A stretch of DNA of 64,000 bases from Pochonia chlamydosporia 170. Taxonomy: Eukaryota > Ascomycota > Sordariomycetes > Hypocreales > Clavicipitaceae. The translations under genes and the position numbers were made by a program. Of this stretch, positions 1 through 64,000 are shown piece after piece. Numbering within the stretch: the first letter of the stretch is position 1; the number at the start of each line of letters is the position of its first letter. The notes beneath the pieces are model-generated. The model saw only the letters and a program-made list of their open reading frames with translations, was not told the DNA's origin and did no database searches. Location of the stretch: assembly GCF_001653235.2 (NCBI RefSeq), contig NC_035796.1, positions 2,604,001 through 2,668,000 on the forward strand. The letters are read 5' to 3'.

Positions 1-145
1 AAATGTAAAGTCCGCAGCCAGCGATGAGAAGACACGTTCTGGTAACACCGCACAGGCTGTTAAGCAGCAACCCGACGGTGTGTCGGTGCAGATCGTCGCC
101 CTGCTGTGTCTGTTGAGTTTCCTGCTGGCCTACTTCTTCTTCTAG
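1..145 (+). CDS. VAP/Scs2-like MSP-domain protein, C-terminal end (partial)
   Basis: Only the last 48 codons lie in the window, read from base 2 and ending in TAG at 143-145. The visible part is a hydrophilic Ser/Lys/Gln-rich linker followed by about 20 hydrophobic residues (Val-Gln-Ile-Val-Ala-Leu, then Leu/Phe-rich, ending Tyr-Phe-Phe-Phe) right at the C-terminus. That is the layout of a tail-anchored ER protein. The tail resembles fungal VAMP-associated proteins (Scs2/VAP), which use an N-terminal MSP domain to bind FFAT motifs at ER contact sites. The MSP domain is outside the window, so the family call rests on the tail alone. Confidence 0.55.
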   Translation, partial: NVKSAASDEKTRSGNTAQAVKQQPDGVSVQIVALLCLLSFLLAYFFF

Positions 146-732
146 TTGCCATAGAAGCGCATAATGTCCCAGCAGGGAGTATTTCTAATTTTGACAGCGA
201 AGAAATGTAGTCCTAAGACTAGCTTTACAAAGATGCGTTCTGGGATATACACCGTTGTTGAGTGGCAGACGGACCCAGTGCCGCATAATGACTGAACTGA
301 ACATAAAATGGGTGCAAGGACACTGAATCTAGGCAACTTGCAAAAGGGGGACCGATTACATGGGGGTTGGGGAGAAGGTTGTCTGGTGGACGTGGGTGGA
401 TGACAGACACCATTTGATATCGAGTAGCTGCTCTTGGCATTTGTACTGTACAGTACTGTAAGCTACTGTTCTATGACGCGTATAATGTAATTCTCTTTGT
501 CTATTGATATTGATACTGATACTAGTCAACTTGTTGGATTCTATTCGTGATTTTTGATATATGATTGCTGGGATTGCATACACTCGTATTTCTGTAGTAT
601 TATAGATAATAGCCATGTTTCTATGGTAGTGACTTATGCAATCTTGTACAGTAGAACCCCAACGCCAATCACATAATTGTGACGATTACTGTTCCCAAAA
701 ATTCAAATGTAAAGTAACAACATGCTGGCTGT
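146..732. other. Convergent 3' intergenic region
   Basis: AT-rich spacer between two convergent genes, presumably their 3' UTRs and terminators. No convincing ORF or RNA gene seen. Confidence 0.5.
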
Positions 733-1951
733 TTAGGCCTGCACTTCACTCTCCTTCCAGTTCACGGCACCACCGACCAACCGCCCACCTTCTTTACGCT
801 TGACACGGCAATTCAAACCAACATTTTCGTCCCAGATGAACCTCCAAATGGCGTACACCCAACTCTCATGACGAGGCAGCGGCTCGTAAAACTCCTTGGC
901 CATTTCATACACGGCAGGGAGTCTGGTCCACGGAATGGCAGGGAAGTCGTGGTGCTCGTTGTGCAGACCGACATTGTAGGTGAACCAGTTGAGGGGGCCG
1001 TAGTAGGAAAACGTCTCGGGCACGGGGACCATGTTGCTGGGGTCCTTTTGCGTAGGGGTGACGGTTTCGTAGACGTAGTGCTCGGCGATGAAGTGGCCGG
1101 CCAGGGGGTGCAGGCTACCTGCGAGGAAAGATGACAGCAGGAGATACAGCACTGCGTTCCACGAGGCGTAGCGCACGAGGAGGGCGTCGAAGGAGAGCTG
1201 GATGGTGAGGTTGACGAAATGGACCCAGGAGAAGGGGACGCGGTAGACGGCCATGGGGCGCAAGGCATAAAAGAAGATCTGAAAGGTGCAGAAGAAGGCC
1301 TTTCCGAGGATGGAGTCGAGGAAGAAGGCTTCCAGGGCGGTGGGGAGATCGGTGTCGAGGCCGTCTACACCAAGGGATTTGTGGTGAGTGAGATGATAGG
1401 GCTGTGGGGTCCAAGTCAGTCTTGACATTGTTCATTAAGCAGAGGAAGTGGATGATAGACATACGCGGAATGCGGCGCTGTAGGGAACCGCAATGGGCAG
1501 GTTGGCTACAATGGCAAAGAGTCGATTCGCCAATGGGCTCTTGAAGGCCAGGTTGTGGGAGATCTCGTGAATGGCCAGGAAGAGGTTCTGGTTGGCGGTG
1601 GCGCCGAATACGTATGCTACAGCCCAGAATTTCCAGGACCAAAAGGACGTCGACTGGAGGAGGTAGGCGAGGACGATTTGGAGCGTCACGACACCGGTGA
1701 CGACGTACTTGGTTAGAGGCTCAGGGCCACATAGCTTGGTGATCTGATTGTGTTAGCAAGACTCAATTCGGCTGGGACGAGGCAGGGCAAACCTCTGGAT
1801 GAGCCTTGATAATGGCCAGTCGACGGGTGCGGTGCGGCTCCTCGGTATAGGTCCAGAAGAAGTCATGTTTGGGGTTGGCGTCCTGGTTCTCTGTGTGAGT
1901 GGTCTTCTTTTTGGGCGTCTTGGTGACGGTAGCAGAACCGTTTGACGGCAT
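733..1951 (-). CDS. Sphingolipid delta-4 desaturase (DES1/DEGS family)
   Basis: Introduces the 4,5-trans double bond into dihydroceramide at the ER. Three exons on the minus strand: 1951-1793, 1743-1465 and 1401-733. The introns are 49 and 63 nt, phase 0, with GT/AG borders. The spliced protein is 368 residues, normal for the family. All three histidine boxes of membrane fatty-acid desaturases are present: HEISH (112-116), HLTHH (149-153) and HNEHH (293-297, in the context NVGLHNEHHDFP). Hydrophobic membrane segments lie between them. The N-terminus carries the 'FFWTYTEEPHRTRR' lipid-desaturase signature near residues 31-44. ATG 1951 is the first in-frame ATG and gives the usual N-terminal length. 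The C-terminus is Lys/Arg-rich. Nothing is missing or broken. Fungal products feed glucosylceramide synthesis (family knowledge, not seen here). Confidence 0.95.
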
Positions 1952-3464
1952 TTTGTCGAGTTTGCAATTGAGTTAGCGAGAGGCGACGAGGCTGTGTTTG
2001 CTGCTCAGGTTTTGTAGACACAGGCGTCTTGAGCGTAGTTTTGTAGGTTGTTGCGCTGCTAGGGGTTCACGTATGGAGGGGTCGGCGAGAGAAAAGGGGA
2101 TTACAACAGGTGCGCAGTATCCATTCTATGTCGGGAAATAGAATTCGATCTCGCAGATGCAGGTTCGTCGACAGAGGTTGAAAGAGGAGAACTGGCTCAG
2201 GAGTGCATGGATTGGGTGATTTCTTCGGTCCTGGGAATTCGATGTCCGAGAAACAAAAAGTGGCGTGGTGCGGTTTGAGAGGAAGGCGGTGTCTGCCGGC
2301 CGACAAGAACTTGACCAGACAAGACGGAGTCGAGCACGTTTGCTGTCAACTGGAGGTGTTTGGTGCCTGGACAGGGGCAGGCACAGAACTTTAATGGCCA
2401 CAGACAGGAGCTGAGGGGTTGTGGGGCAAAATGAGCTCCAGAGTTGTGCATCTTTGCTTGTTGGAGCTGAGCCGCGTCAGTGTTGGCTGGATATTCATTA
2501 ATGGAGTTGGTCGAAGATGTCAAGGAGGGACCAGATTGGTGGGTCAGATCCCGATACACCACCATTTACTCTGTCATGGTGATTGCCATCTTTCTCATCT
2601 CATCAAACACCTACCTACCTAGGTACCTATATGGCTAGGTGCTCAAACCTCAATTTTCAAACGTGTAAAGATTGCGTTAATGAGCCGCGTGCAAGTCTGA
2701 TGGCTTGTGAGCTGGGCTAAGCTGGTGCAAGTAAGTTCTTCTTCTCGCCCAACCGAATGCCATTTTTTACGGGATATACGAGTGTGCGTATATAGTGAGA
2801 GGAAATGATCGTGGACTTGCGAGTTGTTGTATCCGCGATAGATTAAGCTTTGCACAAAATGGGCCGTCCAAAGCATGAAGTTACCCAAGATGTCGGGCTC
2901 GAGTGGTTGAGTGTGCATCGTATCAAGACCGTTCCATGTTGTGAAGCAGGGCAATCAATTGACATCTGGATGAGCCGCTCTCAGTCTGGTTCGGTCCCGT
3001 AGGCTGGGTTGCACCTTCCCTCCTCGCCACTCATCACAATCTTTTGATCAGCCCAGATCGCACTCACAGCCTCATCTCATGCAGCCAATTTATGTCCGCT
3101 TGCCGGTCACGCATCTCACCTCCTCGTACTTTTGTCAAACCTTGAAACTTCGCACGAGCGCTATCAACCTCGCCATTCATGCCGTTCATCCATGTTCAAA
3201 AATACGTCGAAGCCACCGAGAAAGTTAAGCCAGATGCCTACATTGCATGATGGATCTACCCGCTCGAGGTCGAGCAGATGGCTGCCTGGGAAATGCAAGA
3301 CGAGGAGCACGAGGCACTATCACAGTTGCCAAGGGATCACAATGCGTATAAACTCGGCAGCATAAATGGTCATAAAGTGGTTATTGCCGGCCTTGACCAG
3401 CCAGGAAACTGTCCAACTGCACTCCAACGGCGCTGCTTCTTCCGCCTGCGACGAATACTTGACC
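1952..3464. other. Intergenic region, desaturase promoter side
   Basis: Upstream of the desaturase and downstream of the 3465-4741 gene. It contains a TACCTAGGTA palindrome at 2616-2625 inside a longer CCTACC/GGTACC tract. Only short unconvincing ORFs in several frames. Confidence 0.5.
2616..2625. repeat. TACCTAGGTA palindrome
   Basis: Perfect 10-bp palindrome extended by CTACC on the left and CCTA on the right. The same core recurs at 17552, 50871, 53282 and 62626. Confidence 0.8.
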
Positions 3465-4741
3465 CTAGTAATCACATTTACCACAATAACCACACTCTTT
3501 ATCGCAGGCTGTGTAGTCACGCTCTTCTAGCTCATAGTCGTACCTGTCGCAATCCAAATCGAAAGCCCGCCACCTCGACAGAATGTCTTCTTCCTCCTCT
3601 CGGCATTCTTGCTCTGACATACGAGACGCCGTGTGCTCTTCTTGGCCATTGTCATCCTGGTTCGATGCCGAGTTTCCTTCATCGCCTGCAACGACGCCAA
3701 GAGCAGAGCGGATCATGCATTTACAGTCATCACCAATACCGTTGCTTCGCGAAGTCTCCCGAAGGATCTGAATTAGCTGGTCACGATTGCCATTGCTGCC
3801 AACGTTTGACCGTAGAGCATCTTGAAAGGCAGTCGTCAAATTCGCTTGAATAGCTTGTCGCTGCGCATGAGAAGCTTTCAGCAAGGTATCTTCGCCGCAG
3901 TTCATGGTGAGTTCCGTGATTTCCGCTGCATTCAGGTTTTGTGACCATGTCGGGTTAAGATCCAGATTGAGATCTTTCCCGATGGACGCAAGCCCTGATT
4001 TCAAATCGTTAAAGGCAAGTAGACTCAGAAGTTTGCCTTTCCCAGGGGTATGGGTATTGAGGTTAAAGATTACCCTCAGTACTTGGTGTAAGTGCAAGAT
4101 TTCGGCGGGAGGCGTAAACGCATCTGTTCCTCCCAAGGTCTCAATTTTACCAGTCCCCTCGTTGTTGCCAATAGCGCTGCCTTTAGCAGCTACCGGAGTC
4201 GTAAGCAACCTCAAGTTAGACGGATCGTCTGTTTGAGGACGTTTCGGTCGCTCACCCAGGTCAATATCACGAGCAGGTCTTGCCAACGTCGCCCGCCAGT
4301 GATGTATGTTGACCGGGTCCTTTTGGTAAATGTTGACCTCGAAAAACTTGTCATGTGTTTTACACTTGTAGTTCTTATACCTTGGCGCAGTTGTAAGGCT
4401 TCATCTGACAACAAAACATGTAAAGGGCATACGTACGAATTCAGTTTCTCAAAGTTGGCTCGAATCAGGTCGTCCTCTGCTACCTCAATAAAATCGTTGC
4501 TACTGTTCTTGGCAGGAACAAAATACTTCTTTGACTCCAGGCTGCCATAGTTCTTCTGCCGGACAAGCTGGACGGCAAATGGTGCAAGATCAACGACGTC
4601 AGGTTCGTCTTTGTTAGTGCTGAGGGCGGATTCTCTTGGAAAGGCAGCCCACGACAGGAAGGACGTGAATTTGCTCTCGTGAGAGAGATACTGGGGCCGG
4701 TAAGGCTTGATGTCTGCACAACAAAAGACAAGTGACGCCAT
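3465..4741 (-). CDS. Unknown protein with C-terminal CDxxCGxCG motif
   Basis: Two exons give an open frame of 406 residues: 4741-4437 and 4380-3465. The 56-nt intron starts gtacgt and ends ccaag, with a CTTAC-like branch. The AAG acceptor is unusual, so the border may be slightly off. Other acceptors tried gave a stop or too short an intron. I do not recognise a catalytic domain. The N-terminal third mixes hydrophobic and charged residues, the middle is helical and Asn/Gln-rich, and the end is acidic (a run of Glu near residue 364) and Asp/Tyr-rich. The last 13 residues hold four cysteines in the pattern CDKECGYCGKC. A similar tail ends the protein at 25926-26471. No signal peptide is evident. 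Possibly a fungal-specific conserved hypothetical. Confidence 0.7.
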
Positions 4742-5344
4742 ACTTGTGCTTATGGGTTCAATGTTTGATGCCAGTGGGATGATCGAACCACGTTTTGAGA
4801 AGAGATGGGGATTTCCAAGAAGTTATTGAGGACCGTCCCCGAGGCATCCGGGTTCAATATGCCATCTACTTATACCTGTCTGACTTACATTTCTGGTAGC
4901 ATATTGTCACGATGAGCCTACACATGTAAGTGAAGATGATAGGCTCGATGCACTCTGTGGGCTAAAAACGCCTCGCAGATTTTGTGGCATACCGCATGAG
5001 AAGTATCCAATGACTGGTGAGTATCAACCGCATCCCATCTGCCGTGACGCCTCTTGGACAACCTTAGACTACCGAGGATGATTCAGCCAACATTGAACAA
5101 GTATAAAAGTAAACCTTTACGCCTTGTTTCTTCCTTTCCCACTCTCCTCCTCACGGGCGGCCCTGGTGGTCTCACCGCACACATCACAGTCCTTACAGAT
5201 AGCCGCTTACCGTCCTTTCACGTCCTCGTAAGTACTTTTCTTGTCGCTTAGCCATCAAACTCTCTTCTCTGCTCTTCCGTCCGCTTTCTCTCGCAGGCTC
5301 GTTCTTTCATATTCTACTTCGTAAGAGGGTCTTTTTATTTCTAG
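4742..5344. promoter_or_regulatory. Divergent promoter region with TATA box
   Basis: Lies between the minus-strand gene starting at 4741 and the zinc-finger gene to the right. A good TATA box (TATAAAAG, 5102-5109) is followed by a pyrimidine-rich leader. Strong donors (gtaagt at 5230) and acceptors (ctcgcag at 5298, tttctag at 5344) suggest a spliced 5' leader. A small ATG-containing exon may lie at about 4912-4927, ending in a gtaagt donor, but its link to the zinc-finger exon is unproven. Confidence 0.45.
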
Positions 5345-5984
5345 CCAAAACCCAGCCGGGCCATCTGGATCCGATCAACTTCTTTTACATTATCACGAAC
5401 ACCGATCTCTCCAATATGTGGATCCCAGCTGGATTCCTTGCAGAAGTGGCGGCCCGCTTGAGGAGTATAATGAGGCAGTTTCAAGCTATGCAGAGCCTGC
5501 TGGACAGGACGAACAAGCTGAAGAAGTTCCTTGGCCGGCGAATATCCCTGACAACACCCAACCGCGGTCCAACTACCATGGCCTACAAAATTCGGCTCTT
5601 CCAAATCCCTTCCAGTGCCCAGAATGCCCGTACAGTTTCCGCAGTCAAGGGCCTTTGACGTAAGCTGATCTGAGTTGTCTCTTTTTCCTATTTCTTGACC
5701 TGTCATTAACACGGCTAGATAGTCATCACCTCACGCAGCATAGCCGGCCGTTCAAGTGCGAAGTTACTGGCTGTGGAAAGGCTTTCAGCCAAAGTCCAGG
5801 ACTCCGGCGCCACATTAATTCCGTCCATACACCGCCGTCGAGGCAAAAGAGATGGTATTGCTTGGTGGCTGGATGTAAGTGCAAGTTGGCCAGTGACGGT
5901 ACATCGCGGAAAGATAGCCTCGATCGGCACATGAGAACACAGCACGGAAGGGGGGATCATCAGTCGTATGATGATACTACATAG
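5345..5984 (+). CDS. C2H2 zinc-finger protein (start unresolved)
   Basis: Two exons are clear: 5345-5659 and 5723-5984 (TAG). They are separated by a 63-nt intron whose gctagatag acceptor joins the first finger perfectly. Finger 1 is CPEC-x12-H-x3-H, made of both exons. A linker ending RPFKC leads into finger 2 (C-x4-C ... H-x4-H). Finger 3 is longer and atypical, beginning CLVAGC and ending RHMRTQH. Together they form a compact DNA-binding module at the C-terminus after about 100 acidic, Pro/Gln-rich residues, suggesting a transcription factor. No in-frame ATG exists in the first visible exon, and the frame is closed upstream at 5322. The first ATG (5416) is in another frame and soon stops. 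The start must therefore lie in an upstream exon, or the gene has decayed. No target is known. Confidence 0.65.
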
Positions 5985-6880
5985 TTTAGAATAGAAGGCT
6001 AATACACACTCCTTTCCGCTGTTGAAACATGAAGGACATTGTGAACTGTCCAGCATAGAGATAGTTTGACGATGGCTACGACTTACACCAAGTCCAGGCG
6101 GATGTAAGTGCGTACCAGGTATGCAAAATCTTTCCAAAGACGTTGGAAGTGGCCGGTATCATTGGCTTTGGCGTTGATGTTTCATTCTAAAGCTAGATAT
6201 TCCGTTGTAACTATTGAAAACGAGGTTCTACCAAGAAAAATGGCCGTATAACGATCTGTCAACGGACATAACTTGGACTATATCTCTAGGCAATAGCGGA
6301 GCTTTCCCTTTTACCGACCAGATGACCCAGCGGTCAGCTCTGGTAAAGGTCGACCTATCGTGATTCCGTTTCTACAAGACTGTTTAATTGGTTGCGAGTT
6401 GAGTCGTCGGACATGTCATGTCAACTCTTCCACGGCTATCATCTAAATGTCCGTCGATACATGATGCCAAGAGCCCCGTTTCAAAGGTTCCATCCACATG
6501 CACCCATACAGAATAGTACCAAAACGTACTCTAAACGACGCATTGTCAGTGGAATGTCACCTTGTTCTTCATTTATAAATGCCGTTAGCCGCCCCCGCAC
6601 TTTTAGCAAATATCAAGTCCTGCGTGTTTCGTATTAAGCTACGACTCAATAAACAAGTTTAAATCTCGTTTACATCGCTTATTTTCAGGTCTTCTTAAAG
6701 CTCCTACCTTTTCTGGAATAGAATACCCTCATGAGATGACTGTTTGGACCAATCAGGGGTATTTCAAAAGTGCATTCTATGGTCGCGTGTACGATTTGTG
6801 TTTGCCTCACCGTTAAGAAGGCCAAGGAATTAGTATCAATAGTCAGCCTTGCAGCATGGATATATACAGACCCCACAAAC
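5985..6880. other. Intergenic region without a clear gene
   Basis: AT-rich. Short ORFs only. It would be the 3' side of the zinc-finger gene and of the doubtful minus-strand ORF next to it. Confidence 0.4.
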
Positions 6881-7156
6881 TTACAGTAAGCAGTGACATG
6901 TGTGCCTGTTAAAGTCCGTTGCTCCAGACCGGGCAGCAATGCGGTGCGCCTGACCAGCGAAGAAACCTAGCAAGTTAGAAGTGATTGATCTCCTTCCTAT
7001 AGCATTTCCCTGCATTTTGACTGACCCCAGAGCTACGGAGTTTTCCAGCGCTAATGCCATGTTAGGCGAACGATCCCGACCATCGCCAAGTCCGTGACAA
7101 TACGACAAAGACGATAATGCTGCCAAGAAAAGAATGGCATTCTTTGTACATTGCAT
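6881..7156 (-). CDS. Doubtful small secreted protein
   Basis: A 91-codon minus-strand frame starting at ATG 7156. The N-terminus looks like a signal peptide (MQCTKNAILFLAALSSLSYC) and the end contains HTCHCL. The last codons overlap a strong donor (gtaagt at 6884), so the true gene may be spliced onward, but I could not find a convincing next exon. It is divergent from, and about 215 nt from, the micro-exon gene's start, so the two would share a promoter. No family is recognised. Composition and length alone do not prove it is real. Confidence 0.3.
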   Translation of the reverse strand: MQCTKNAILFLAALSSLSYCHGLGDGRDRSPNMALALENSVALGSVKMQGNAIGRRSITSNLLGFFAGQAHRIAARSGATDFNRHTCHCLL

Positions 7157-7371
7157 CCAATACAACGGCTTAATGTTGTACCAGTCTTACTGGAGATATC
7201 GTGGGCCGAAAATAGCCATCATACACCTTGCCACGGTTCAAAAGCAAGATAAAACCATCGAACCCAGCGTATGGAAGCCAATCGTACCGGCTATTCGACA
7301 GCTTACGTAGCATCAATACTACCGTCTTTTTAATTTACACTTGTTGCATATCCCCCTCCGCCCCTCGCAAA
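7157..7371 (+). promoter_or_regulatory. Promoter and leader of the micro-exon gene
   Basis: A GATAAAA element (7248-7254) lies about 120 nt before the ATG. It is followed by a pyrimidine-rich stretch (tccccctccgcccctc) and an A-rich start context (gcaaaATGaag), typical of a well-expressed fungal gene. No operator-like repeat seen. Confidence 0.4.
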
Positions 7372-9428
7372 ATGAAGGTCATTTCTATTGTCCTCGTGGC
7401 TCTCGCCGGAGTAGCCTTCGCCAACCCAATCAATGCCGATGAGCCGCAACTCGAGAAACGTGCTAAAGTGAGAGTTTGACTGGCAGCTGAAACAGTTTGC
7501 CTGAAATTGCGAAATAGAATGGTCGAACTAACTGGTTTTAGTGGGTTAGTGTATCAGGAGGTGGTGCTGAGGGTTGAGGGCTAACAAGTACTGCTTCATG
7601 TCTTAGTGTGTAAGTGGAATTGACCCAGGCATCTCCAAACACGGGCTGAAAGTCGTGAATAATACTGACAATACTCCTCGACAGACCGTAGGTTTTCAGT
7701 TTCTTGAGACAATGGTCCAATGCTGATAGTCGACAACTCAGGGAGCCAACGGTGTTAGTATCCCCTTTGACAACCAGCGAACGCATGCCTCGAATACTAA
7801 GATATTTTTTTAGGGTGTAAGCTATTCATAAATGACATCTAATCGAATGCAAACTCGTACGACTAATGCCTCTGTGTGACTGCAGGGAGTAAGTGCCACG
7901 CGAACAGGAATAAGAGTTAAGCTAATTGTGAGGTGTAGTGGGTTCGTATTTACGGCCGGCTGCTCAGCTATTGACCAATATTTCTAATTCTCATTTAGTG
8001 TGTAAGTAATGCTTTGCTTTTGGATTATAACAAGATTATGAGCTAACTATCATTCATAGCCTGTTAGTGGCGAACCGAAATTCTCAACTTTACCGAACGC
8101 TAACCCTCTCAGGATGTCCGTTGAGGTCCTATCCCGACTATAGTGGCATTTAACTGAATACCACCAAACAGAACGTGAGAAAACCAAGTAACCAAGTGAA
8201 TAATCTAAAACTAACACGCAGTCATAGTACGTACGTTGATATGCATGAGCGCTATCAGATATTGTACTTACCGCTAGCAGAGCGTACGTCATATACAGCC
8301 TGGACAATATCCTTGTGGCCGTCATTCTCACAAGATCAGTAGTGTGTGAGTCGCAAACATATAAGCCGTCTAGCATGAACTTGTCATACTAATGTCTTAG
8401 TGCGTACGTATCACATAACGGGCTACTATGATGACAAAGACTAAGCCGAGATGTAGCAATGTGTAAGTATTTGTTGATTTGGGCTTTTGGAAAGTGGCTA
8501 ATTGTTGTCCAAGGCTGTGAGTGCTCAGACATAACATTGTCTTTATACATTGAGCATAGCTAATAACCTCATTAGGGAGTAAGTAGCATTAGAAATATTA
8601 ATGTATGCTGCGATGCTAACATGATACAGAACGTGAGTTTATCAATAATATGACATGTTAAAGGGAATCTAAGCCTGACCTTATTGCAGTGGGTAAGTCG
8701 CGGCAGACATTGCACCAGCAGTACGACGAAAATGACACTGACACATATCAGGGTGTAAGTACTTCCCAAGTCCCAGCAATACATTGTTCTGTTGCACAAT
8801 TACTAATTGCCATGTTCTGTAGTGCGTAAGTTGATAGTCAACCATGATCTGTATGATGGTTAAAATACTCAGACTTGTAATAGCGTGTAAGTGTCATAAC
8901 CAAACTGCATGTTGTGCTGAAACTAACATTCAATAATTAGCCCGTAAGTTTAGCCACAAGATTTAAATTCCTGTTTGATAGCGTACTAACAATTCGTAGA
9001 AAGTAAGTTGCATCGCATCCTACAATCCTCCCGTTGCTGACCAGATTCAGGGTGTAAGTGCAAATCGCTGAACAATCTAACTCAACTAAACGCCAACAAA
9101 TTGCTAGGGAGTAAGTATCTACATCAAAAAGTATTGTTCCCATGCTAACGATTTGCAGATTGTAAGAAATGCCCACCCCTGACAAACTGATTTCTGGCCA
9201 GTGACAAGTTAACACTTCCTAGTGCGTAAGTGTCATAACTATAAACAATTATAGGTCACCGAGTACTGTCATGCAGGGAAAAGTAACCAACCATATCAGG
9301 CTGTAAGTTTTTACTCCACACGTCAAAGCGATAATACGTGCTTCCGTCTAACTCGTGAGTATAGTGCGTAAGTTTTGCCACGCTGTCAGACACTATTATT
9401 CAGTGGCTCTTATCATCGTTAGGCATAA
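7372..9428 (+). CDS. Micro-exon gene: 33-exon secreted cysteine-rich peptide precursor
   Basis: Exon 1 (7372-7467, 32 codons) encodes a signal peptide (MKVISIVLVALAGVAFA) and a short acidic propeptide ending LEKR, a Kex2 cleavage site. After it, 32 introns of 48-75 nt separate 31 tiny internal exons: 29 of 3 nt, one of 12 nt (7742-7753) and one of 6 nt (8457-8462). A last exon (GCA TAA, 9423-9428) ends the frame. All introns are phase 0. Sixteen of 32 donors are exactly gtaagt, acceptors are nearly all tag/cag, and most have a CTAAC/CTGAC/CTAAT branch site. The spliced preproprotein is 68 residues and the part after Lys-Arg is 38 residues. It has eight cysteines spaced C-x8-C-x5-CC-x-C-x5-C-x6-C-x-C, a knottin-like (inhibitor cystine knot) framework, plus three Trp and many Gly. 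Its function is unknown: antimicrobial, effector or signalling peptide are all possible. I recall no described fungal gene of this architecture. Uncertain points are exon 14 (S, or QS via a tandem acceptor), exon 18 (AAG acceptor) and the last exon. Confidence 0.88.
7468..8400 (+). other. Micro-exon array, first half (exon table)
   Basis: Exons read as AG|exon|GT. E2 7542-7544; E3 7607-7609 (Cys); E4 7685-7687; E5 7742-7753 (four codons); E6 7814-7816; E7 7886-7888; E8 7939-7941; E9 7999-8001 (Cys); E10 8060-8062; E11 8113-8115; E12 8172-8174; E13 8228-8230; E14 8281-8283; E15 8343-8345 (Cys). Intron lengths in order: 74, 62, 75, 54, 60, 69, 50, 57, 58, 50, 56, 53, 50, 59, 55. Donors here vary more (gtgaga, gttagt, gtaagt, gtaggt, gttcgt, gtccgt, gtacgt) than in the second half. 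E13 and E15 have an upstream alternative acceptor that would add an in-frame TAG, so the downstream one is chosen. Confidence 0.85.
8401..9428 (+). other. Micro-exon array, second half (exon table)
   Basis: E16 8401-8403 (Cys); E17 8457-8462 (second codon Cys); E18 8514-8516; E19 8576-8578; E20 8630-8632; E21 8690-8692; E22 8752-8754; E23 8823-8825 (Cys); E24 8884-8886; E25 8941-8943; E26 9000-9002; E27 9051-9053; E28 9108-9110; E29 9159-9161; E30 9223-9225 (Cys); E31 9300-9302; E32 9365-9367 (Cys); E33 9423-9428 with TAA. Twelve of the fourteen introns after E19 begin gtaagt (exceptions after E20 and E29). After E30, an upstream acceptor (9276) would give a 26-nt exon and break the frame, supporting the 74-nt intron. 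For the final intron the acceptor at 9403 would instead open a tail running to a TAA near 9600, so the C-terminus is the least certain part. Confidence 0.83.
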
Positions 9429-10139
9429 ATTCGCCGACTCGAGCCCATTTAACACGAAGGAACCGACGCCTCGACGTGCAAGGCTCCGGCCTTGGTACAT
9501 GCGATACGGCTGGACTTGGAAGCCTTCGGCCGTTGTATGGAGTTCTCCGATGGAGTTTAAGCTCGGCCGGTCGTTGGCGGGATATTGTAGCCTTTTAATT
9601 GACAAGGTCGGAAGACTGATTTGAGGATTTACTAAACGTAAAATTGAGATGAGAGTGATGTGAATAAGTGTATTGACCTTATTTCGTACAGATGTACCTG
9701 GTCAAGAATGGGAGAGTGTTGCATGAACTGACCTTCAAGCTAGCCTACGGAGTACACACAGCCCAGATCAACCCGAGGACTCGAAACCCATCTCTGGCAG
9801 TCTATTCAAATATAGAACAATGAGTATTTCCATGCAATTCCACTTCTGAAGTAAACGACTAGCTCATTTCGTACATCCAGATACCAGGGCCGTCATATTA
9901 GGCCCACGACTGAAGCATCTGCCGATATCGACATGTAATTTTCGGTTTATTCCATTAATTCTGTTTTACATTTTGCATTCTCCAGTGCAACACTTCTACA
10001 ATACTTCAATGTTTACTGTCCATACTTTGTACCCGTGATGTCCCTCGCCCACGTGTACCATCTGCTGAGCACCATCGTCAATCCACATTCTCCACTCAGC
10101 CTCAACCTCAACCTCAACTCCCACCTCGCAACTCACACA
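9429..10139. other. Intergenic: 3' UTR of the micro-exon gene and promoter of the next gene
   Basis: GC-richer just after the micro-exon gene, then AT-rich. Contains a TACGGAGTAC motif at 9746-9755. The leader before 10140 is a CT/CA-rich repeat (cctcaacctcaacctcaac). Confidence 0.5.
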
Positions 10140-10931
10140 ATGTCCACCCCCAGCAACCTCATCATAGTATGCTGCCACGGCATATGGCTCGGCGGCCCCT
10201 CCAAAGGCCACAACGAATTCGAATGGCTCATCGCTGACTTCCAGCACGGCGAAACACCAACATTCATCGAGCACATCAAAGCCGGCATACGATGCCTCTC
10301 AGAAGATAGAAGCAACTCTGTCCTCATTCCCTCAGGGTACGTTGTACACCCCCCACTGTAAAACCAAATACTCACATAATCTAGAGCTCCTACTCGCAGG
10401 GAGACCTCCCTATCAGAGGCCCAATCCTATGTGAATGTCGCCATACAGAACGACTACTTCTCCCTTCTTGAGACACCAATCATAGACGGGGAGATACTTC
10501 TCGAGGAACGTGCCCTTGATTCATACCATAATGTATTGTTTAGTTTGACGTTGTTTCATACGCGGTTTGGGTACTGGCCGCAAAAGGTGACGATTATAAG
10601 TCATGCGTTTAAGAGGCCTCGGGTCGTGGATGGACATTGCGTCGCCATTGGGTTTCCGTTGGAGAGGGTGTCGTTTGTGGGTATTGATCCGCTGGGTTTG
10701 AAGGACAAGAAGGGTGCGATGGTGGGTGTGACGGAGGCGGTGGGTGATTGGGAGGATGATCCGCATGGAAGGGGGGATAAGTTGGCGTCCAAGAGGGCGA
10801 GGAGGAACGTTTGGGGGATGTGGCAGGGTGTTTTTGAGGAGGGGATATATGAATCTCGCAAAGGGGGTTTGAGGACAATTGGCCATGGCAAGATGGAGAG
10901 TTTGGCCGACGGGGAGAGGCCATGGTTATGA
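10140..10931 (+). CDS. DUF218-like (YdcF/ElyC-type fold) protein
   Basis: Two exons, 10140-10336 and 10385-10931, with a 48-nt intron (gtacgt...ctag), encode 247 residues. The N-terminus begins with a hydrophobic strand and a loop (SNLIIVCCHGIWLGG). Later come SVLIPSG, a conserved SEAQSY block and an EERALDSYHN block, then the strand KVTIISHAFKRPR. This order matches fungal DUF218 proteins, relatives of bacterial YdcF/ElyC with a Rossmann-like fold. The biochemical function of the family is largely unknown. No signal peptide or membrane segment is apparent, so a cytosolic protein is likely. It is convergent with the hydrolase gene, with only 105 nt between stops. The ATG is preceded by an A/C-rich context. 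Confidence 0.75.
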
Positions 10932-11036
10932 TTGGATACTCTAAACTTGTGTCGTATTGTACGTCTATCATGCCTCTTCTAACCATCTAGCCGACTTGCC
11001 ATATCACCATTCCTCACCCAGTCAAATCATAGTAAA

Positions 11037-12080
11037 TCAAATCTTCGCCCTCCTCCTCCTCCTCGGCCCCTCCCCAACAACACGCACCAAAAACTCAACC
11101 GCATCCCTCACCATATCCGCACTAAACCTATGCCCAACCCCCTCATACACCCTATCATCAACCACCACCTCCCCATCCTTATACCACCCCCCAACAGCAT
11201 CCTTCACCACCGCCAAGAACGGCTCGCCTCTCGCATACGGAACCAACTTGTCATCGCCCCCCGAACACGCCAGCACTTTCTTCCCGCGTATCCGCGCGTC
11301 AAAAATCCCCCGTAGGCGTGCCCGCTCCGACGACGACAGCGGCAGACACGGCACAGCGGAGCCGTTTGCCCCGAAAAGAATCGACTTAGGATCATGCGAC
11401 TGACACGTTGACAGGAGGTCCCTTGGGAAGTATTTACTGCCTAGTAGGTCCTCATTCTTGGTATCCAAATTAGACCGCCTGGCCCGATTACACATTAAAT
11501 CTGGCAAGTTAGCACCCGTCACGGCGGGAGAGCAGGCCAACATACTCAGGTAGTCGGGACATCCGACAATAACAACCGCCGCATCGATTCTCTCCTCCCC
11601 GAACCAGGACCACCATGCTGAATGCCCGCCGAGGCTCCATCCCAGACAAACATGGGCGTCTACATCTCTGCCGAGATACCCGCCCACGAGATCCATCAGA
11701 CCGCTCATGTCACTCACGCCGCCTTTAACAATGCCAGCCATGTCGATAGCATGCTTCTCGTTGCCCTTGTCCCAAGCGTGGTTGGCAAGTTCACTGACGA
11801 GCCTTGAGCCATGGTTCGGCATGTCGAATGAGAGAGCTACCAGGCCACGAGACTGGGGGGAGGATGAGTGGTGCCATGCATCAAGTGTGCGGCGAGCAAT
11901 GTCCTGCATGCGGGCTCTTGTTCGGGTCCGTGGGTGTAATAGCCACAGACAAGTTAGTGGAATATCTGGACTGGCAAGCTCGTTGAGGCCGTAGACGTCG
12001 ACGAGCAGACCTGCCATGGGGATGGTGGACATGGATATGGGGGGCGCGGGGTCGAGGCCCTTGGTTGAATATTCATCCAT
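11037..12080 (-). CDS. Alpha/beta hydrolase
   Basis: Single exon of 347 residues from ATG 12080. An earlier ATG at 12206 would add a His/Ile/Tyr-rich leader that looks like 5' UTR, so the internal start is chosen. The nucleophile elbow is G-W-S149-L-G-G-H (GxSxG). A plausible acid is Asp276 or Asp277 in GGDDKLVP. The catalytic His is probably His317 in EGVGHRF. The early segment ALSFDMPNHGSR is the strand and loop that normally shapes the oxyanion hole. There is no signal peptide. The C-terminus ends in Arg/Lys. The substrate cannot be told; it is likely a cytosolic esterase or lipase-like enzyme of the fungal 'alpha/beta hydrolase' conserved group. Confidence 0.85.
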   Translation of the reverse strand: MDEYSTKGLDPAPPISMSTIPMAGLLVDVYGLNELASPDIPLTCLWLLHPRTRTRARMQDIARRTLDAWHHSSSPQSRGLVALSFDMPNHGSRLVSELANHAWDKGNEKHAIDMAGIVKGGVSDMSGLMDLVGGYLGRDVDAHVCLGWSLGGHSAWWSWFGEERIDAAVVIVGCPDYLSMLACSPAVTGANLPDLMCNRARRSNLDTKNEDLLGSKYFPRDLLSTCQSHDPKSILFGANGSAVPCLPLSSSERARLRGIFDARIRGKKVLACSGGDDKLVPYARGEPFLAVVKDAVGGWYKDGEVVVDDRVYEGVGHRFSADMVRDAVEFLVRVVGEGPRRRRRAKI

Positions 12081-12940
12081 TGTGACGATTGTTGTAGATG
12101 CTCTGGGAGGATGAATTGGCGGAGAAAAGTGCAAGGTCGGGTAAAGGTAGACGTATATGCAGATGCTAATGTGATGTTGATGAGCCGAGGCCGGGCTGCT
12201 TGTCAAGGATCAATCGATCTTATACCCGCATCCTGTTCATGCCCCACGGTGGCGCAACCAATCTCGCGACAATTGCCGGCCAGCCTATGATTCATGATGT
12301 GCCAAAGAGCAAAGGCCGGGATGGAACAAGGTTGAAAGTCTGCTGAAATTCATCAACTAGTTTGTTTACTTGCGGTCAATTAGACTGGCTCTCAGACACG
12401 GTACCTATAACAAATATATCATGACCGAATCGAATTCCTCTCAAGGCCTCATCCCACAAAGAACATTGAATCGCCCAAAACATTCATCCACAACGCTCAC
12501 AATGCATCAGTTTGACAAAAGGAATAAATCATATCAATATCGCCATGCTCCAGACAAAAGATCGCCTGACTACCGTAACGCCTGCAGTTATAACCGCCAT
12601 TTTCCTAACATCCCGCCGAGCCCAAAATTTCTTTCTTCCACCGTTCCCACCATGTAGCGTGTAGCCTCTTTTCCTATTCTGCGTCTTTCTTCGTCTTGTT
12701 TGGTTGTTTGTTCTCATCCGTATACGACGAACCATATACAATTTCTGCTTCGCATCTCCTTCCGCTACAGCACGGCTCCTCAAAATTAATCCCTCCGTAC
12801 TAGCCCAGGCCGGTAGCTAGCAATAGGCGGCATCGAATGGTATCTTAAATTGCGTCTTCCCATCTCCTCCACTTAGCCTGTCTGCATGCACAGGTGCACA
12901 TTCACTCCCTTCTCCCTGTGTAGGTCCAAGCTGCCATTGC
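12081..12940. other. Intergenic region between hydrolase promoter and ICE2 3' end
   Basis: No supported ORF or RNA. It should carry the hydrolase 5' leader (left) and ICE2 3' UTR (right). Confidence 0.5.
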
Positions 12941-14293
12941 TTAGTCAACTTTCCAGTGATCAGGCTCGTCTGTGCCCAGGTACAGCTCCACGCCGTACAA
13001 CACCATGGTCAGACCGACATTGATCCATCTCCATGTGCTGCCCCCAACGTCGCCTCCCCTTAGAGTCCAGCCGTCGGGGCCTTCGCTCGTTGAAAAATGT
13101 TGCAGAAGCAAGCTCGTGTACACTGACACCAGGATGGACGGTGAGAACCAACTCAGAAATCCCAGCACCTTGTTGGCTGTTTCCGAGTCCTCAAAGTCGG
13201 GATCCTCCATGAGGGCACGTGCGCCAAGATCACGCACCGAAGGAATGATTCTCGTCGCCGAGTAAAACACGAAAAGTCGATACGTCAGGGAAATTATGAC
13301 TGACGGTGTGATTGTTTGGAAGGCGGCGTACAAAAGGGCCAAGGCAGAGTGGATGGCCGACGGCAACGAGCCCAAAATATGGAGCAGCGTTGAGTAAGAG
13401 GCCATGATGACCGGTGGTAGAGGTGGAATGTCAGGTTGCGATGAAGCCTGGCCTTCGATTTCTTCTGACGGCAGATAATCCGTAAATATTTGATAAACGC
13501 ACAGCACGACGTAAGCAAACAGGAGTGAGCTTTCAATAGGGTTTCCGCGCCCACTCCCAATGCCGTAAGCACAAAGAAAAACTGCTGTGGTCATGGTTAC
13601 GCCGATGAGTGTTGCATCCAGGTTGCTGATTTGCGGAAATTGTGCAACTCGCCAAAGGAAGTATACGGCACTGGCGATAATGGAGCCAGAGAATGCCAAC
13701 AGTATTATCTGTTGTTTTCTTCTATTAGCATGGCATAAAAGTAAAGACAGTATAGGAAAGATTGCACTCACCACCCAGGTGTCACTTCGTCCTCTATTCA
13801 CAAGCCAGCGAGTGATCTGGCCCGCTGCCTGAATGACGAGAAGAGTGCAAAAGCCCTCGAGAAGCTGGAAGATGGGGCCAGAGTATCGAAGAATACTGTC
13901 CCAGCTACCCAACATGAGAGTCTCCAAGACGCCATATTTCCCAAACATCCACTCCGTCCAACTCGTGCTCTTGGATTGGAAGATGCCTCCTAATGTCCTC
14001 TCAACCCAGTTCGTGCTTCCGGCGTCAACGGCAAACTGACCGAGGGCCCAGATAAGAAGTGAAGGAATGACAATCCACTGCGAAAGCCTGAGAATGTTAA
14101 AGACGGTCGAGCCGAGGCGTGACTTGGTCGGAGTCACGATGCGGATTGCCGAGTATACGAGGTAGTAGATGAATAGCGACAGGCTATACGCCAGCCCGCT
14201 ATCACGGCCGCCGACATCGAAGGCGACGGGTATTGACAAGACGATGCTAAAGAGGAAGATGGAGCTGCAAAAGATGCTGAATAACCACCACAT
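12941..14293 (-). CDS. ICE2: ICE2-family ER membrane protein
   Basis: Ice2 is a multi-pass ER protein involved in cortical ER structure, lipid-droplet use and control of phospholipid synthesis in yeast. The N-terminus (MWWLF...) runs into a first membrane helix and the motif AFDVGGRDSGLAYSLSLF, which is characteristic of the family. Seven to nine further hydrophobic segments follow. A 63-nt intron (13771-13709; gtgagt donor, GCTAAT branch, acag acceptor) probably interrupts the gene. It is a multiple of three with no stop, so retention would add 21 residues. Spliced length is 429 residues. ATG 14293 starts the conserved N-terminus, so no further exon is needed. It is divergent from the transporter gene, 3.7 kb away. 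Confidence 0.88.
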   Translation of the reverse strand: MWWLFSIFCSSIFLFSIVLSIPVAFDVGGRDSGLAYSLSLFIYYLVYSAIRIVTPTKSRLGSTVFNILRLSQWIVIPSLLIWALGQFAVDAGSTNWVERTLGGIFQSKSTSWTEWMFGKYGVLETLMLGSWDSILRYSGPIFQLLEGFCTLLVIQAAGQITRWLVNRGRSDTWVVSAIFPILSLLLCHANRRKQQIILLAFSGSIIASAVYFLWRVAQFPQISNLDATLIGVTMTTAVFLCAYGIGSGRGNPIESSLLFAYVVLCVYQIFTDYLPSEEIEGQASSQPDIPPLPPVIMASYSTLLHILGSLPSAIHSALALLYAAFQTITPSVIISLTYRLFVFYSATRIIPSVRDLGARALMEDPDFEDSETANKVLGFLSWFSPSILVSVYTSLLLQHFSTSEGPDGWTLRGGDVGGSTWRWINVGLTMVLYGVELYLGTDEPDHWKVD

Positions 14294-17200
14294 CGGTGCG
14301 GCAGGGCGGCGGGCTCGAGCCGTGCCGGTCGACGGAGGGAAGAAAAGGTGTCGTTAGAAGCTGCGTGCGATGCAAGTCGAAGGACAGTTGCTTCTCTCGT
14401 CTGGTTGGATCGGTCGGTCTTGTGTTGAGCTCTTAAGGTCGCTTGCGAGCCGCAGAAGCTTTCACAAGCTCATGTACAGATGTAGCTCAACGTGTCGTGT
14501 GTTTGGCCAAGCTGCGCTCGTGCGGTGTACTGCGCAGGAACCGCCTGCGGGACAGATGCTGATCGACGTCACCTGTTCTTTGCAACACACCAAGAGATGA
14601 GTCGCCGTCTGGTTGAGCGCAAGCGCGTGGCTTTTTTAATGATGGTGTGTTGATGCCAGCCAGGACGCGCTTGTGGTTGGACGAACTGGGCCTGCAATCT
14701 AAGATGATTAAGGCAGCCCACCAGCTTTTTTTTCTCTGTCTCTTGCAGTCACCCGCCCGCCCGCAATGTGCCGTGGGAAGCAAGTGTAAAGGTGTCCACA
14801 ATTCTCAAGTAGTTCACGGTGAGTAAAATTGGCACAAGCTGAGCTGGAATGAACTGTACCTTATCGCCGTGTTATCTGCACGTGAAGGCCCGTGGAAGTG
14901 GAAGACCACACGGGTTGTTCATTCATTGGCACTGGCACTGCGAGAAGTCATGGAGTCCAGGAATACCCGGGGTAATGTTCAAACAAGAGAGTTCACCACA
15001 GAGGGCTGTTTCTGTACCATGAAGTCGAATCGAAATGTGGATGGCCTGTTGAACTGTTCAGTCGAGCTGTGAGCTGCAAGCTATGAGAGCCAGACCAGCC
15101 TCGAGTGTGTTGCCGTCGGAAGGCTCCGTCCAGGCACACCACGGGCATGTGCAGGGAAGCAAGCTGCTGTTGAACCACTTGTGCCACAAGGGAGGGCGAG
15201 TTCAAGATGCGATTTCTCCAAAAGGCGATGTCCCAACATATATATGCTGCTTTTCTTGAGATGCTGAGAGAAAACGATCCATCTCTCGGATGAACTGGAA
15301 CTGCACGCCTTGGGCGTGTTGGAAAGACCAGACACTTTGATAGCACATCGCGACTTCCAGATTGGTCCAGAGGTCGCGTGGGCCAGACCGCTCCTACCAC
15401 ATGAGCTTCACCGACTGCGCCGTCTTTTTCCTGCAGAAACGAAGATCTACACGTCCAAGCCACTAAACCTCAGTTACGATGTTCGCATTCAATCAAGAAT
15501 ACTCTGGCAGGACTCAACATGATCAGCTTGTATGTTTTATGGCCTTTTTCTTTGTTCATTTTTCCCCCTTTTTCTTTGTAAGTGTTCTGGTAGGCTGAAC
15601 AGTCCTATCCCTGTGCTGTTCATTTCTCTTCATGATCAATGATGATCGATGGACAATGCCTGGTTAGGCTGTAGGCACCCGACACCTCACATGAGCTTGC
15701 TTGGTTGCAACAAGATGGCGTTTCTACCCTGATGACATTCAAGAGCCGCCACCGTAGGCATCTTCAACTTATCAGGTCTCAATCGGCCTAGAAACCTAGA
15801 GTGGAAAGTGTAGTATCACGGCTTCGAGCCTAGTCTATTTATCCTCAAACCAGTCCAATACGTCCCTGCGATACAGGCATAAGCACGGAGACGTGAGAGC
15901 GAGTCGAAACCCCACCCGAAGAGTGGCATTCCCTCAAGAGTCAATCCAGGTCTAGCTGCCTCTAGATGACGACGTGAGGAGCAGGCAGGAAATCAAGAGA
16001 GTTGCCCAACCTGGTTATCAGACAAACTCTGCCGGCCAAACCCGAAGTTCGTACGAGGCGATCTAGGCTAAATGCTCGCTTATCAAGTCGACAAGTACCA
16101 GGAGTAGGACCAAGTTACATTCCGATGCGCTTTCGCGGTTTATCGCGAGAAGTCCTCACCAGATCGTTGTTACTGCAATATATGCAACCGTCTTTGACCA
16201 AGGATATGGTGTTTTTACGAGCCGCCGAAGCACCAATCCAAACATGCCCTTCGGCTGATTGGTGCCGTGCGCCAACACGGATGGTCCCGAACATCAATCC
16301 GAGATCAGGAATTAAAAATGACAATGATCTACAAGACTGCAGGTTTCCAGTACCCAGGGTAGCGGATGTGTAGCCTTGATGTCTAGAAATCTACAGGACA
16401 TTTTCCTGCAGCAGCAGTAACAACAACTGCAGTGCAGTACCTACCGTACTTCGCTAGGCATACAACACAAATAAGCTTAACAGTCAATCAAGTTGCTCAC
16501 CAAGTGGATCCAAGGGTGTGGAGGCAAGGCACCATCTACAGAGAACTTGGCGAGGTTTCGGAATTGCGTGATGCAGAGGTTGTAATTGCGCCTTCAAGTT
16601 CGCAATGTACTATCGAATGCAACTGTTGCTGAACCCTTGTGTTTGACCCGATAGCCCGAGATTGTGGCCTGTCGCTTCTTCCGTAGGTTATTCCCTTTCC
16701 ATTTGGCACTGTACGTTGCTGATTCTCTGCGTAGGAACAAAATGCGAATGACTTGTGTGTAGACGTCATGGTGAGATAAACGGCCGTTGGGTGAGAGAAT
16801 GTCTCCGCTCGCCCCGATTGAACCACTTTAAACCACTTTAAGGACAGAGATTTCAACTTGGCATTGTTGTCCATGACAGTGCCGTTGAGCATCACGGTTT
16901 TATCGGATTGTGTTGCCATCCAGTTGAGAAAAATGGCGGCATTGCGTTCGTGTGGCAACCAGTACGGCGGCGCCGAGGCCAAGCGGCAGATCTCAGATTC
17001 ATCACTTGGCAGATTGCATGGCTTGATTTGTCTCAACCATCCATCCATCTCTGGCGCCGCATTTTTTTACCATTTGTTTATTTGGCTGCCTGATTGCACC
17101 CATGTATCTATCGTTGGCTGCTGGCATGGGCAAATGGCCGCTCAACGTATCCCAACACTGAGAGGCAACAAGGCAGTCTCTGCCATTCGACCAAGTCGTT

Positions 17201-17954
17201 CTCGGAGCACATCATCAGTTTCGACTCCACAAACATCCCCAAAGACAAGGTAAAACATCCGTCAAAAGCATGGGTAATCTGTGTGGCGTGCCCACCCCAA
17301 AACGTCATGGTACCCACTCTGTCATGACTTGAATGTTCCTGTTGGCAATTGGGCCTTTTCCGTCGGACGGGACGCATTTGGGAAGATTCCCATTCGACGT
17401 CTTTGTCCATGGCGCCCGCTACTCTGGCGCCGTCACTTCACCACCTCCGCTGGACCCATTCTTCGCAGGTATTTGGGGGAACCACGACCGGGGGGCCACC
17501 ATTTGCAAAGTCAAGTCAATCCAGTGCGGCCAGAGTGAACGAGATGCTACCTACCTAGGTAGTACTTGACGAGTTTGGTACGAGTAAGGAGCATTTGATC
17601 CTACGGACGCGGAGCTAGCAAGCCAAATGAATGCTGGTGACGGATCCCCATCAATTTCGGTCGTGACCCGTCAGCATGACGGACGGTTGAAATACAATCG
17701 CGTGCCCACGTTGCCATTTGGCTTTTTCGACTTCTCATCACCTAACGTGAGCCCGGCTGTGATACTGACGGTATTATTGTTGTTTTCTTTTTCACCCTAC
17801 TTCGTTGTATGGTCGACACATGCCTATTCAGCATCGTTTCCACATAAACACAAACCGTCACCACCAACCCGAATGACACCGTCGTTGCATTGAGATTCTC
17901 TCCCAATCTTGCTCTCAACAAGCAACATCCAATACACCTCTCCAGACATTCACC
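14294..17954. other. Gene-poor divergent intergenic region
   Basis: 3.7 kb between ICE2 and the amino-acid transporter, both transcribed away from it. The longest frame (14993-15463, minus) has no recognisable domain and sits on GC-biased sequence, so it is not called. A TACCTAGGTA palindrome lies at 17552-17561. No RNA gene recognised. Confidence 0.5.
17552..17561. repeat. TACCTAGGTA palindrome
   Basis: Second copy of the intergenic palindrome, in the context gctacctacctaggtagtac, about 400 nt upstream of the transporter ATG. Confidence 0.8.
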
Positions 17955-19609
17955 ATGTCAGACAAAGTCCGTTCCGGCTCCGTCTCCGGTCACCGGGACC
18001 TTGAATTCGGCAAAGGTCGCTCCGCCAAATTGGCCTCCGTCTTTGGCGGTAATGGCGTCACTGTTGGCCCTCGCATCTGCGACCTCCCCGACTACCTTAA
18101 GCAAGAAGTCTCCGAAACCGAAGGCGAGTCCAGCGAGGCCATTCTCAACCGCCAGCTCGCCTCTGAAGATGGCGCCGCAATCCAATACCGCACCTGCTCC
18201 TGGCAAAAAACGGCGGCCCTCCTCTTCAGCGAGTACATCTGCCTTGCCATCATGAGTTTTCCCTGGTCGTACAGCTACCTTGGCCTCGTCCCCGGTCTGA
18301 TCTTGACGGTTGTTGTCGCCGCCATTGTACTGTACACGAGTCTGATCCTGTGGGAGTTTTGTCTCCGCCACCCCGAGGTTCGCGATGTTTGCGATCTTGG
18401 CCAGACGCTGTTTTGGGGCAAGAAATGGGCCTGGTGGGGAACAGCAGTCATGTTTGTTCTCAACAACACCTTTATTCAGGCACTGCATGTGCTTGTCGGC
18501 GCAGAGTATCTCAACACCATGACGGAAAAGACGTCCATTGGTGGATGCCGCACCGTCGAGTTCTCGGTTGTCATTGTCGTGATTTGCTGGCTGGCGTCGC
18601 TCCCGCGGACATTCAGTATGATGTCCAAGCTGGGCACTGCCTCGGCCTTCTTCACCTTGATCAGTGTCGTCTTGGCCACGGCCTTTGCGGGTGTCCAGGG
18701 CAAACCAGCTGGATATACGCCTGCAAAGGGTGAGCCCATCGTCACCGCTGTGCCCGTAGCGAGCACCACCTTTGTCCAGGGAATGGCGGCCTTTTTGAAT
18801 ATTAGCTATACGTTTATCGGCCAAATTACCCTGCCTAGCTTCATTGCGGAAATGCGTGACCCTCGGTATGTTTTCTGCCGGCGAGATAATGCTGAGAGAA
18901 GTCTCCAAAACTAACGCCTTGTCTAGTGAATTCCCCAAGTCCCTCTGGGCATGCACAATCGCCGAAATCATCGTCTTCAGCGTTGTCGGAGCCGTCATCT
19001 ACGCATACAGCGGCAATCAGTACGTCAAGGCGCCTGCGTTTGGCTCCCTCGACGACTTGTACAAGAAGGTCTCCTTCTCCTTCATGATCCCCACCATTAT
19101 CTTCCTTGGCTGTCTGTACGCTTCGGTAACGGCGCGATTCGTCTTCTTCCGTCTCTTTAGAAATTCGAAACACTTGAGTGACCATACTGTTGTGGGCTGG
19201 GGTTCCTGGGCCGCTATTCTCCTGACAACCTGGATCTTCGCCTTTTTCATTTCCCAAGTTATTCCGTTCTTTTCTTCTCGTGAGTCCCGCATCTCAAACT
19301 TTGAACCACACGTGAACATCGGAACTAACCGTGATAGTCCTCTCCGTCATGAGCTCCCTTTTCGACAGCTGGTTCGGCTTCATCTTCTGGGGCGTAGCCT
19401 ACTTCCGAATGCGCACCGCCGACAAGAAGATTGGACGTGAGCGCAACGTCATTGGCGACTGGTTCTCCATGGGCCTCAACGTAATCATCATCCTGACGGG
19501 CTTCTTCTTCCTGACAGCAGGAACATATGCCAGTGTACAGGGCATTATTGATTCGTTCAACGCAGGTGAAGTCGGTGGTGTGTTTAGTTGTAAGAGTAAC
19601 GGCGTATAA
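17955..19609 (+). CDS. Amino-acid transporter, AAAP family (Mtr-like)
   Basis: Proton-coupled amino-acid permease of the Aa_trans family, similar in layout to Neurospora Mtr, the neutral amino-acid permease. Exons 17955-18865, 18927-19279 and 19338-19609 are joined by 61- and 58-nt introns (gtatgt...ctag, gtgagt...atag). The product is 511 residues. A hydrophilic N-terminus of about 85 residues precedes about eleven hydrophobic segments. The first membrane block (QKTAALLFSEYICLAIMSFPWSY) and the later ISYTFIGQITLPSFIAEMRDP segment are typical of this fungal subfamily. It is a plasma-membrane protein by family knowledge. The gene starts with Ser-rich sequence after ATG 17955, which has a CACC context. 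No frameshift or truncation. Confidence 0.92.
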
Positions 19610-20305
19610 GCGTTGAAGACAAAATCGTGGTTTGAGGTGCAAAACTAAAACGAAACGACTTCGGGATTTTTTACGAGAACTTTATGACTGGGAAGAGGAC
19701 TGGTGCGGCATTATATACGATTTGCATGCCATTTTATGGCTTTCTTGGCTTTTCTTCATGTGCGAGAATATTGGGTGGCGCTTGGCTTGGCTGTCTTGGC
19801 TCATCCAGGGTGGTGGTGCTGATCGATGACATGGCCGGGAAGTGGGTGAGGGGGCAGGCGGATTATGATACCTGGGCAATGATGTTTTTCTGTGCATGTG
19901 CATTTTTGTGATGTCATTTTGCGGTGTTGTTCGTAGTACCATTTCCATTCTGATGTCCCAAGTGTTGGTCAAACTCGAACTACGATATCCGAATGGCGCT
20001 CTCAGTACATGTACGTCCAGTTGGTGCTGACATAGAAGTAAGTTGATGGCTGTAGCTGTCAAAGCCACTGGCAATCAGGACGTTCTTCGCAATGACAAAA
20101 GAGCCGTGTCTTGTCTGTTGAATGCATATTCTATAATGTACAGATGTCGCTATATGTTCCCAGCCCGTTACTCATACTCCTATTGTACAGCTCCATAGCC
20201 CAGATTCCAAACTTTGGACAACCTACAATTCATTACTCTCGCCAAACCGCCATTCCTACACCTTACTTAAATTACGGCAGTAGTCCACTCTGCAATTCCG
20301 TCGAG
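19610..20305. other. Convergent 3' intergenic region
   Basis: Separates the transporter and the folate-synthase-family gene, which converge. Nothing supported. Confidence 0.5.
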
Positions 20306-22219
20306 CTATCTGCCACCCTTTTTTGGCTGCGTCTCGGACGGTAGCCACCTTGACGGCGGAGGCTGTTCATCTTGTGTAGCATCTTCTTCGGGGAGGAGGG
20401 CAGTAATCCTCGTCTTTCTTTTCTCAGGCCGTCCAAAGATATCCTCGTGACTGATGTGCTTCTTATCGGGATCGACAACATGGCCTCGTACTTTGTACAT
20501 GGCGCTGTTGTACGCACTTAAATGCTCCTGCTGCTGCTTCTCAAGATGCTGCAAGTTCTTGGAGAGCTCGTCGTTCTCGCGCCCCTCGAGGTCTTTCTTT
20601 ATGCTGCGAATGGCTTTGCCATATCCGTCGGCTTGGTTTTTGTGGTGAGCGGCGGTTTGTTGGAGTTTTCGGACGTTTTCTGATGTCGACGGCGGTGCTG
20701 GGCTGCCGCCGCCGCGCACGTCTCGGAAGACAGAGCTTTTCATGGGAGAGAGGTGCCAGTGTCTTCTGGCTTGCTTGAACTCCCTAGCCTCTTCAGATGT
20801 CAGCGGTCTTTCTTGAGACAACCGGATATAGCGCCAGAGTTGCGACCGACCTGGCCGCCTCGTCTTGATCTTCCTGCTTGGTTCTACTCCTTGCGTTTGG
20901 TAGAACTCTCGGATCATGTAGAGGCTTCCTGTTACGACAACTGGTCCTTCGCCCGCTTTGCCGCATGCCCATTGCACTCCTTCTCCGATAGTGGGCTCAC
21001 CGCCGTAGAGACGAGACTCGTCTTTGATAACTTGTGCGGCTACGTCACGGCCAAGTTCGGCTGGTGCAGGGGGTGGATCGTTGGGTCCTGGGGTGTACTC
21101 GACGAATGCGAGGTTATCCTGCGGACGAATCAAGGTCTCGATGATTTTTGAGAACGGCTTCGACTTGCTCGACGATAGTCCAATTACCCAGGATACTGGC
21201 TCGCTGGTGGCCCGTAGATTGCCGTCCACGTATTTCGCCAGTGCCTCTACTCCTAGCATGTTGTGGGCACCGTCAACTAGTATTGACTTTTGGCGAGTGC
21301 CGCTGGTCAGTCCCGACACATTGACTTGCTCCATTCGCCCAGGTAGTTGAGGTTTCAGTGATAGTAGCTTGTTGACATCGATTGAGAGATTTGGGAACAA
21401 GTTCCGGAAAGCCAAAGTCGCGCAAAGCAAATTTTGCTGCTCGTAGTCTTGAAGTTTGAATCTGTCCTGGTCGAGATCCTCTATTAATGGCAAAGCCTTG
21501 GATGATAGGCTCACTTGCGTTCCCACTGATTGGGCGTGATCTCGAAGAACATCCATGACGGAGGCAGGGTTGGTATGATCGACAATACACGGGACTCCGG
21601 GTCGCATGATTCCGGCCTTGACTTTTGCGATTTCCTCAATAGTGTTGCCCAGATACTCTTGGTGGTCGAGGTCAATCTTGGAGATGACTGTGACGGCTTT
21701 CTCCTTCATCGCATTCGTGGCATCTGTTGCACCACCCATGCCAACCTCGACTATGCCATACTGCACGTTCATTTTGTTGAAGACTCGAAAAGCTGCGGCG
21801 GTTTCCAGCTCAAAGGGTGTCAGGTCACCTAGGCCGACGTCCCCGGCAAAAGTCCAGCCAGAGGCAATTCGTTTGTACGCCTCCTCCACGTGTTGAATCT
21901 CCATTTCGTACATGCGCTTGTTTATGTACAAGCCGTTGATGGTAATGCCATTGTGACGCTCAGGTAAGGCCGGTGATATATAGGTACCGTGGCTAAGACC
22001 GGACAGCTTGAACATGCCCGCCAGCAAAGCACATATTGATCCTTTGCCATTGGTGCCACCGACATGAACTCCAATCCATTTTTGCTCATCAGGAACGACG
22101 CGACTGATGCGCTCCAGTCCCAGCTTAATGTTGCGATGCCCTATGGCCGTCTTCTTTTGGGCGGGCATGGCGGCTCTGATGCGAGCTAAGGCTCTTTGAA
22201 TGTCCTTTGCAGCCGGCAT
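20306..22219 (-). CDS. Folylpolyglutamate/dihydrofolate synthase family protein with coiled-coil tail
   Basis: Mur-ligase-type enzyme that joins glutamate to (dihydro)folate with ATP. The P-loop GTNGKGS is at residues 55-61. The motif ISKIDLDHQEYLGNTIEEIA and the following KAGIM are hallmark segments, and the C-terminal ligase domain includes VDGAHN. Sequence around the P-loop is closer to Fol3-type dihydrofolate synthase than to Met7, but I cannot separate them firmly. The open frame is 637 residues, about 150-200 longer than usual. After about residue 470 comes a basic linker, a Gln/Lys/Glu-rich coiled coil (LQQTAAHHKNQ..., LSKNLQHLEKQQQEHL) and a basic Pro-rich end. A 60-nt stopless segment (20791-20850, gtcggt...gaag, with a CTGAC branch) could be an intron joining the two parts. 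The start at 22219 gives a normal N-terminus. Confidence 0.88.
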   Translation of the reverse strand: MPAAKDIQRALARIRAAMPAQKKTAIGHRNIKLGLERISRVVPDEQKWIGVHVGGTNGKGSICALLAGMFKLSGLSHGTYISPALPERHNGITINGLYINKRMYEMEIQHVEEAYKRIASGWTFAGDVGLGDLTPFELETAAAFRVFNKMNVQYGIVEVGMGGATDATNAMKEKAVTVISKIDLDHQEYLGNTIEEIAKVKAGIMRPGVPCIVDHTNPASVMDVLRDHAQSVGTQVSLSSKALPLIEDLDQDRFKLQDYEQQNLLCATLAFRNLFPNLSIDVNKLLSLKPQLPGRMEQVNVSGLTSGTRQKSILVDGAHNMLGVEALAKYVDGNLRATSEPVSWVIGLSSSKSKPFSKIIETLIRPQDNLAFVEYTPGPNDPPPAPAELGRDVAAQVIKDESRLYGGEPTIGEGVQWACGKAGEGPVVVTGSLYMIREFYQTQGVEPSRKIKTRRPGRSQLWRYIRLSQERPLTSEEAREFKQARRHWHLSPMKSSVFRDVRGGGSPAPPSTSENVRKLQQTAAHHKNQADGYGKAIRSIKKDLEGRENDELSKNLQHLEKQQQEHLSAYNSAMYKVRGHVVDPDKKHISHEDIFGRPEKRKTRITALLPEEDATQDEQPPPSRWLPSETQPKKGGR

Positions 22220-23150
22220 CGTGGGTTAGGCCCAGCAACCTACAGACGGTTAACGCAGGCTTGGCCAGCAGGCTAGGAGAGCATGTATAAGCAACTCATC
22301 AAGGCCAGTGACCAAAAGGAACCGTGTTTGCCTGGTTGTGGTGGGATAGCTGTTGATGGCTCAGGATGATGGACAAGCTGAGCTGAAGCTCAGTCTGAAG
22401 TTTGAATCCGAAAATCGGTTTGGCCCTGGATAGCACCAGCCACACAACCCGGTTATCACAGCCACATTGGATATGCAGGGGTCTCATTTGCGCCTCACTC
22501 AGCATGAACCAGGTTTCATGATGTGGGACTTGTTTCCTAACTGTTCCTCGCATACTCCCCAGGCGTTCATGTTAGCAACTATGTCCTTGCAGATCCTTGC
22601 GAAGCAAAGCGCTCAAGATGGGAAGTCGCAGGCGTCGCAACTGTCACGGCGGCGCCGCCAGAAAAGTTTTTGGAACTTTTCAGGTGGCCGGCCGTTCGGT
22701 CTTTACCTGGACTGTCTCAGCAACTGAGCCCCGTCCCCTGTCTGGTCTTTCGACTTTCCACTTCCCGCCTCATGAGCGTTTCCCTCTTGAGCAACCATCT
22801 CCATCTCCATCTCCATCGCCAGCTCCATCTCCGTCAAATCTCTTCCCCATCTTTTGCCCATCACGCGCACGCGCCCATCTATCGCCGCCGCTCTGTTCTT
22901 TGTTTCTTTGCCAAACCGCGCACATCTTCTGGGCGTATTGTCTTTGCCTTTTGTCTGCTCTTTTTGTTTCAACCCTTTTTTCCAGTTTCGCGACACATTC
23001 GCTGAGCGTTGAATCACAAAATCGTTCGATCGCCAACAGTCATACGACTTGGTCACCTCGGCCAAGGATCCTTGCCAACCGCACCGCACAGTTATCGACA
23101 AACGCTCGGTTTGCACGTCGCAAGCGCGTCGAAATCAAATACACGACACC
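22220..23150. promoter_or_regulatory. Divergent promoter region with pyrimidine-rich leader
   Basis: Between the folate-family gene and the gene starting at 23151. The right half is strongly CT-rich on the plus strand, a usual fungal 5' leader. Confidence 0.5.
22795..22830 (+). repeat. (CCATCT)n hexanucleotide repeat
   Basis: Six adjacent hexamers, four perfect CCATCT and two with one substitution (CCATCG, CCAGCT). Confidence 0.85.
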
Positions 23151-25030
23151 ATGGGTCTTCCGTAAGTGTTTCTTCTCCCAGCCTCGTCCCTTTGGCCTCA
23201 GTAGTGTCCGGTTGTAGCTGTCGACTCGTGACTTCGGCGCGCGCGTGCATCTATCATCGTCGTTTTATCCTATATCTTCATCCTTCCTGTGCCCTCGTAT
23301 CGCAGTATTCAATGCGACTGTCTTCCACGCGAGTGTGCAACTACGTATTGTGTTGTCCCCAACGCGTGTCAGACGAGATGTGAGCAATGGAACTGCACCT
23401 CCCTAGTTTGCAACCTCATCCTGCTACTCCTCCCAGTCAATCCTCGCCCAGTCTCTCGTATTTGCACAGAGCTGTAACTGATAGCGTTATTTGTGGTAGA
23501 TTGTTTGTAGAGCCAATCGAGTCAAACTTGCCCAGCAAGGTTGCCTCCAAGACGGAAGCTGCCTCGCCTCCGCCCCCGCGACGCACAAACCGATCAGAAA
23601 TTCGCGAGCGTCGCAATGGCATTAGACGCGCAGGCGTTCGAATTTACAGCCCTAGAGAACGGAATTTACCACACAATACACGAGAGCGCCTGTTGCCATG
23701 GGTAGAATCGCCATCGTCCCGGGCTCAGGATCCTACTGGCACAGCAGCAGACCGTCGATCGGGAATGTTTCGCGAGGTGCTTCGAGAGATGAGTGGAAGT
23801 GATGAACGTCGTAGAGAGCGCCTTGAGGAGCGCATGAGCTCTCTTTTCAACCACAGTTGGAGAGATGCCACTCCAAACACAGCACCAACTGAACATGAGA
23901 ATATGTCTGAAGGGGTAGACCTTGGATGGTGGCCTGGAGAATCTCCCCGTTTTTCTCATTTACGGCAATCACGACTCGTAAGCCAGCCCTTCGAAACCTT
24001 TATTAGCACTGGTTGCGTTCAATCTTTATTGTTAACCTCCTTTTTGCAGACACCACAAATTCGGGTTACTGGGCTTCCGGAAGGTACTCGGCCTCCCCCT
24101 GCTCGCAGAAGCCATATTCCACCACCGCAAGAACCGGTGGACTCTCGTGCTGGAGATATCCGTCCACCCGAACCTCGTTTAATTCGCAGCCTCAATGCCC
24201 GTCAAATGATGCCTAGTCGACGTGCTGCGCAGGGCCTGGATGGTCTCGGGGACCGAGAGAGAAGTTTGAGCCCTGAGGTGTGGGATACACTCCTGTCCAC
24301 GCTGACACCAGACCCCCAACCGCCGAGCGTTGGGTCGTCATTCGCATCCGTGACGGCATCGCAAACTGCTGGTCCGTCCTCAGGAACGCCAACCTCTGCG
24401 CCAGACATCACAGAGGATGCGCCCCTGGATGCGCCATGTGAATCAGGATGCGAAAACTCGGACATGGAAATGGATGACCCAGACTACGAGCACCCCGATT
24501 TCGCGAGGATTCGACGACAGAGAAGTGAAGCGGCGGCGGCGGCACAGCAGTTGGCTGCCACAAACGAAAGGTTTAGGGCCCAGCTAGGTGCGGAAGCCGG
24601 TTTCCACGCACAGTTGTTCACGCCGACAGGCCGCACAACAAGACAAATCAATACTCCCAACGGACCTCTAACCATTTACGAGTCCACGGGGCGACTTGGT
24701 CAACCACTAAATGCATCTCGTTGGAGGAGACCACTCAGCAGTACTAATCCGTATGGCATCTGGATCGGCCAAGCCCCGGTGGGTGCATCTGGTGAGGAAG
24801 ACCGGGATCCCGATGGACCCCTTCAGCATGCAGGGGAAACTCCTTCTTCAACACACGCCAACCCCATGGCCTCTGAAGATGACTGGGCAGGCATGCAACG
24901 CATCGTCCGTAGCCTTGCCCGAAGAGAAGACATCCCGGATGAGTGGTGGGCTGATGCTGGCCTCAGCCGCACACTCAGACAAGAAGAAACGAGTACGACG
25001 GGCAGCAGTACTCCACGACAAAATATTTAA
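23151..25030 (+). CDS. Conserved fungal protein of unknown function
   Basis: Three exons: 23151-23161 (only 11 nt, ATG GGT CTT CC), 23500-23977 and 24050-25030, giving 489 residues. The long first intron (338 nt, gtaagt...ggtag) joins in frame to give the N-terminus MGLPLFVEPIESNLPSK, a start I associate with a conserved filamentous-fungal protein. The second intron (72 nt, gtaagc...ttgcag, with a GTTAAC branch) is stopless and a multiple of three. The protein is Arg/Ser/Pro-rich and largely disordered: a basic region (NRSEIRERRNGIRRAG) and an Arg/Glu helix (RERLEERMSSLF), then an acidic patch (DMEMDDPDYEHPDF), an Ala/Arg/Gln helix, and a conserved end (DDWAGMQRIVRSLARR, DEWWADAGL). No enzyme motif and no signal peptide. 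Possibly nuclear, from its basic patches. Function unknown. Confidence 0.8.
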
Positions 25031-25925
25031 AGCATTCATCGCGTTTTGGTGAAATGGCGCAATGCATTTGTTAGTTTGAAGAGCAACGGCGACATAAAAG
25101 TGTTTTATGCAAAAGCAACGAAATACAATGCAAAAGTATACACATAATAGGGAGGAGAGACCTTGAATGAGGTAATGATTGTATTATATACGCCATTTAG
25201 CGCAGGGGCATAGTTGCTAGATACCAGCTGGTGCATTGGATGGGTTGAAGACCATGGATTCGAATGGGAATATACTGGCATACTTGCTTGAACACCAACC
25301 AACGTACCTTGACTGTGACAACTTGACCTTGCCAACTACTCGATCGAATGTGAAAAAGGGTAGAGTACGTACGGTCAGAGGCCATCTAATGCTGTACCGC
25401 ATTCGGGTGCATTTATCCTGAGCAAGTTTCGGGCCTAATGAGACAACAAGCCTACAACCAGGATACACCCGGTGCCATGATTCGCAGGATCATACACAGG
25501 TAGACAGCTGTATCCCCCTCCCATGTCAGATTCAGCCTCCAAGAGCAAGTCCCATCACGTCTTGTACAATTTCAAAAATACCTCATCAATCAAGATCGGG
25601 ATTGGGCAACAGCAGACAGCAGGCTAGATGCTGACCAACACCGTATTCCAGTATTGTCATTGACACGCCACCATGCGCTGCCCCAAGCAGTCAATCTGTG
25701 TAACAAGTACCCTTGCAATCAATACAACCCCTCTGCGGCTCAAGGATTGATGCCTAACCTTGCTTGCGTGAGTGAACATGATGCCGCCGGCGGATTTGTA
25801 TCCTCGACACTTGCCCATGATGACACTCTTTCATTACACAATATCCATTTTGCAATTCGACAATCAACTACGAGGGTAAAAGAGTTACAAGTACACCATT
25901 ATAGCAAGGTTACTTCCATCCACCA
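25031..25925. other. Intergenic region
   Basis: Same-strand spacer. No supported feature. Confidence 0.5.
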
Positions 25926-26471
25926 ATGTCAGAGAACATTGAGCACTTTCTATGCTGTGGGAGGGTGTTCCAAGATGCGGTTGCGTTGGAGAAACACGTT
26001 CGGGACTCTCCGCGCCATCAGCTCCAAACTGTTAGCGATACGTCGGTTAAAGGAGCTGGTGAAACAGGATCTTCGACTGACCCGAGTGTTCCTCGGACCG
26101 CGAGCACGGGGTGTTTCTGCGAAGGGACTGGTGATGGGGTGAAGAATACTTCCAAGGAGAGTGGTGCGGGGAAACAAGGTGAGAATTTTGCGAGTAATGT
26201 GAGCCTTGGACTTCTTGATGGCGTGGATGGAGCTAATGTTTGGCGTGTTAAGGGAGCTAAGTCAATGGTGGGAAATCACACGACGCTGTTTGTTGAGAGG
26301 AGGCAGGGAGAAGAGGGAGAGATTGAACGTAAGGAGGGTGCTTCGCATCCAAGTTATGGGATATATTCTGGTTCGGGGGAGTGGTACTCTGATGTTGGGG
26401 ATGAGCACTTGTGTGATGGGAAGTGTGGTTGGTGTGGACGGTATGCGAATGTTTGTGGAAGAGTTTTGTGA
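25926..26471 (+). CDS. Small protein with degenerate zinc finger and CDxxCGxCG tail
   Basis: Single exon of 181 residues. The N-terminus resembles a C2H2-like finger (HFLCCGRVFQDAVALEKHV, Cys10/Cys11 with His24 and His31), but the cysteine spacing is not canonical. The middle is Gly/Ser/Thr-rich and likely disordered. Near the C-terminus GEWYSDVGDEHLCDGKCGWC carries the CDxxCGxCG motif also seen at the end of the 3465-4741 protein. In both proteins acidic and aromatic residues precede it. I know this short Cys tail from many fungal hypothetical proteins; no function is assigned. The start at 25926 is the first ATG of the frame. Coding status is likely but not certain because it is short and has no enzyme domain. 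Confidence 0.6.
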   Translation: MSENIEHFLCCGRVFQDAVALEKHVRDSPRHQLQTVSDTSVKGAGETGSSTDPSVPRTASTGCFCEGTGDGVKNTSKESGAGKQGENFASNVSLGLLDGVDGANVWRVKGAKSMVGNHTTLFVERRQGEEGEIERKEGASHPSYGIYSGSGEWYSDVGDEHLCDGKCGWCGRYANVCGRVL

Positions 26472-28964
26472 AGCTGGTTGTAGTTCGTTGTGATGCTAAT
26501 AGTGAGTTTCGTTCTTAGGATAGGACTCTTTGCTGATATGTTTCGCTTCTTATTTTGGTTTGTTGCTTGATGTGGTTACCACCGAGTATATGTCGTATAT
26601 CACCTTGCGGGTATGATGTGTGCATGTTTTGCTTTCATCAACTTGGGATATTTTCGAGTTGAGGTCTGGTGGGACAGCACTCATGTGGATGGTGCTGCTG
26701 AGGGACAACTCTGCATTACGATGGTCCAACTTGAATCGAAATCAACCTCTGGAGTTATCCGGTTATGACCCCTTATTTGCTGCTGATCAATTTTGTTGCC
26801 TCGGTGGTTGCTGTTTTGGAAGTCTGCCCCCAATTGATGGGAACATGGTATCTAAGTGGTTAGTATAAATTGACAATTTACTCCTCATCAAATAAGTGCC
26901 AATCTAGTTGCCAGGGTCAAAGGTATCAATATAGCCTGCCTCATAATTTTGGGAATTCGATATCGTCTTACAATTGGCCATCATGGTGGCATGCTGAGGA
27001 TAGACGCTATCTTGGGCGAAGGAGGTAAGGCAGATGACACAATTGCACGCTGCGTACTGAGTCTCAGTTCCAATCCTCGTTGGCGGCGGTTTGACGGCGG
27101 CTTTATGGAAGAATGTTGTTGTTGTTTCTGTTTGGAATGCATCAGAAACGAGACAATGCAAGTCTGGGGTTCGGCAGTTGATGGGGCAAGGGTAAGGGCA
27201 ACGAGAGTGGACAAGAGTCGATTGTTGTCTCCACTACATGCCAACGGTTGTCGTCATTGTTGGTGAATGAGCTCGTTGTCAGAGACAAGTCTGGTGCGAG
27301 GGCGAGATTGTGGACGGGATCAAGCATTCGATGCTTGGTGTTGATGATTTTCGAATGTTGTTGACCACGAGATGTGAACAATTCCTCGAGGACATCTGGG
27401 GTGTCAGCCTTGGCCGGGCACCGAGGTTGCATTTTACTCACGTACCGCATGGGGGTTTGCGTGACACCTGGCTGAACTTGGTTTGACCATGCCAGGGCTG
27501 AAGGGAGAGAACATGGGAATTTATTTATTGTACAGTCTGTTCTGGTGTGGTTCGTCCGCAGCTGAGCCGCATGGTGGCCATGGCTTGTCTTGGCGGTGAT
27601 TGGCGACAGCCAGTTTGGGCCAGTTTGAGCCATGGGCAAGCGACAGGCACCGCCAGACTATTGCAGCCATCAAATAGCGTCTGGTTTGATGTCTGGTGGT
27701 TGCGTATGGGCGGGTGTCCACTGTAGCTCGCCCGCGGGTCACCAACAGGCCGTCGATGGACCACTAATAGCTGGCCACAGCACCAGACTGGACCGTTGTG
27801 GCCTGCCAGCACAAGTTTGAGCGCGTCACCGTTGCCGAGATTTGGCGGGGCATTCAATGTTCAATGTTGATTTGATGGGCATGGGCATTGATCAAATGAA
27901 CATGGACATGGACATGGACCTGACCCAAAACTGCACAAACCAGGAATTGACTGGACGAAAGCTGGGCATCCCACCAAGCACTTGAATGAGCATGGTGATA
28001 CGGTGGTGAAGCTAGCTTGATGAGACTTTGACGTCTGGTTGACCTAGTTGACCTCCCTCCTCCCTCGTCCCTCCATCTGACATCCACACCCACATCAATG
28101 TCCACATCCCGTCAAGTCTGGTCCTTTTCTGACGCCGCTGCCCATTGACTCCTCAGTTCCCGGCCCAATGCTGTTTTCTCACGCCAAAGAGTTTGCTTGT
28201 AAGTTGACGTTACCAGAGAGATCCTCCATACACCCACCAGCTTCACCCTGTTGTGCTTGTGCTCTGCTATGCAATGTCATGTGCAACTTGACTTGACGAC
28301 TTGATAGCGTAAGAGCAACGCACATCAGACTCGACTCGACTCTAGTCTCCCATCCAGCTCTCACCACACCAGAGCAGACCAGAGCCCCTCCCTCCTCAAT
28401 CTTCGGCAGACATCCGACCAAGCTCCAGTTTCACTAATTCTTCCCGACACAAACAGGCCTAACCCTCCGCCCGACCTTTACTCGTCATCTCCCAAATTTG
28501 TGTTTCGAGCTGCAGCTCCCGATGAGGCTTTGAAACCGCACCGTGATTCTGCATGTGAACGACCAGGCGCATCTGCCAGAACATTACCTCTCAACAAACA
28601 CCGCCTTGTGTGCCGCCTCCTCCCAACACCCAGCGGCCATACATCCCTTCGCAATCCAAATCGATACCCTCGAGACGCAATTATTAAAGTCACATCTTCC
28701 TCGCTCGCTGGATCAGACCTTCCACCACCGTAACTTGGATGAGAACCTAGCTGGGCACGTCGTTCGTCCGACTATCAACTCGACAAATTGTACCCTCCCC
28801 ATGATTTAGGCATGCGACGACGATCCTCTCCCCGAGCTACTACCTTCTCCCTGTTCCGATTTCGACATTGCCCAACCTGAACACAACCGACATTGTGCCA
28901 GACACCATACATTGACGCCGGCGGCACACACACTGGGGCGGTGAGATAACCACCACTCAGAGTT
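26472..28964. other. Gene-poor upstream region and leader of the SepH gene
   Basis: 2.5 kb without a supported gene. The final 800 nt before 28965 are C-rich, presumably the promoter and leader of the kinase. Contains a short (ATGGAC)3 repeat at 27902-27919. Confidence 0.5.
27902..27919 (+). repeat. (ATGGAC)3 repeat
   Basis: Three perfect hexamers directly followed by another CTGACC. Confidence 0.8.
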
Positions 28965-31900
28965 ATGCCGCCCGAGCGGCAGTACCACGCCAACAATGGC
29001 CGTCATGGCGGTCACGCTGCTGTCGTGGCCACCAGGGAGCGAGCCGGTATGTCTGGTATGCCAGGCACGCCGTCTCGAAAAGAGAGGCAACGAGAGAGCT
29101 CAGCGGTACAGGATCCTGGGCTAAAAGACTATGTGCGTTTTTCCCTCCCTCTGGGACTCGGATATTTTCTTCCCTTGTCAGACCCCCAGGACCATTGCTC
29201 GCTTCGATTATATTTCTGGCATTGTCCGCGCAGATGGCGAGCATGGTTTTGGAGGAGCATGTTGAAATGAGATGGCTTTGAAGCTGACAATTGCACAGAG
29301 ATTAGGTGAATGCATTGGTAAGGGAGCGTTCGGGTCAGTCTACAAGGCCTTCAACTGGAGCACCGGCGAGGCTGTTGCTGTCAAGCAGATCAAGCTCGTA
29401 GACCTGCCTAAAAGCGAGCTGCGAATGATTGAGGTGCGTCGCTATAGTCTGCCGTCAGGTAACCTTGGAAACGGCTTTTGCTAACGGTTGAGAAAACTAG
29501 AGCGAAATCGATTTGCTCAAAAATCTTTTGGTAAGTGCAACTATTCCAAAGAACCTCAATGGCTGCAGGAACGAGGTCTAACATGAAGCAACAGCACGAC
29601 AATATTGTCAAGTATATAGGTTTCGTGAAATCAGCCGACTGTCTCAACATTATACTAGAGTTGGTTTCCTTTGTTCCGTTCTTAACAATATAGGCGTGTT
29701 GAGCTCACCATAAGCCAGATACTGCGAAAACGGCTCCTTGCACTCCATATTAAAGGCCTATGGCAAATTCCCCGAGAATCTCGTTGGTGTGTACATGACA
29801 CAGGTTCTTTTAGGTCTACAATATCTCCACGATCAGGGTGTCATTCATCGGGATATCAAGGGTGCCAACATTCTCACCACCAAAGATGGCACCGTCAAAT
29901 TGGCAGACTTTGGCGTTTCTACCAGCACACTAGCGGGAGGACAGGATAAGGAGGCCCAAGTTGTTGGCACGCCATACTGGATGGCACCGGAAATCATTCA
30001 GCTTTCCGGTGCAAGCTCCGCCTCTGACATATGGAGCGTTGGATGTACCGTCATCGAGCTTCTGCAAGGGCGACCCCCGTACCACAATCTGGCTGCAATG
30101 CCAGCACTCTTTGCCATTGTCAACGACGACCACCCACCGTTACCTGAGGGGATTTCGCCTGTATGATCTCTCCCAAACCCCAACCGGTCCTCCAACTAGC
30201 TTTACACGACCATTGTTTACTAACAAGTCTCAGGCTGCAAGGGATTTTCTTATGCAGTGTTTTCAAAAAGACCCCAACCTGCGCGTCTCAGCCCGAAAGT
30301 TGCTGCGGCATGCGTGGATCGTTGGATGCCGCCGAGCTGAAGCACCTGTATCCAAAGCACCCGATAACTTTAACCAGGCTGTCGAAGAAGTCAAACAGTG
30401 GAACAAAGCTTTAAACTCCTCCGAACCCGCACTTCGATCTTCGACCGGATCCGATGTCACTGGTGTATCATCTCGGTTCGTTGGTGGCACTCCCGTCAAA
30501 GGCCCGTTGGGACTTGCTAAGCCTAGACTTGGCGTCGAGGCCTTCAAGACGGCAGAGCAAGCTGGTATGTTGTGTAGACTCGCATTCCCACTTGCGGCTT
30601 GATAATATGCAATATTTTGTATATTAGCGTGACCTGTAGCTGTCTCATGACATGGGCTGACCTGATTTAGCAGACAATGACAACTGGGACGACGATTTTG
30701 TCACTGCCATCTCCCCGAGTGCATTACAGCTCCCGCACCTAAAACCACAGGATAACTTTGGAGGGCTTTTATCGAGTGATAAGCTGAAGGCTTTTGCATC
30801 GACGAATGACCTAAGGATAGATACTGACAACTACGATGACGACTTTGAGGGCGAGTTGTTGACCATCAAAGGCCCAGCACAACAACGTGACGAAGTACAA
30901 GATCAAACTCTTCGACCAATCCATAAGAGAACAGTCACGAGTACAGACACGAAGTCACATCAACGTAATAAGTCGTCTTCTGGGAAAATTGGCGCCATAG
31001 TAGCCAGCTCCTCTGGACCAAAGTCCCCGTCAAAGAGCCACTTTGGCAGCAAGTTTGAACTCCCTCCTCGTCCAGACGTAGTGTACCGAGAGCAAAGCGT
31101 GGAGGATTTCTCCGACTTATTCGTCGATAATGATGAAGCCTTCAACCACAGGGTCAACAGGGCTGTCAGAAGGGTACGATGGTTGATTCCAATTCGGTAC
31201 TGTCATAATGCCTTGACTGACAAACGTTTTAGGGCTCTCGCGCAACTGATGCACCGCAGCTCTTCCATCCATCAGACTTGACAAGTCTCCCTCGTTCCAT
31301 GCAGGCTCCCGATGGCAGTGTCAGAAAGAGGCCACCCTCGCGGCCATCTGTACTACCTGATCGACCCATGCGCCGCGCTCGTTCATCCATAGAGATCCAG
31401 AAATTCGCCGAAGACGACGATGAGGATTTTTCAGACGTTTTTGGCGCTAGTGATTCCATAGCAGAGAGGGAAGAAAGCGAGCGTGGCTCTGAAGATGGCG
31501 GCCTGATGCTATTGTCGAAAATGTCGAGCAACTCTTGGCTGGGAGATGATGAGGAAGAGTATGATCCATTTGCGTCCATGGATCCTGGCTGGGATGAAAT
31601 GGACCTCGAAGCAAACATAGCCAGAGACAGGCATGCTCGTTTGGCGGAGAAGGTCGAAGATCTTGTCAGTTCGCTGAAAACGACGGAAGCAGATGACATC
31701 CTGGCAGAACTGTCTGAAGACTTGGTAGGTCGACATGTTGTACGGATGAATATCGTGTTCCCGCTAACTATCTACTAGCTCGGCTTATTGTGGGAGAACA
31801 AGGAAGTCAAGAACTTGATCATTAGCGCGCATGGGTTGCTGCCGATTCTGGAGATTTTAGAGCCCTGCACAGTGAAGAGCAGGCAGTACATGATACTACA

Positions 31901-34021
31901 GCTGTTGAAAGTTGTCAATGCAGTAAGTCCTTTGTTTTTTGGGGGGGTCAACAAATTTTTGTCATTGCATACATCTAATTGTTATAGATCATCCTTGACG
32001 ATGTGGAAATTCAAGAAAACCTTTGTTTCGTGGGTGGTATACCCATCATCACTAAATTTGCGGCTCGCCAATATTCCGACGAAATTAGGCTTGAGGCAGC
32101 TGCATTTGTACGACAAATGTACCAAACCAGTACCCTTACCCTCCAAATGTTCGTGTCGGCCGGTGGTTTGAATGTCCTAGTCGAGTTCTTGGATGAGGAC
32201 TATGACGTTGCGAGGGACCTGGTGCTAATCGGAGTGAACGGCATCTGGAACGTTTTCGAACTACAAGGCCCAACTCCAAAAAACGATTTTTGCAGAATAT
32301 TCTCAAGAAGCAAAATTTTATACCCCCTGGCATTGGTGCTGCACCGAGTGCTGGATGAAGAGGGCGAGGATGATTTGGGCGAGCTCATAGAGGGGCGCAT
32401 CGTCAACATATTTTACCTCTTTAGCCAGGCCGAAAACTACGTCAAAGAGGTGGTCGCAGATCGGCAAGTCCTCAAGAGCGTGCTGAAGGACCTGCGTCGC
32501 ATGACGCCGGTCCACCAGGTTACGATGCTCAAGTTTATCAAGAACCTGTCAATGCTGTCAACAACGATTGAATCCCTTCACTCGGCGGATGCTATAGAGT
32601 TCCTCATCGACTTATTGAGTTATAGCATGAAGAAGGCCCAGAAACAGTTCCGCGAAATATGCAACCAAGTACTCAATACGTTGTTCAATCTATGCCGCCT
32701 CAGCAAGGAACGCCAAGAAGACGCGGCTGTGGGAGGCATAATCCCCTTGCTCCTGCGCATTATGCAGACCGATCGTCCGCCCAAGGAGTTTGCCTTGCCC
32801 ATACTGTGTGACATGGCACATTCTGGGTCCAAAGGACGGCGCTATCTGTGGCAGAATAAGGGTCTCGACTTTTACGTATCATTATTAACTGATCAATACT
32901 GGCAGGTCACAGCATTGGACGCAATTCTGGTGTGGTTTCAAGAAGAGACGGCCAATGTGGAAAATCACTTGGTCGACGGCAACTTCACGCGAGCAATCGT
33001 TAGCTGCTTCAGTACTAACAAGCTGAACGCCTTCGATTCTAATCTTTTAGAGCCAATGCACAAGTTGCTCCGTCTCAGTCCATCAATAGCAGCATCTCTA
33101 GCCAAACCCGAAATGTTTGCGGGTATTGCCCAACGGCTCGGTCACAAGAAACCCGTCGTCAGGCTGAATCTGTTGAGGCTTGTCCGTATTATTATGGACG
33201 CCTGCGAACCCGGCCTTGGCGGTGGCGACGGATCTCGTACGCTCAACAACCGACAGATTCGATCACTCATGGATTCCATCCAGACACTTGCCGAGACAGA
33301 CTCTGCAGTCCTCGTGCGCAATCTGGCAGCTGAGCTCGTCAAGTCTCACATCGACATCAACTCGGGCATGGTCCTCATGCGCCACGACGGCGGCGGTATA
33401 TCATCCGCCTCATCACAAGTCGGTTCCGCATCATCTTCAAGACGAGGCACCCGTCGCAACACAAGCTACACACCACCAAGTCTCCAATCGTCGGTATCTA
33501 TGCCCCAAACACCCACACACCGCAGCAGAGCCAGTCTAGCAGGAAACGCTGGTGCCTACATCGAAGTCGCCGCCAGCCCTCGCCGCACCGCAGCAGCTTC
33601 GGCCCTCGAACGCGACGCCATCTACTATCGTCCACGAAGCCGGGACAGCGCAAGCGGCATCGTACCAACTGGGATCCCCCGCCGAGTCAGCGGCGACTCA
33701 ACCTCGTCCATAAGCAGTTCCGCCACGACAGGGTCAACCGGCGGCCCTTCCTCCAAGAGTCGCCTCCCACGTACGTCCCTCGCCGGCCGCCCGTCAGGCG
33801 CCCCCTTCTCCGTTCTTAGAGGGGATCCCGCTCCGCCCATGGTTGTTCGCAGCGACAGCAGCGCCAGTAATAAGGAGAATGGCGCCTCTGGCAACGGCCA
33901 CACCACAGCGAGTATATCCAGACCGACTTCTTCACGGGACGGCATGGCAGCAGTCGCAGCCGGCGTGTCCAAGAGACGGCCCCGAGCACCAAGTGAGTTG
34001 AAGTGGTCGTACACAAAGTGA
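28965..34021 (+). CDS. sepH: Septation protein kinase SepH (Cdc7/SIN kinase)
   Basis: Ser/Thr kinase of the septation initiation network, acting at the spindle pole body to trigger septum formation. Ten exons: 28965-29132, 29299-29433, 29501-29530, 29595-29659, 29719-30160, 30234-30564, 30671-31173, 31233-31724, 31779-31922, 31988-34021. Introns are 54-166 nt and all borders keep frame, giving 1447 residues. The kinase domain begins at about residue 57. Motifs are the Gly loop GKGAFGSV, Lys85 in VAVK, catalytic HRDIKGAN (Asp178), DFG at 196-198, and the activation segment GTPYWMAPE. After the kinase come acidic, Ser-rich linkers (DNWDDDF, EDFSDLF). Then comes an armadillo-like helical region from about residue 730 ([28 protein letters not shown]-type helices) and a Ser/Arg/Pro-rich disordered tail. 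This kinase plus long helical C-half is the SepH architecture. No domain is lost. Confidence 0.95.
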
Positions 34022-35349
34022 CCTCCATGTATGAATGGAGGAGATGGTGCAGACTTCCAAAGCACGAACTATGTATGTATGTTATGTATATATGAGCGGT
34101 AATAGCGGATGACGGGCAAATGAAGGGCAGGTACGTATATATTGCTTTTTGCATGGTGTGTAAGAAAGAAAGCGGGATAACCGGTATGGACGGGAAAGGG
34201 GATTGAATGTATCCATATGCATGGCTGGCATTTGCTTATTTGGTGAAGGGTTCATGCATCAGCGGTGGCACGCGTGACTACCAAGGAAAATAAAACAAAA
34301 TTATGTTTCTTGCCAATGTCCAATATTTTGTGGTGCTACAGACCACATCTTCAAAGGACTCCAGATGTGGCACCAAAGATATGCCGGCCATCTTGGTCAC
34401 GGCATGTCCAATAACCTTTAGCACAAGACATAAAGACAATCTCCTTGAGCCATCATTTTATTGTGGCACTACTACTACTAAAACTATCACGACCTAGTAC
34501 ATCCTCATATTTATCCCTGCTCGCGATCCTTGCGGCTCCTGGCCGTGCCCTCGCCATCCAGCAGTCTTTCCTCCGCTGACGCAACGTGTGGCTGTCCAGA
34601 TCCCCAAGTAGGACGGACTGAGCTGAGCGAGAGTAGCACAATAAGAATAAAATAGGATGCACAATGAATGTAACAGTGGAATGTTGCTCATGCCCAATTT
34701 CCGCAGCATCCAACAGTCTGCGAGTCCAGGTCTCTCATTTTGCCAGGAACAAACACTATCAACAGAATCGTCAAATCCTGAATCTGTTCCATCAATGAAA
34801 GACGGCAGAACATGCTTGATGCTGCAGCAACGCGCAAAAGGTCCCAAAAACAAGTCCCCCATTTCCATATTACGTATTTTTCTTGTTTCTTTGAGTGCCG
34901 TGGTATAATCAATTTCCGCCTCCCCTTCTTTATATGAAGACAACCGAATAATACTCAGGGGTATGGCCCCTAATAAAGTCGTGACGATGATGAAGACGCT
35001 GTAAAGGAATGACGATGAAGTGAATTAAGAGTAAACGAAATATCCTTGTCACGGTTCGTAAAATGCCAACGTGCCGTTGCGGTCCCTCCAGCGATGCATA
35101 AGAAACGTTGTCGTTGGGGCCGTCCAAAACGGCGAGAACCGAAAGGGAAAAACGTATAGCGTCATTTGACTGGGGTCAAATATGCAAAAAAAAGGAATAG
35201 AAAAAAACAAATCCGCAAATCCGAGAGCAATCGTTATCAGAGTTCCGGGCGCGTAAAGTCGTGAGAATAACAAAATGGAAGAAGAAAAATATAAAAGGGG
35301 TGTATATGTGAATCCGAAGTACATTATGCCATGCCCCCAAGAGACGATT
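34022..35349. other. Convergent 3' intergenic region
   Basis: 1.3 kb, AT-rich. No supported gene; short frames only. Confidence 0.5.
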
Positions 35350-37110
35350 TTATGCGACAGGGGTAGCCTTGCGCTTTTCAACGCTGGTCAGAACAAGTCT
35401 AGGGGCTTTGCGCTGGGCGTCAGTCGCCTCTTGTGCCTTGGTAGCACGCAGGGCACCATTTTTGAACACGTTAGCAAAGGAGCTGGTAGTCTCAGCCTCG
35501 CCAAGGAATACAGGCTCGTTGCTGCCAATGCTGTCCACGCTTCCGCGGGCCTTCTGGCGAGAGCTAGGTCGGTCAGAGCCGATAGCTCCCCAACTGCCGC
35601 TAGCCGAGGTGCGAGAGCTGGTGCATTCCTCTTCGCCAGCCAGGCTGCCGGAGCCGCTTCGCCCAGAATCAGAGTCGTTGTCGGTGATTGGCGAGCACGA
35701 ATCTTCAGCAGTTTCAGACACGGGGCTCATGCTACCTGCGGAACTACTCGTACCCTTGCGGCGCTCCAGGCCAGCTCGGACCAAGTTGTGCACAGCGGAC
35801 CGACGGGTACGAGCAGCAAAGTTCTTGCTTCCTTCATGCTTGGCAGTAGGCTTCGACTTGAGCTCGTCCAGCGAAGGGGGTCCTCGTGGCTGCCGAACAG
35901 GATGCTCGCCAGCGCGAGCTTGACCTGGACCATAGCCTCCCGTCAATGGTGTCAAAGGGAAAGAAGCCGTCTTTGGGCCGGCAGATTTGGGGGCATCACC
36001 AGATGTGCTCAGTGCAGCCAGAGCGCTATTGACGGGCGCAAGAGACGAGGCCTTCTTATGGCCACGACGGAAGGCGTTGGCGGACGGAGGAGGTAGCGGG
36101 GTGACTTCCGACGGTGACTCGTAACGCTTGGGAGGTGAGCTGGTGCGGAAGCTAGTCTGGTGATTCTCGGGTGGTGGAGAGACCTGAACCCGTGGGGTTC
36201 CCTGCTGAGACTGTTGATATTGCTGTTGTTGCTGCTGAAATTGATGCTGCTGGAGCTGCTGTTGGAGACCTTTACTAAAAGTGGGCGACATGGGCTGCTC
36301 GACATAAGGAGAGCTGACTTGCTGAGCTGTAACCGCGGAGGAATTATCAACATAGTACTGGCCAGTGGCTGGGTTGTAGTAAACCTGCTGACCCTGACTG
36401 ATGGCGGCTTGAACTCCCAGCTGCTGCTGCATGTTGCGGAGCTGTTGCTGCTGCTCATAAAGGGCCATTTGCTGCTGAGCAAGCTGGGCGTGCTGGGCGC
36501 TAGACAGATTGAGCTGCTGGAATTGCTGGGCTGCGGCCTGGACATTTCTAAGTTGTTGCTGAAGTCTCTGCTGCTGCTGGGCAAGGTACAGGTTGGTGGC
36601 GACGAGCTGAGCATACAGGTTGGGATCCATATGCTCTTGGGCCTGCTCATCCATGGAAAGCTCGGGAGGGGCCAAAACCTGGTCGACGGTGTATTGCTGG
36701 TTGCCCATCATGTTCTGATATGAGCTCTGTTGGGCGCCATATTGTGGGAATGCCGTCTTGGGGACGGCATTGAAGGCACTCTCCTGGCCATAACCGTGGA
36801 GGTTGGCAGCAATGCTACGCCTGGCGTATTGCTGAGGTGTAGCATTTGAGACGGGAGACGTGGGACCAAACGTGGCTGCAGTCGCAGACTTGGGAGCTGT
36901 CCGTAGGCCGGCAAGGAGGTGGGAACGACTTGTGCGAGGCGTAGGGACACCGCCATCCTTATTGGCATTGCCCTGCTTGATGGCGTCGAATGAGAGGGGC
37001 TTGATGTTTTGGCCGCCTCGACGAGAAGCCAGGCCACCAGCGGGCATGGGCAGGCCGTTGGCCGAATTGAAATTGCTTGAAGACATCTGAGCGAGACCGC
37101 CTGCGTCCAT
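35350..37110 (-). CDS. Glutamine-rich low-complexity protein, unknown function
   Basis: Single exon of 586 residues from ATG 37110. The N-terminus has a basic motif region (GGLASRRGGQNIKPLSFDAI, then TPRTSRSHLLAGLRTAPK). The middle (about residues 165-330) is very rich in Gln (CAG/CAA tracts such as QQQQRLQQQLR and FQQQQQQYQQSQQ) with the PATGQYY motif. A Pro/Ser region and a conserved-looking basic helix follow (SKNFAARTRRSAVHNLVRAGL), then a Ser/Asp/Glu-rich tail. Such a layout suggests an assembly-prone regulator or RNA-associated protein, but I do not recognise the family and assign none. No signal or membrane segment. The upstream 1.7 kb is unusually long and CT-rich on its strand, consistent with a long leader. 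Confidence 0.85.
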   Translation of the reverse strand: MDAGGLAQMSSSNFNSANGLPMPAGGLASRRGGQNIKPLSFDAIKQGNANKDGGVPTPRTSRSHLLAGLRTAPKSATAATFGPTSPVSNATPQQYARRSIAANLHGYGQESAFNAVPKTAFPQYGAQQSSYQNMMGNQQYTVDQVLAPPELSMDEQAQEHMDPNLYAQLVATNLYLAQQQQRLQQQLRNVQAAAQQFQQLNLSSAQHAQLAQQQMALYEQQQQLRNMQQQLGVQAAISQGQQVYYNPATGQYYVDNSSAVTAQQVSSPYVEQPMSPTFSKGLQQQLQQHQFQQQQQQYQQSQQGTPRVQVSPPPENHQTSFRTSSPPKRYESPSEVTPLPPPSANAFRRGHKKASSLAPVNSALAALSTSGDAPKSAGPKTASFPLTPLTGGYGPGQARAGEHPVRQPRGPPSLDELKSKPTAKHEGSKNFAARTRRSAVHNLVRAGLERRKGTSSSAGSMSPVSETAEDSCSPITDNDSDSGRSGSGSLAGEEECTSSRTSASGSWGAIGSDRPSSRQKARGSVDSIGSNEPVFLGEAETTSSFANVFKNGALRATKAQEATDAQRKAPRLVLTSVEKRKATPVA

Positions 37111-38880
37111 TGCTCAGAAATAGGCAAGAATCGAAGTCGCTAACAGCAGGTTTCGAAGTTCGGAGACTGAAAGAAGAATGAAGAAAAACCGATAGAAGAC
37201 TACCGAATGATATGCAAGTAATTAGAAAAGTAGAAGAAACCGAGGTTCGTTGTAGCTCGACAATTTTAAAGTCGTGTGATATGTCACAAGACTAGCAAGC
37301 ATAAAAATCAGGGCCAAATGGCTGGCAGAGGCACATGAACTCGACGAGCGAGGCGTTGAGTAGACCGAGACGAAAAGAAATAAAGTGAACAGAATCCAAG
37401 GAACTGTGTTCGACGTGAGCAGCAAGCGAAACAGACAAAGGTTTGTTTCAAAGTTCGCCGTCCAAGATCGACCAGTGTGAAGACAGAAAAAAGGGCAATT
37501 AAAACAAGCAGCGAAGTCCTGACGACTGGTGCTGAAGAAGAAAAGTGCGTCAGAGAAGACGTAACGTGTCAATAGGCAAGGGGGACGAAGACGGATTCCA
37601 CGCTTCGCGCCTGCTCGCTATTGTATCCTCCAAAGAATGGGGCGGCTTCCTCCTTGGCTACTAGAGCAAGTAGAGGAATAACAATGCACTTGACTGTGTG
37701 GGGGAAAGTGCTGCGAAAGTGCAAATGCCTCAAATTGAAATGCCGGATATTACAACGTAATTGTGCGCGTCTGACTATGTTCGAAAGCTTTGTGCTACTT
37801 TGTTCGGGTATTGGTGGGTGATTGTCGATAAACAGAATGTTGTAGTCGCAGAAATCGCGGGCAGAGCAAAGGATGCTAAGGCGGGCGATGGACAGTGACG
37901 AGATCTTTCTGGAAATTACGAAGAACTGCTGCAGATGCTGAACGAGACAGGTGACAACGACGAATGCAGTGATGGTTGATGGAAGTCGATCCAAGTGCAG
38001 TGGGTGCGCGTGTGTGTGATTTCTCACAAAACGATCCGGTGTTGCAGCAGGTGAGTACAGGCGCGGGTGTTGTTCGAGTCGACGGAGCAAGGAGCGGCCG
38101 AAATTAAAAGGACAGTGGTAAACGGTGAAGGTCCAAACCAAAGTGGTAAATACGATGCGCGTATATGTGTGTGGTGGAGTGCAGTTGTTGCTGTGTTGCC
38201 TTCTCAAAAGAATATCCGATCTGTGTGTGGCACCTAAAACGAAAAAAAATCCAACTTTTTGACTTTTCTTTCCCAATCTGTAAACGATTTTTATTTCTTG
38301 CTTCTTTGTTTTTCTGTTGTTTGCTTTGGTTTTCCGAAGGCTGTTGCGCTGTCCGGGAGCTATTTTCAAAGGCCCGAGGTCGGTTAAAATGAAAGTGGCG
38401 AGAGAGGCTCTGGCTCGGGCTCTGGCCAAGCAAGACACGGATCGCAGACGCAGATGGCGATGGAAAATTAAGGACGGGAGACAAACTCGAAAAACGAGAC
38501 CGAAATAGGACGATGGAAAAGAGAAGCGGGGGAAGGAGGCGGACGGAGAGAAAGAGAGAAGAGAGGGAGGAGAGGAGGTGAAAGATGAGGTAGATGAGAT
38601 GGAACGAGAAGAAGAAGTAGAAAGGAAAGGGGAGAGAGGAGGATCAGGAAGAAAAAAACGGTTGACGATGGGGATGGCGAATGGGAGCGTGTGACTGGGG
38701 CCGGGGATGGAGGAGCGGGTAGCGCGAGTGGACGAGGTGGGCAAAGACGAGGGACGAGGGACGAGACGACTGGACATCTGGAGTCAATTGGGAAGCGAGG
38801 CTCTCTGGTCTGGCACTGGGCCAGGTCAGGTCAAGTGAAGTCAAGCTGGTCTGGTGCATGCTGTCCGTCCCCTGAGTTCA
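37111..38880 (-). promoter_or_regulatory. Long pyrimidine-rich leader/promoter of the Q-rich gene
   Basis: On the minus strand this is CT-rich, especially 38480-38780. It contains a 402-codon ATG-initiated frame (38777-37569) rich in Ser, Pro, Arg and His, with no recognisable domain. I treat that frame as a by-product of skewed composition, though an upstream ORF or separate gene is not excluded. Confidence 0.45.
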
Positions 38881-41800
38881 AGGCCAATGCGTGACTGCAA
38901 AAAAGGTACTTGGCCCAAGGTGGAGGCGCACTGCGTTAGTCAAGTCCCGTCGTCTGCCAGTGGTATCGGGTCCAGTCAGTTCCACCACTCACATCTCAGA
39001 ACATCGCATGCTCAAGTGCAGAGGTGCCACTGAATGCCAGAGCCTGATTCAGAGCACTGAGTCCAACCAGACCAGAGCAGACGGGAACCTGACCTGGCCT
39101 GACTGTTCAGTGTTGCCTGACTCCGGACCAGCTTGAGCGGAGTGGACCAGTGAGACGTCGTCTAGCGCCTGACATCGCTGGAGCCACTTGTTCCAAGCGT
39201 TCTAGGGCCCAGCCTGCATGCACATGTGTGCTTTGGCCTGGCGTGTGAAGCCTGCCTGCCTCCTCCTTCCTCCTTGGCTGCTCCGACCTCCTTGCTGTCA
39301 TCACCGCCAGTCGTCGCGTCCAATGAGAGCCCTGTACCCGTCACGCAGCAAGTGCCTGACTCTGTCCAATTACAGTCTGCAGAGATGCAGTGTGGCGCAC
39401 TAGTGGGGACCCTGAACATTTCGAATGCCACAGCCTGAACTGAACTGGACTGGACATCTGGACTGTTTTGAAGGGGTGAATCTGAAGTCATGCCATGATT
39501 GGGCCAAGTGTTTCGCCTCTGCCACCAACTACTTAAGTACCCAGTGGATGGAGTCTGTCTGGTCTGGTCACTTGCAGCATTTACCAAGGGTCCAGGACGA
39601 CGGCGCTTACTTCCTGGAGCCAGTGCCGCTGGAGAAGGCACCAGACCAGACAGCAACGGGACTACGGGAGCAGGACGGAGTTCTCACTGAGCTGATCAAA
39701 GCTGGGTGCTCATTGATGCACCAGACCACCCACTTGATTCATCAGGTCTGGGAAACCATGAGTGGCAGGAGCGAGCTCAGCAGCCACATTCCCGCCTTCC
39801 GATTCCAAGGCAAGGTACGCGAGACTTGGGCTTCCAAGCCATGCAGCATTACTCAAAGTTCTGCTCTATTCTCGGTGCTTTCTTCACACATGTGGGCGCG
39901 TTTCAACACCACTGCCGGTTACTCCGTATTTCAGACTGGATTCCATCCAGTGTTAAAGTATGTGAGCCGTACTCAGGCTGCTCGTTACTATGGACTGTAT
40001 CCTTTATAACCAACCCCTGCTGTCCATCGCCAACCATGCCCACATGATGGACTGCCAGGAAACGCTTCGAGGCGATCGAGACACGGAGTCGCGCCGAGAT
40101 GGGCGGCTGAAAACCGATGGGGGCAACCAGACTGCCAAACCAGACCAGACAGCTACAGCCAGTGGGACCTCCCGAACCTCACTGGAGGGTTTTGGTTTTT
40201 GCTTATGCAGGGTTTGGGCTTCTGTCACAGAAGTCCAGCACGGAGTATTGTGCCAGGCACATTGACTCAATTAGCATGCGTGCACCAGCAGCGTGCAAGC
40301 CAACCAGATGCATGTGCATGCAATGCATCGTATCGCATCGGCAAGTCCATGCACAATAGCATACCAGTCAGCTGGAGGACTCCGTACTCCGTACAGTATG
40401 GTTGATTGATGCTTTGACTTTGCCATGAGAGTGAGAAGTTACCAGTTCATCAAGATTTTGGCACATGACAGGCAGATGTTACTGGCATGAGCAGTCTGTC
40501 TCTGCTCCAAGAATACACCAGCCCAGGGCAGGCCCAGAACAGAATCAAGGTCTGCGACAATGGCACTATTTTGTGCGCAGCCAAAATCTAGGTTGGAAAT
40601 GCACAATATCGTGCACAAGCCCAGGCTTCATATCATTGGCCACACATCGCGTCCTGGCACAGTCTGGGGTTCACTTCTCCAGTTCACGCTGAGCAAGATG
40701 CTGCATGTAATCACGATGCGTCAAAAGCAATTCCCATTGTTATTGTTTCAATGTTCCTTTTTGCGCTCAACTGACACTGGGACAGACCAGGCAGGCAGGC
40801 TTGGCAGGCCAAGGCAGAATGAGGCTTTGTTGTTGCACTGCCTACAATACAGATCTCCCGTCTGGCCCATGGCCAACCACAGATGGCCTTGTCCTCTGTC
40901 TGTCAAGATCATCGAGTCAAGCTTGACGGCTCCTTCCCTGAGTTTGGGCTGCCACCATGCACATGCACAGACCCTTCAATGTTCACGCCCATTTCATTAC
41001 AGACATGGACATAGGAGACAAAAAAGCAATGTGTTTGCTTTGGCTGGTGAATGCCGCCACACCTTCAACAGTCCGAGGACAATGCTACAATGCCCTGACC
41101 GCTCTTCCGTTGTGTGTCCATAAATAAATTTGCAGTCGAGTGCATCAGCCTTGCCAGTATTGCAAGATTTACAATAGATCGCATCAAGACCAAACATTTC
41201 CCCGTCAATACCGTGCTCAACTTAACACCTTGTGACATGCCAATCTCTACACTTGTCAAGTACCCGGTGGCTCTTTCCCCGGCTTGCAGACGTCTACAGT
41301 CAGATGCCGCTCTCTGACTCCTCCATGTCCGCTTCTTCTCCTTGCAGTCAGCATCCATGCCCATGTCAGTCGATGCTGCACGGAGATTTTATCCTCTCTC
41401 CAGATACGGAGTCTGTTGACCACGCCCAAGCCTCATTCAGACTCCATCGTTTCGATATTGTCCCATTCCATCCCTCAAGAAAACACGTCGTATTTTTGTA
41501 ATTAGCCTGCGCGGCGCCCCCTGTTTCGGCTAACCCTGCTAGCGCTGGCTCAGGCACATCCATCGTGCACAACTGTCTCCATCCTTGCAGGCCCCTGATA
41601 TCAGAGCAAAGTTCAGCCTTCAGGTAAGCTTAGCACCTGCCTGCTGCCGGAGCCTGGTTGTCGAGATGACGGAAGTTTGTCGTCAAGTCACGGCCACCCA
41701 AATATCTGACACATGCAAATGCTGGGGATACTGTACATGGCGTCGCTAACTGAAATAGCGACTGAGCTAGCTTGCCAGCCAGCCAACACGACCACCAAAG

Positions 41801-44309
41801 GGCAAATAATTCTCAGACAAGTTAACCAGCGTGGAACAGAGTTTTAGCAGCCTGATCGTCATCGACGACTTGACTTGACGGAGGTCCCAAAAGGTTGCGT
41901 GCGGGACGGGAGCGGCTCGTGGCCAGACCAGTTTAGAGCCTGCTGAGGTATCATCAGACCCGTCTGTCTAATCTGTCCCAAACCCTAATCGAAACGTTCT
42001 TCATCTCGTCTGCGATGCGGATTCCAGACAAAGTCATTCAACCCGGCGCTCGGGAATGACTGGTAACGACTCGCCTCGCCTCGCTGCGAGTTGATTCTTC
42101 ATCTCGTCAACTTCAAACTGCAGACATGACAGGTTCGCCTTGAAGGTGTTCATGCCGGCACCTTGTTGCCTCCCAGCCCTGCACAGTCTGGTGTTATGCA
42201 TCTTTGCAAAGAGCTCCATGAGACCAGGGTCTGACTAGTGCCAACTTGCGTCTCACTCAAGTCACTCAATCAATCGACAGGAAGAGTGTGGATGGCTCCC
42301 CTCCACCTGCGGCCACTAACCATGCACGCCATGTTGACCTTTCATTTCCCTTCCCGCCGATCTAGCCTCGCATTGGACGCCGGCTGGGAGGCTGGGAAAT
42401 ATCGATGCCAAAGTGAGCAATTTGGCCAGTCACCACTGCTTTTGGGCACGCTAATGTGAGAGCCATGTTCGTGTCGGTTTTCTTTGGTCCTCGTGCCCTG
42501 TGGGGTTCAATGCCATGATGCTAAATTCAACTTGCGGGACGACTCATCCATGCAGTCTGATGAAGCCCGCAAACAGGCAAACAGGTGCTGGCTGGCTTCC
42601 CGGCGCTTCACCCATGCCTAGCCAGCCCCAGGTATGACTCCTGACGGTCAATATGGCCCTGCTGCAAATGTTAGGGTGCAAAGCATTTCACATCGGTAAT
42701 TTTGCAGGGTCAAGTCACCTCGGGCCAGCTGGTGAGAAGGGAAGAGCATTATTATTTGACGCCTTGTCGGACCTTCCCACATGTAGCGCAATCCGCTCCA
42801 TATCCTCCCACTTCTGCGATGGCTGGAGAGTGTTTACGCGAAATGCAGTCTGTATCACAGCATTCCTAGGCTACTTCAGGTCGAGGCTCTCAGCCGCAAG
42901 CCAGTTGCCAGGCTGTTGGTCAACACTCATTCAATCCTTCCATATCGAGCACATCAAGAGCAAATGTTGTGTTGGGCTCGGTTGAAGGATACACGCTGGT
43001 TTGCTGACACGGCCTAGCCAAGAGTATTTCCACTTCATCGCACGAATGACCAGCTCTTCGGAAGCGAAATGCGCTGGCGTGCCTCCGGCTCGTCCATTCG
43101 GCAGCGCACCCATCCAACTCAGCTGCAAGTGTTGCTGGCACGGCGCTTAACGGGTTGCATTCCCACCCAATCGATTTCGGTGCCATGGGGTTGGTGGGGT
43201 TCGTGAGACTGTGTTGTAAGTCTCGGTGAAGAGAAATGAACCACAAGGAAATACCAATAGTGCTGTCCGGAATCGAACCTGACCTCAGAAAGTCGAGGAA
43301 GCTAACTACAGACCCTCTAAATCTAACGTTGATGTGACTGTTATTAGTGCTGGTTAACTTGAGGTCCGTATTATATGGCCGACGTTCACACCGTTGCCCC
43401 CACCTCATACAAAAGAAGTGCTCCGAATGTTTGCGATACGCCGTGTTTAAAGCTTCTCGTCCGCGAACGTGCCTTGTTTCCCATTGTTACTCTCTTCCAA
43501 ATGACGCAGGTTGTTGTTTTCTGCAGTAAAAACCAATAGGAGGTAGAACAATATTCATCCAGCCAAAAGTGCTACAAACTACACAGTGCAACATGGTGAT
43601 TTGCACCAAGTATAGTTGGGTATAGGTTAGCTTGATGAAGCCCCTCCCAACAGGAATGCGGCCACGATTGAACGTGGACGAAGGATTGAGCGTACTATGC
43701 TGTGGCAAGAATCTTGACATTTGAAAGAACTTTAACTTACAACAGCCAAGGGGTTCAGCCATTCTAAGACCTTTCAATGAAGGGGACGACTTGGCACATG
43801 CACTCACTGAGCAAACGAGAAGTGGCTGGACTACGTCTGGACGATTGAGATGGCGAAGTTTTCTTCTCCACTACCTATGGATCATGAGGTTGAACACCAC
43901 AGTCAAATAACCCTGGGTTCTTGTTTATGTAAAACTAGAGGGTTGTGGGATGTGAAGTGCATGCTGTCCCGTACTTGGAGCGGGTGAGCACCCTTTCAGC
44001 CTTATTCAGGTCACATTCGGTGCAGGGTATGCCGCCCTCACGGCATCAACACGAATCAAACTACAGGTTCAACGTCCTCCAAAGCATTTAACCAGGTGCT
44101 TTGAACAACTCACCACAGTGTAGACATTTCATGCGCATACCAACTTGTGCGACCCGAATCATCCGTTGGGCTCTGCCTCTCTCGGCCGATTCCCTTTCGG
44201 GAATTACGTCAGAGTTGCTCCGCCACGCTACCAACTCTCTACTGTGCTAAACATTCAGAACCTCTCTTCAACATGACATGAATCACAAATGTCCAAACAA
44301 GACCACAGA
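38881..44309. other. Gene-poor tract with CCAGACCAGAC-type motifs
   Basis: 5.4 kb without a supported gene. Short 'ctggtctgg/ccagaccag' words recur (for example 38811-38864, 39067-39076, 39560-39570, 39640-39650, 40135-40150). TACTCCGTA words occur near 39920 and 40380-40394. No transposase, reverse transcriptase, terminal repeat or RNA gene recognised. Confidence 0.5.
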
Positions 44310-44577
44310 ATGGATAGTGCTGAGACACGACAAGTTTCTACCGCGCCGGTATGACTTCTGAGATTATCTGCCAAGCAGGCATCTGACAGCTTTAGGCACC
44401 GGTTCAACCGATGACAAGTGATGCTATGAAACTAAGAGGCGGTGGACACCGTCCTCTCGGCGAGGTAAGTCATCCGTTGAAATGGTAGCTTCCTAGCTAA
44501 CTGAGTAGCCGAACCGCCCGAGTGTGAGCAGGATGGGTCTTAATTTCTGTTGTCTCGAGAATCTACGGTGCTGTTGA
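44310..44577 (+). CDS. Tiny protein with RGGG motif and Cys-rich C-terminus
   Basis: Three exons, 44310-44348, 44396-44464 and 44509-44577 (TGA), with 47- and 44-nt phase-0 introns. Both introns have good donors (gtatga, gtaagt), branch sites (CTGAC, CTAAC) and tag acceptors. The product is 58 residues: a Thr/Pro-rich start, then MKLRGGG, a Pro/Arg segment, and a C-terminus with paired cysteines (FCC ... RCC) ending the chain. It resembles the fungal group of very small RGGG proteins with a Cys-rich, possibly palmitoylated or CYSTM-like tail, which sit at membranes. That likeness is from memory of the pattern, not a search. It is easily missed because each exon is shorter than 70 nt. It is the only gene I can support in about 10 kb. 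Confidence 0.5.
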
Positions 44578-47143
44578 ACCTGTGTCTGGGGTTTGAAGGC
44601 ACAGCAGCTATAGGAGTGGGGATTTGCAGGCAGAGCAGTCGCTCATAATCACTTCTGGTGCCTAAGATGTATGAGTTTCCATTATAGCGACTAGTTACGA
44701 ATACTATATCAGTCAGTACGAGCTACGCGGATCAATCTGGCGAAACATGCCGCAAAGACACCACTCAAACCGCACAAGTGACATGTAAGCAGTCTACGTA
44801 TGGAGCACGTATGTCGAACGTCTTGCCAATAGGATTACATCCAGAGTGCTACAAAACTGCCAGTGAATGAGGCACCACCGCGTTTTGCTGCCGTTGAAAA
44901 CGGACATGTGCGTCGAGTGCTCCATGGTGTTATTAACGCGCAAAGCTAGATTACACAACGGCGACGGACATGCTCACCGACATGGACGAGGCGGACTTGT
45001 GTAACAAGCCCTATGCTACGGGTATACGCGTTGTTGTCTCGGCTGTGGATGTGCTCGCGTCACAGACATGCATTCTTTCTGGCTCCCGAGACAACATCGT
45101 TTGTGTGGTGTATTACTTGATTTGATGGCACGTTGAGAGTATTCGAGTCTTGGTTTCTTGTGCTCAAACATGGGTATTATAGAGGACTTGCCATTGCAGT
45201 CGTTGTATCAAGCACGTATATCAAAATGCAAGTCAGAAACCTCACTCTTCATCTTCCAATATAGACTCTGCAACAGCCAAGCTCTCACTTCAACTACATC
45301 AAACTCATCAGCTAATCACAATCTCAACCACAGTTCAAGCACATATCCAGCCCACCCGCCTTGAAACTCCCAACACCGTAGCCTCGTCGTTCTCGCGCGG
45401 CAGGCATGCACAACGAGCCTCACTATCGGCCGGTGTAGCTCCCATCTCCGGCCCTTCCAACCTGTCAGCCTCAAGCCACTCCTCCATCATCCCCTTCAAA
45501 TCCCTCGGGATCCCATCATTGGCTTCTCCCCATCCAATAAAACACCCCCTACACACCGTGAACAAGGACGCCACTCCAAATATCACATATACCGAGCATG
45601 AAGAGCCAAAAAGTGCGGGGATAGAACTCACTAGCTGCTCCTTTGGGATGAGATACCTACTCAGACGTCATCTGTGCATGACGCGGACTGTAAACGAGTT
45701 CTTGTACTTTCACGGAGGGACATCCGTTCACACCTCTTTACCCTTCAAACACCATCTATGTAGTCTGTTGTGCAGAAAACAGCAGCTAGTTCGTGACAAG
45801 CGCATTCATCCTCCGCCCAGGCTCACCCTTTTCTAGTTTGGCAGACCATCCACATCCAACCTCACGTCAGAACTCTAACCCCCATCATGAATAACACCTC
45901 CGCACGAAAAAGCTCACCCCGCCGTCTAAGCCACCCAGCATCCCTTTCCTCAAGTGCAAAGCGTAATCTGTAAAGACTGAATTCACAGTACCAGTCACTC
46001 AAAACAATTCCTTCCCTGAACAGTCACTGTAAGCAGAATCAATCCCTGCCCAGAGAAAGCGCCAAGATTCAGCCCTAACCGTCAGACTCGGAGACATTAT
46101 CCCCCCGTCTCTACCGAACCTACCGGGTGATCAGGACGCAAAATGACGAAAAAGCACCCTCCAACAGGGCTGAAAAAAAGAGGGGAATGCCTTCTTCCAG
46201 TGCAATTCAGGGAATTCCCATCTCTGGTGGAATGTTCGAACGGACTTCTCCGCGCGGGTAAAACGAAAGGTCAGGGATGTAGTGACTGAACTTTTCAGAA
46301 TCTTGGTAGGGAATCCTTGTTAGGTTGACGTCGTTTGGCTCGTTTATCGTAGGAAGTGTGTAGAATCCGATGCACGATACGGGCAACCCGGGCTGATCAT
46401 CCAAGGCACCGATGTCCGAGTTTGGGTCAACTCTGCGAAGGGGGGCATGGCTCGACGTGAAGAAGCGCTCGGCCGTCAGACTTTCAACTTTAGGCTCATC
46501 AACAGAGTCGCTGCCTTGCTTCGGACAGTGGTCTGAAACGGGAAATCCATCTTATTCTGCCGACTCGTCCCTGGTGGTGGCGCGATGCTTTGGTTAAATC
46601 ACTCTTCTAGAAGGCGTAAGCCAGGGGCACGGAAGGGGTTTAAACAGGCGCAAATCGACAACGCGGTGTCAGAAAATAGTCATATCGGTCATTATCATCT
46701 TATGTGCACAAGTAGAAATATCTATAAAAAAAAAAAAAAGTCAAGTTCTCAAGGTGCATCTTAGTCAAACACCCCAAGACGGTATCAAGCCGCGCCCCTT
46801 TTGCGTCCGAGTCAGATCTTTCCGATCTTTCCGTGTCCCCCCCCAGAAGTTTTGACAGACAAAGCCAAAAAAAGAAAAACATTTCAATCCACAGTGAAGA
46901 TAGAAATCCGCAATCCTAAAGGAAAATGAAGAACCGTTGCTCAATGTGTCCAGTAACTGACATGGTTGCCGCCCCAAAAAGTAGGTACTTGAAGTTGAAA
47001 AACAAATTGACAAAAGCCCAAGGTTGCCCCGAACTTGGTGAAATAAATTGCTCTTTGCTGAAACGTGCTTTCGCTGTCGCTGACGTTGTGAAACTGGCCG
47101 ATACATGCTCCGTGCCGGGAGCCAATTCTAAAAAGTGATTCGT
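44578..47143. other. Gene-poor tract
   Basis: 2.6 kb with no supported gene. A short poly-A run lies at about 46724-46739. Confidence 0.45.
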
Positions 47144-48073
47144 TCAAGACTGTACAAAGACGCCGCCGCCTCTTCTCGAGTAAGCATCCTGTCGCATTTC
47201 CTCTGGTGTCACCGTTGCGCCGTAGAAACCACCACCGTGCTCACCTCCCGCAGCCGCACATGCCAGGCACACACCACCGCCATAAACGCGTGTATGGCGA
47301 GTCCAACCCGCGCCTTCATTGTCCAAGGCCGAAATGATCTCGCCTTGGATGTTCACTTCTCGGTGACCTTGGCCATCGCCAAAAACCTCGGCTGCGCCAG
47401 GAGGCGGCGGTGGCAAAAGCGGGCTCGTGGGCGGATACGAGCTGGGCGAGAAGGAATCCACGTCAGCCTTGAAGGACTGTTGAGGAGTGGGAATTCCAAT
47501 GGGCAGGGTCCTCTGGTAGGATCTCCGTCGAGGCGTAGATGGCAAATTTGAATCAGGCTGTGATATGACCGACGTAGTCGAGCTCATGTAGTCTGGGTTC
47601 GGCTGGTGCATGAAACTGTCGACAGCGTGAGGCTGGCCTGGTGCAATGTTGAACACGGCCGAGCTCAGCTCAGGCGGTGTTAGTGGTGGCGCAGGCGGGA
47701 GCCGAGAGATGAACTGTCTGGGAACTGCCTCAGCGCCTGAACTCCAGTTTGGATCAATGGTGAGCTTGGCCTTTGCAGCCATGCCATCGCCGTCTCTGGT
47801 TACAGCGTCCTTGTCCTTCATGTTGTTGATAAACCTCGCGCTGGGAGACTTCTCATCGAATAGCCAGGCTGGGCGACGGGGGTCTTGTAAGTGAACCGAG
47901 GCTTGCGAGGCGCCTTGGATTTCAGATGGTGATGATGGCAATCTACTCCTTCGTATCAGAGCATATAGACGCTGCAACGAGAAACGGACAATGATTAGGA
48001 CGGCGAAGAGGGCAAGACCTGTCCGGATCTTGTCCAAGGTGGGTTGTTGCCCGTTCAAGTAGTCAGCGGCCAT
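47144..48073 (-). CDS. Single-pass membrane protein, unknown function
   Basis: Single exon. An ATG at 48157 exists, but the frame from ATG 48073 (MAADYLNGQQPTLDKIRTG) looks like the true start, giving 309 residues. Residues about 19-38 form one hydrophobic helix (TGLALFAVLIIVRFSLQRLY) followed by Arg residues (ALIRRSR), suggesting an N-terminal anchor with the rest cytosolic. The middle is Ser/Pro-rich, including a poly-Pro stretch (PLLPPPPPG). The C-terminus GWTRHTRVYGGGVCLACAAA continues into a Gly-rich end that looks strongly constrained and recurs in filamentous fungi as far as I remember. No enzyme motif. Function unknown. Confidence 0.8.
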   Translation of the reverse strand: MAADYLNGQQPTLDKIRTGLALFAVLIIVRFSLQRLYALIRRSRLPSSPSEIQGASQASVHLQDPRRPAWLFDEKSPSARFINNMKDKDAVTRDGDGMAAKAKLTIDPNWSSGAEAVPRQFISRLPPAPPLTPPELSSAVFNIAPGQPHAVDSFMHQPNPDYMSSTTSVISQPDSNLPSTPRRRSYQRTLPIGIPTPQQSFKADVDSFSPSSYPPTSPLLPPPPPGAAEVFGDGQGHREVNIQGEIISALDNEGAGWTRHTRVYGGGVCLACAAAGGEHGGGFYGATVTPEEMRQDAYSRRGGGVFVQS

Positions 48074-50870
48074 GGTCAGGGAACCGCTGGTCGGTGTTAT
48101 TTCACGATTGGTCACTGGCGTCACTGGCATGGCTGCGCAAAGACTGTCCTGTGGCAAACTTTGGCGTCGTCAGTGCAGGGGTCTGGGACAAGGTCGCGCT
48201 AGCTCGACTCCAGTCACGTCAGACGGGGCGGTTGTTGGTCTGCCCTACGAGTCTGTGGCCGGGACAATGACGGGGTTTGAGGGAGGATTGGGGGCCCTGC
48301 AAGAGGCGAATCGGTGTTGCAGCGGCTGCCAGTCGTACAACTGTGTGCCGATGGGGAATCCCTACTTGTTCGCGACGATTGGATCTCCTTCTCGCGTGAT
48401 TGATACTCTTTATGTGTGAATAGCTCGTGGTGCCCGCCAATGGAGCCGGGCGGCAGCGCTTTGTTCGGCTTTGTCGCTCTGTCGTAACACTCGGGACCAA
48501 TGTGAATCGCACTGTCCACCAGCCTCATCGATCTTGGAGAAGCGCTGGTTTTCTTGTCCCTGTTCTTCTTTCAAGAGGACTCCACTGGTTGTCATCCAAT
48601 ATTTGACTGGCTATGTATCAGGCCGTAGTGCCAGTGCTTGATGCAAGTCGTAGATACGTTCCGTTTTCCTTACTTCGGGAAATGCGATTCGGGGCAATGA
48701 AGACTGAGCAGTGCCGCCTGGTTCTGCCAACTATTGCCAAGCACGAGGGGGAAATATGGCTACTTTATGTGCTGCGACACACAATGTGGCTTTCTTGCCT
48801 TGACCTTCAGAGAAATCGGAAAAGGAACTGGCGGATGAGATAACATGACAAAGTTCCTTTCTCCGAGAGACGAGGCGCATGTTTGGGGCGCATAACCTTT
48901 TATGTCGTCCGCCATCCCGTAAACTCATCTCACCTTGACCACAAGAAAAGACCTGAATGCGCAGGCAAAGCACTTCCAAACCCTTGTCACTAGTTTGTTA
49001 CTGAACCCACTTGGGCATGGTAGCTCCGGTAGGAGCGTCGCCGCCAGCCGTGGATGGCACATCGTTCAGCTCTGAATGTCAACGCCGTTGAACACCCAGC
49101 CTGACCCTAGGGAAATTTTTAGCTCCCTCGTGTTGGAACGAGGGTGACGGGTGATGGGCACACACCCCAGGACTAGACCCTCATCCATTCTTCTAGCACG
49201 ACAGTTAGGTCGAATGTCTAAGTTGGCCTGATTTGGTACTTCATTCTGCATCACCCAACGAAGCGCTGCCATTGTTATCACTTTGGCCCTCTTGCCTCGT
49301 ACTAGCCCTCCGAGCTGCAAGATGGCGGCATCCATGTTTCTGTTGCGTCTAAGTCAGTACGGAGTACAACGTAGGAAATAATGGCCCAGGTGGCTTGCGG
49401 ACCCAGGCCAGATTGGTCCGTGCCGAGTGATGAGATTAAAGGATGCTTGTCCCAGAATTGCAAACCAATGCCCAACAGAGCAAGTCAGCTTGCCATGGAA
49501 AAGCGCATCTTGGTGGCTCCGGCAAGAAAAAGCGTAACATCAAAAATCTGCAGAGCAGTTCCGGATCCGCCGCCCTCGCCGCATACATACAGACCAAAGC
49601 CATGCCGATGACCATCGGGTCGGCCCTAGTTTTCAGCGAGGATTTGGACCATAGTGGCTTTGCTGACTCGACTGGGACTTGTTTTTGCAGCCACTGTGGT
49701 CGAAAGTGAAAACCGAAAGCCCTTTCATGGGTTCATGGTTCAAACACTATTTCCCCTTCCACATCCGGCAGTTCAAGGGACGTCAGAGTCAGTCCCTGTG
49801 CAGGAGTTTGCAGCAAACTTCCAGCTGAAATGGGGTCCTTTCAGACATCCAAAGGCATGGAGTGCTTCCCACCCTTGTCTCGATTTTGCATTGAAGGCAT
49901 CCTGCCGTAGGTGCGGACCGTGTAGCCATTGGTGAAGTAAACAGAACCCGGTGGCAGATCTTCTCAAGAAAGACGGGTGGTGTCCCCAAAGCGAGCCACT
50001 GTCGCGGCGGGCAAAGCAAAATCTTGGAACAACAGCAACAAAACTTGATTCACTGGGCACCTAGGTATGTGGTGGTGGCCAACTGATGAACAGGCGAGAA
50101 GTACTGTATGGAGCCGTCTTTTACAGAGTAAAAAACGGAATCCAGCTGTGCATGACAAGCTCTAGCCACTTCGACTTCGATCTGCTCTCTTGAGGGCACA
50201 CCGTTTTAGGGCATCTTTGGCGAAAATAAGTGGTGCCAGAGCCTGTAGTATTGTGTAAGGCTCGAATCGGGCAGCATCCAACATCAAATGACCTCTCTCT
50301 TTGGGAGTCTGGGCCAAAGTTGACAGCGGGCTCAGTCAACCCGATGGCAGGAAACGTCCAGATGTCTGAAGAAAGGGTGTGGGCTCAAGGAAGCAAGTGG
50401 ACTGGAGGGACGGTGACGGTGACTCGTGGACGGCGCGTGGCATGGTCGGCGAGTTTGATGCAGCTTGTAGTTCTTGGATGTCGGTCGGGACGAGGCGTGG
50501 CGTCCGTCACGTCAATCGTCCGGCACGGCTCTGGCATCTGGCACACAGAGACTGTCGTGCTTTCAGCTGGCTTGGGCTAAGCCAAGCCGTGTGGTGTTTT
50601 GCCGCATCGACATGATTGAACCATCAGCCAAGTGTGGGGTACATCAAAGAATGCACCTACCGGTTGGTCATGCCATCGACAAAGGCAAAATGTCAACTAG
50701 CTGCAGTGACTCTTTCGATTAAGATGAACAACCCGTACAGGGGGGACCAAACGAGTCAATAATTGGAAGAAATAGTTTCTAAGTGAGTAGTCACTGTATC
50801 CCTGATTCGTGCTCTGTGCGGTCCAGTACAGATTGCAAGACATGCTGCTGTGTTGAGAGACTGGGCCGGG

Positions 50871-50880
50871 TACCTAGGTA
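50871..50880. repeat. TACCTAGGTA palindrome
   Basis: Third perfect copy. A one-base variant (CACCTAGGTA) lies at 50059-50068, also followed by TG. Confidence 0.8.
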
Positions 50881-53281
50881 TGTTGTGAATGTGGTGAAAC
50901 GGGAAACGTGAAACCTGGACTTCCTGACAACATCATCTGACGATATTGCAAACTTATGGTCTAATTGACGTGAAGCTTGACCAGTCAAGGTCATACACCC
51001 CCAACCCAGCCTGGCCCGAGCCGAGCTCCGATCAAGTTGCGTTGTAAGTGCGTATTGACTCCTTATGGTCTGATTTGAAGGTCGTATATGAAGTAATAGG
51101 CAGCTGTGACCAGTGCCATTTTTGAGTAGCGAAACTCAAATTGGCGACGAATCGTGTTGACCAAAGAAATCACAAGAGCAAATGCGTATACGGCGAGAGA
51201 CTGACTGACTATTCCGTACCGCATCTGGGTATCTTACTCCAGAATGACAAGGCAGGGATATTGTAAGTTGGTCTGTTGGGGCGGATGCCTGACAAACTGT
51301 AATTGTGGGTGATGTCAAGTTTGTGCATATTATGAAGCTGTGCGGAGGGGTTGCATGTGTGTTCTCCTGGTGCTGCATACTGGGAACTGCGCATGTGCAA
51401 CTTACAATTCAACACAGCCTGAGGCGCACCTTCCTGTGATACCATCCGGGGACGGTTGCCGAATTCCCTGTTGCACATTGTGCGGAAGGAGCAAACGATT
51501 ACATAGCAAACAAGGAACGTGTTGGTGTTCACACCGACTGCCTGCCCGCCTGTTGTTCCCCCCAACCTCAATCCTCGTGCGACATGGAGGGGGCCTGCCC
51601 TCGATCTCATCTAGATTGTCAACAGTTTTCATCTACAGCAGATCATCGTCAGGGGAAACAGCATCACACGGACGCATCATACATTGACGGGTATATCAAC
51701 TCGAATACGTTCAAGATTCGAGCCAGATCTCTTTGCGCCACGCTACGTTTTCCAGACTGTCCGAACAGGCTTCTCGCTCCTATCCTGCTGCCCGCCTCGA
51801 ACTGCAACTATCATCAAGTTTGACCCCCAATTCAATGGGAAACATGTCTGGTCGGTTCTTGGAGATGCATGCAGGTGCAGGGTCAACTGGTGGGGATGCC
51901 GCTGTCCCCAATAGCCTGGTAGCGAATCAAGCCGGGACCTCAGCCAGGATGGCCTCGAACATGCAAGAAAATTGAATCTTGCGGCCACAATCTGGAGCCG
52001 ATCGGCGCCAGCCACCTACCCTGACCAGCTGAAGCAGGAGAATTGGCAACCTAGATTGTCACCCTCATCAACTGCATCTCGGTTTCTAGAATTTCTCACT
52101 GGCCTGCCGTCGAGGATTTCGGCCAAGCCCCGGTTTTCTCAGTCGACACGGATCGAATGGCGGCATATTCATCCAGGCCCCCCACTGATTTATCCTCCTT
52201 TGGGCGCTGGCCATGTTCATTACAGCTGAGTGTAATCACCTGGAACTGGGACTGGAGTCTGGTCCTTGACAAACTTCCCGTACATCACCCGTACATCAAA
52301 GGCCACGTCCAACTTCATCATCACGAGTGCTTTATGGAGGGCTGTGCTGGGACCATTACTCGATGAGCGGGCCCCATGCTTATGGACGCCCATCGAGAAG
52401 CTCTAGAACAGCCAGCAAGGACATTGTTTACCTGATGGACTGTTCAGCAAATTTCGCCGTCTTCCGGCTGAAATCTTGCAGCCCGCGCCACATTTTGACG
52501 CCCTGCATCATCAGTGCAAGGATCTGTTTGATGCCTGAACAACTCGCAGGAATTCGGCTTGTAAAGATCGTCCTCAACGACAGGTGCTCGGTAACTTGGC
52601 CGGCGAAATGTGAAACTATTGCCAGAATCAAAAAGGGTTAAATCAAGTTAGCGTGCCGATGACAACGAAAGTGCACATCCAACGACGACCGCGCTATGCT
52701 ACCTAGAACACAGCGAGTTTTGAGTTGCTAGCCCACAAACGTCTCACCGGACAAATTTGAGTACAAAGATGGCAGTTTTTGTCACAGCAGGTCATCAGAT
52801 ACTCCCCGGTCGTCGGAGGTCCCAATCATGCAAGGAAAAATCTGCCAAACCTTTGGAGTACGACGTGCGTTTTCCTCACACATGACTGGGGAGGGACCAG
52901 CAACAACAGACCATTTGCATTGTGCTGACCATGAGGCACAGTGAGCGGCCAATGCGACCATTGACTACAGCTTGTTGGCCGCTTGGGCTCTAGCTGAGTA
53001 TCCAGGAAGATGTCTTATTCACTCTACAGCTATCTTTGCCTACGTGCCAGGTACCAAGGGATTTCAGTCACGCGATGCACCAAACATGAAGCACCCATCA
53101 GTGGTGTATCAGACTCTCCATTGTGCAGGACACCAAGGCTATTGGCTCCGCTTTACTCTTTCTTATGCATACATATATTGGTTGCGAACGTGGGCTGTGC
53201 CTAGAAAGTCACAGCATCAGTAAGGCAGGCGTGTAACACAAGGCGGCATCCTCTGCCACCACCAAAAAGGCTCCATATATC

Positions 53282-53291
53282 TACCTAGGTA
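53282..53291. repeat. TACCTAGGTA palindrome
   Basis: Fourth perfect copy, again followed by TG. Confidence 0.8.
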
Positions 53292-55153
53292 TGCGGTGAT
53301 GAAGTTTGAACCAGCTGAGCATGACACCCACTGGATTCACGCATGGGCTTGCGACTTGTACTTTGATGCGCAAGAGGCATCACGGGAAACTGGAGAAAGT
53401 CATCGCCCAGTTTGATAGAAGGACTTGGATGACATGCTCCACAGCCCCCTTGACGCGCCGCCTTGTCTATTCCAAGCCTCATCGGGGGTTCATCAGAGTC
53501 GCAATTCATCGCAAGTAGCGCAGAGCCTCTTTCAAAAGGTCAAGTCTGTTGGCTTATCCAAGCCCAAGTCGGGGTGATACTTGGAACGACTACTCCGTAC
53601 CTCGCCCGTGTTTTATCCTACAGTTGCCTATTGGACACCCGAGCGGTTGGATCGTCCAACCAAAGACGCAAAAGCCCATCTCGCCCTGTCGTTGGCTGGC
53701 GTTCATTTGCTCAAGTACGGAGTACAAAACGAGTCCATTTTCGCACAGAGCTGTGGAGTACTTATTGTATCTCAGCAACCATTTCCTGGACAATACAGTA
53801 CATGTATGGAACATTGAAGCCTTGTCTCACCGCAACATGATGGTAGTGAGCAACAGCGGGCTATTCCAATCGTCAGCCCGCGTCCACCCTCCATCTCGCA
53901 TCAAGAGAAGAGCCTCCAAGTGCGATCTCGCAGTAGCACCAGACGGCACATCAGCCAGCCAGTCACCATGAATTTCCACCAAACCCTCGACGCGCCGCCA
54001 GACCTAGACCCCTTGCCAGTTGCTCAATGTTCCATGTCCGTGTTCAATGTTCCCCTCACTTACCAAGGTACTCAGCCAGCCCAGCCCAGACAAGCCATAC
54101 CGCAAGTGTCCATGTCTGGTTGATGTTGTCATTCTCAGACCGACAAACTGGACGTTGCACAAATTACGGGTGTCGCCTCGCAGTGGCTCACCTGACAATG
54201 GCGCTATGCACGCCTCCCCGCCGAAACCCAGGATTGCATGTGTTCAAAAAAGGGTAGTTTTGGCGTCTTATCCACAAGCTGACAGGGTTACATATGGGAG
54301 CATTTGGTTGTCGCCTACCGGAAGGCGGTTGGCCTTGCATACGGAGTATTGTGCACCTGAGTTCTCCGGAGCATCATTCAAATTGACGCTGCACCCCTCC
54401 TTCGCAGGTCCGCTAATCTTATAGTGGAGACATGATCAAACTTCAGCCTCATTGTCACCACTTTTTGCGCTCGCGTACACGATGGCTTGGACCGATTTGG
54501 GAATCCGTACTCCGTACTCCGGCGCCGGCGGAAGTGGCGCGAGCTGTGCAACAACATGGTCTTGGACCTGTGATGCTTTCTTTAGACGTGATGACGAATG
54601 AGCTTGCGACTACAACAAGGAATTTGTTACTATACCCAAGACTATTTTACAATGACGAGCAAATCATGGACATGACTCATCCCAGTGCTGTATGATGGCT
54701 TATCGTACAGTTAAAATAGATGGCCTGAGTAATCAGTTCATCATGAGTGAGATCATGAGTGAGCATCACGCTTCCAGCCACATCATGCACGTAAGCTGCA
54801 CGTACATCAAGCCAGCCGGCACTTGCATATACTCGGAACAATGTGTGTATTGTCATGGAAATAAAAATCCAATGTAGAATGAATAATCGTCATCAATTAA
54901 CCCGCACTCCACGACGCCCGAAAGACCAGACATTCACCCCCAATAAAAAGACACCGCCCAAGAATACCATTACCACACGCCGCCGCCATGACCAAAACTT
55001 TGTGTCCTACACCACCAGCTTTCCTGGTTCCTTCAATCCCTGCCAGGCCAGTCATATCAGCCGGCGGGGTTCAGATGACAAAACAAAAGGATATCAAATA
55101 GCCTCGTTTCCGACAAGAAATACATCCTCAAATTGCCATGGTGTCCTTGTAAA

Positions 55154-57533
55154 CTATACATTGCCAACACCAAAGTCCATGGGGTCGCCTGTTGAGGGTG
55201 CAGCCGCGCCATCCATGTCATTCACGTCCCGTTCCTCCTCCATCATGTCAATGAGACTGTCGAGGTTTGTGTCCAGGATTTCGCCGTCCTTTGGATCCAG
55301 GCATTTCTTTAGCAGTTTCCTGTACTTGTCGATCTTGTCTCCTGTTCCTACCATGCTCAGGGCGTCGACGTATTCGCTTTCTGCTTTGCGGAGCTCGCCA
55401 ACCAAAGAAATGAGTTGGTGTGAGAGCGCCAATCTGTCTTCGTAGGAGTTGGTTTCGCCATTGTCGCCGTTGACCCGCTTCATGTCGGCTTCGACGGCTT
55501 GGTGAATGTGTAGTCTGTTTTGATGGGTTATTAGAGACAGCACCTGGTGTTTGGACCTGTTGGCCTCGCCCATAATCTTGGTTGCCTCGTCGTCCGTCTC
55601 GAGTTGGGCCTCGAGCTCGGCAATTTGCTGATGCGTTGCGTTCAATTCCGCCTGGGTGTTTGCTAAAATTCGTCGGGCTTCTGCTTCTGCTACGTCTTTC
55701 TCGTGCCATTCGTCGTCATAGCTCTTGGCCAAGTCTTGGAACTTTTGCATCAGCAGTGGTGCGATCCGTGATTGTACTGTTGTGGCGGCTGCCGATTGAA
55801 AATTCGTTGGTGTCTTCTTCTTGTTTTCGGCAAAGGCATCTCGGAACGAGGCATGCCTTTGTGAGTCGGGTGCAAATGGCGAGGATGACCGTTGCGGTCC
55901 TCGTTCCTTCTTCGTGGCGTTGAGCTCCATGATCAAGTCTTCTGCTCTGACGCCCTCATTGTTGGGAATGTCTGTTGATGCGTTACGACCAAGCAGTGCG
56001 CGGATGCACTTGCGAGCGTTTCTTTGGGCTGCAAGATGGAGTGCCGTGTTGCCCTCGTTATCTTGCACGTCCAGCATCTGCTGAAAGGTAGAGGGGTCTA
56101 CGTTTTCTTGTAGTTTGTTTAAAAGGAGATCCAGATAGTACCGTGAACAAGACGGACTAAAAACCCTGCCGTTCTTCATCACCGCTGCATGATGAATGAC
56201 AGTACAGCCTGCGTTGTCTCTGGCGTCGACGGTCTCGAAAAGCTCCTTTAACACTGCGGGGAATGACTGCTTTTCGTAACAGTTTGTGAAGTTGACGGAC
56301 CGCATGAATGGGGTCTCTCCACGAATGTTCTTCACAGAGACATTCGAATGAAACCTCTTCAGCTGCTTGATGACGTCGACGTCACCCATGGCAGATGCCC
56401 AATGGAGAGCAGTGTGATTTTCAGCATCAATGAGCCAGTCCGGCTGAAAGTTTGGCGGCGGGTCCGGTTTGACAGCAGGCTGCTCATTTCTAGAGAGCAA
56501 AAAGTAGTCGAGCAACTCATCACCGTAAACCGCATGTTGTTGTTCTGTGAGGTCTTGCATGTGCTCTTCTCGCTTTCGTTTCCTGTGGCCTGTTGACATG
56601 TGTGACATGTCGAAGTGATCATCGTCTGCCATGTATGAAGCCGACGCTACAGTCAAATTATCCGGCGTGTCTTCTTCGCCCATCATGGTGTCCCCATTAT
56701 CAAACTCCTCTTGCCGAGCTATTACAGCGCCTGCACTCATGTGTGAGAGGCGATTCGTTTAAAAATAAAGGATTCAGGATATCTTACCTGCACCCCATTT
56801 TGGAGGCGGGGGCGGAGGCGGCGCCGGCTTGGCCTTTGATGCCTTGGGTTTCGTTGCATGCCGGGGAGCTGGCGGAGGACTTTCGTTGCCTGGCACAAAC
56901 TCAAAGATGGGTCGTAGTCGGTCATAAATACTGTGACGTTGGGCAAGTGCCTCGCCGGATTCGAGGGGAATCCAGGTTCCTAGATGTCGCATAGCGTTAG
57001 GGGGACAGTGAAGTCGAACACGCATAGGAGGTTGACGAACCTTGATATTTGCCGTATCCGCCTTGGATCTTCTCGTGGACATCCTTTTGTACATCTCGCT
57101 CTAAAATTCTGGTACGAGCGGGTTTGTCGAACCCGGCAGCTTTCAAAATGTGTGTTGCATTAATCCAATCATCGTGCCTTCGTCGCATAACATGTTCCTT
57201 CAAATCGCCTCCGAATTGAAATTCGTACACGGGAATCTGGATCCATTGGTTAGCAAGCGTATGAGTTAAGTTTCGCAGCTAGCACGCGCGTAGAAGTTCT
57301 TGCGCATCGGGCAATGAGGCAGTTATTGATGAAGAGCCTCGGCATTGTTGGCTTTGCCAAGCTGTGCAGCAAACAAACTCCTTCCACCACAAACACACTG
57401 GTTGCAACATGAAAAAGAAAAAAACCAAGAAAATTCCGCGAATATAACAACAATTGGGAGGTCTTACGCCACTGTATGTAGCACTGTAAATGCCTGGGCC
57501 AGCACTGGCAGCTGGAACACCGCCTTTGACCAT
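55154..57533 (-). CDS. mbp1: APSES transcription factor Mbp1-like (MBF subunit)
   Basis: DNA-binding component of the G1/S factor MBF. Four exons: 57533-57468, 57236-57041, 56979-56788 and 56730-55154. Introns are 231, 61 and 57 nt. The spliced protein is 676 residues. The APSES/KilA-N domain spans about residues 20-115 and includes [61 protein letters not shown] and [11 protein letters not shown] Pro-rich linker follows. Then come ankyrin repeats ([47 protein letters not shown]), a central disordered region, a coiled coil ([20 protein letters not shown]) and an acidic tail. The start MVKGG in exon 1 precedes the conserved domain. The gene is divergent from Arp1, sharing about 880 nt. Confidence 0.95.
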
Positions 57534-58415
57534 TTTTGCCGGTGTGATGGGGTCGAAAATGCGACTTTATACCGCCATGCAATTGAAGATGGAGAGGCAG
57601 GAATTCGGCAACCAGAAGCGAATACCGAAGCAAGAAACTGAGAAAAGGTAATTACGTTACGCAAACGACGCAAGAAGGAAAACAAATGATTGCTGTGGCC
57701 AGCAGGTCGGTCAGGTCGTTCTCATCGACGTCAATGGGCTCGTTGCAAGGGTTGCAAGATGTACCTTGAAGTGTTGGCACGTCGACGACGCGGTCCACGG
57801 TTGAGAGACGCGCACCACGCGAAGCAGTTAAAGTGGTTCCTGCCTCAGGCGTCGTGTGTTGGCGATTTCCTTCGTCTCCCTTCCGCCAAGGCACGTGATG
57901 TGGCTTGATGCACGCAGTTGAGTGGCGGAGACATGGAGTGGCTCAAGTCCTGTAAGGCACTTGATGGGATGGGGCACCACTGAGAGCTGAACCTCTGGTT
58001 GGTGTCCCTGAGCAAGTCCAAGTCTTGTTGAGCCTGGCACTCAAGCTGGTCGGCCATTGAGAGCTCGAGCTTGGCCACCGCGTATCGTGTAAACTTCACT
58101 ACCGAAGCTCTGGACTGTTGTTGTCAGCGACAGCGCAACACTCCCGCCGCCCAACCACCGATACGAGCGCGCATGCTGCTTGTTTAGACGAGCTACGAAC
58201 CTGACGAAACGCTTGACCTGACTCTTTCATTCATTTTTCCCCCACCTTCTTCTGCGTTGTCCATGCAGTGAGCTTTGGCGTCCTGACTGTGCTGCCGTGA
58301 CTTGGTCAGGGGCCCGCGAGGCTATCTAGACGACAAGACAACTTCTTGGAGACCAGGGCGGCGAAAGGTCAATCGGACAAAACGAGGCTATTCAGAGCAA
58401 CCAGACGCCGACAAA
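57534..58415. promoter_or_regulatory. Shared divergent promoter of mbp1 and arp1
   Basis: 0.9 kb between two start codons pointing away from each other. GC-richer than neighbours. No clear TATA box seen. Confidence 0.5.
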
Positions 58416-59743
58416 ATGACAGAAATACTACACAATGCCCCCATTGTCCTGGACAATGGTTCAGGAACCATCCGCGCTGGATTCGCTGGTGATGATCTGC
58501 CAAAGTGCTTCTTCCCCTCGTGGGTTGGCCGACCAAAGCATCTTAGAGTGCTGGCTGGCGCTCTAGAAGGAGATGTGTTTATTGGTCAAAAGGCTGCTAG
58601 TGAGCTGAGAGGCCTGCTCAAGATTCATTATCCTTTAGAGCATGGGATTGTTACAGATTGGGACGACATGGAACGGATATGGGAATATGTGTACGGCGAG
58701 GGCCTGAAGACTCTAAGCGAAGAGGTGAGCTATCACAACATGCGATGCTATGCGAGCAGCGGCAGGATTGGTTTTCTAACGAGGCGTAGCATCCTGTTTT
58801 GTTGACTGAGCCCCCTTTGAATCCTCGAAGCAACCGGGATACCGCTGCGCAGATCCTTTTCGAAACGTTCAACGTTCCTGCCTTGCACACATCGATTCAA
58901 GCAATATTGTCATTATATGCCAGCGGCCGAACGACTGGAATCGTGCTGGACGCAGGCGACGGCGTGTCACATGCAGTTCCGGTGTACGAAGGCTTTGCCA
59001 TGCCGAGCAGCATCCGGCGAATCGATGTAGCTGGACGTGATGTGACGGAGCACCTGCAAACACTGTTACGGAAGAGTGGTTACGTCTTCCACACGAGTGC
59101 AGAGAAGGAAGTGGTGAGACTGATCAAGGAGAGCGTGTCATATGTGGCGCTGGACCCGAGAAAAGAGGAGAGGGACTGGATTGGCGTGAAGCCGAATGAG
59201 AGCAAGTTTGCAGAGTACGTGTTGCCGGATGGACACAAGCTGAAGGTGAGTAAATCTGGATTAGGAGGGCACAATACCTTGTGACCTGTAAACTAACAGG
59301 AGCAGATTGGTCAAGAGCGATTCCGGGCGCCGGAGATCTTGTTCGACCCCGAGCTCATCGGCCTCGAGTATCCCGGCGTACACCAAATCGTAGTTGATGC
59401 CATCAACAGGACAGATTTGGACCTGCGAAAATCGTTGTACGGCAACATTGTGTTGTCGGGCGGCAGCACGATGATCAAGGGCTTTGGAGACAGGTTGCTT
59501 ACGGAGCTGCAGAAGCTGGCAGTTAAGGACATGAGGATCAAGATTTTTGCACCGCCGGAGCGAAAGTACTCGACGTGGATTGGTGGCAGTATTCTTGCTG
59601 GGCTGAGTACATTCCGCAAGGTAAGCTGTTTGCATATATGTCTATATTTTTATGGTACTGCATACTGACTGTGATTTCAGATGTGGGTGAGCGTTGACGA
59701 CTGGCACGAGAATCCGGATATTATTCACACCAAGTTTACTTGA
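58416..59743 (+). CDS. ro-4: Actin-related protein Arp1 (centractin)
   Basis: Forms the short filament of dynactin, which links cargo to cytoplasmic dynein; the Neurospora orthologue is ro-4. Exons 58416-58724, 58790-59245, 59306-59620 and 59681-59743, introns 65, 60 and 60 nt, product 380 residues. Actin-fold signatures are present: phosphate loop [18 protein letters not shown], the [14 protein letters not shown] helix, hinge block [20 protein letters not shown], and [19 protein letters not shown]. The ending [20 protein letters not shown] replaces the actin C-terminus. The lack of classic actin sites and the residues around the phosphate loop mark it as Arp1 rather than actin. ATG 58416 gives the normal N-terminus; the upstream open frame is leader. 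Confidence 0.95.
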
Positions 59744-60317
59744 GCAGGCATGCGCGTTTAGCAGTCATCATTTGTATTAAGATGGAGCCATGTAGGACTT
59801 GTCGTGCAGGATGAGGAGGGTGAGGGAATGGAAGTGTACGAGAGACGGAGGCGGAGTTGGGGCATGTCTGATAGAGCAGCTAATGATACCCTGATGGCGA
59901 CGAGTGTGTGCATTTCGTATGCGGTTGGCTGCACATGATGTCTTGCTTGTGTGAAAAGTTATGGCTTACATGGTGAATCTGAATATGGAGCGTCTTTACA
60001 CAGATGGTCACAACGCCACGCACAACATCACAGACATCAAATCGCTGGCGCAAAACGCACGTTGAAAAAGTCAATTCATGAGACTCATAACAGATGATAC
60101 AATACACACCGCAGTAGCGGGGGAGGGTATAATAAAAGTTCACCAGATGCAAATATGCGCGCTGCGTATGCTCTGAGGTCCCCCACAAAACGCCATTCGC
60201 TAACAAAGTAATTCGACCGAAAACACTTTTCCCCAAATAAAACAACGACCATGCCAAGGCAGCACGCTCAAAATACACCAGCAGACTCAAAAATTGCCTC
60301 GCTCTGCAAAGCACAGT
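59744..60317. other. Convergent 3' intergenic region
   Basis: Between arp1 and the DUF3602 gene. Nothing supported. Confidence 0.5.
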
Positions 60318-60728
60318 CTACTCCCGTCCCAAAGAGGTGACCCGACCCCACAGTTTGGCCGTGGAGCTCATGCTGCTTCGCACGCTCGACCCAGAGGACG
60401 AGGCATCGCTCTCCTTGCGGCGATAGACGTTGCCCGCGCCGCCGCGGCCGCAGTAGCCGACGGAGGGGGTATCGCGGGCGGCAGCGTGGCGGACAGCGTC
60501 CTCGAGGGAGAGTGCTGGCGGTGGTCTCTCGGAGGCAGAGTGGGCGTTTCCAGCGCCGCCGATGCCGCTGAAGAAGCGGGTTGAGCTGGCACGGGGTTGA
60601 GAGGACGTGGAGGAGATTGTGGTTGTTGTGGGAGTTGAGGGCCCGCGGTAGACGTTGCCTGCGCCGCCGCGGCCGCAGCGGGTGTAGGAAGTTGTGGAGG
60701 GGGCGGGCTCGGTGACGAGGTAGGTCAT
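60318..60728 (-). CDS. DUF3602 (GRGGAGN-repeat) protein, Par32/Amu1-like
   Basis: Single exon of 136 residues from ATG 60728 (MTYLVTEPAPS). An upstream in-frame ATG at 60935 adds a hydrophobic, His-rich leader that looks like 5' UTR. Three copies of the DUF3602 repeat are visible: CGRGGAGNVYR at residues 18-28, GIGGAGNAHS at 55-64 and CGRGGAGNVYR at 93-103. Ser/Thr-rich spacers lie between them. Yeast Par32/Amu1, with the same repeats, is a phosphoprotein that inhibits ammonium transporters when TORC1 is low. Whether this protein does the same is inference. No signal peptide or membrane segment. Confidence 0.85.
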   Translation of the reverse strand: MTYLVTEPAPSTTSYTRCGRGGAGNVYRGPSTPTTTTISSTSSQPRASSTRFFSGIGGAGNAHSASERPPPALSLEDAVRHAAARDTPSVGYCGRGGAGNVYRRKESDASSSGSSVRSSMSSTAKLWGRVTSLGRE

Positions 60729-63621
60729 TTTGAATCTGATGTGATTCTGGTTTTGACTCTGGTGTTGAGTGTGGTGTGACTGATATGAGCGTGGTGCGTG
60801 AGTGTGATGTATTGTACTCGAGTACAGATCGAGGTGAATTAGACCACAATCGCAACAGAAACAACGGCTAGCAAACTCGATGAAGATGAAGATCAATTTG
60901 AACAGGACAATAAGTATGGATGGATAGATGAACACCTGAGCTGCGCAAGCTGGGCAAGCTCACTTATAACATCACACACACTCCATCCTCCCTCGCTCCA
61001 CCTCCCGTCCGGTCTCAAGGTCACCAGACCATACATCCCCAAGGCGTCAGGAAAGAAAAAAAAAATTGCAAAAAATGGCCACTAAAACGCTTGGCCTGCT
61101 TCCCCACGTTTCCAAAGCGGCTTCAAAAGTGGATTCAGTCCTTGCCATGGACGAGTTGCCATGCAAGAAGTGAGGTGGCTTGCCTCGTCACGCGGAGACG
61201 TGGGACTCGACTCTTGTGTTTCTCTGGTATTTTTTTTGCTGTCCAGATGTCTCGGTTGCCCCTCTTTGTTTTGCAGGCTGCGTCCAGTGGCATGCTGCAA
61301 TTGAGGGGGGATGCAGTTCTCATTACCCCATCGAAATGGGGCCTGGCCCAGCGTCTTGGCGGGAGGAGTGGAAGTGGCGCCTTCGTTATTGAAGGAGCTT
61401 GAGCTGGGAGGATTTGGGGAGCTGCTTGGGGATTAGCGCCATCTAAATTAAAAGTTTCTTCTCAGATGACCAGATTTGCCTGGCCCTGCCCTGGTTACGG
61501 ACGGCCGCAGGCTGTTGCCACGTTCAATCATTGATGGCTCCTGGTCTCCTGTCCCTGTCCCGCTGTGCATCACTTTGGAAATGGCAAATGCCAACATTGA
61601 ACGTTGCATGACGACAACCTGCACAGCTTTTGCTCTCATTGCACAGCTTCAAGTAACGTTTGGGCTAATATCCGTACCAGGTGGTGCAATTGCATCATTT
61701 CGTGTTCCCAGCGGCCCCCAGAGTATCAGGCTCCAGTACTGTCAACAGCACATTGTGCAATCCAATGCCCGCATCACCAAATCTCAAATGGACCAGACTT
61801 GACTTGACATCTGGAAACCTGCAACAGCCAGCATCCCTCAATGACAAGTCATGCCAAGAATGAAAATCTGTAGCTGCCTTGCAAGCGGGTAAGCCGACAC
61901 AAGGCCAGCTAGCTCATGGGTAGAAATTTTCCTTTAATGTCTCGCCAAGTTCTTGTGACCTGAGCGTTTTTGCCGCCGAAATGCAGGTTTTGCATCGTCG
62001 GCGCCTCCCGATGGTCTCAAATTCGACTGGACACGAATCGAGTGGGCCAGCCAAGTGCAGCGCAGTGCAGCGCAGTGCAGTGCCACAAAGTCAAACACCG
62101 ACGTGCTCAAATTGGTTGGATTCTAGAGCTTGACAGTGAGGATGAGCTTCGAGAGCCAAGCTTGGCCCATGCGATGTCGTGAATTGTTTCAAGGACCAGA
62201 CGTCTTGGCAAGCTTCAGTTTAGGCAGCATTCTTCCATGTGAATTCCGTGTTAGGACTACCGGCAGCTCATGGTGGCCTTGGGTCGGCAGTTCGACATTG
62301 AGGACGTGGCCGTTGCCCAACTTGGTACTGCACTGTATCACATATCACGCAAATAAACATGTCGTGCCATACTGTGAGGTGTGAGTGCAGACTTGGCTGG
62401 CGACTTCATTTTGCCAAACATGGAGAATACTCCAAAATGTCGTTGACAGAGACCTAAGCATTTGATAGCTTCACTCTTGACCATCTTCACCAACCACTAG
62501 ATGGGCCGGGTCAAAATCGCACACTAAATGTCCACAGCTACGATGCGCTCAAAAGGGTTGAATCAATTAGTTGCAAAATTTACAGTACTGTTCCCACTCA
62601 TGTGCAATATTTCGTCATACATACCTACCTAGGTACCTAGGTAGGTAGTAAAGATTGCATTGCTGCCAACAGGAAATAACCTGGCTGTAGGGTATGCTAC
62701 GGCCTGACACTGCCCTTAGATTGCAACCCCACGAGACATAGGTAGTGGACATTGTGTACGTGGTGTAGAGTCTGATTTGGACGATGATGCACTTGACACT
62801 TAGAAACTGATAGTTAAAAAAACAGGTGAAGTGGATCCCAAATTGGCACAAAGGTGGCCTGCCACAATCTTTCGCAGCTTGTGCAGTCTCCATTACCATC
62901 CAACCTGTTGCACATCTTGATATCAAAGCGGTTTATTACCCAAAATTCTCAACGTCAGATTTAACAACCGTCTGTAGTCACATGTCCCCTGTTCCTTGCT
63001 CACATCAAACTCAAACCAAGGTTGAGTTATACCAAAAGAACCAGCCCACAAGAACTCCATCAAGCAGAACAAAAGCTGACTCGGGCTGGAGATGTTGCAA
63101 CTCTTATATGCGAAGCTGGAGCCGAAAGCAGCTGACGGCTTCACCATCTCACGAATATCTCACGTCACAATCTTGCCTCCACTGGCCTTATAGCTTCACA
63201 TCGACTGTGTTTTCGCAAGTCGTTTAACGTGTTGTATTACAATAAGAAAGCTGCGCTACATTTGCATACAGTAGATTCAATGTCTCATTCCTTGAGCACA
63301 TAACGACCGTACCTCTTCAAACGACTCTTGTAGAGCCGCATAGAGATACCCCAAGTTTACTATCCACCCCCCTTACGACCATCATCAAACAAGAGCGGTA
63401 TCAAAGAAGAGAAAAAGAGACAAATGGTGCTGCCGTGTTCCCAAATCCTATCCCCCAACGCCGAAAATTCACTCGCCACCTCCCCAAATCCATAAACAAG
63501 TGGTCATGAACCGGTCCCTTGCGGCCATGCGGTAGCATGTCGAATCCATGGCCGGCCAACACACGACTTAAACTCGGTCGACACGTCGTGCTTCTCGTTC
63601 GCTCTGTATACTTGCACCCAA
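60729..63621. other. Gene-poor intergenic region
   Basis: 2.9 kb. Short frames only. Contains overlapping TACCTAGGTA copies at 62626-62643. Confidence 0.5.
62626..62643. repeat. Two overlapping TACCTAGGTA palindromes
   Basis: Two perfect cores overlap by two bases and are flanked by further CTACC/GGTAG units, giving an alternating palindromic tract from about 62622 to 62649. Confidence 0.85.
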
Positions 63622-64000
63622 TTAAGCACCTACGCTCATCCAACCAAAGACACCACATGCCGACCCAAGAACCAGGAAAGTGAGAATGCCAGCACCAGCC
63701 TTGTCGGCAGTCGTGATGGGCTTGACCTTCTTGAGAGCATTGTCGCCGCCACCACCAGCGTTGGGATTACCCTTGGACGTGCCACCGTCCTTCTCAGTCA
63801 TAGGTGCCTTGGCGGCAGGAATGAGAAGGGACATAACGGCTGAGAGGGCTGCCATCTCTTGGCCAGCGCCAGTCTTGCCATCGTAGACACCACTAGCCCA
63901 CTTGAAGCCACACTGTCTTCCCAATGCGGCACCAGTACATTGCTTAATTGCAGCCTGAGCAGAAGTCTTCAGAACCGGTCGAATCGTCTCGGCAGTGTAG
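63622..64000 (-). CDS. GH76 (Dcw1/Dfg5-type) mannanase-like GPI protein, C-terminal part
   Basis: The last 126 codons, ending at TAG/TAA-side stop 63622, with the 5' end outside the window. The segment RPVLKTSAQAAIKQCTG followed by GRQCGFKWASG and a YDGKTGAGQEM block is the C-terminal end of fungal alpha-1,6-mannanases of family GH76, which trim GPI mannose to attach proteins to the wall. A Gly/Asn-rich spacer (NPNAGGGG) follows, then a C-terminal hydrophobic helix (AGAGILTFLVLGSACGVFGW) that looks like a GPI-attachment signal. The catalytic residues are in the missing part. The end is consistent with a cell-surface protein. Confidence 0.85.
   Translation of the reverse strand, partial: YTAETIRPVLKTSAQAAIKQCTGAALGRQCGFKWASGVYDGKTGAGQEMAALSAVMSLLIPAAKAPMTEKDGGTSKGNPNAGGGGDNALKKVKPITTADKAGAGILTFLVLGSACGVFGWMSVGA

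Follow-up and report, generated by a model that had tools for sequence, protein, structure and literature searches.

A fungal locus predicted to splice dozens of single-codon exons into a small secreted peptide, and its sister arrays

Can a gene be divided so finely that nearly every codon lies in an exon of its own? This question is raised by positions 7372-9428 of the window, by which we mean the whole 64,000-nucleotide stretch of DNA that was analysed. The initial annotation described one normal exon followed by 31 internal exons, 29 of them single codons, and 32 phase-0 introns, and recomputing the gene model returns the same counts. The internal exons comprise 29 of 3 nt, one of 12 nt and one of 6 nt, while the 32 introns are all GT-AG, all phase 0 and 48-75 nt long (median 56.5). 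By this model the locus is a micro-exon gene in the general sense, that is, one with tandem exons far below 51 nt, since its 31 internal exons measure 3-12 nt. The joined frame reads MKVISIVLVALAGVAFANPINADEPQLEKR and continues as AKWCTGANGGGWCPDNYSCCQCAGNWGCRPKGGICACA up to the stop codon. It encodes a precursor of 68 residues, the C-terminal part of which is an eight-cysteine peptide; the signal peptide and the Kex2 site of exon 1 were assigned by reading of the sequence. We consider it very probable that this is a gene for a small secreted peptide, predicted to remove 32 short introns and to join a signal-peptide exon with 31 tiny exons. The features are listed below; all are on the forward strand, and those between exon 1 and the RNA element come from the gene model.

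7372..7467, +, exon 1: signal peptide, propeptide, Lys-Arg, Ala-Lys (open ATG frame, hydrophobic start)
7468-7541, 7545-7606, 7610-7684, 7688-7741, 7754-7813, 7817-7885, 7889-7938, 7942-7998, 8002-8059, 8063-8112, 8116-8171, +, introns 1-11 of 32 (array 7468..9422)
8175-8227, 8231-8280, 8284-8342, 8346-8400, 8404-8456, 8463-8513, 8517-8575, 8579-8629, 8633-8689, 8693-8751, 8755-8822, +, introns 12-22 of 32
8826-8883, 8887-8940, 8944-8999, 9003-9050, 9054-9107, 9111-9158, 9162-9222, 9226-9299, 9303-9364, 9368-9422, +, introns 23-32 of 32
7542..7544, +, micro-exon TGG (W)
7607..7609, +, micro-exon TGT (C1)
7685..7687, +, micro-exon ACC (T)
7742..7753, +, 12-nt exon GGAGCCAACGGT (GANG)
7814..7816, +, micro-exon GGT (G)
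7886..7888, +, micro-exon GGA (G)
7939..7941, +, micro-exon TGG (W)
7999..8001, +, micro-exon TGT (C2)
8060..8062, +, micro-exon CCT (P)
8113..8115, +, micro-exon GAT (D)
8172..8174, +, micro-exon AAC (N)
8228..8230, +, micro-exon TAC (Y); the free parse chose a 5-nt exon, 8222-8226, instead
8281..8283, +, micro-exon AGC (S); the free parse chose 8278-8283
8343..8345, +, micro-exon TGT (C3)
8401..8403, +, micro-exon TGC (C4)
8457..8462, +, 6-nt exon CAATGT (Q, C5)
8514..8516, +, micro-exon GCT (A)
8576..8578, +, micro-exon GGA (G)
8630..8632, +, micro-exon AAC (N)
8690..8692, +, micro-exon TGG (W)
8752..8754, +, micro-exon GGT (G)
8823..8825, +, micro-exon TGC (C6)
8884..8886, +, micro-exon CGT (R)
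8941..8943, +, micro-exon CCC (P)
9000..9002, +, micro-exon AAA (K)
9051..9053, +, micro-exon GGT (G)
9108..9110, +, micro-exon GGA (G)
9159..9161, +, micro-exon ATT (I)
9223..9225, +, micro-exon TGC (C7)
9300..9302, +, micro-exon GCT (A)
9365..9367, +, micro-exon TGC (C8)
9423..9428, +, last coding exon GCA TAA (A, stop); the free parse used an acceptor at 9482 in its place
9527..9573, +, structured RNA element in the predicted 3' UTR, common to 15 other loci (alignment columns 10-58)

Such an order had been judged very unlikely to arise by chance, and the controls bear this out. With the pattern [ACT]AG-NNN-GTNNG and introns of 45-80 nt, the longest chain is 15 at this locus and 1 in the rest of the window on both strands. 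Forty 10-kb control strands taken from this genome gave chains of at most 2 (reached in 6 of 40) and 300 dinucleotide shuffles chains of at most 3 (reached once), which rules out chance or base composition as the source of the array. A larger tandem repeat was also discarded, as Tandem Repeats Finder reports three arrays in the window and none at 7372-9428. A free parse, whose splice models had learned from 50 ordinary introns of the genome and which followed no rule on phase or exon length, gave 34 internal exons, 27 of them of exactly 3 nt; it departs from the gene model at 8222-8283 and at both ends. When a variant of this parse was run with controls, 28 three-nucleotide exons were obtained at the locus, against at most 3 in any of the 40 control strands.

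How might such a transcript be processed? A YTRAY branch-like motif is present near the 3' end of 25 of the 32 introns, compared with a clear motif in 45 of 50 ordinary introns, a set that had been picked for having it. All 32 introns carry G at +5, a count that has to be read knowing that most were found via the GT-AG and G+5 pattern itself, and 16 have the donor GTAAGT. If retained, 28 of them would cause a frameshift or introduce a stop. Since each intron has its own donor and acceptor and most have a branch-like motif, the ordinary spliceosome would recognise the introns and not the exons, acting by intron definition on the transcript. A 3-nt exon cannot carry U1 and U2AF at both ends simultaneously, and hence the introns would be excised in succession, with the upstream exon gaining one codon each time. 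Signal peptidase and then a Kex2-type protease, cutting after Lys-Arg, would release a 38-residue peptide with eight cysteines. Splicing of the array is a prediction, and we infer the transcription of the locus, the order of splicing, and the secretion, fold and function of the product from the sequence. The model does not fit a stwintron or recursive intron, in which one intron interrupts a splice element of another: each modelled intron is bounded by a GT and an AG of its own, and neighbours are separated by at least 3 nt of exon.

Support for the gene model comes from lines outside the view of the initial annotation, namely an intronless paralogue in which the cysteines follow the same order, and three further arrays; together with the joined frame they uphold its model along with the signal peptide, the Lys-Arg site and the eight cysteines. 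The paralogue, L025, lies in the same genome and aligns with the decoded peptide over all eight cysteines in order at 44% identity, so that the exon order is independently checked. Reordered decoded residues scored as well against L025 in 12 of 20,000 trials and in 4 of 2,000 in a second run, values that become about 0.02 to 0.06 when corrected for the 32 array-peptide pairs tried (next lowest value 0.036). A paralogue search with the exon-1 peptides recovered only the queries themselves.

The three further arrays are L023 (33 introns), L024 (33) and L026 (10), and all four decode to cysteine-rich products. Of the 104 internal exons modelled over these four loci, 102 consist of a single codon, with the models of L023 and L024 drawn from the single-codon pattern itself; for the C-terminus of L024 two endings fit. 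The donor GTAAGT occurs in 44 of 98 introns when the three older arrays are pooled, and in 9 of 50 ordinary introns (P 0.001). The genome likely holds at least four small-secreted-peptide genes in which nearly every codon after exon 1 has its own predicted 3-nt exon. Three gapless junction patterns run across the genome, a search that could miss arrays poor in GTAAGT donors, revealed none beyond these four: there were 29, 21 and 71 matches, the reversed controls giving 25, 31 and 72, and 14, 9 and 8 of the matches fall in the four arrays. Two pattern matches 816 bases apart (C5:187005/187821), a candidate fifth array, and a single match near the start of C5 proved to be AT-rich repeats with no such array. 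A junction covariance model (R1) gave 21 matches in the sequence scanned, all in the array of origin. As a side observation, the genome is close to Metarhizium.

Might the 3-nt pieces be something other than exons? They could be stations in a single composite intron of 1,955 nt that is removed stepwise, leaving an mRNA of exon 1 joined to GCA TAA, or one with many codons dropped. The AG-NNN-GT junctions do look like recursive sites and, because every exon is phase 0, skipping any of them preserves the frame. We nevertheless hold this to be very improbable: skipped codons would have no reason to contain eight cysteines in 35 codons (P 8e-7 against AG-NNN-GT sites elsewhere, where the share is 2.2%; P 2.5e-5 against triplets within the array's own introns, 3.5%), nor to follow the cysteine order of L025. 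Hardly more probable is a locus that is decaying or was never functional, its gene dead and overrun by intron copies, its message not spliced productively. Such decay would fit the result that neither the decoded peptide nor its alignment with L025 found a relative among 5.8 billion proteins, in a search that requires shared 5-residue words. A clear branch motif is missing in 7 of 32 introns here and in 15 of 33 in L023 (present in 18), and one outsize intron is needed in each of L023 (116 nt) and L024 (131 nt). However, the introns at 7372-9428 have diverged, if they were once copies, and yet all 32 keep GT-AG and G at +5, most of them having been found via that pattern. Further, the micro-exon codons of the four arrays include no stop (0 of 108; P 0.055 against the AG-NNN-GT background), and each array gives a cysteine-rich product. 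The coding log-odds rise only slightly above zero (P 0.005 and 0.010 for the two backgrounds), and synonymous codon choice gave no coding signal against background (P 0.14).

Taking the locus as a secreted-peptide gene, the mature peptide is predicted to form a small structure rich in disulphides, which may resemble the first half of a granulin. Among solved structures (phmmer, up to E 10) the decoded peptide has four matches, three of them granulins; the best, granulin A with E 0.034, is weak and was chosen as the best of many. The core CPDxYxCC...WGC lies in the granulin amino-terminal half, and 0 of 20,000 reorderings of the decoded peptide equalled its score against the 19-residue piece of granulin A, a piece picked after the fact. 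The decoded peptide of L024, taken with a tentative last Cys, has two matches up to E 10 (E 0.1 and 0.41), both cystine-knot peptides, and L025 gave no match to solved structures. Pfam returned no family up to E 10 for the decoded peptide, for which reason membership in the granulin domain (PF00396) was dropped, and no match for seven ordinary members of the secreted-peptide class described below. The likeness to granulin and inhibitor-cystine-knot peptides is one of cysteine spacing; the difference lies in the weak matches (E 0.03 to 0.4) and the lack of a Pfam match.

A structured RNA element with compensatory base changes lies just downstream of all four arrays and of 12 other likely secreted-peptide loci (16 in total). 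At all 16 places a signal-peptide-like ORF lies upstream on the same strand. A hydrophobicity rule, with the ORF at most 700 nt upstream, selects 12 of 12 non-array places against 832 of 2,000 random points. When a start such as MK, MQ or MN is also required, a rule set after the fact, all 12 places still qualify but only 130 of the 2,000 random points do. At gathering thresholds Rfam matched none of the 15 loci L023-L037, and up to E 1 it had no match for positions 9480-9620 of the window. Two snoRNA models that appeared at L026 at a relaxed threshold were dismissed as chance, being far below cut-offs and on the last intron, not the element. Judged by these sequence features, the arrays are likely members of a 16-locus class of putative secreted-peptide genes marked by the element.

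How could such arrays have arisen? The ten introns of L026 differ by a mean of 6.2% per site in pairwise comparison and its three-unit blocks match one another at 93-96%, while its codons differ at 63% of sites. The near-identity of the introns and the difference between the codons point to a young array, with introns likely derived from local copying. An L026 intron profile recognises 10 of 33 L024 introns at 5 bits or more, and 0 of 660 shuffled and 0 of 50 ordinary introns. The introns at 7372-9428 have no residual mutual similarity, and if once copies they have diverged beyond recognition. In genome DNA searches, which diverged copies could escape, three L026 units found no L026 intron outside its own array and three L024 units only the L024 array itself. 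The arrays likely expanded as a single intron was copied locally, with mutation ageing them afterwards; the likely order, youngest first, is L026, then L024, then L023 together with the 7372-9428 locus.

We infer that this copying was either insertion into codon boundaries or duplication of intron-codon units, and we rate the two alike, each a little short of an even prospect; both are compatible with the gene reading. By insertion, one introner-like intron would have been copied into the boundaries of pre-existing codons. This would account for the contrast between codons and introns in L026, where 11 changes fall in 3 codon columns and 19 in 71 intron columns, and for L025, which has the same peptide plan without introns. 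Random sites, however, would split codons too and leave exons of 1, 2, 4 or 5 nt, whereas 102 of 104 are modelled as exactly 3 nt, and the DNA search places no L026 intron copies outside the array. By duplication, 74-bp units of intron plus codon would have multiplied in tandem, one residue each, the codons being then altered under strong diversifying selection and L025 being a copy from spliced RNA. The unit length in L026, constant at 74 bp across nine steps, the period-three repeat of its codons (QQC DQC PLC) and two changes common to introns 7 and 10 all argue for this. Yet this would demand a per-site rate of change about 14 times higher in the codons than in the introns, and introns 3 and 5, alike at all but 1 of 71 sites, precede TGT and CAA.

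As a tentative reading, possible although we doubt it somewhat, the arrays may represent a new kind of gene, with one exon for each residue, an intron having been copied into or with each codon of a disulphide-rich peptide. Codon-by-codon arrays could then generate peptide diversity, since skipping, duplicating or recombining a unit would lengthen or shorten the peptide by exactly one amino acid and leave the frame intact. Young, middle-aged and old arrays would coexist in a class whose 3' RNA element could control expression. If the arrays are spliced as predicted, exons can shrink to one codon across a whole protein domain and intron definition alone can build a message from dozens of 3-nt pieces. 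The arrays would form an age series of intron gain within single genes, from the near-copies of L026 to the introns of 7372-9428, and thus intron birth, usually seen after the fact, would become directly testable. The findings also suggest a class of secreted fungal peptides missed by the usual gene finders and by split-read mapping at usual minimum exon lengths.

Several known systems resemble these arrays in part. The micro-exon genes (MEGs) of schistosomes encode secreted proteins from many tiny, mostly in-frame exons, with 10-20 exons, whose size is put at 3-81 bp in the abstract and at 6-81 bp, mostly 15 bp, in the main text, and introns of 0.1-5 kb (PMC10526429). The arrays described here differ in their fungal host, in the 102 of 104 internal exons modelled at 3 nt, in introns of 48-131 nt and in the near-copies of L026. 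The exons of aphid bicycle genes are far longer than one codon. These genes encode fast-evolving, likely secreted effectors from about 17 small exons in one phase, and the description consulted mentions no single-codon exons (PMC9168663). Bicycle exons are phase 2, whereas those of the fungal arrays are phase 0. Near-identical spliceosomal introns made by copying are known from fungal introner-like elements, with hundreds of copies in unrelated genes (PMC4457414), and from stwintrons (PMC12403724). L026 shares with introner-like elements the near-identity of its intron copies; those elements are dispersed, whereas the L026 intron was found by DNA search only in its own array, the L024 introns being its sole relatives among the sets compared. 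Fusarium belongs to the same fungal order as the host. Its CYP621A gene has a one-nucleotide exon with read support, so that the spliceosome can handle an exon below 3 nt (PMC12940212). Exons of 3 nt are also described, one in Drosophila homothorax (PMC7392893) and two in lipS genes of Dactylellina (PMC5639578). CYP621A has one isolated micro-exon in a large gene, and homothorax and lipS have one or two 3-nt exons per gene, whereas here they are modelled in tandem arrays, dozens in a row.

Scripted joining of the exons exactly reproduced the architecture that the initial annotation had proposed for the locus, in which one normal exon precedes 31 internal exons, and 29 of these consist of a single codon. 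All 32 introns are in phase 0, run from GT to AG and measure 48-75 nt. The signal peptide and the Kex2 (Lys-Arg) site in the exon 1 product are assigned by reading of the sequence, and the open frame after Lys-Arg carries the proposed eight cysteines, which make up 8/35 codons of the micro-exon region. The predicted product of the joined exons is MKVISIVLVALAGVAFANPINADEPQLEKR followed by AKWCTGANGGGWCPDNYSCCQCAGNWGCRPKGGICACA.

7372-9428, forward strand: candidate gene of the locus
Within 7372-9428, forward strand: internal exons, 35 codons in 31 exons (exon joining)
Last exon of the locus, forward strand: GCA TAA (exon joining)

The claim that such an order is unlikely by chance was borne out by a chain test, in which junctions of the form [ACT]AG-NNN-GTNNG were linked when the introns measured 45-80 nt. 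The longest chain at the locus was 15, compared with 1 per strand in the remainder of the window; the 12-nt and 6-nt exons break the run at the locus. In 20 control segments of this genome, each 10 kb long and scored on either strand, chains were at most 2 (2 in 6/40, 1 in 34/40), and among 300 dinucleotide shuffles of the locus a chain of 3 appeared once, with all others shorter.

Gapless junction patterns around cysteine codons were then used to search the 44-Mb genome. The pattern had 29 matches and its reverse 25, and 14 of the 29 lie in four clusters, namely the locus (5) and three further arrays of single-codon exons, L023 (4), L024 (2) and L026 (3). Glycine and Gln/His/Asn/Lys junction patterns yielded no further array in the whole genome.

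L023, gene model: 33 introns; 32/32 internal exons are single codons; MKFSVALPIIAAALAVANPVMDHSIEAR then QRQPSCHFYCSHEGTFGNEPGFYDFCMAHICR and stop
L024, gene model: 33 introns; 32/32 internal exons are single codons; MNTKITLLAMVTGVTAATQAVLAGTVD then CIPEYQRCETLGQPCCHDHHCRIFQGYMNHGY
L026, gene model: 10 introns; 9/9 internal exons are single codons; MKVVYIVSTALTGLAAAIPLVDSTPSKTLEKR then QQCDQCPLC and stop

Two endings are possible for the L024 model, an additional Cys exon or Asn-Val-Ser-Phe-stop. In the four gene models together, internal exons are exactly 3 nt in 102/104 cases. Since the models of L023, L024 and L026 were drawn from the single-codon pattern, a less circular measure is the free parse, which leaves exon length and phase unconstrained. 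Its donor, acceptor and branch models were trained on 50 putative introns, each bridging a long open frame, from 264 kb of the genome; the rule by which they were selected is biased towards good donors and branch motifs. Internal exons of exactly 3 nt were recovered in 27/34 cases at the locus, 30/33 in L023 and 31/34 in L024; at 8222-8283 and at both ends the parse and the gene model of the locus disagree. As a control, a parse of the same kind strings weak introns together in whatever DNA it is given, with as many as 89 per 10 kb and total scores of up to 412 in controls versus 491, 423, 486 and 230 in the four arrays, but three-nt exons numbered at most 3 across 40 control strands versus 28, 31, 31 and 10 in the arrays.

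Cysteine accounts for 8/35 codons at the locus, compared with 2.2% at AG-NNN-GT sites elsewhere (P 8e-7) and 3.5% of triplets within introns (P 2.5e-5). Coding log-odds are mildly positive against two backgrounds (P 0.005 and 0.010), synonymous codon choice at the locus gave no informative signal (P 0.14), and the absence of stop codons, taken alone, is weak evidence. The strong test of codon order is a paralogue, L025, an intronless 77-residue ORF in the same genome. In a MAFFT alignment it shares 44% identity with the decoded peptide, with all eight cysteines in register; the alignment also spans the pro-region as far as Lys-Arg, and L025 has two extra cysteines at its own end. Reordered residues scored as well against L025 in 12/20,000 cases, and in 4/2,000 in a second run. 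Because 32 array-peptide pairs were tested, with a next lowest value of 0.036, the corrected value is about 0.02 to 0.06, which supports the predicted residue order with the similarity of signal and pro-region set aside. Among solved structures, granulins made up 3/4 matches of the decoded peptide (best E 0.034), and Pfam gave no match. In the L024 peptide the cysteines are spaced as in an inhibitor cystine knot. Up to E 10 it matched just two solved structures, a hybrid atracotoxin (E 0.1) and an alpha-amylase inhibitor (E 0.41), both of them cystine-knot peptides.

Fungal introns of this size are recognized across the intron, and adjacent splice sites with only 3 nt between them cannot be bound simultaneously. 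Stepwise removal is therefore the natural model, and we predict that the array introns would be removed in this way. Donors are strong, with GTAAGT in 44/98 introns of the three older arrays versus 9/50 ordinary introns (P 0.001), which would follow if U1 gets no help from the exon; the G at +5 belonged to the search pattern and hence is not independent evidence. A clear branch-like motif is found in 25/32 introns of the locus, 18/33 of L023, 25/33 of L024 and 10/10 of L026. Splicing of a 1-nt exon, with read support, is described for a Fusarium gene in PMC12940212.

L026, which bears on how the arrays may have arisen, lies at the extreme end of contig 1. All of its introns measure 71 nt except one of 70 nt, and they recur every 74 bp. 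They differ among themselves by 6.2% per site, compared with 63% for the intervening codons. Comparison of blocks of three units gave matches of 96% and 93%, and the neighbour-joining intron tree requires 19 changes for 71 intron columns and 11 for 3 codon columns. A single intron inserted at the boundaries of codons already there would fit these data, a route favoured by the discordance of codons and introns and by the existence of L025. Duplication of intron-plus-codon units, with codons changing fast, fits as well and is favoured by the fixed 3-nt exon size. A paper on introner-like elements, PMC4457414, puts tandem duplication within a gene at <1% of recent intron gains in one fungus.

A profile of the L026 introns scored at least 5 bits in 10/33 L024 introns, 0/33 in L023 (best 4.8) and 0/32 at the locus (best 2.6); controls gave 0/50 for ordinary introns (best -0.1) and 0/660 for shuffled L024 introns (best 2.2). 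L024 is thus likely an older array built from introns related to those of L026. L023 may keep a trace of such introns, and those of the locus, if once copies, would now be beyond recognition. We infer that L023 and the locus share the copying history.

The arrays also share a 3' element. A DNA search with the 81 bases downstream of the locus gene found 15 places including the locus, and L023 is the 16th. Across the genome, perfect matches to the 13-mer GTATGGAGTTCTC number 14, every one of them at these places.

Window 9527-9573: copy of the element at the locus
L023-L037: 15 other copies

A signal-peptide-like ORF lies upstream on the same strand at all 16 places, which comprise 4 arrays, 7 single open frames of 69-83 residues and 5 partly resolved ORFs with ordinary introns or repeats. 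Such an ORF occurs within 700 nt at 12/12 non-array places versus 832/2,000 random points; for ORFs starting like MK, MQ or MN, a rule picked after seeing the loci, the counts are 12/12 versus 130/2,000. The 16 aligned copies fold into three stacked helices with standard pairs in 98.2% of pair cells, compared with 23-50% in slid control structures, a comparison biased in favour of a structure derived from the same sequences. Compensatory, double-sided changes affect four pairs, a number reached in 114/500 shuffles and so unexceptional, and 12 cells versus 3.8 in shuffles (0/500 as high). An Rfam search of the element loci gave no convincing match, and we consider the element a candidate new RNA family. 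It follows intronless genes too and so has no specific tie to array splicing; that it acts in message stability, translation or export is our guess.

By raw count, 14/16 element loci are no more than 0.83 Mb from the end of a contig. Further observations at these and other loci are as follows.

L028, reverse strand, oriented 2863-3406: precursor tagged by the element, carrying three repeats of 35 residues that are similar to each other (ALSARALFNEPPSCPTGSVLDSKREKCVPVRQNPS), together with dibasic-like sites; it resembles Kex2-processed repeat precursors
L033, reverse strand, oriented 2930-3383: precursor tagged by the element, in which two peptide repeats, now diverged, lie around Lys-Arg
L035, oriented 3120-3470: peptide tagged by the element, its spacing like that of a cystine knot; by reading, ordinary introns split it
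L038 (C5 near 187 kb) and L039 (C5 start): AT-rich repeat copies with TAGCAAGTAAGT, by their look RIP-mutated transposon remains

Near the locus, an MBP1-like protein is encoded that is 99% identical to a protein of one other assembly and 88-90% identical to proteins of four Metarhizium species, so the genome is probably that of a clavicipitaceous fungus close to Metarhizium. To our knowledge, no gene class devotes a separate exon to each codon of an entire domain. Searches of the mainly open literature yielded no gene in which single-codon exons occur in runs. As no comparable class is known or was found, we call the architecture categorically new, while the splicing chemistry is presumed ordinary. 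The nearest reported systems are the micro-exon genes of schistosomes and aphids, isolated 1-nt and 3-nt exons, introner-like elements and stwintrons.
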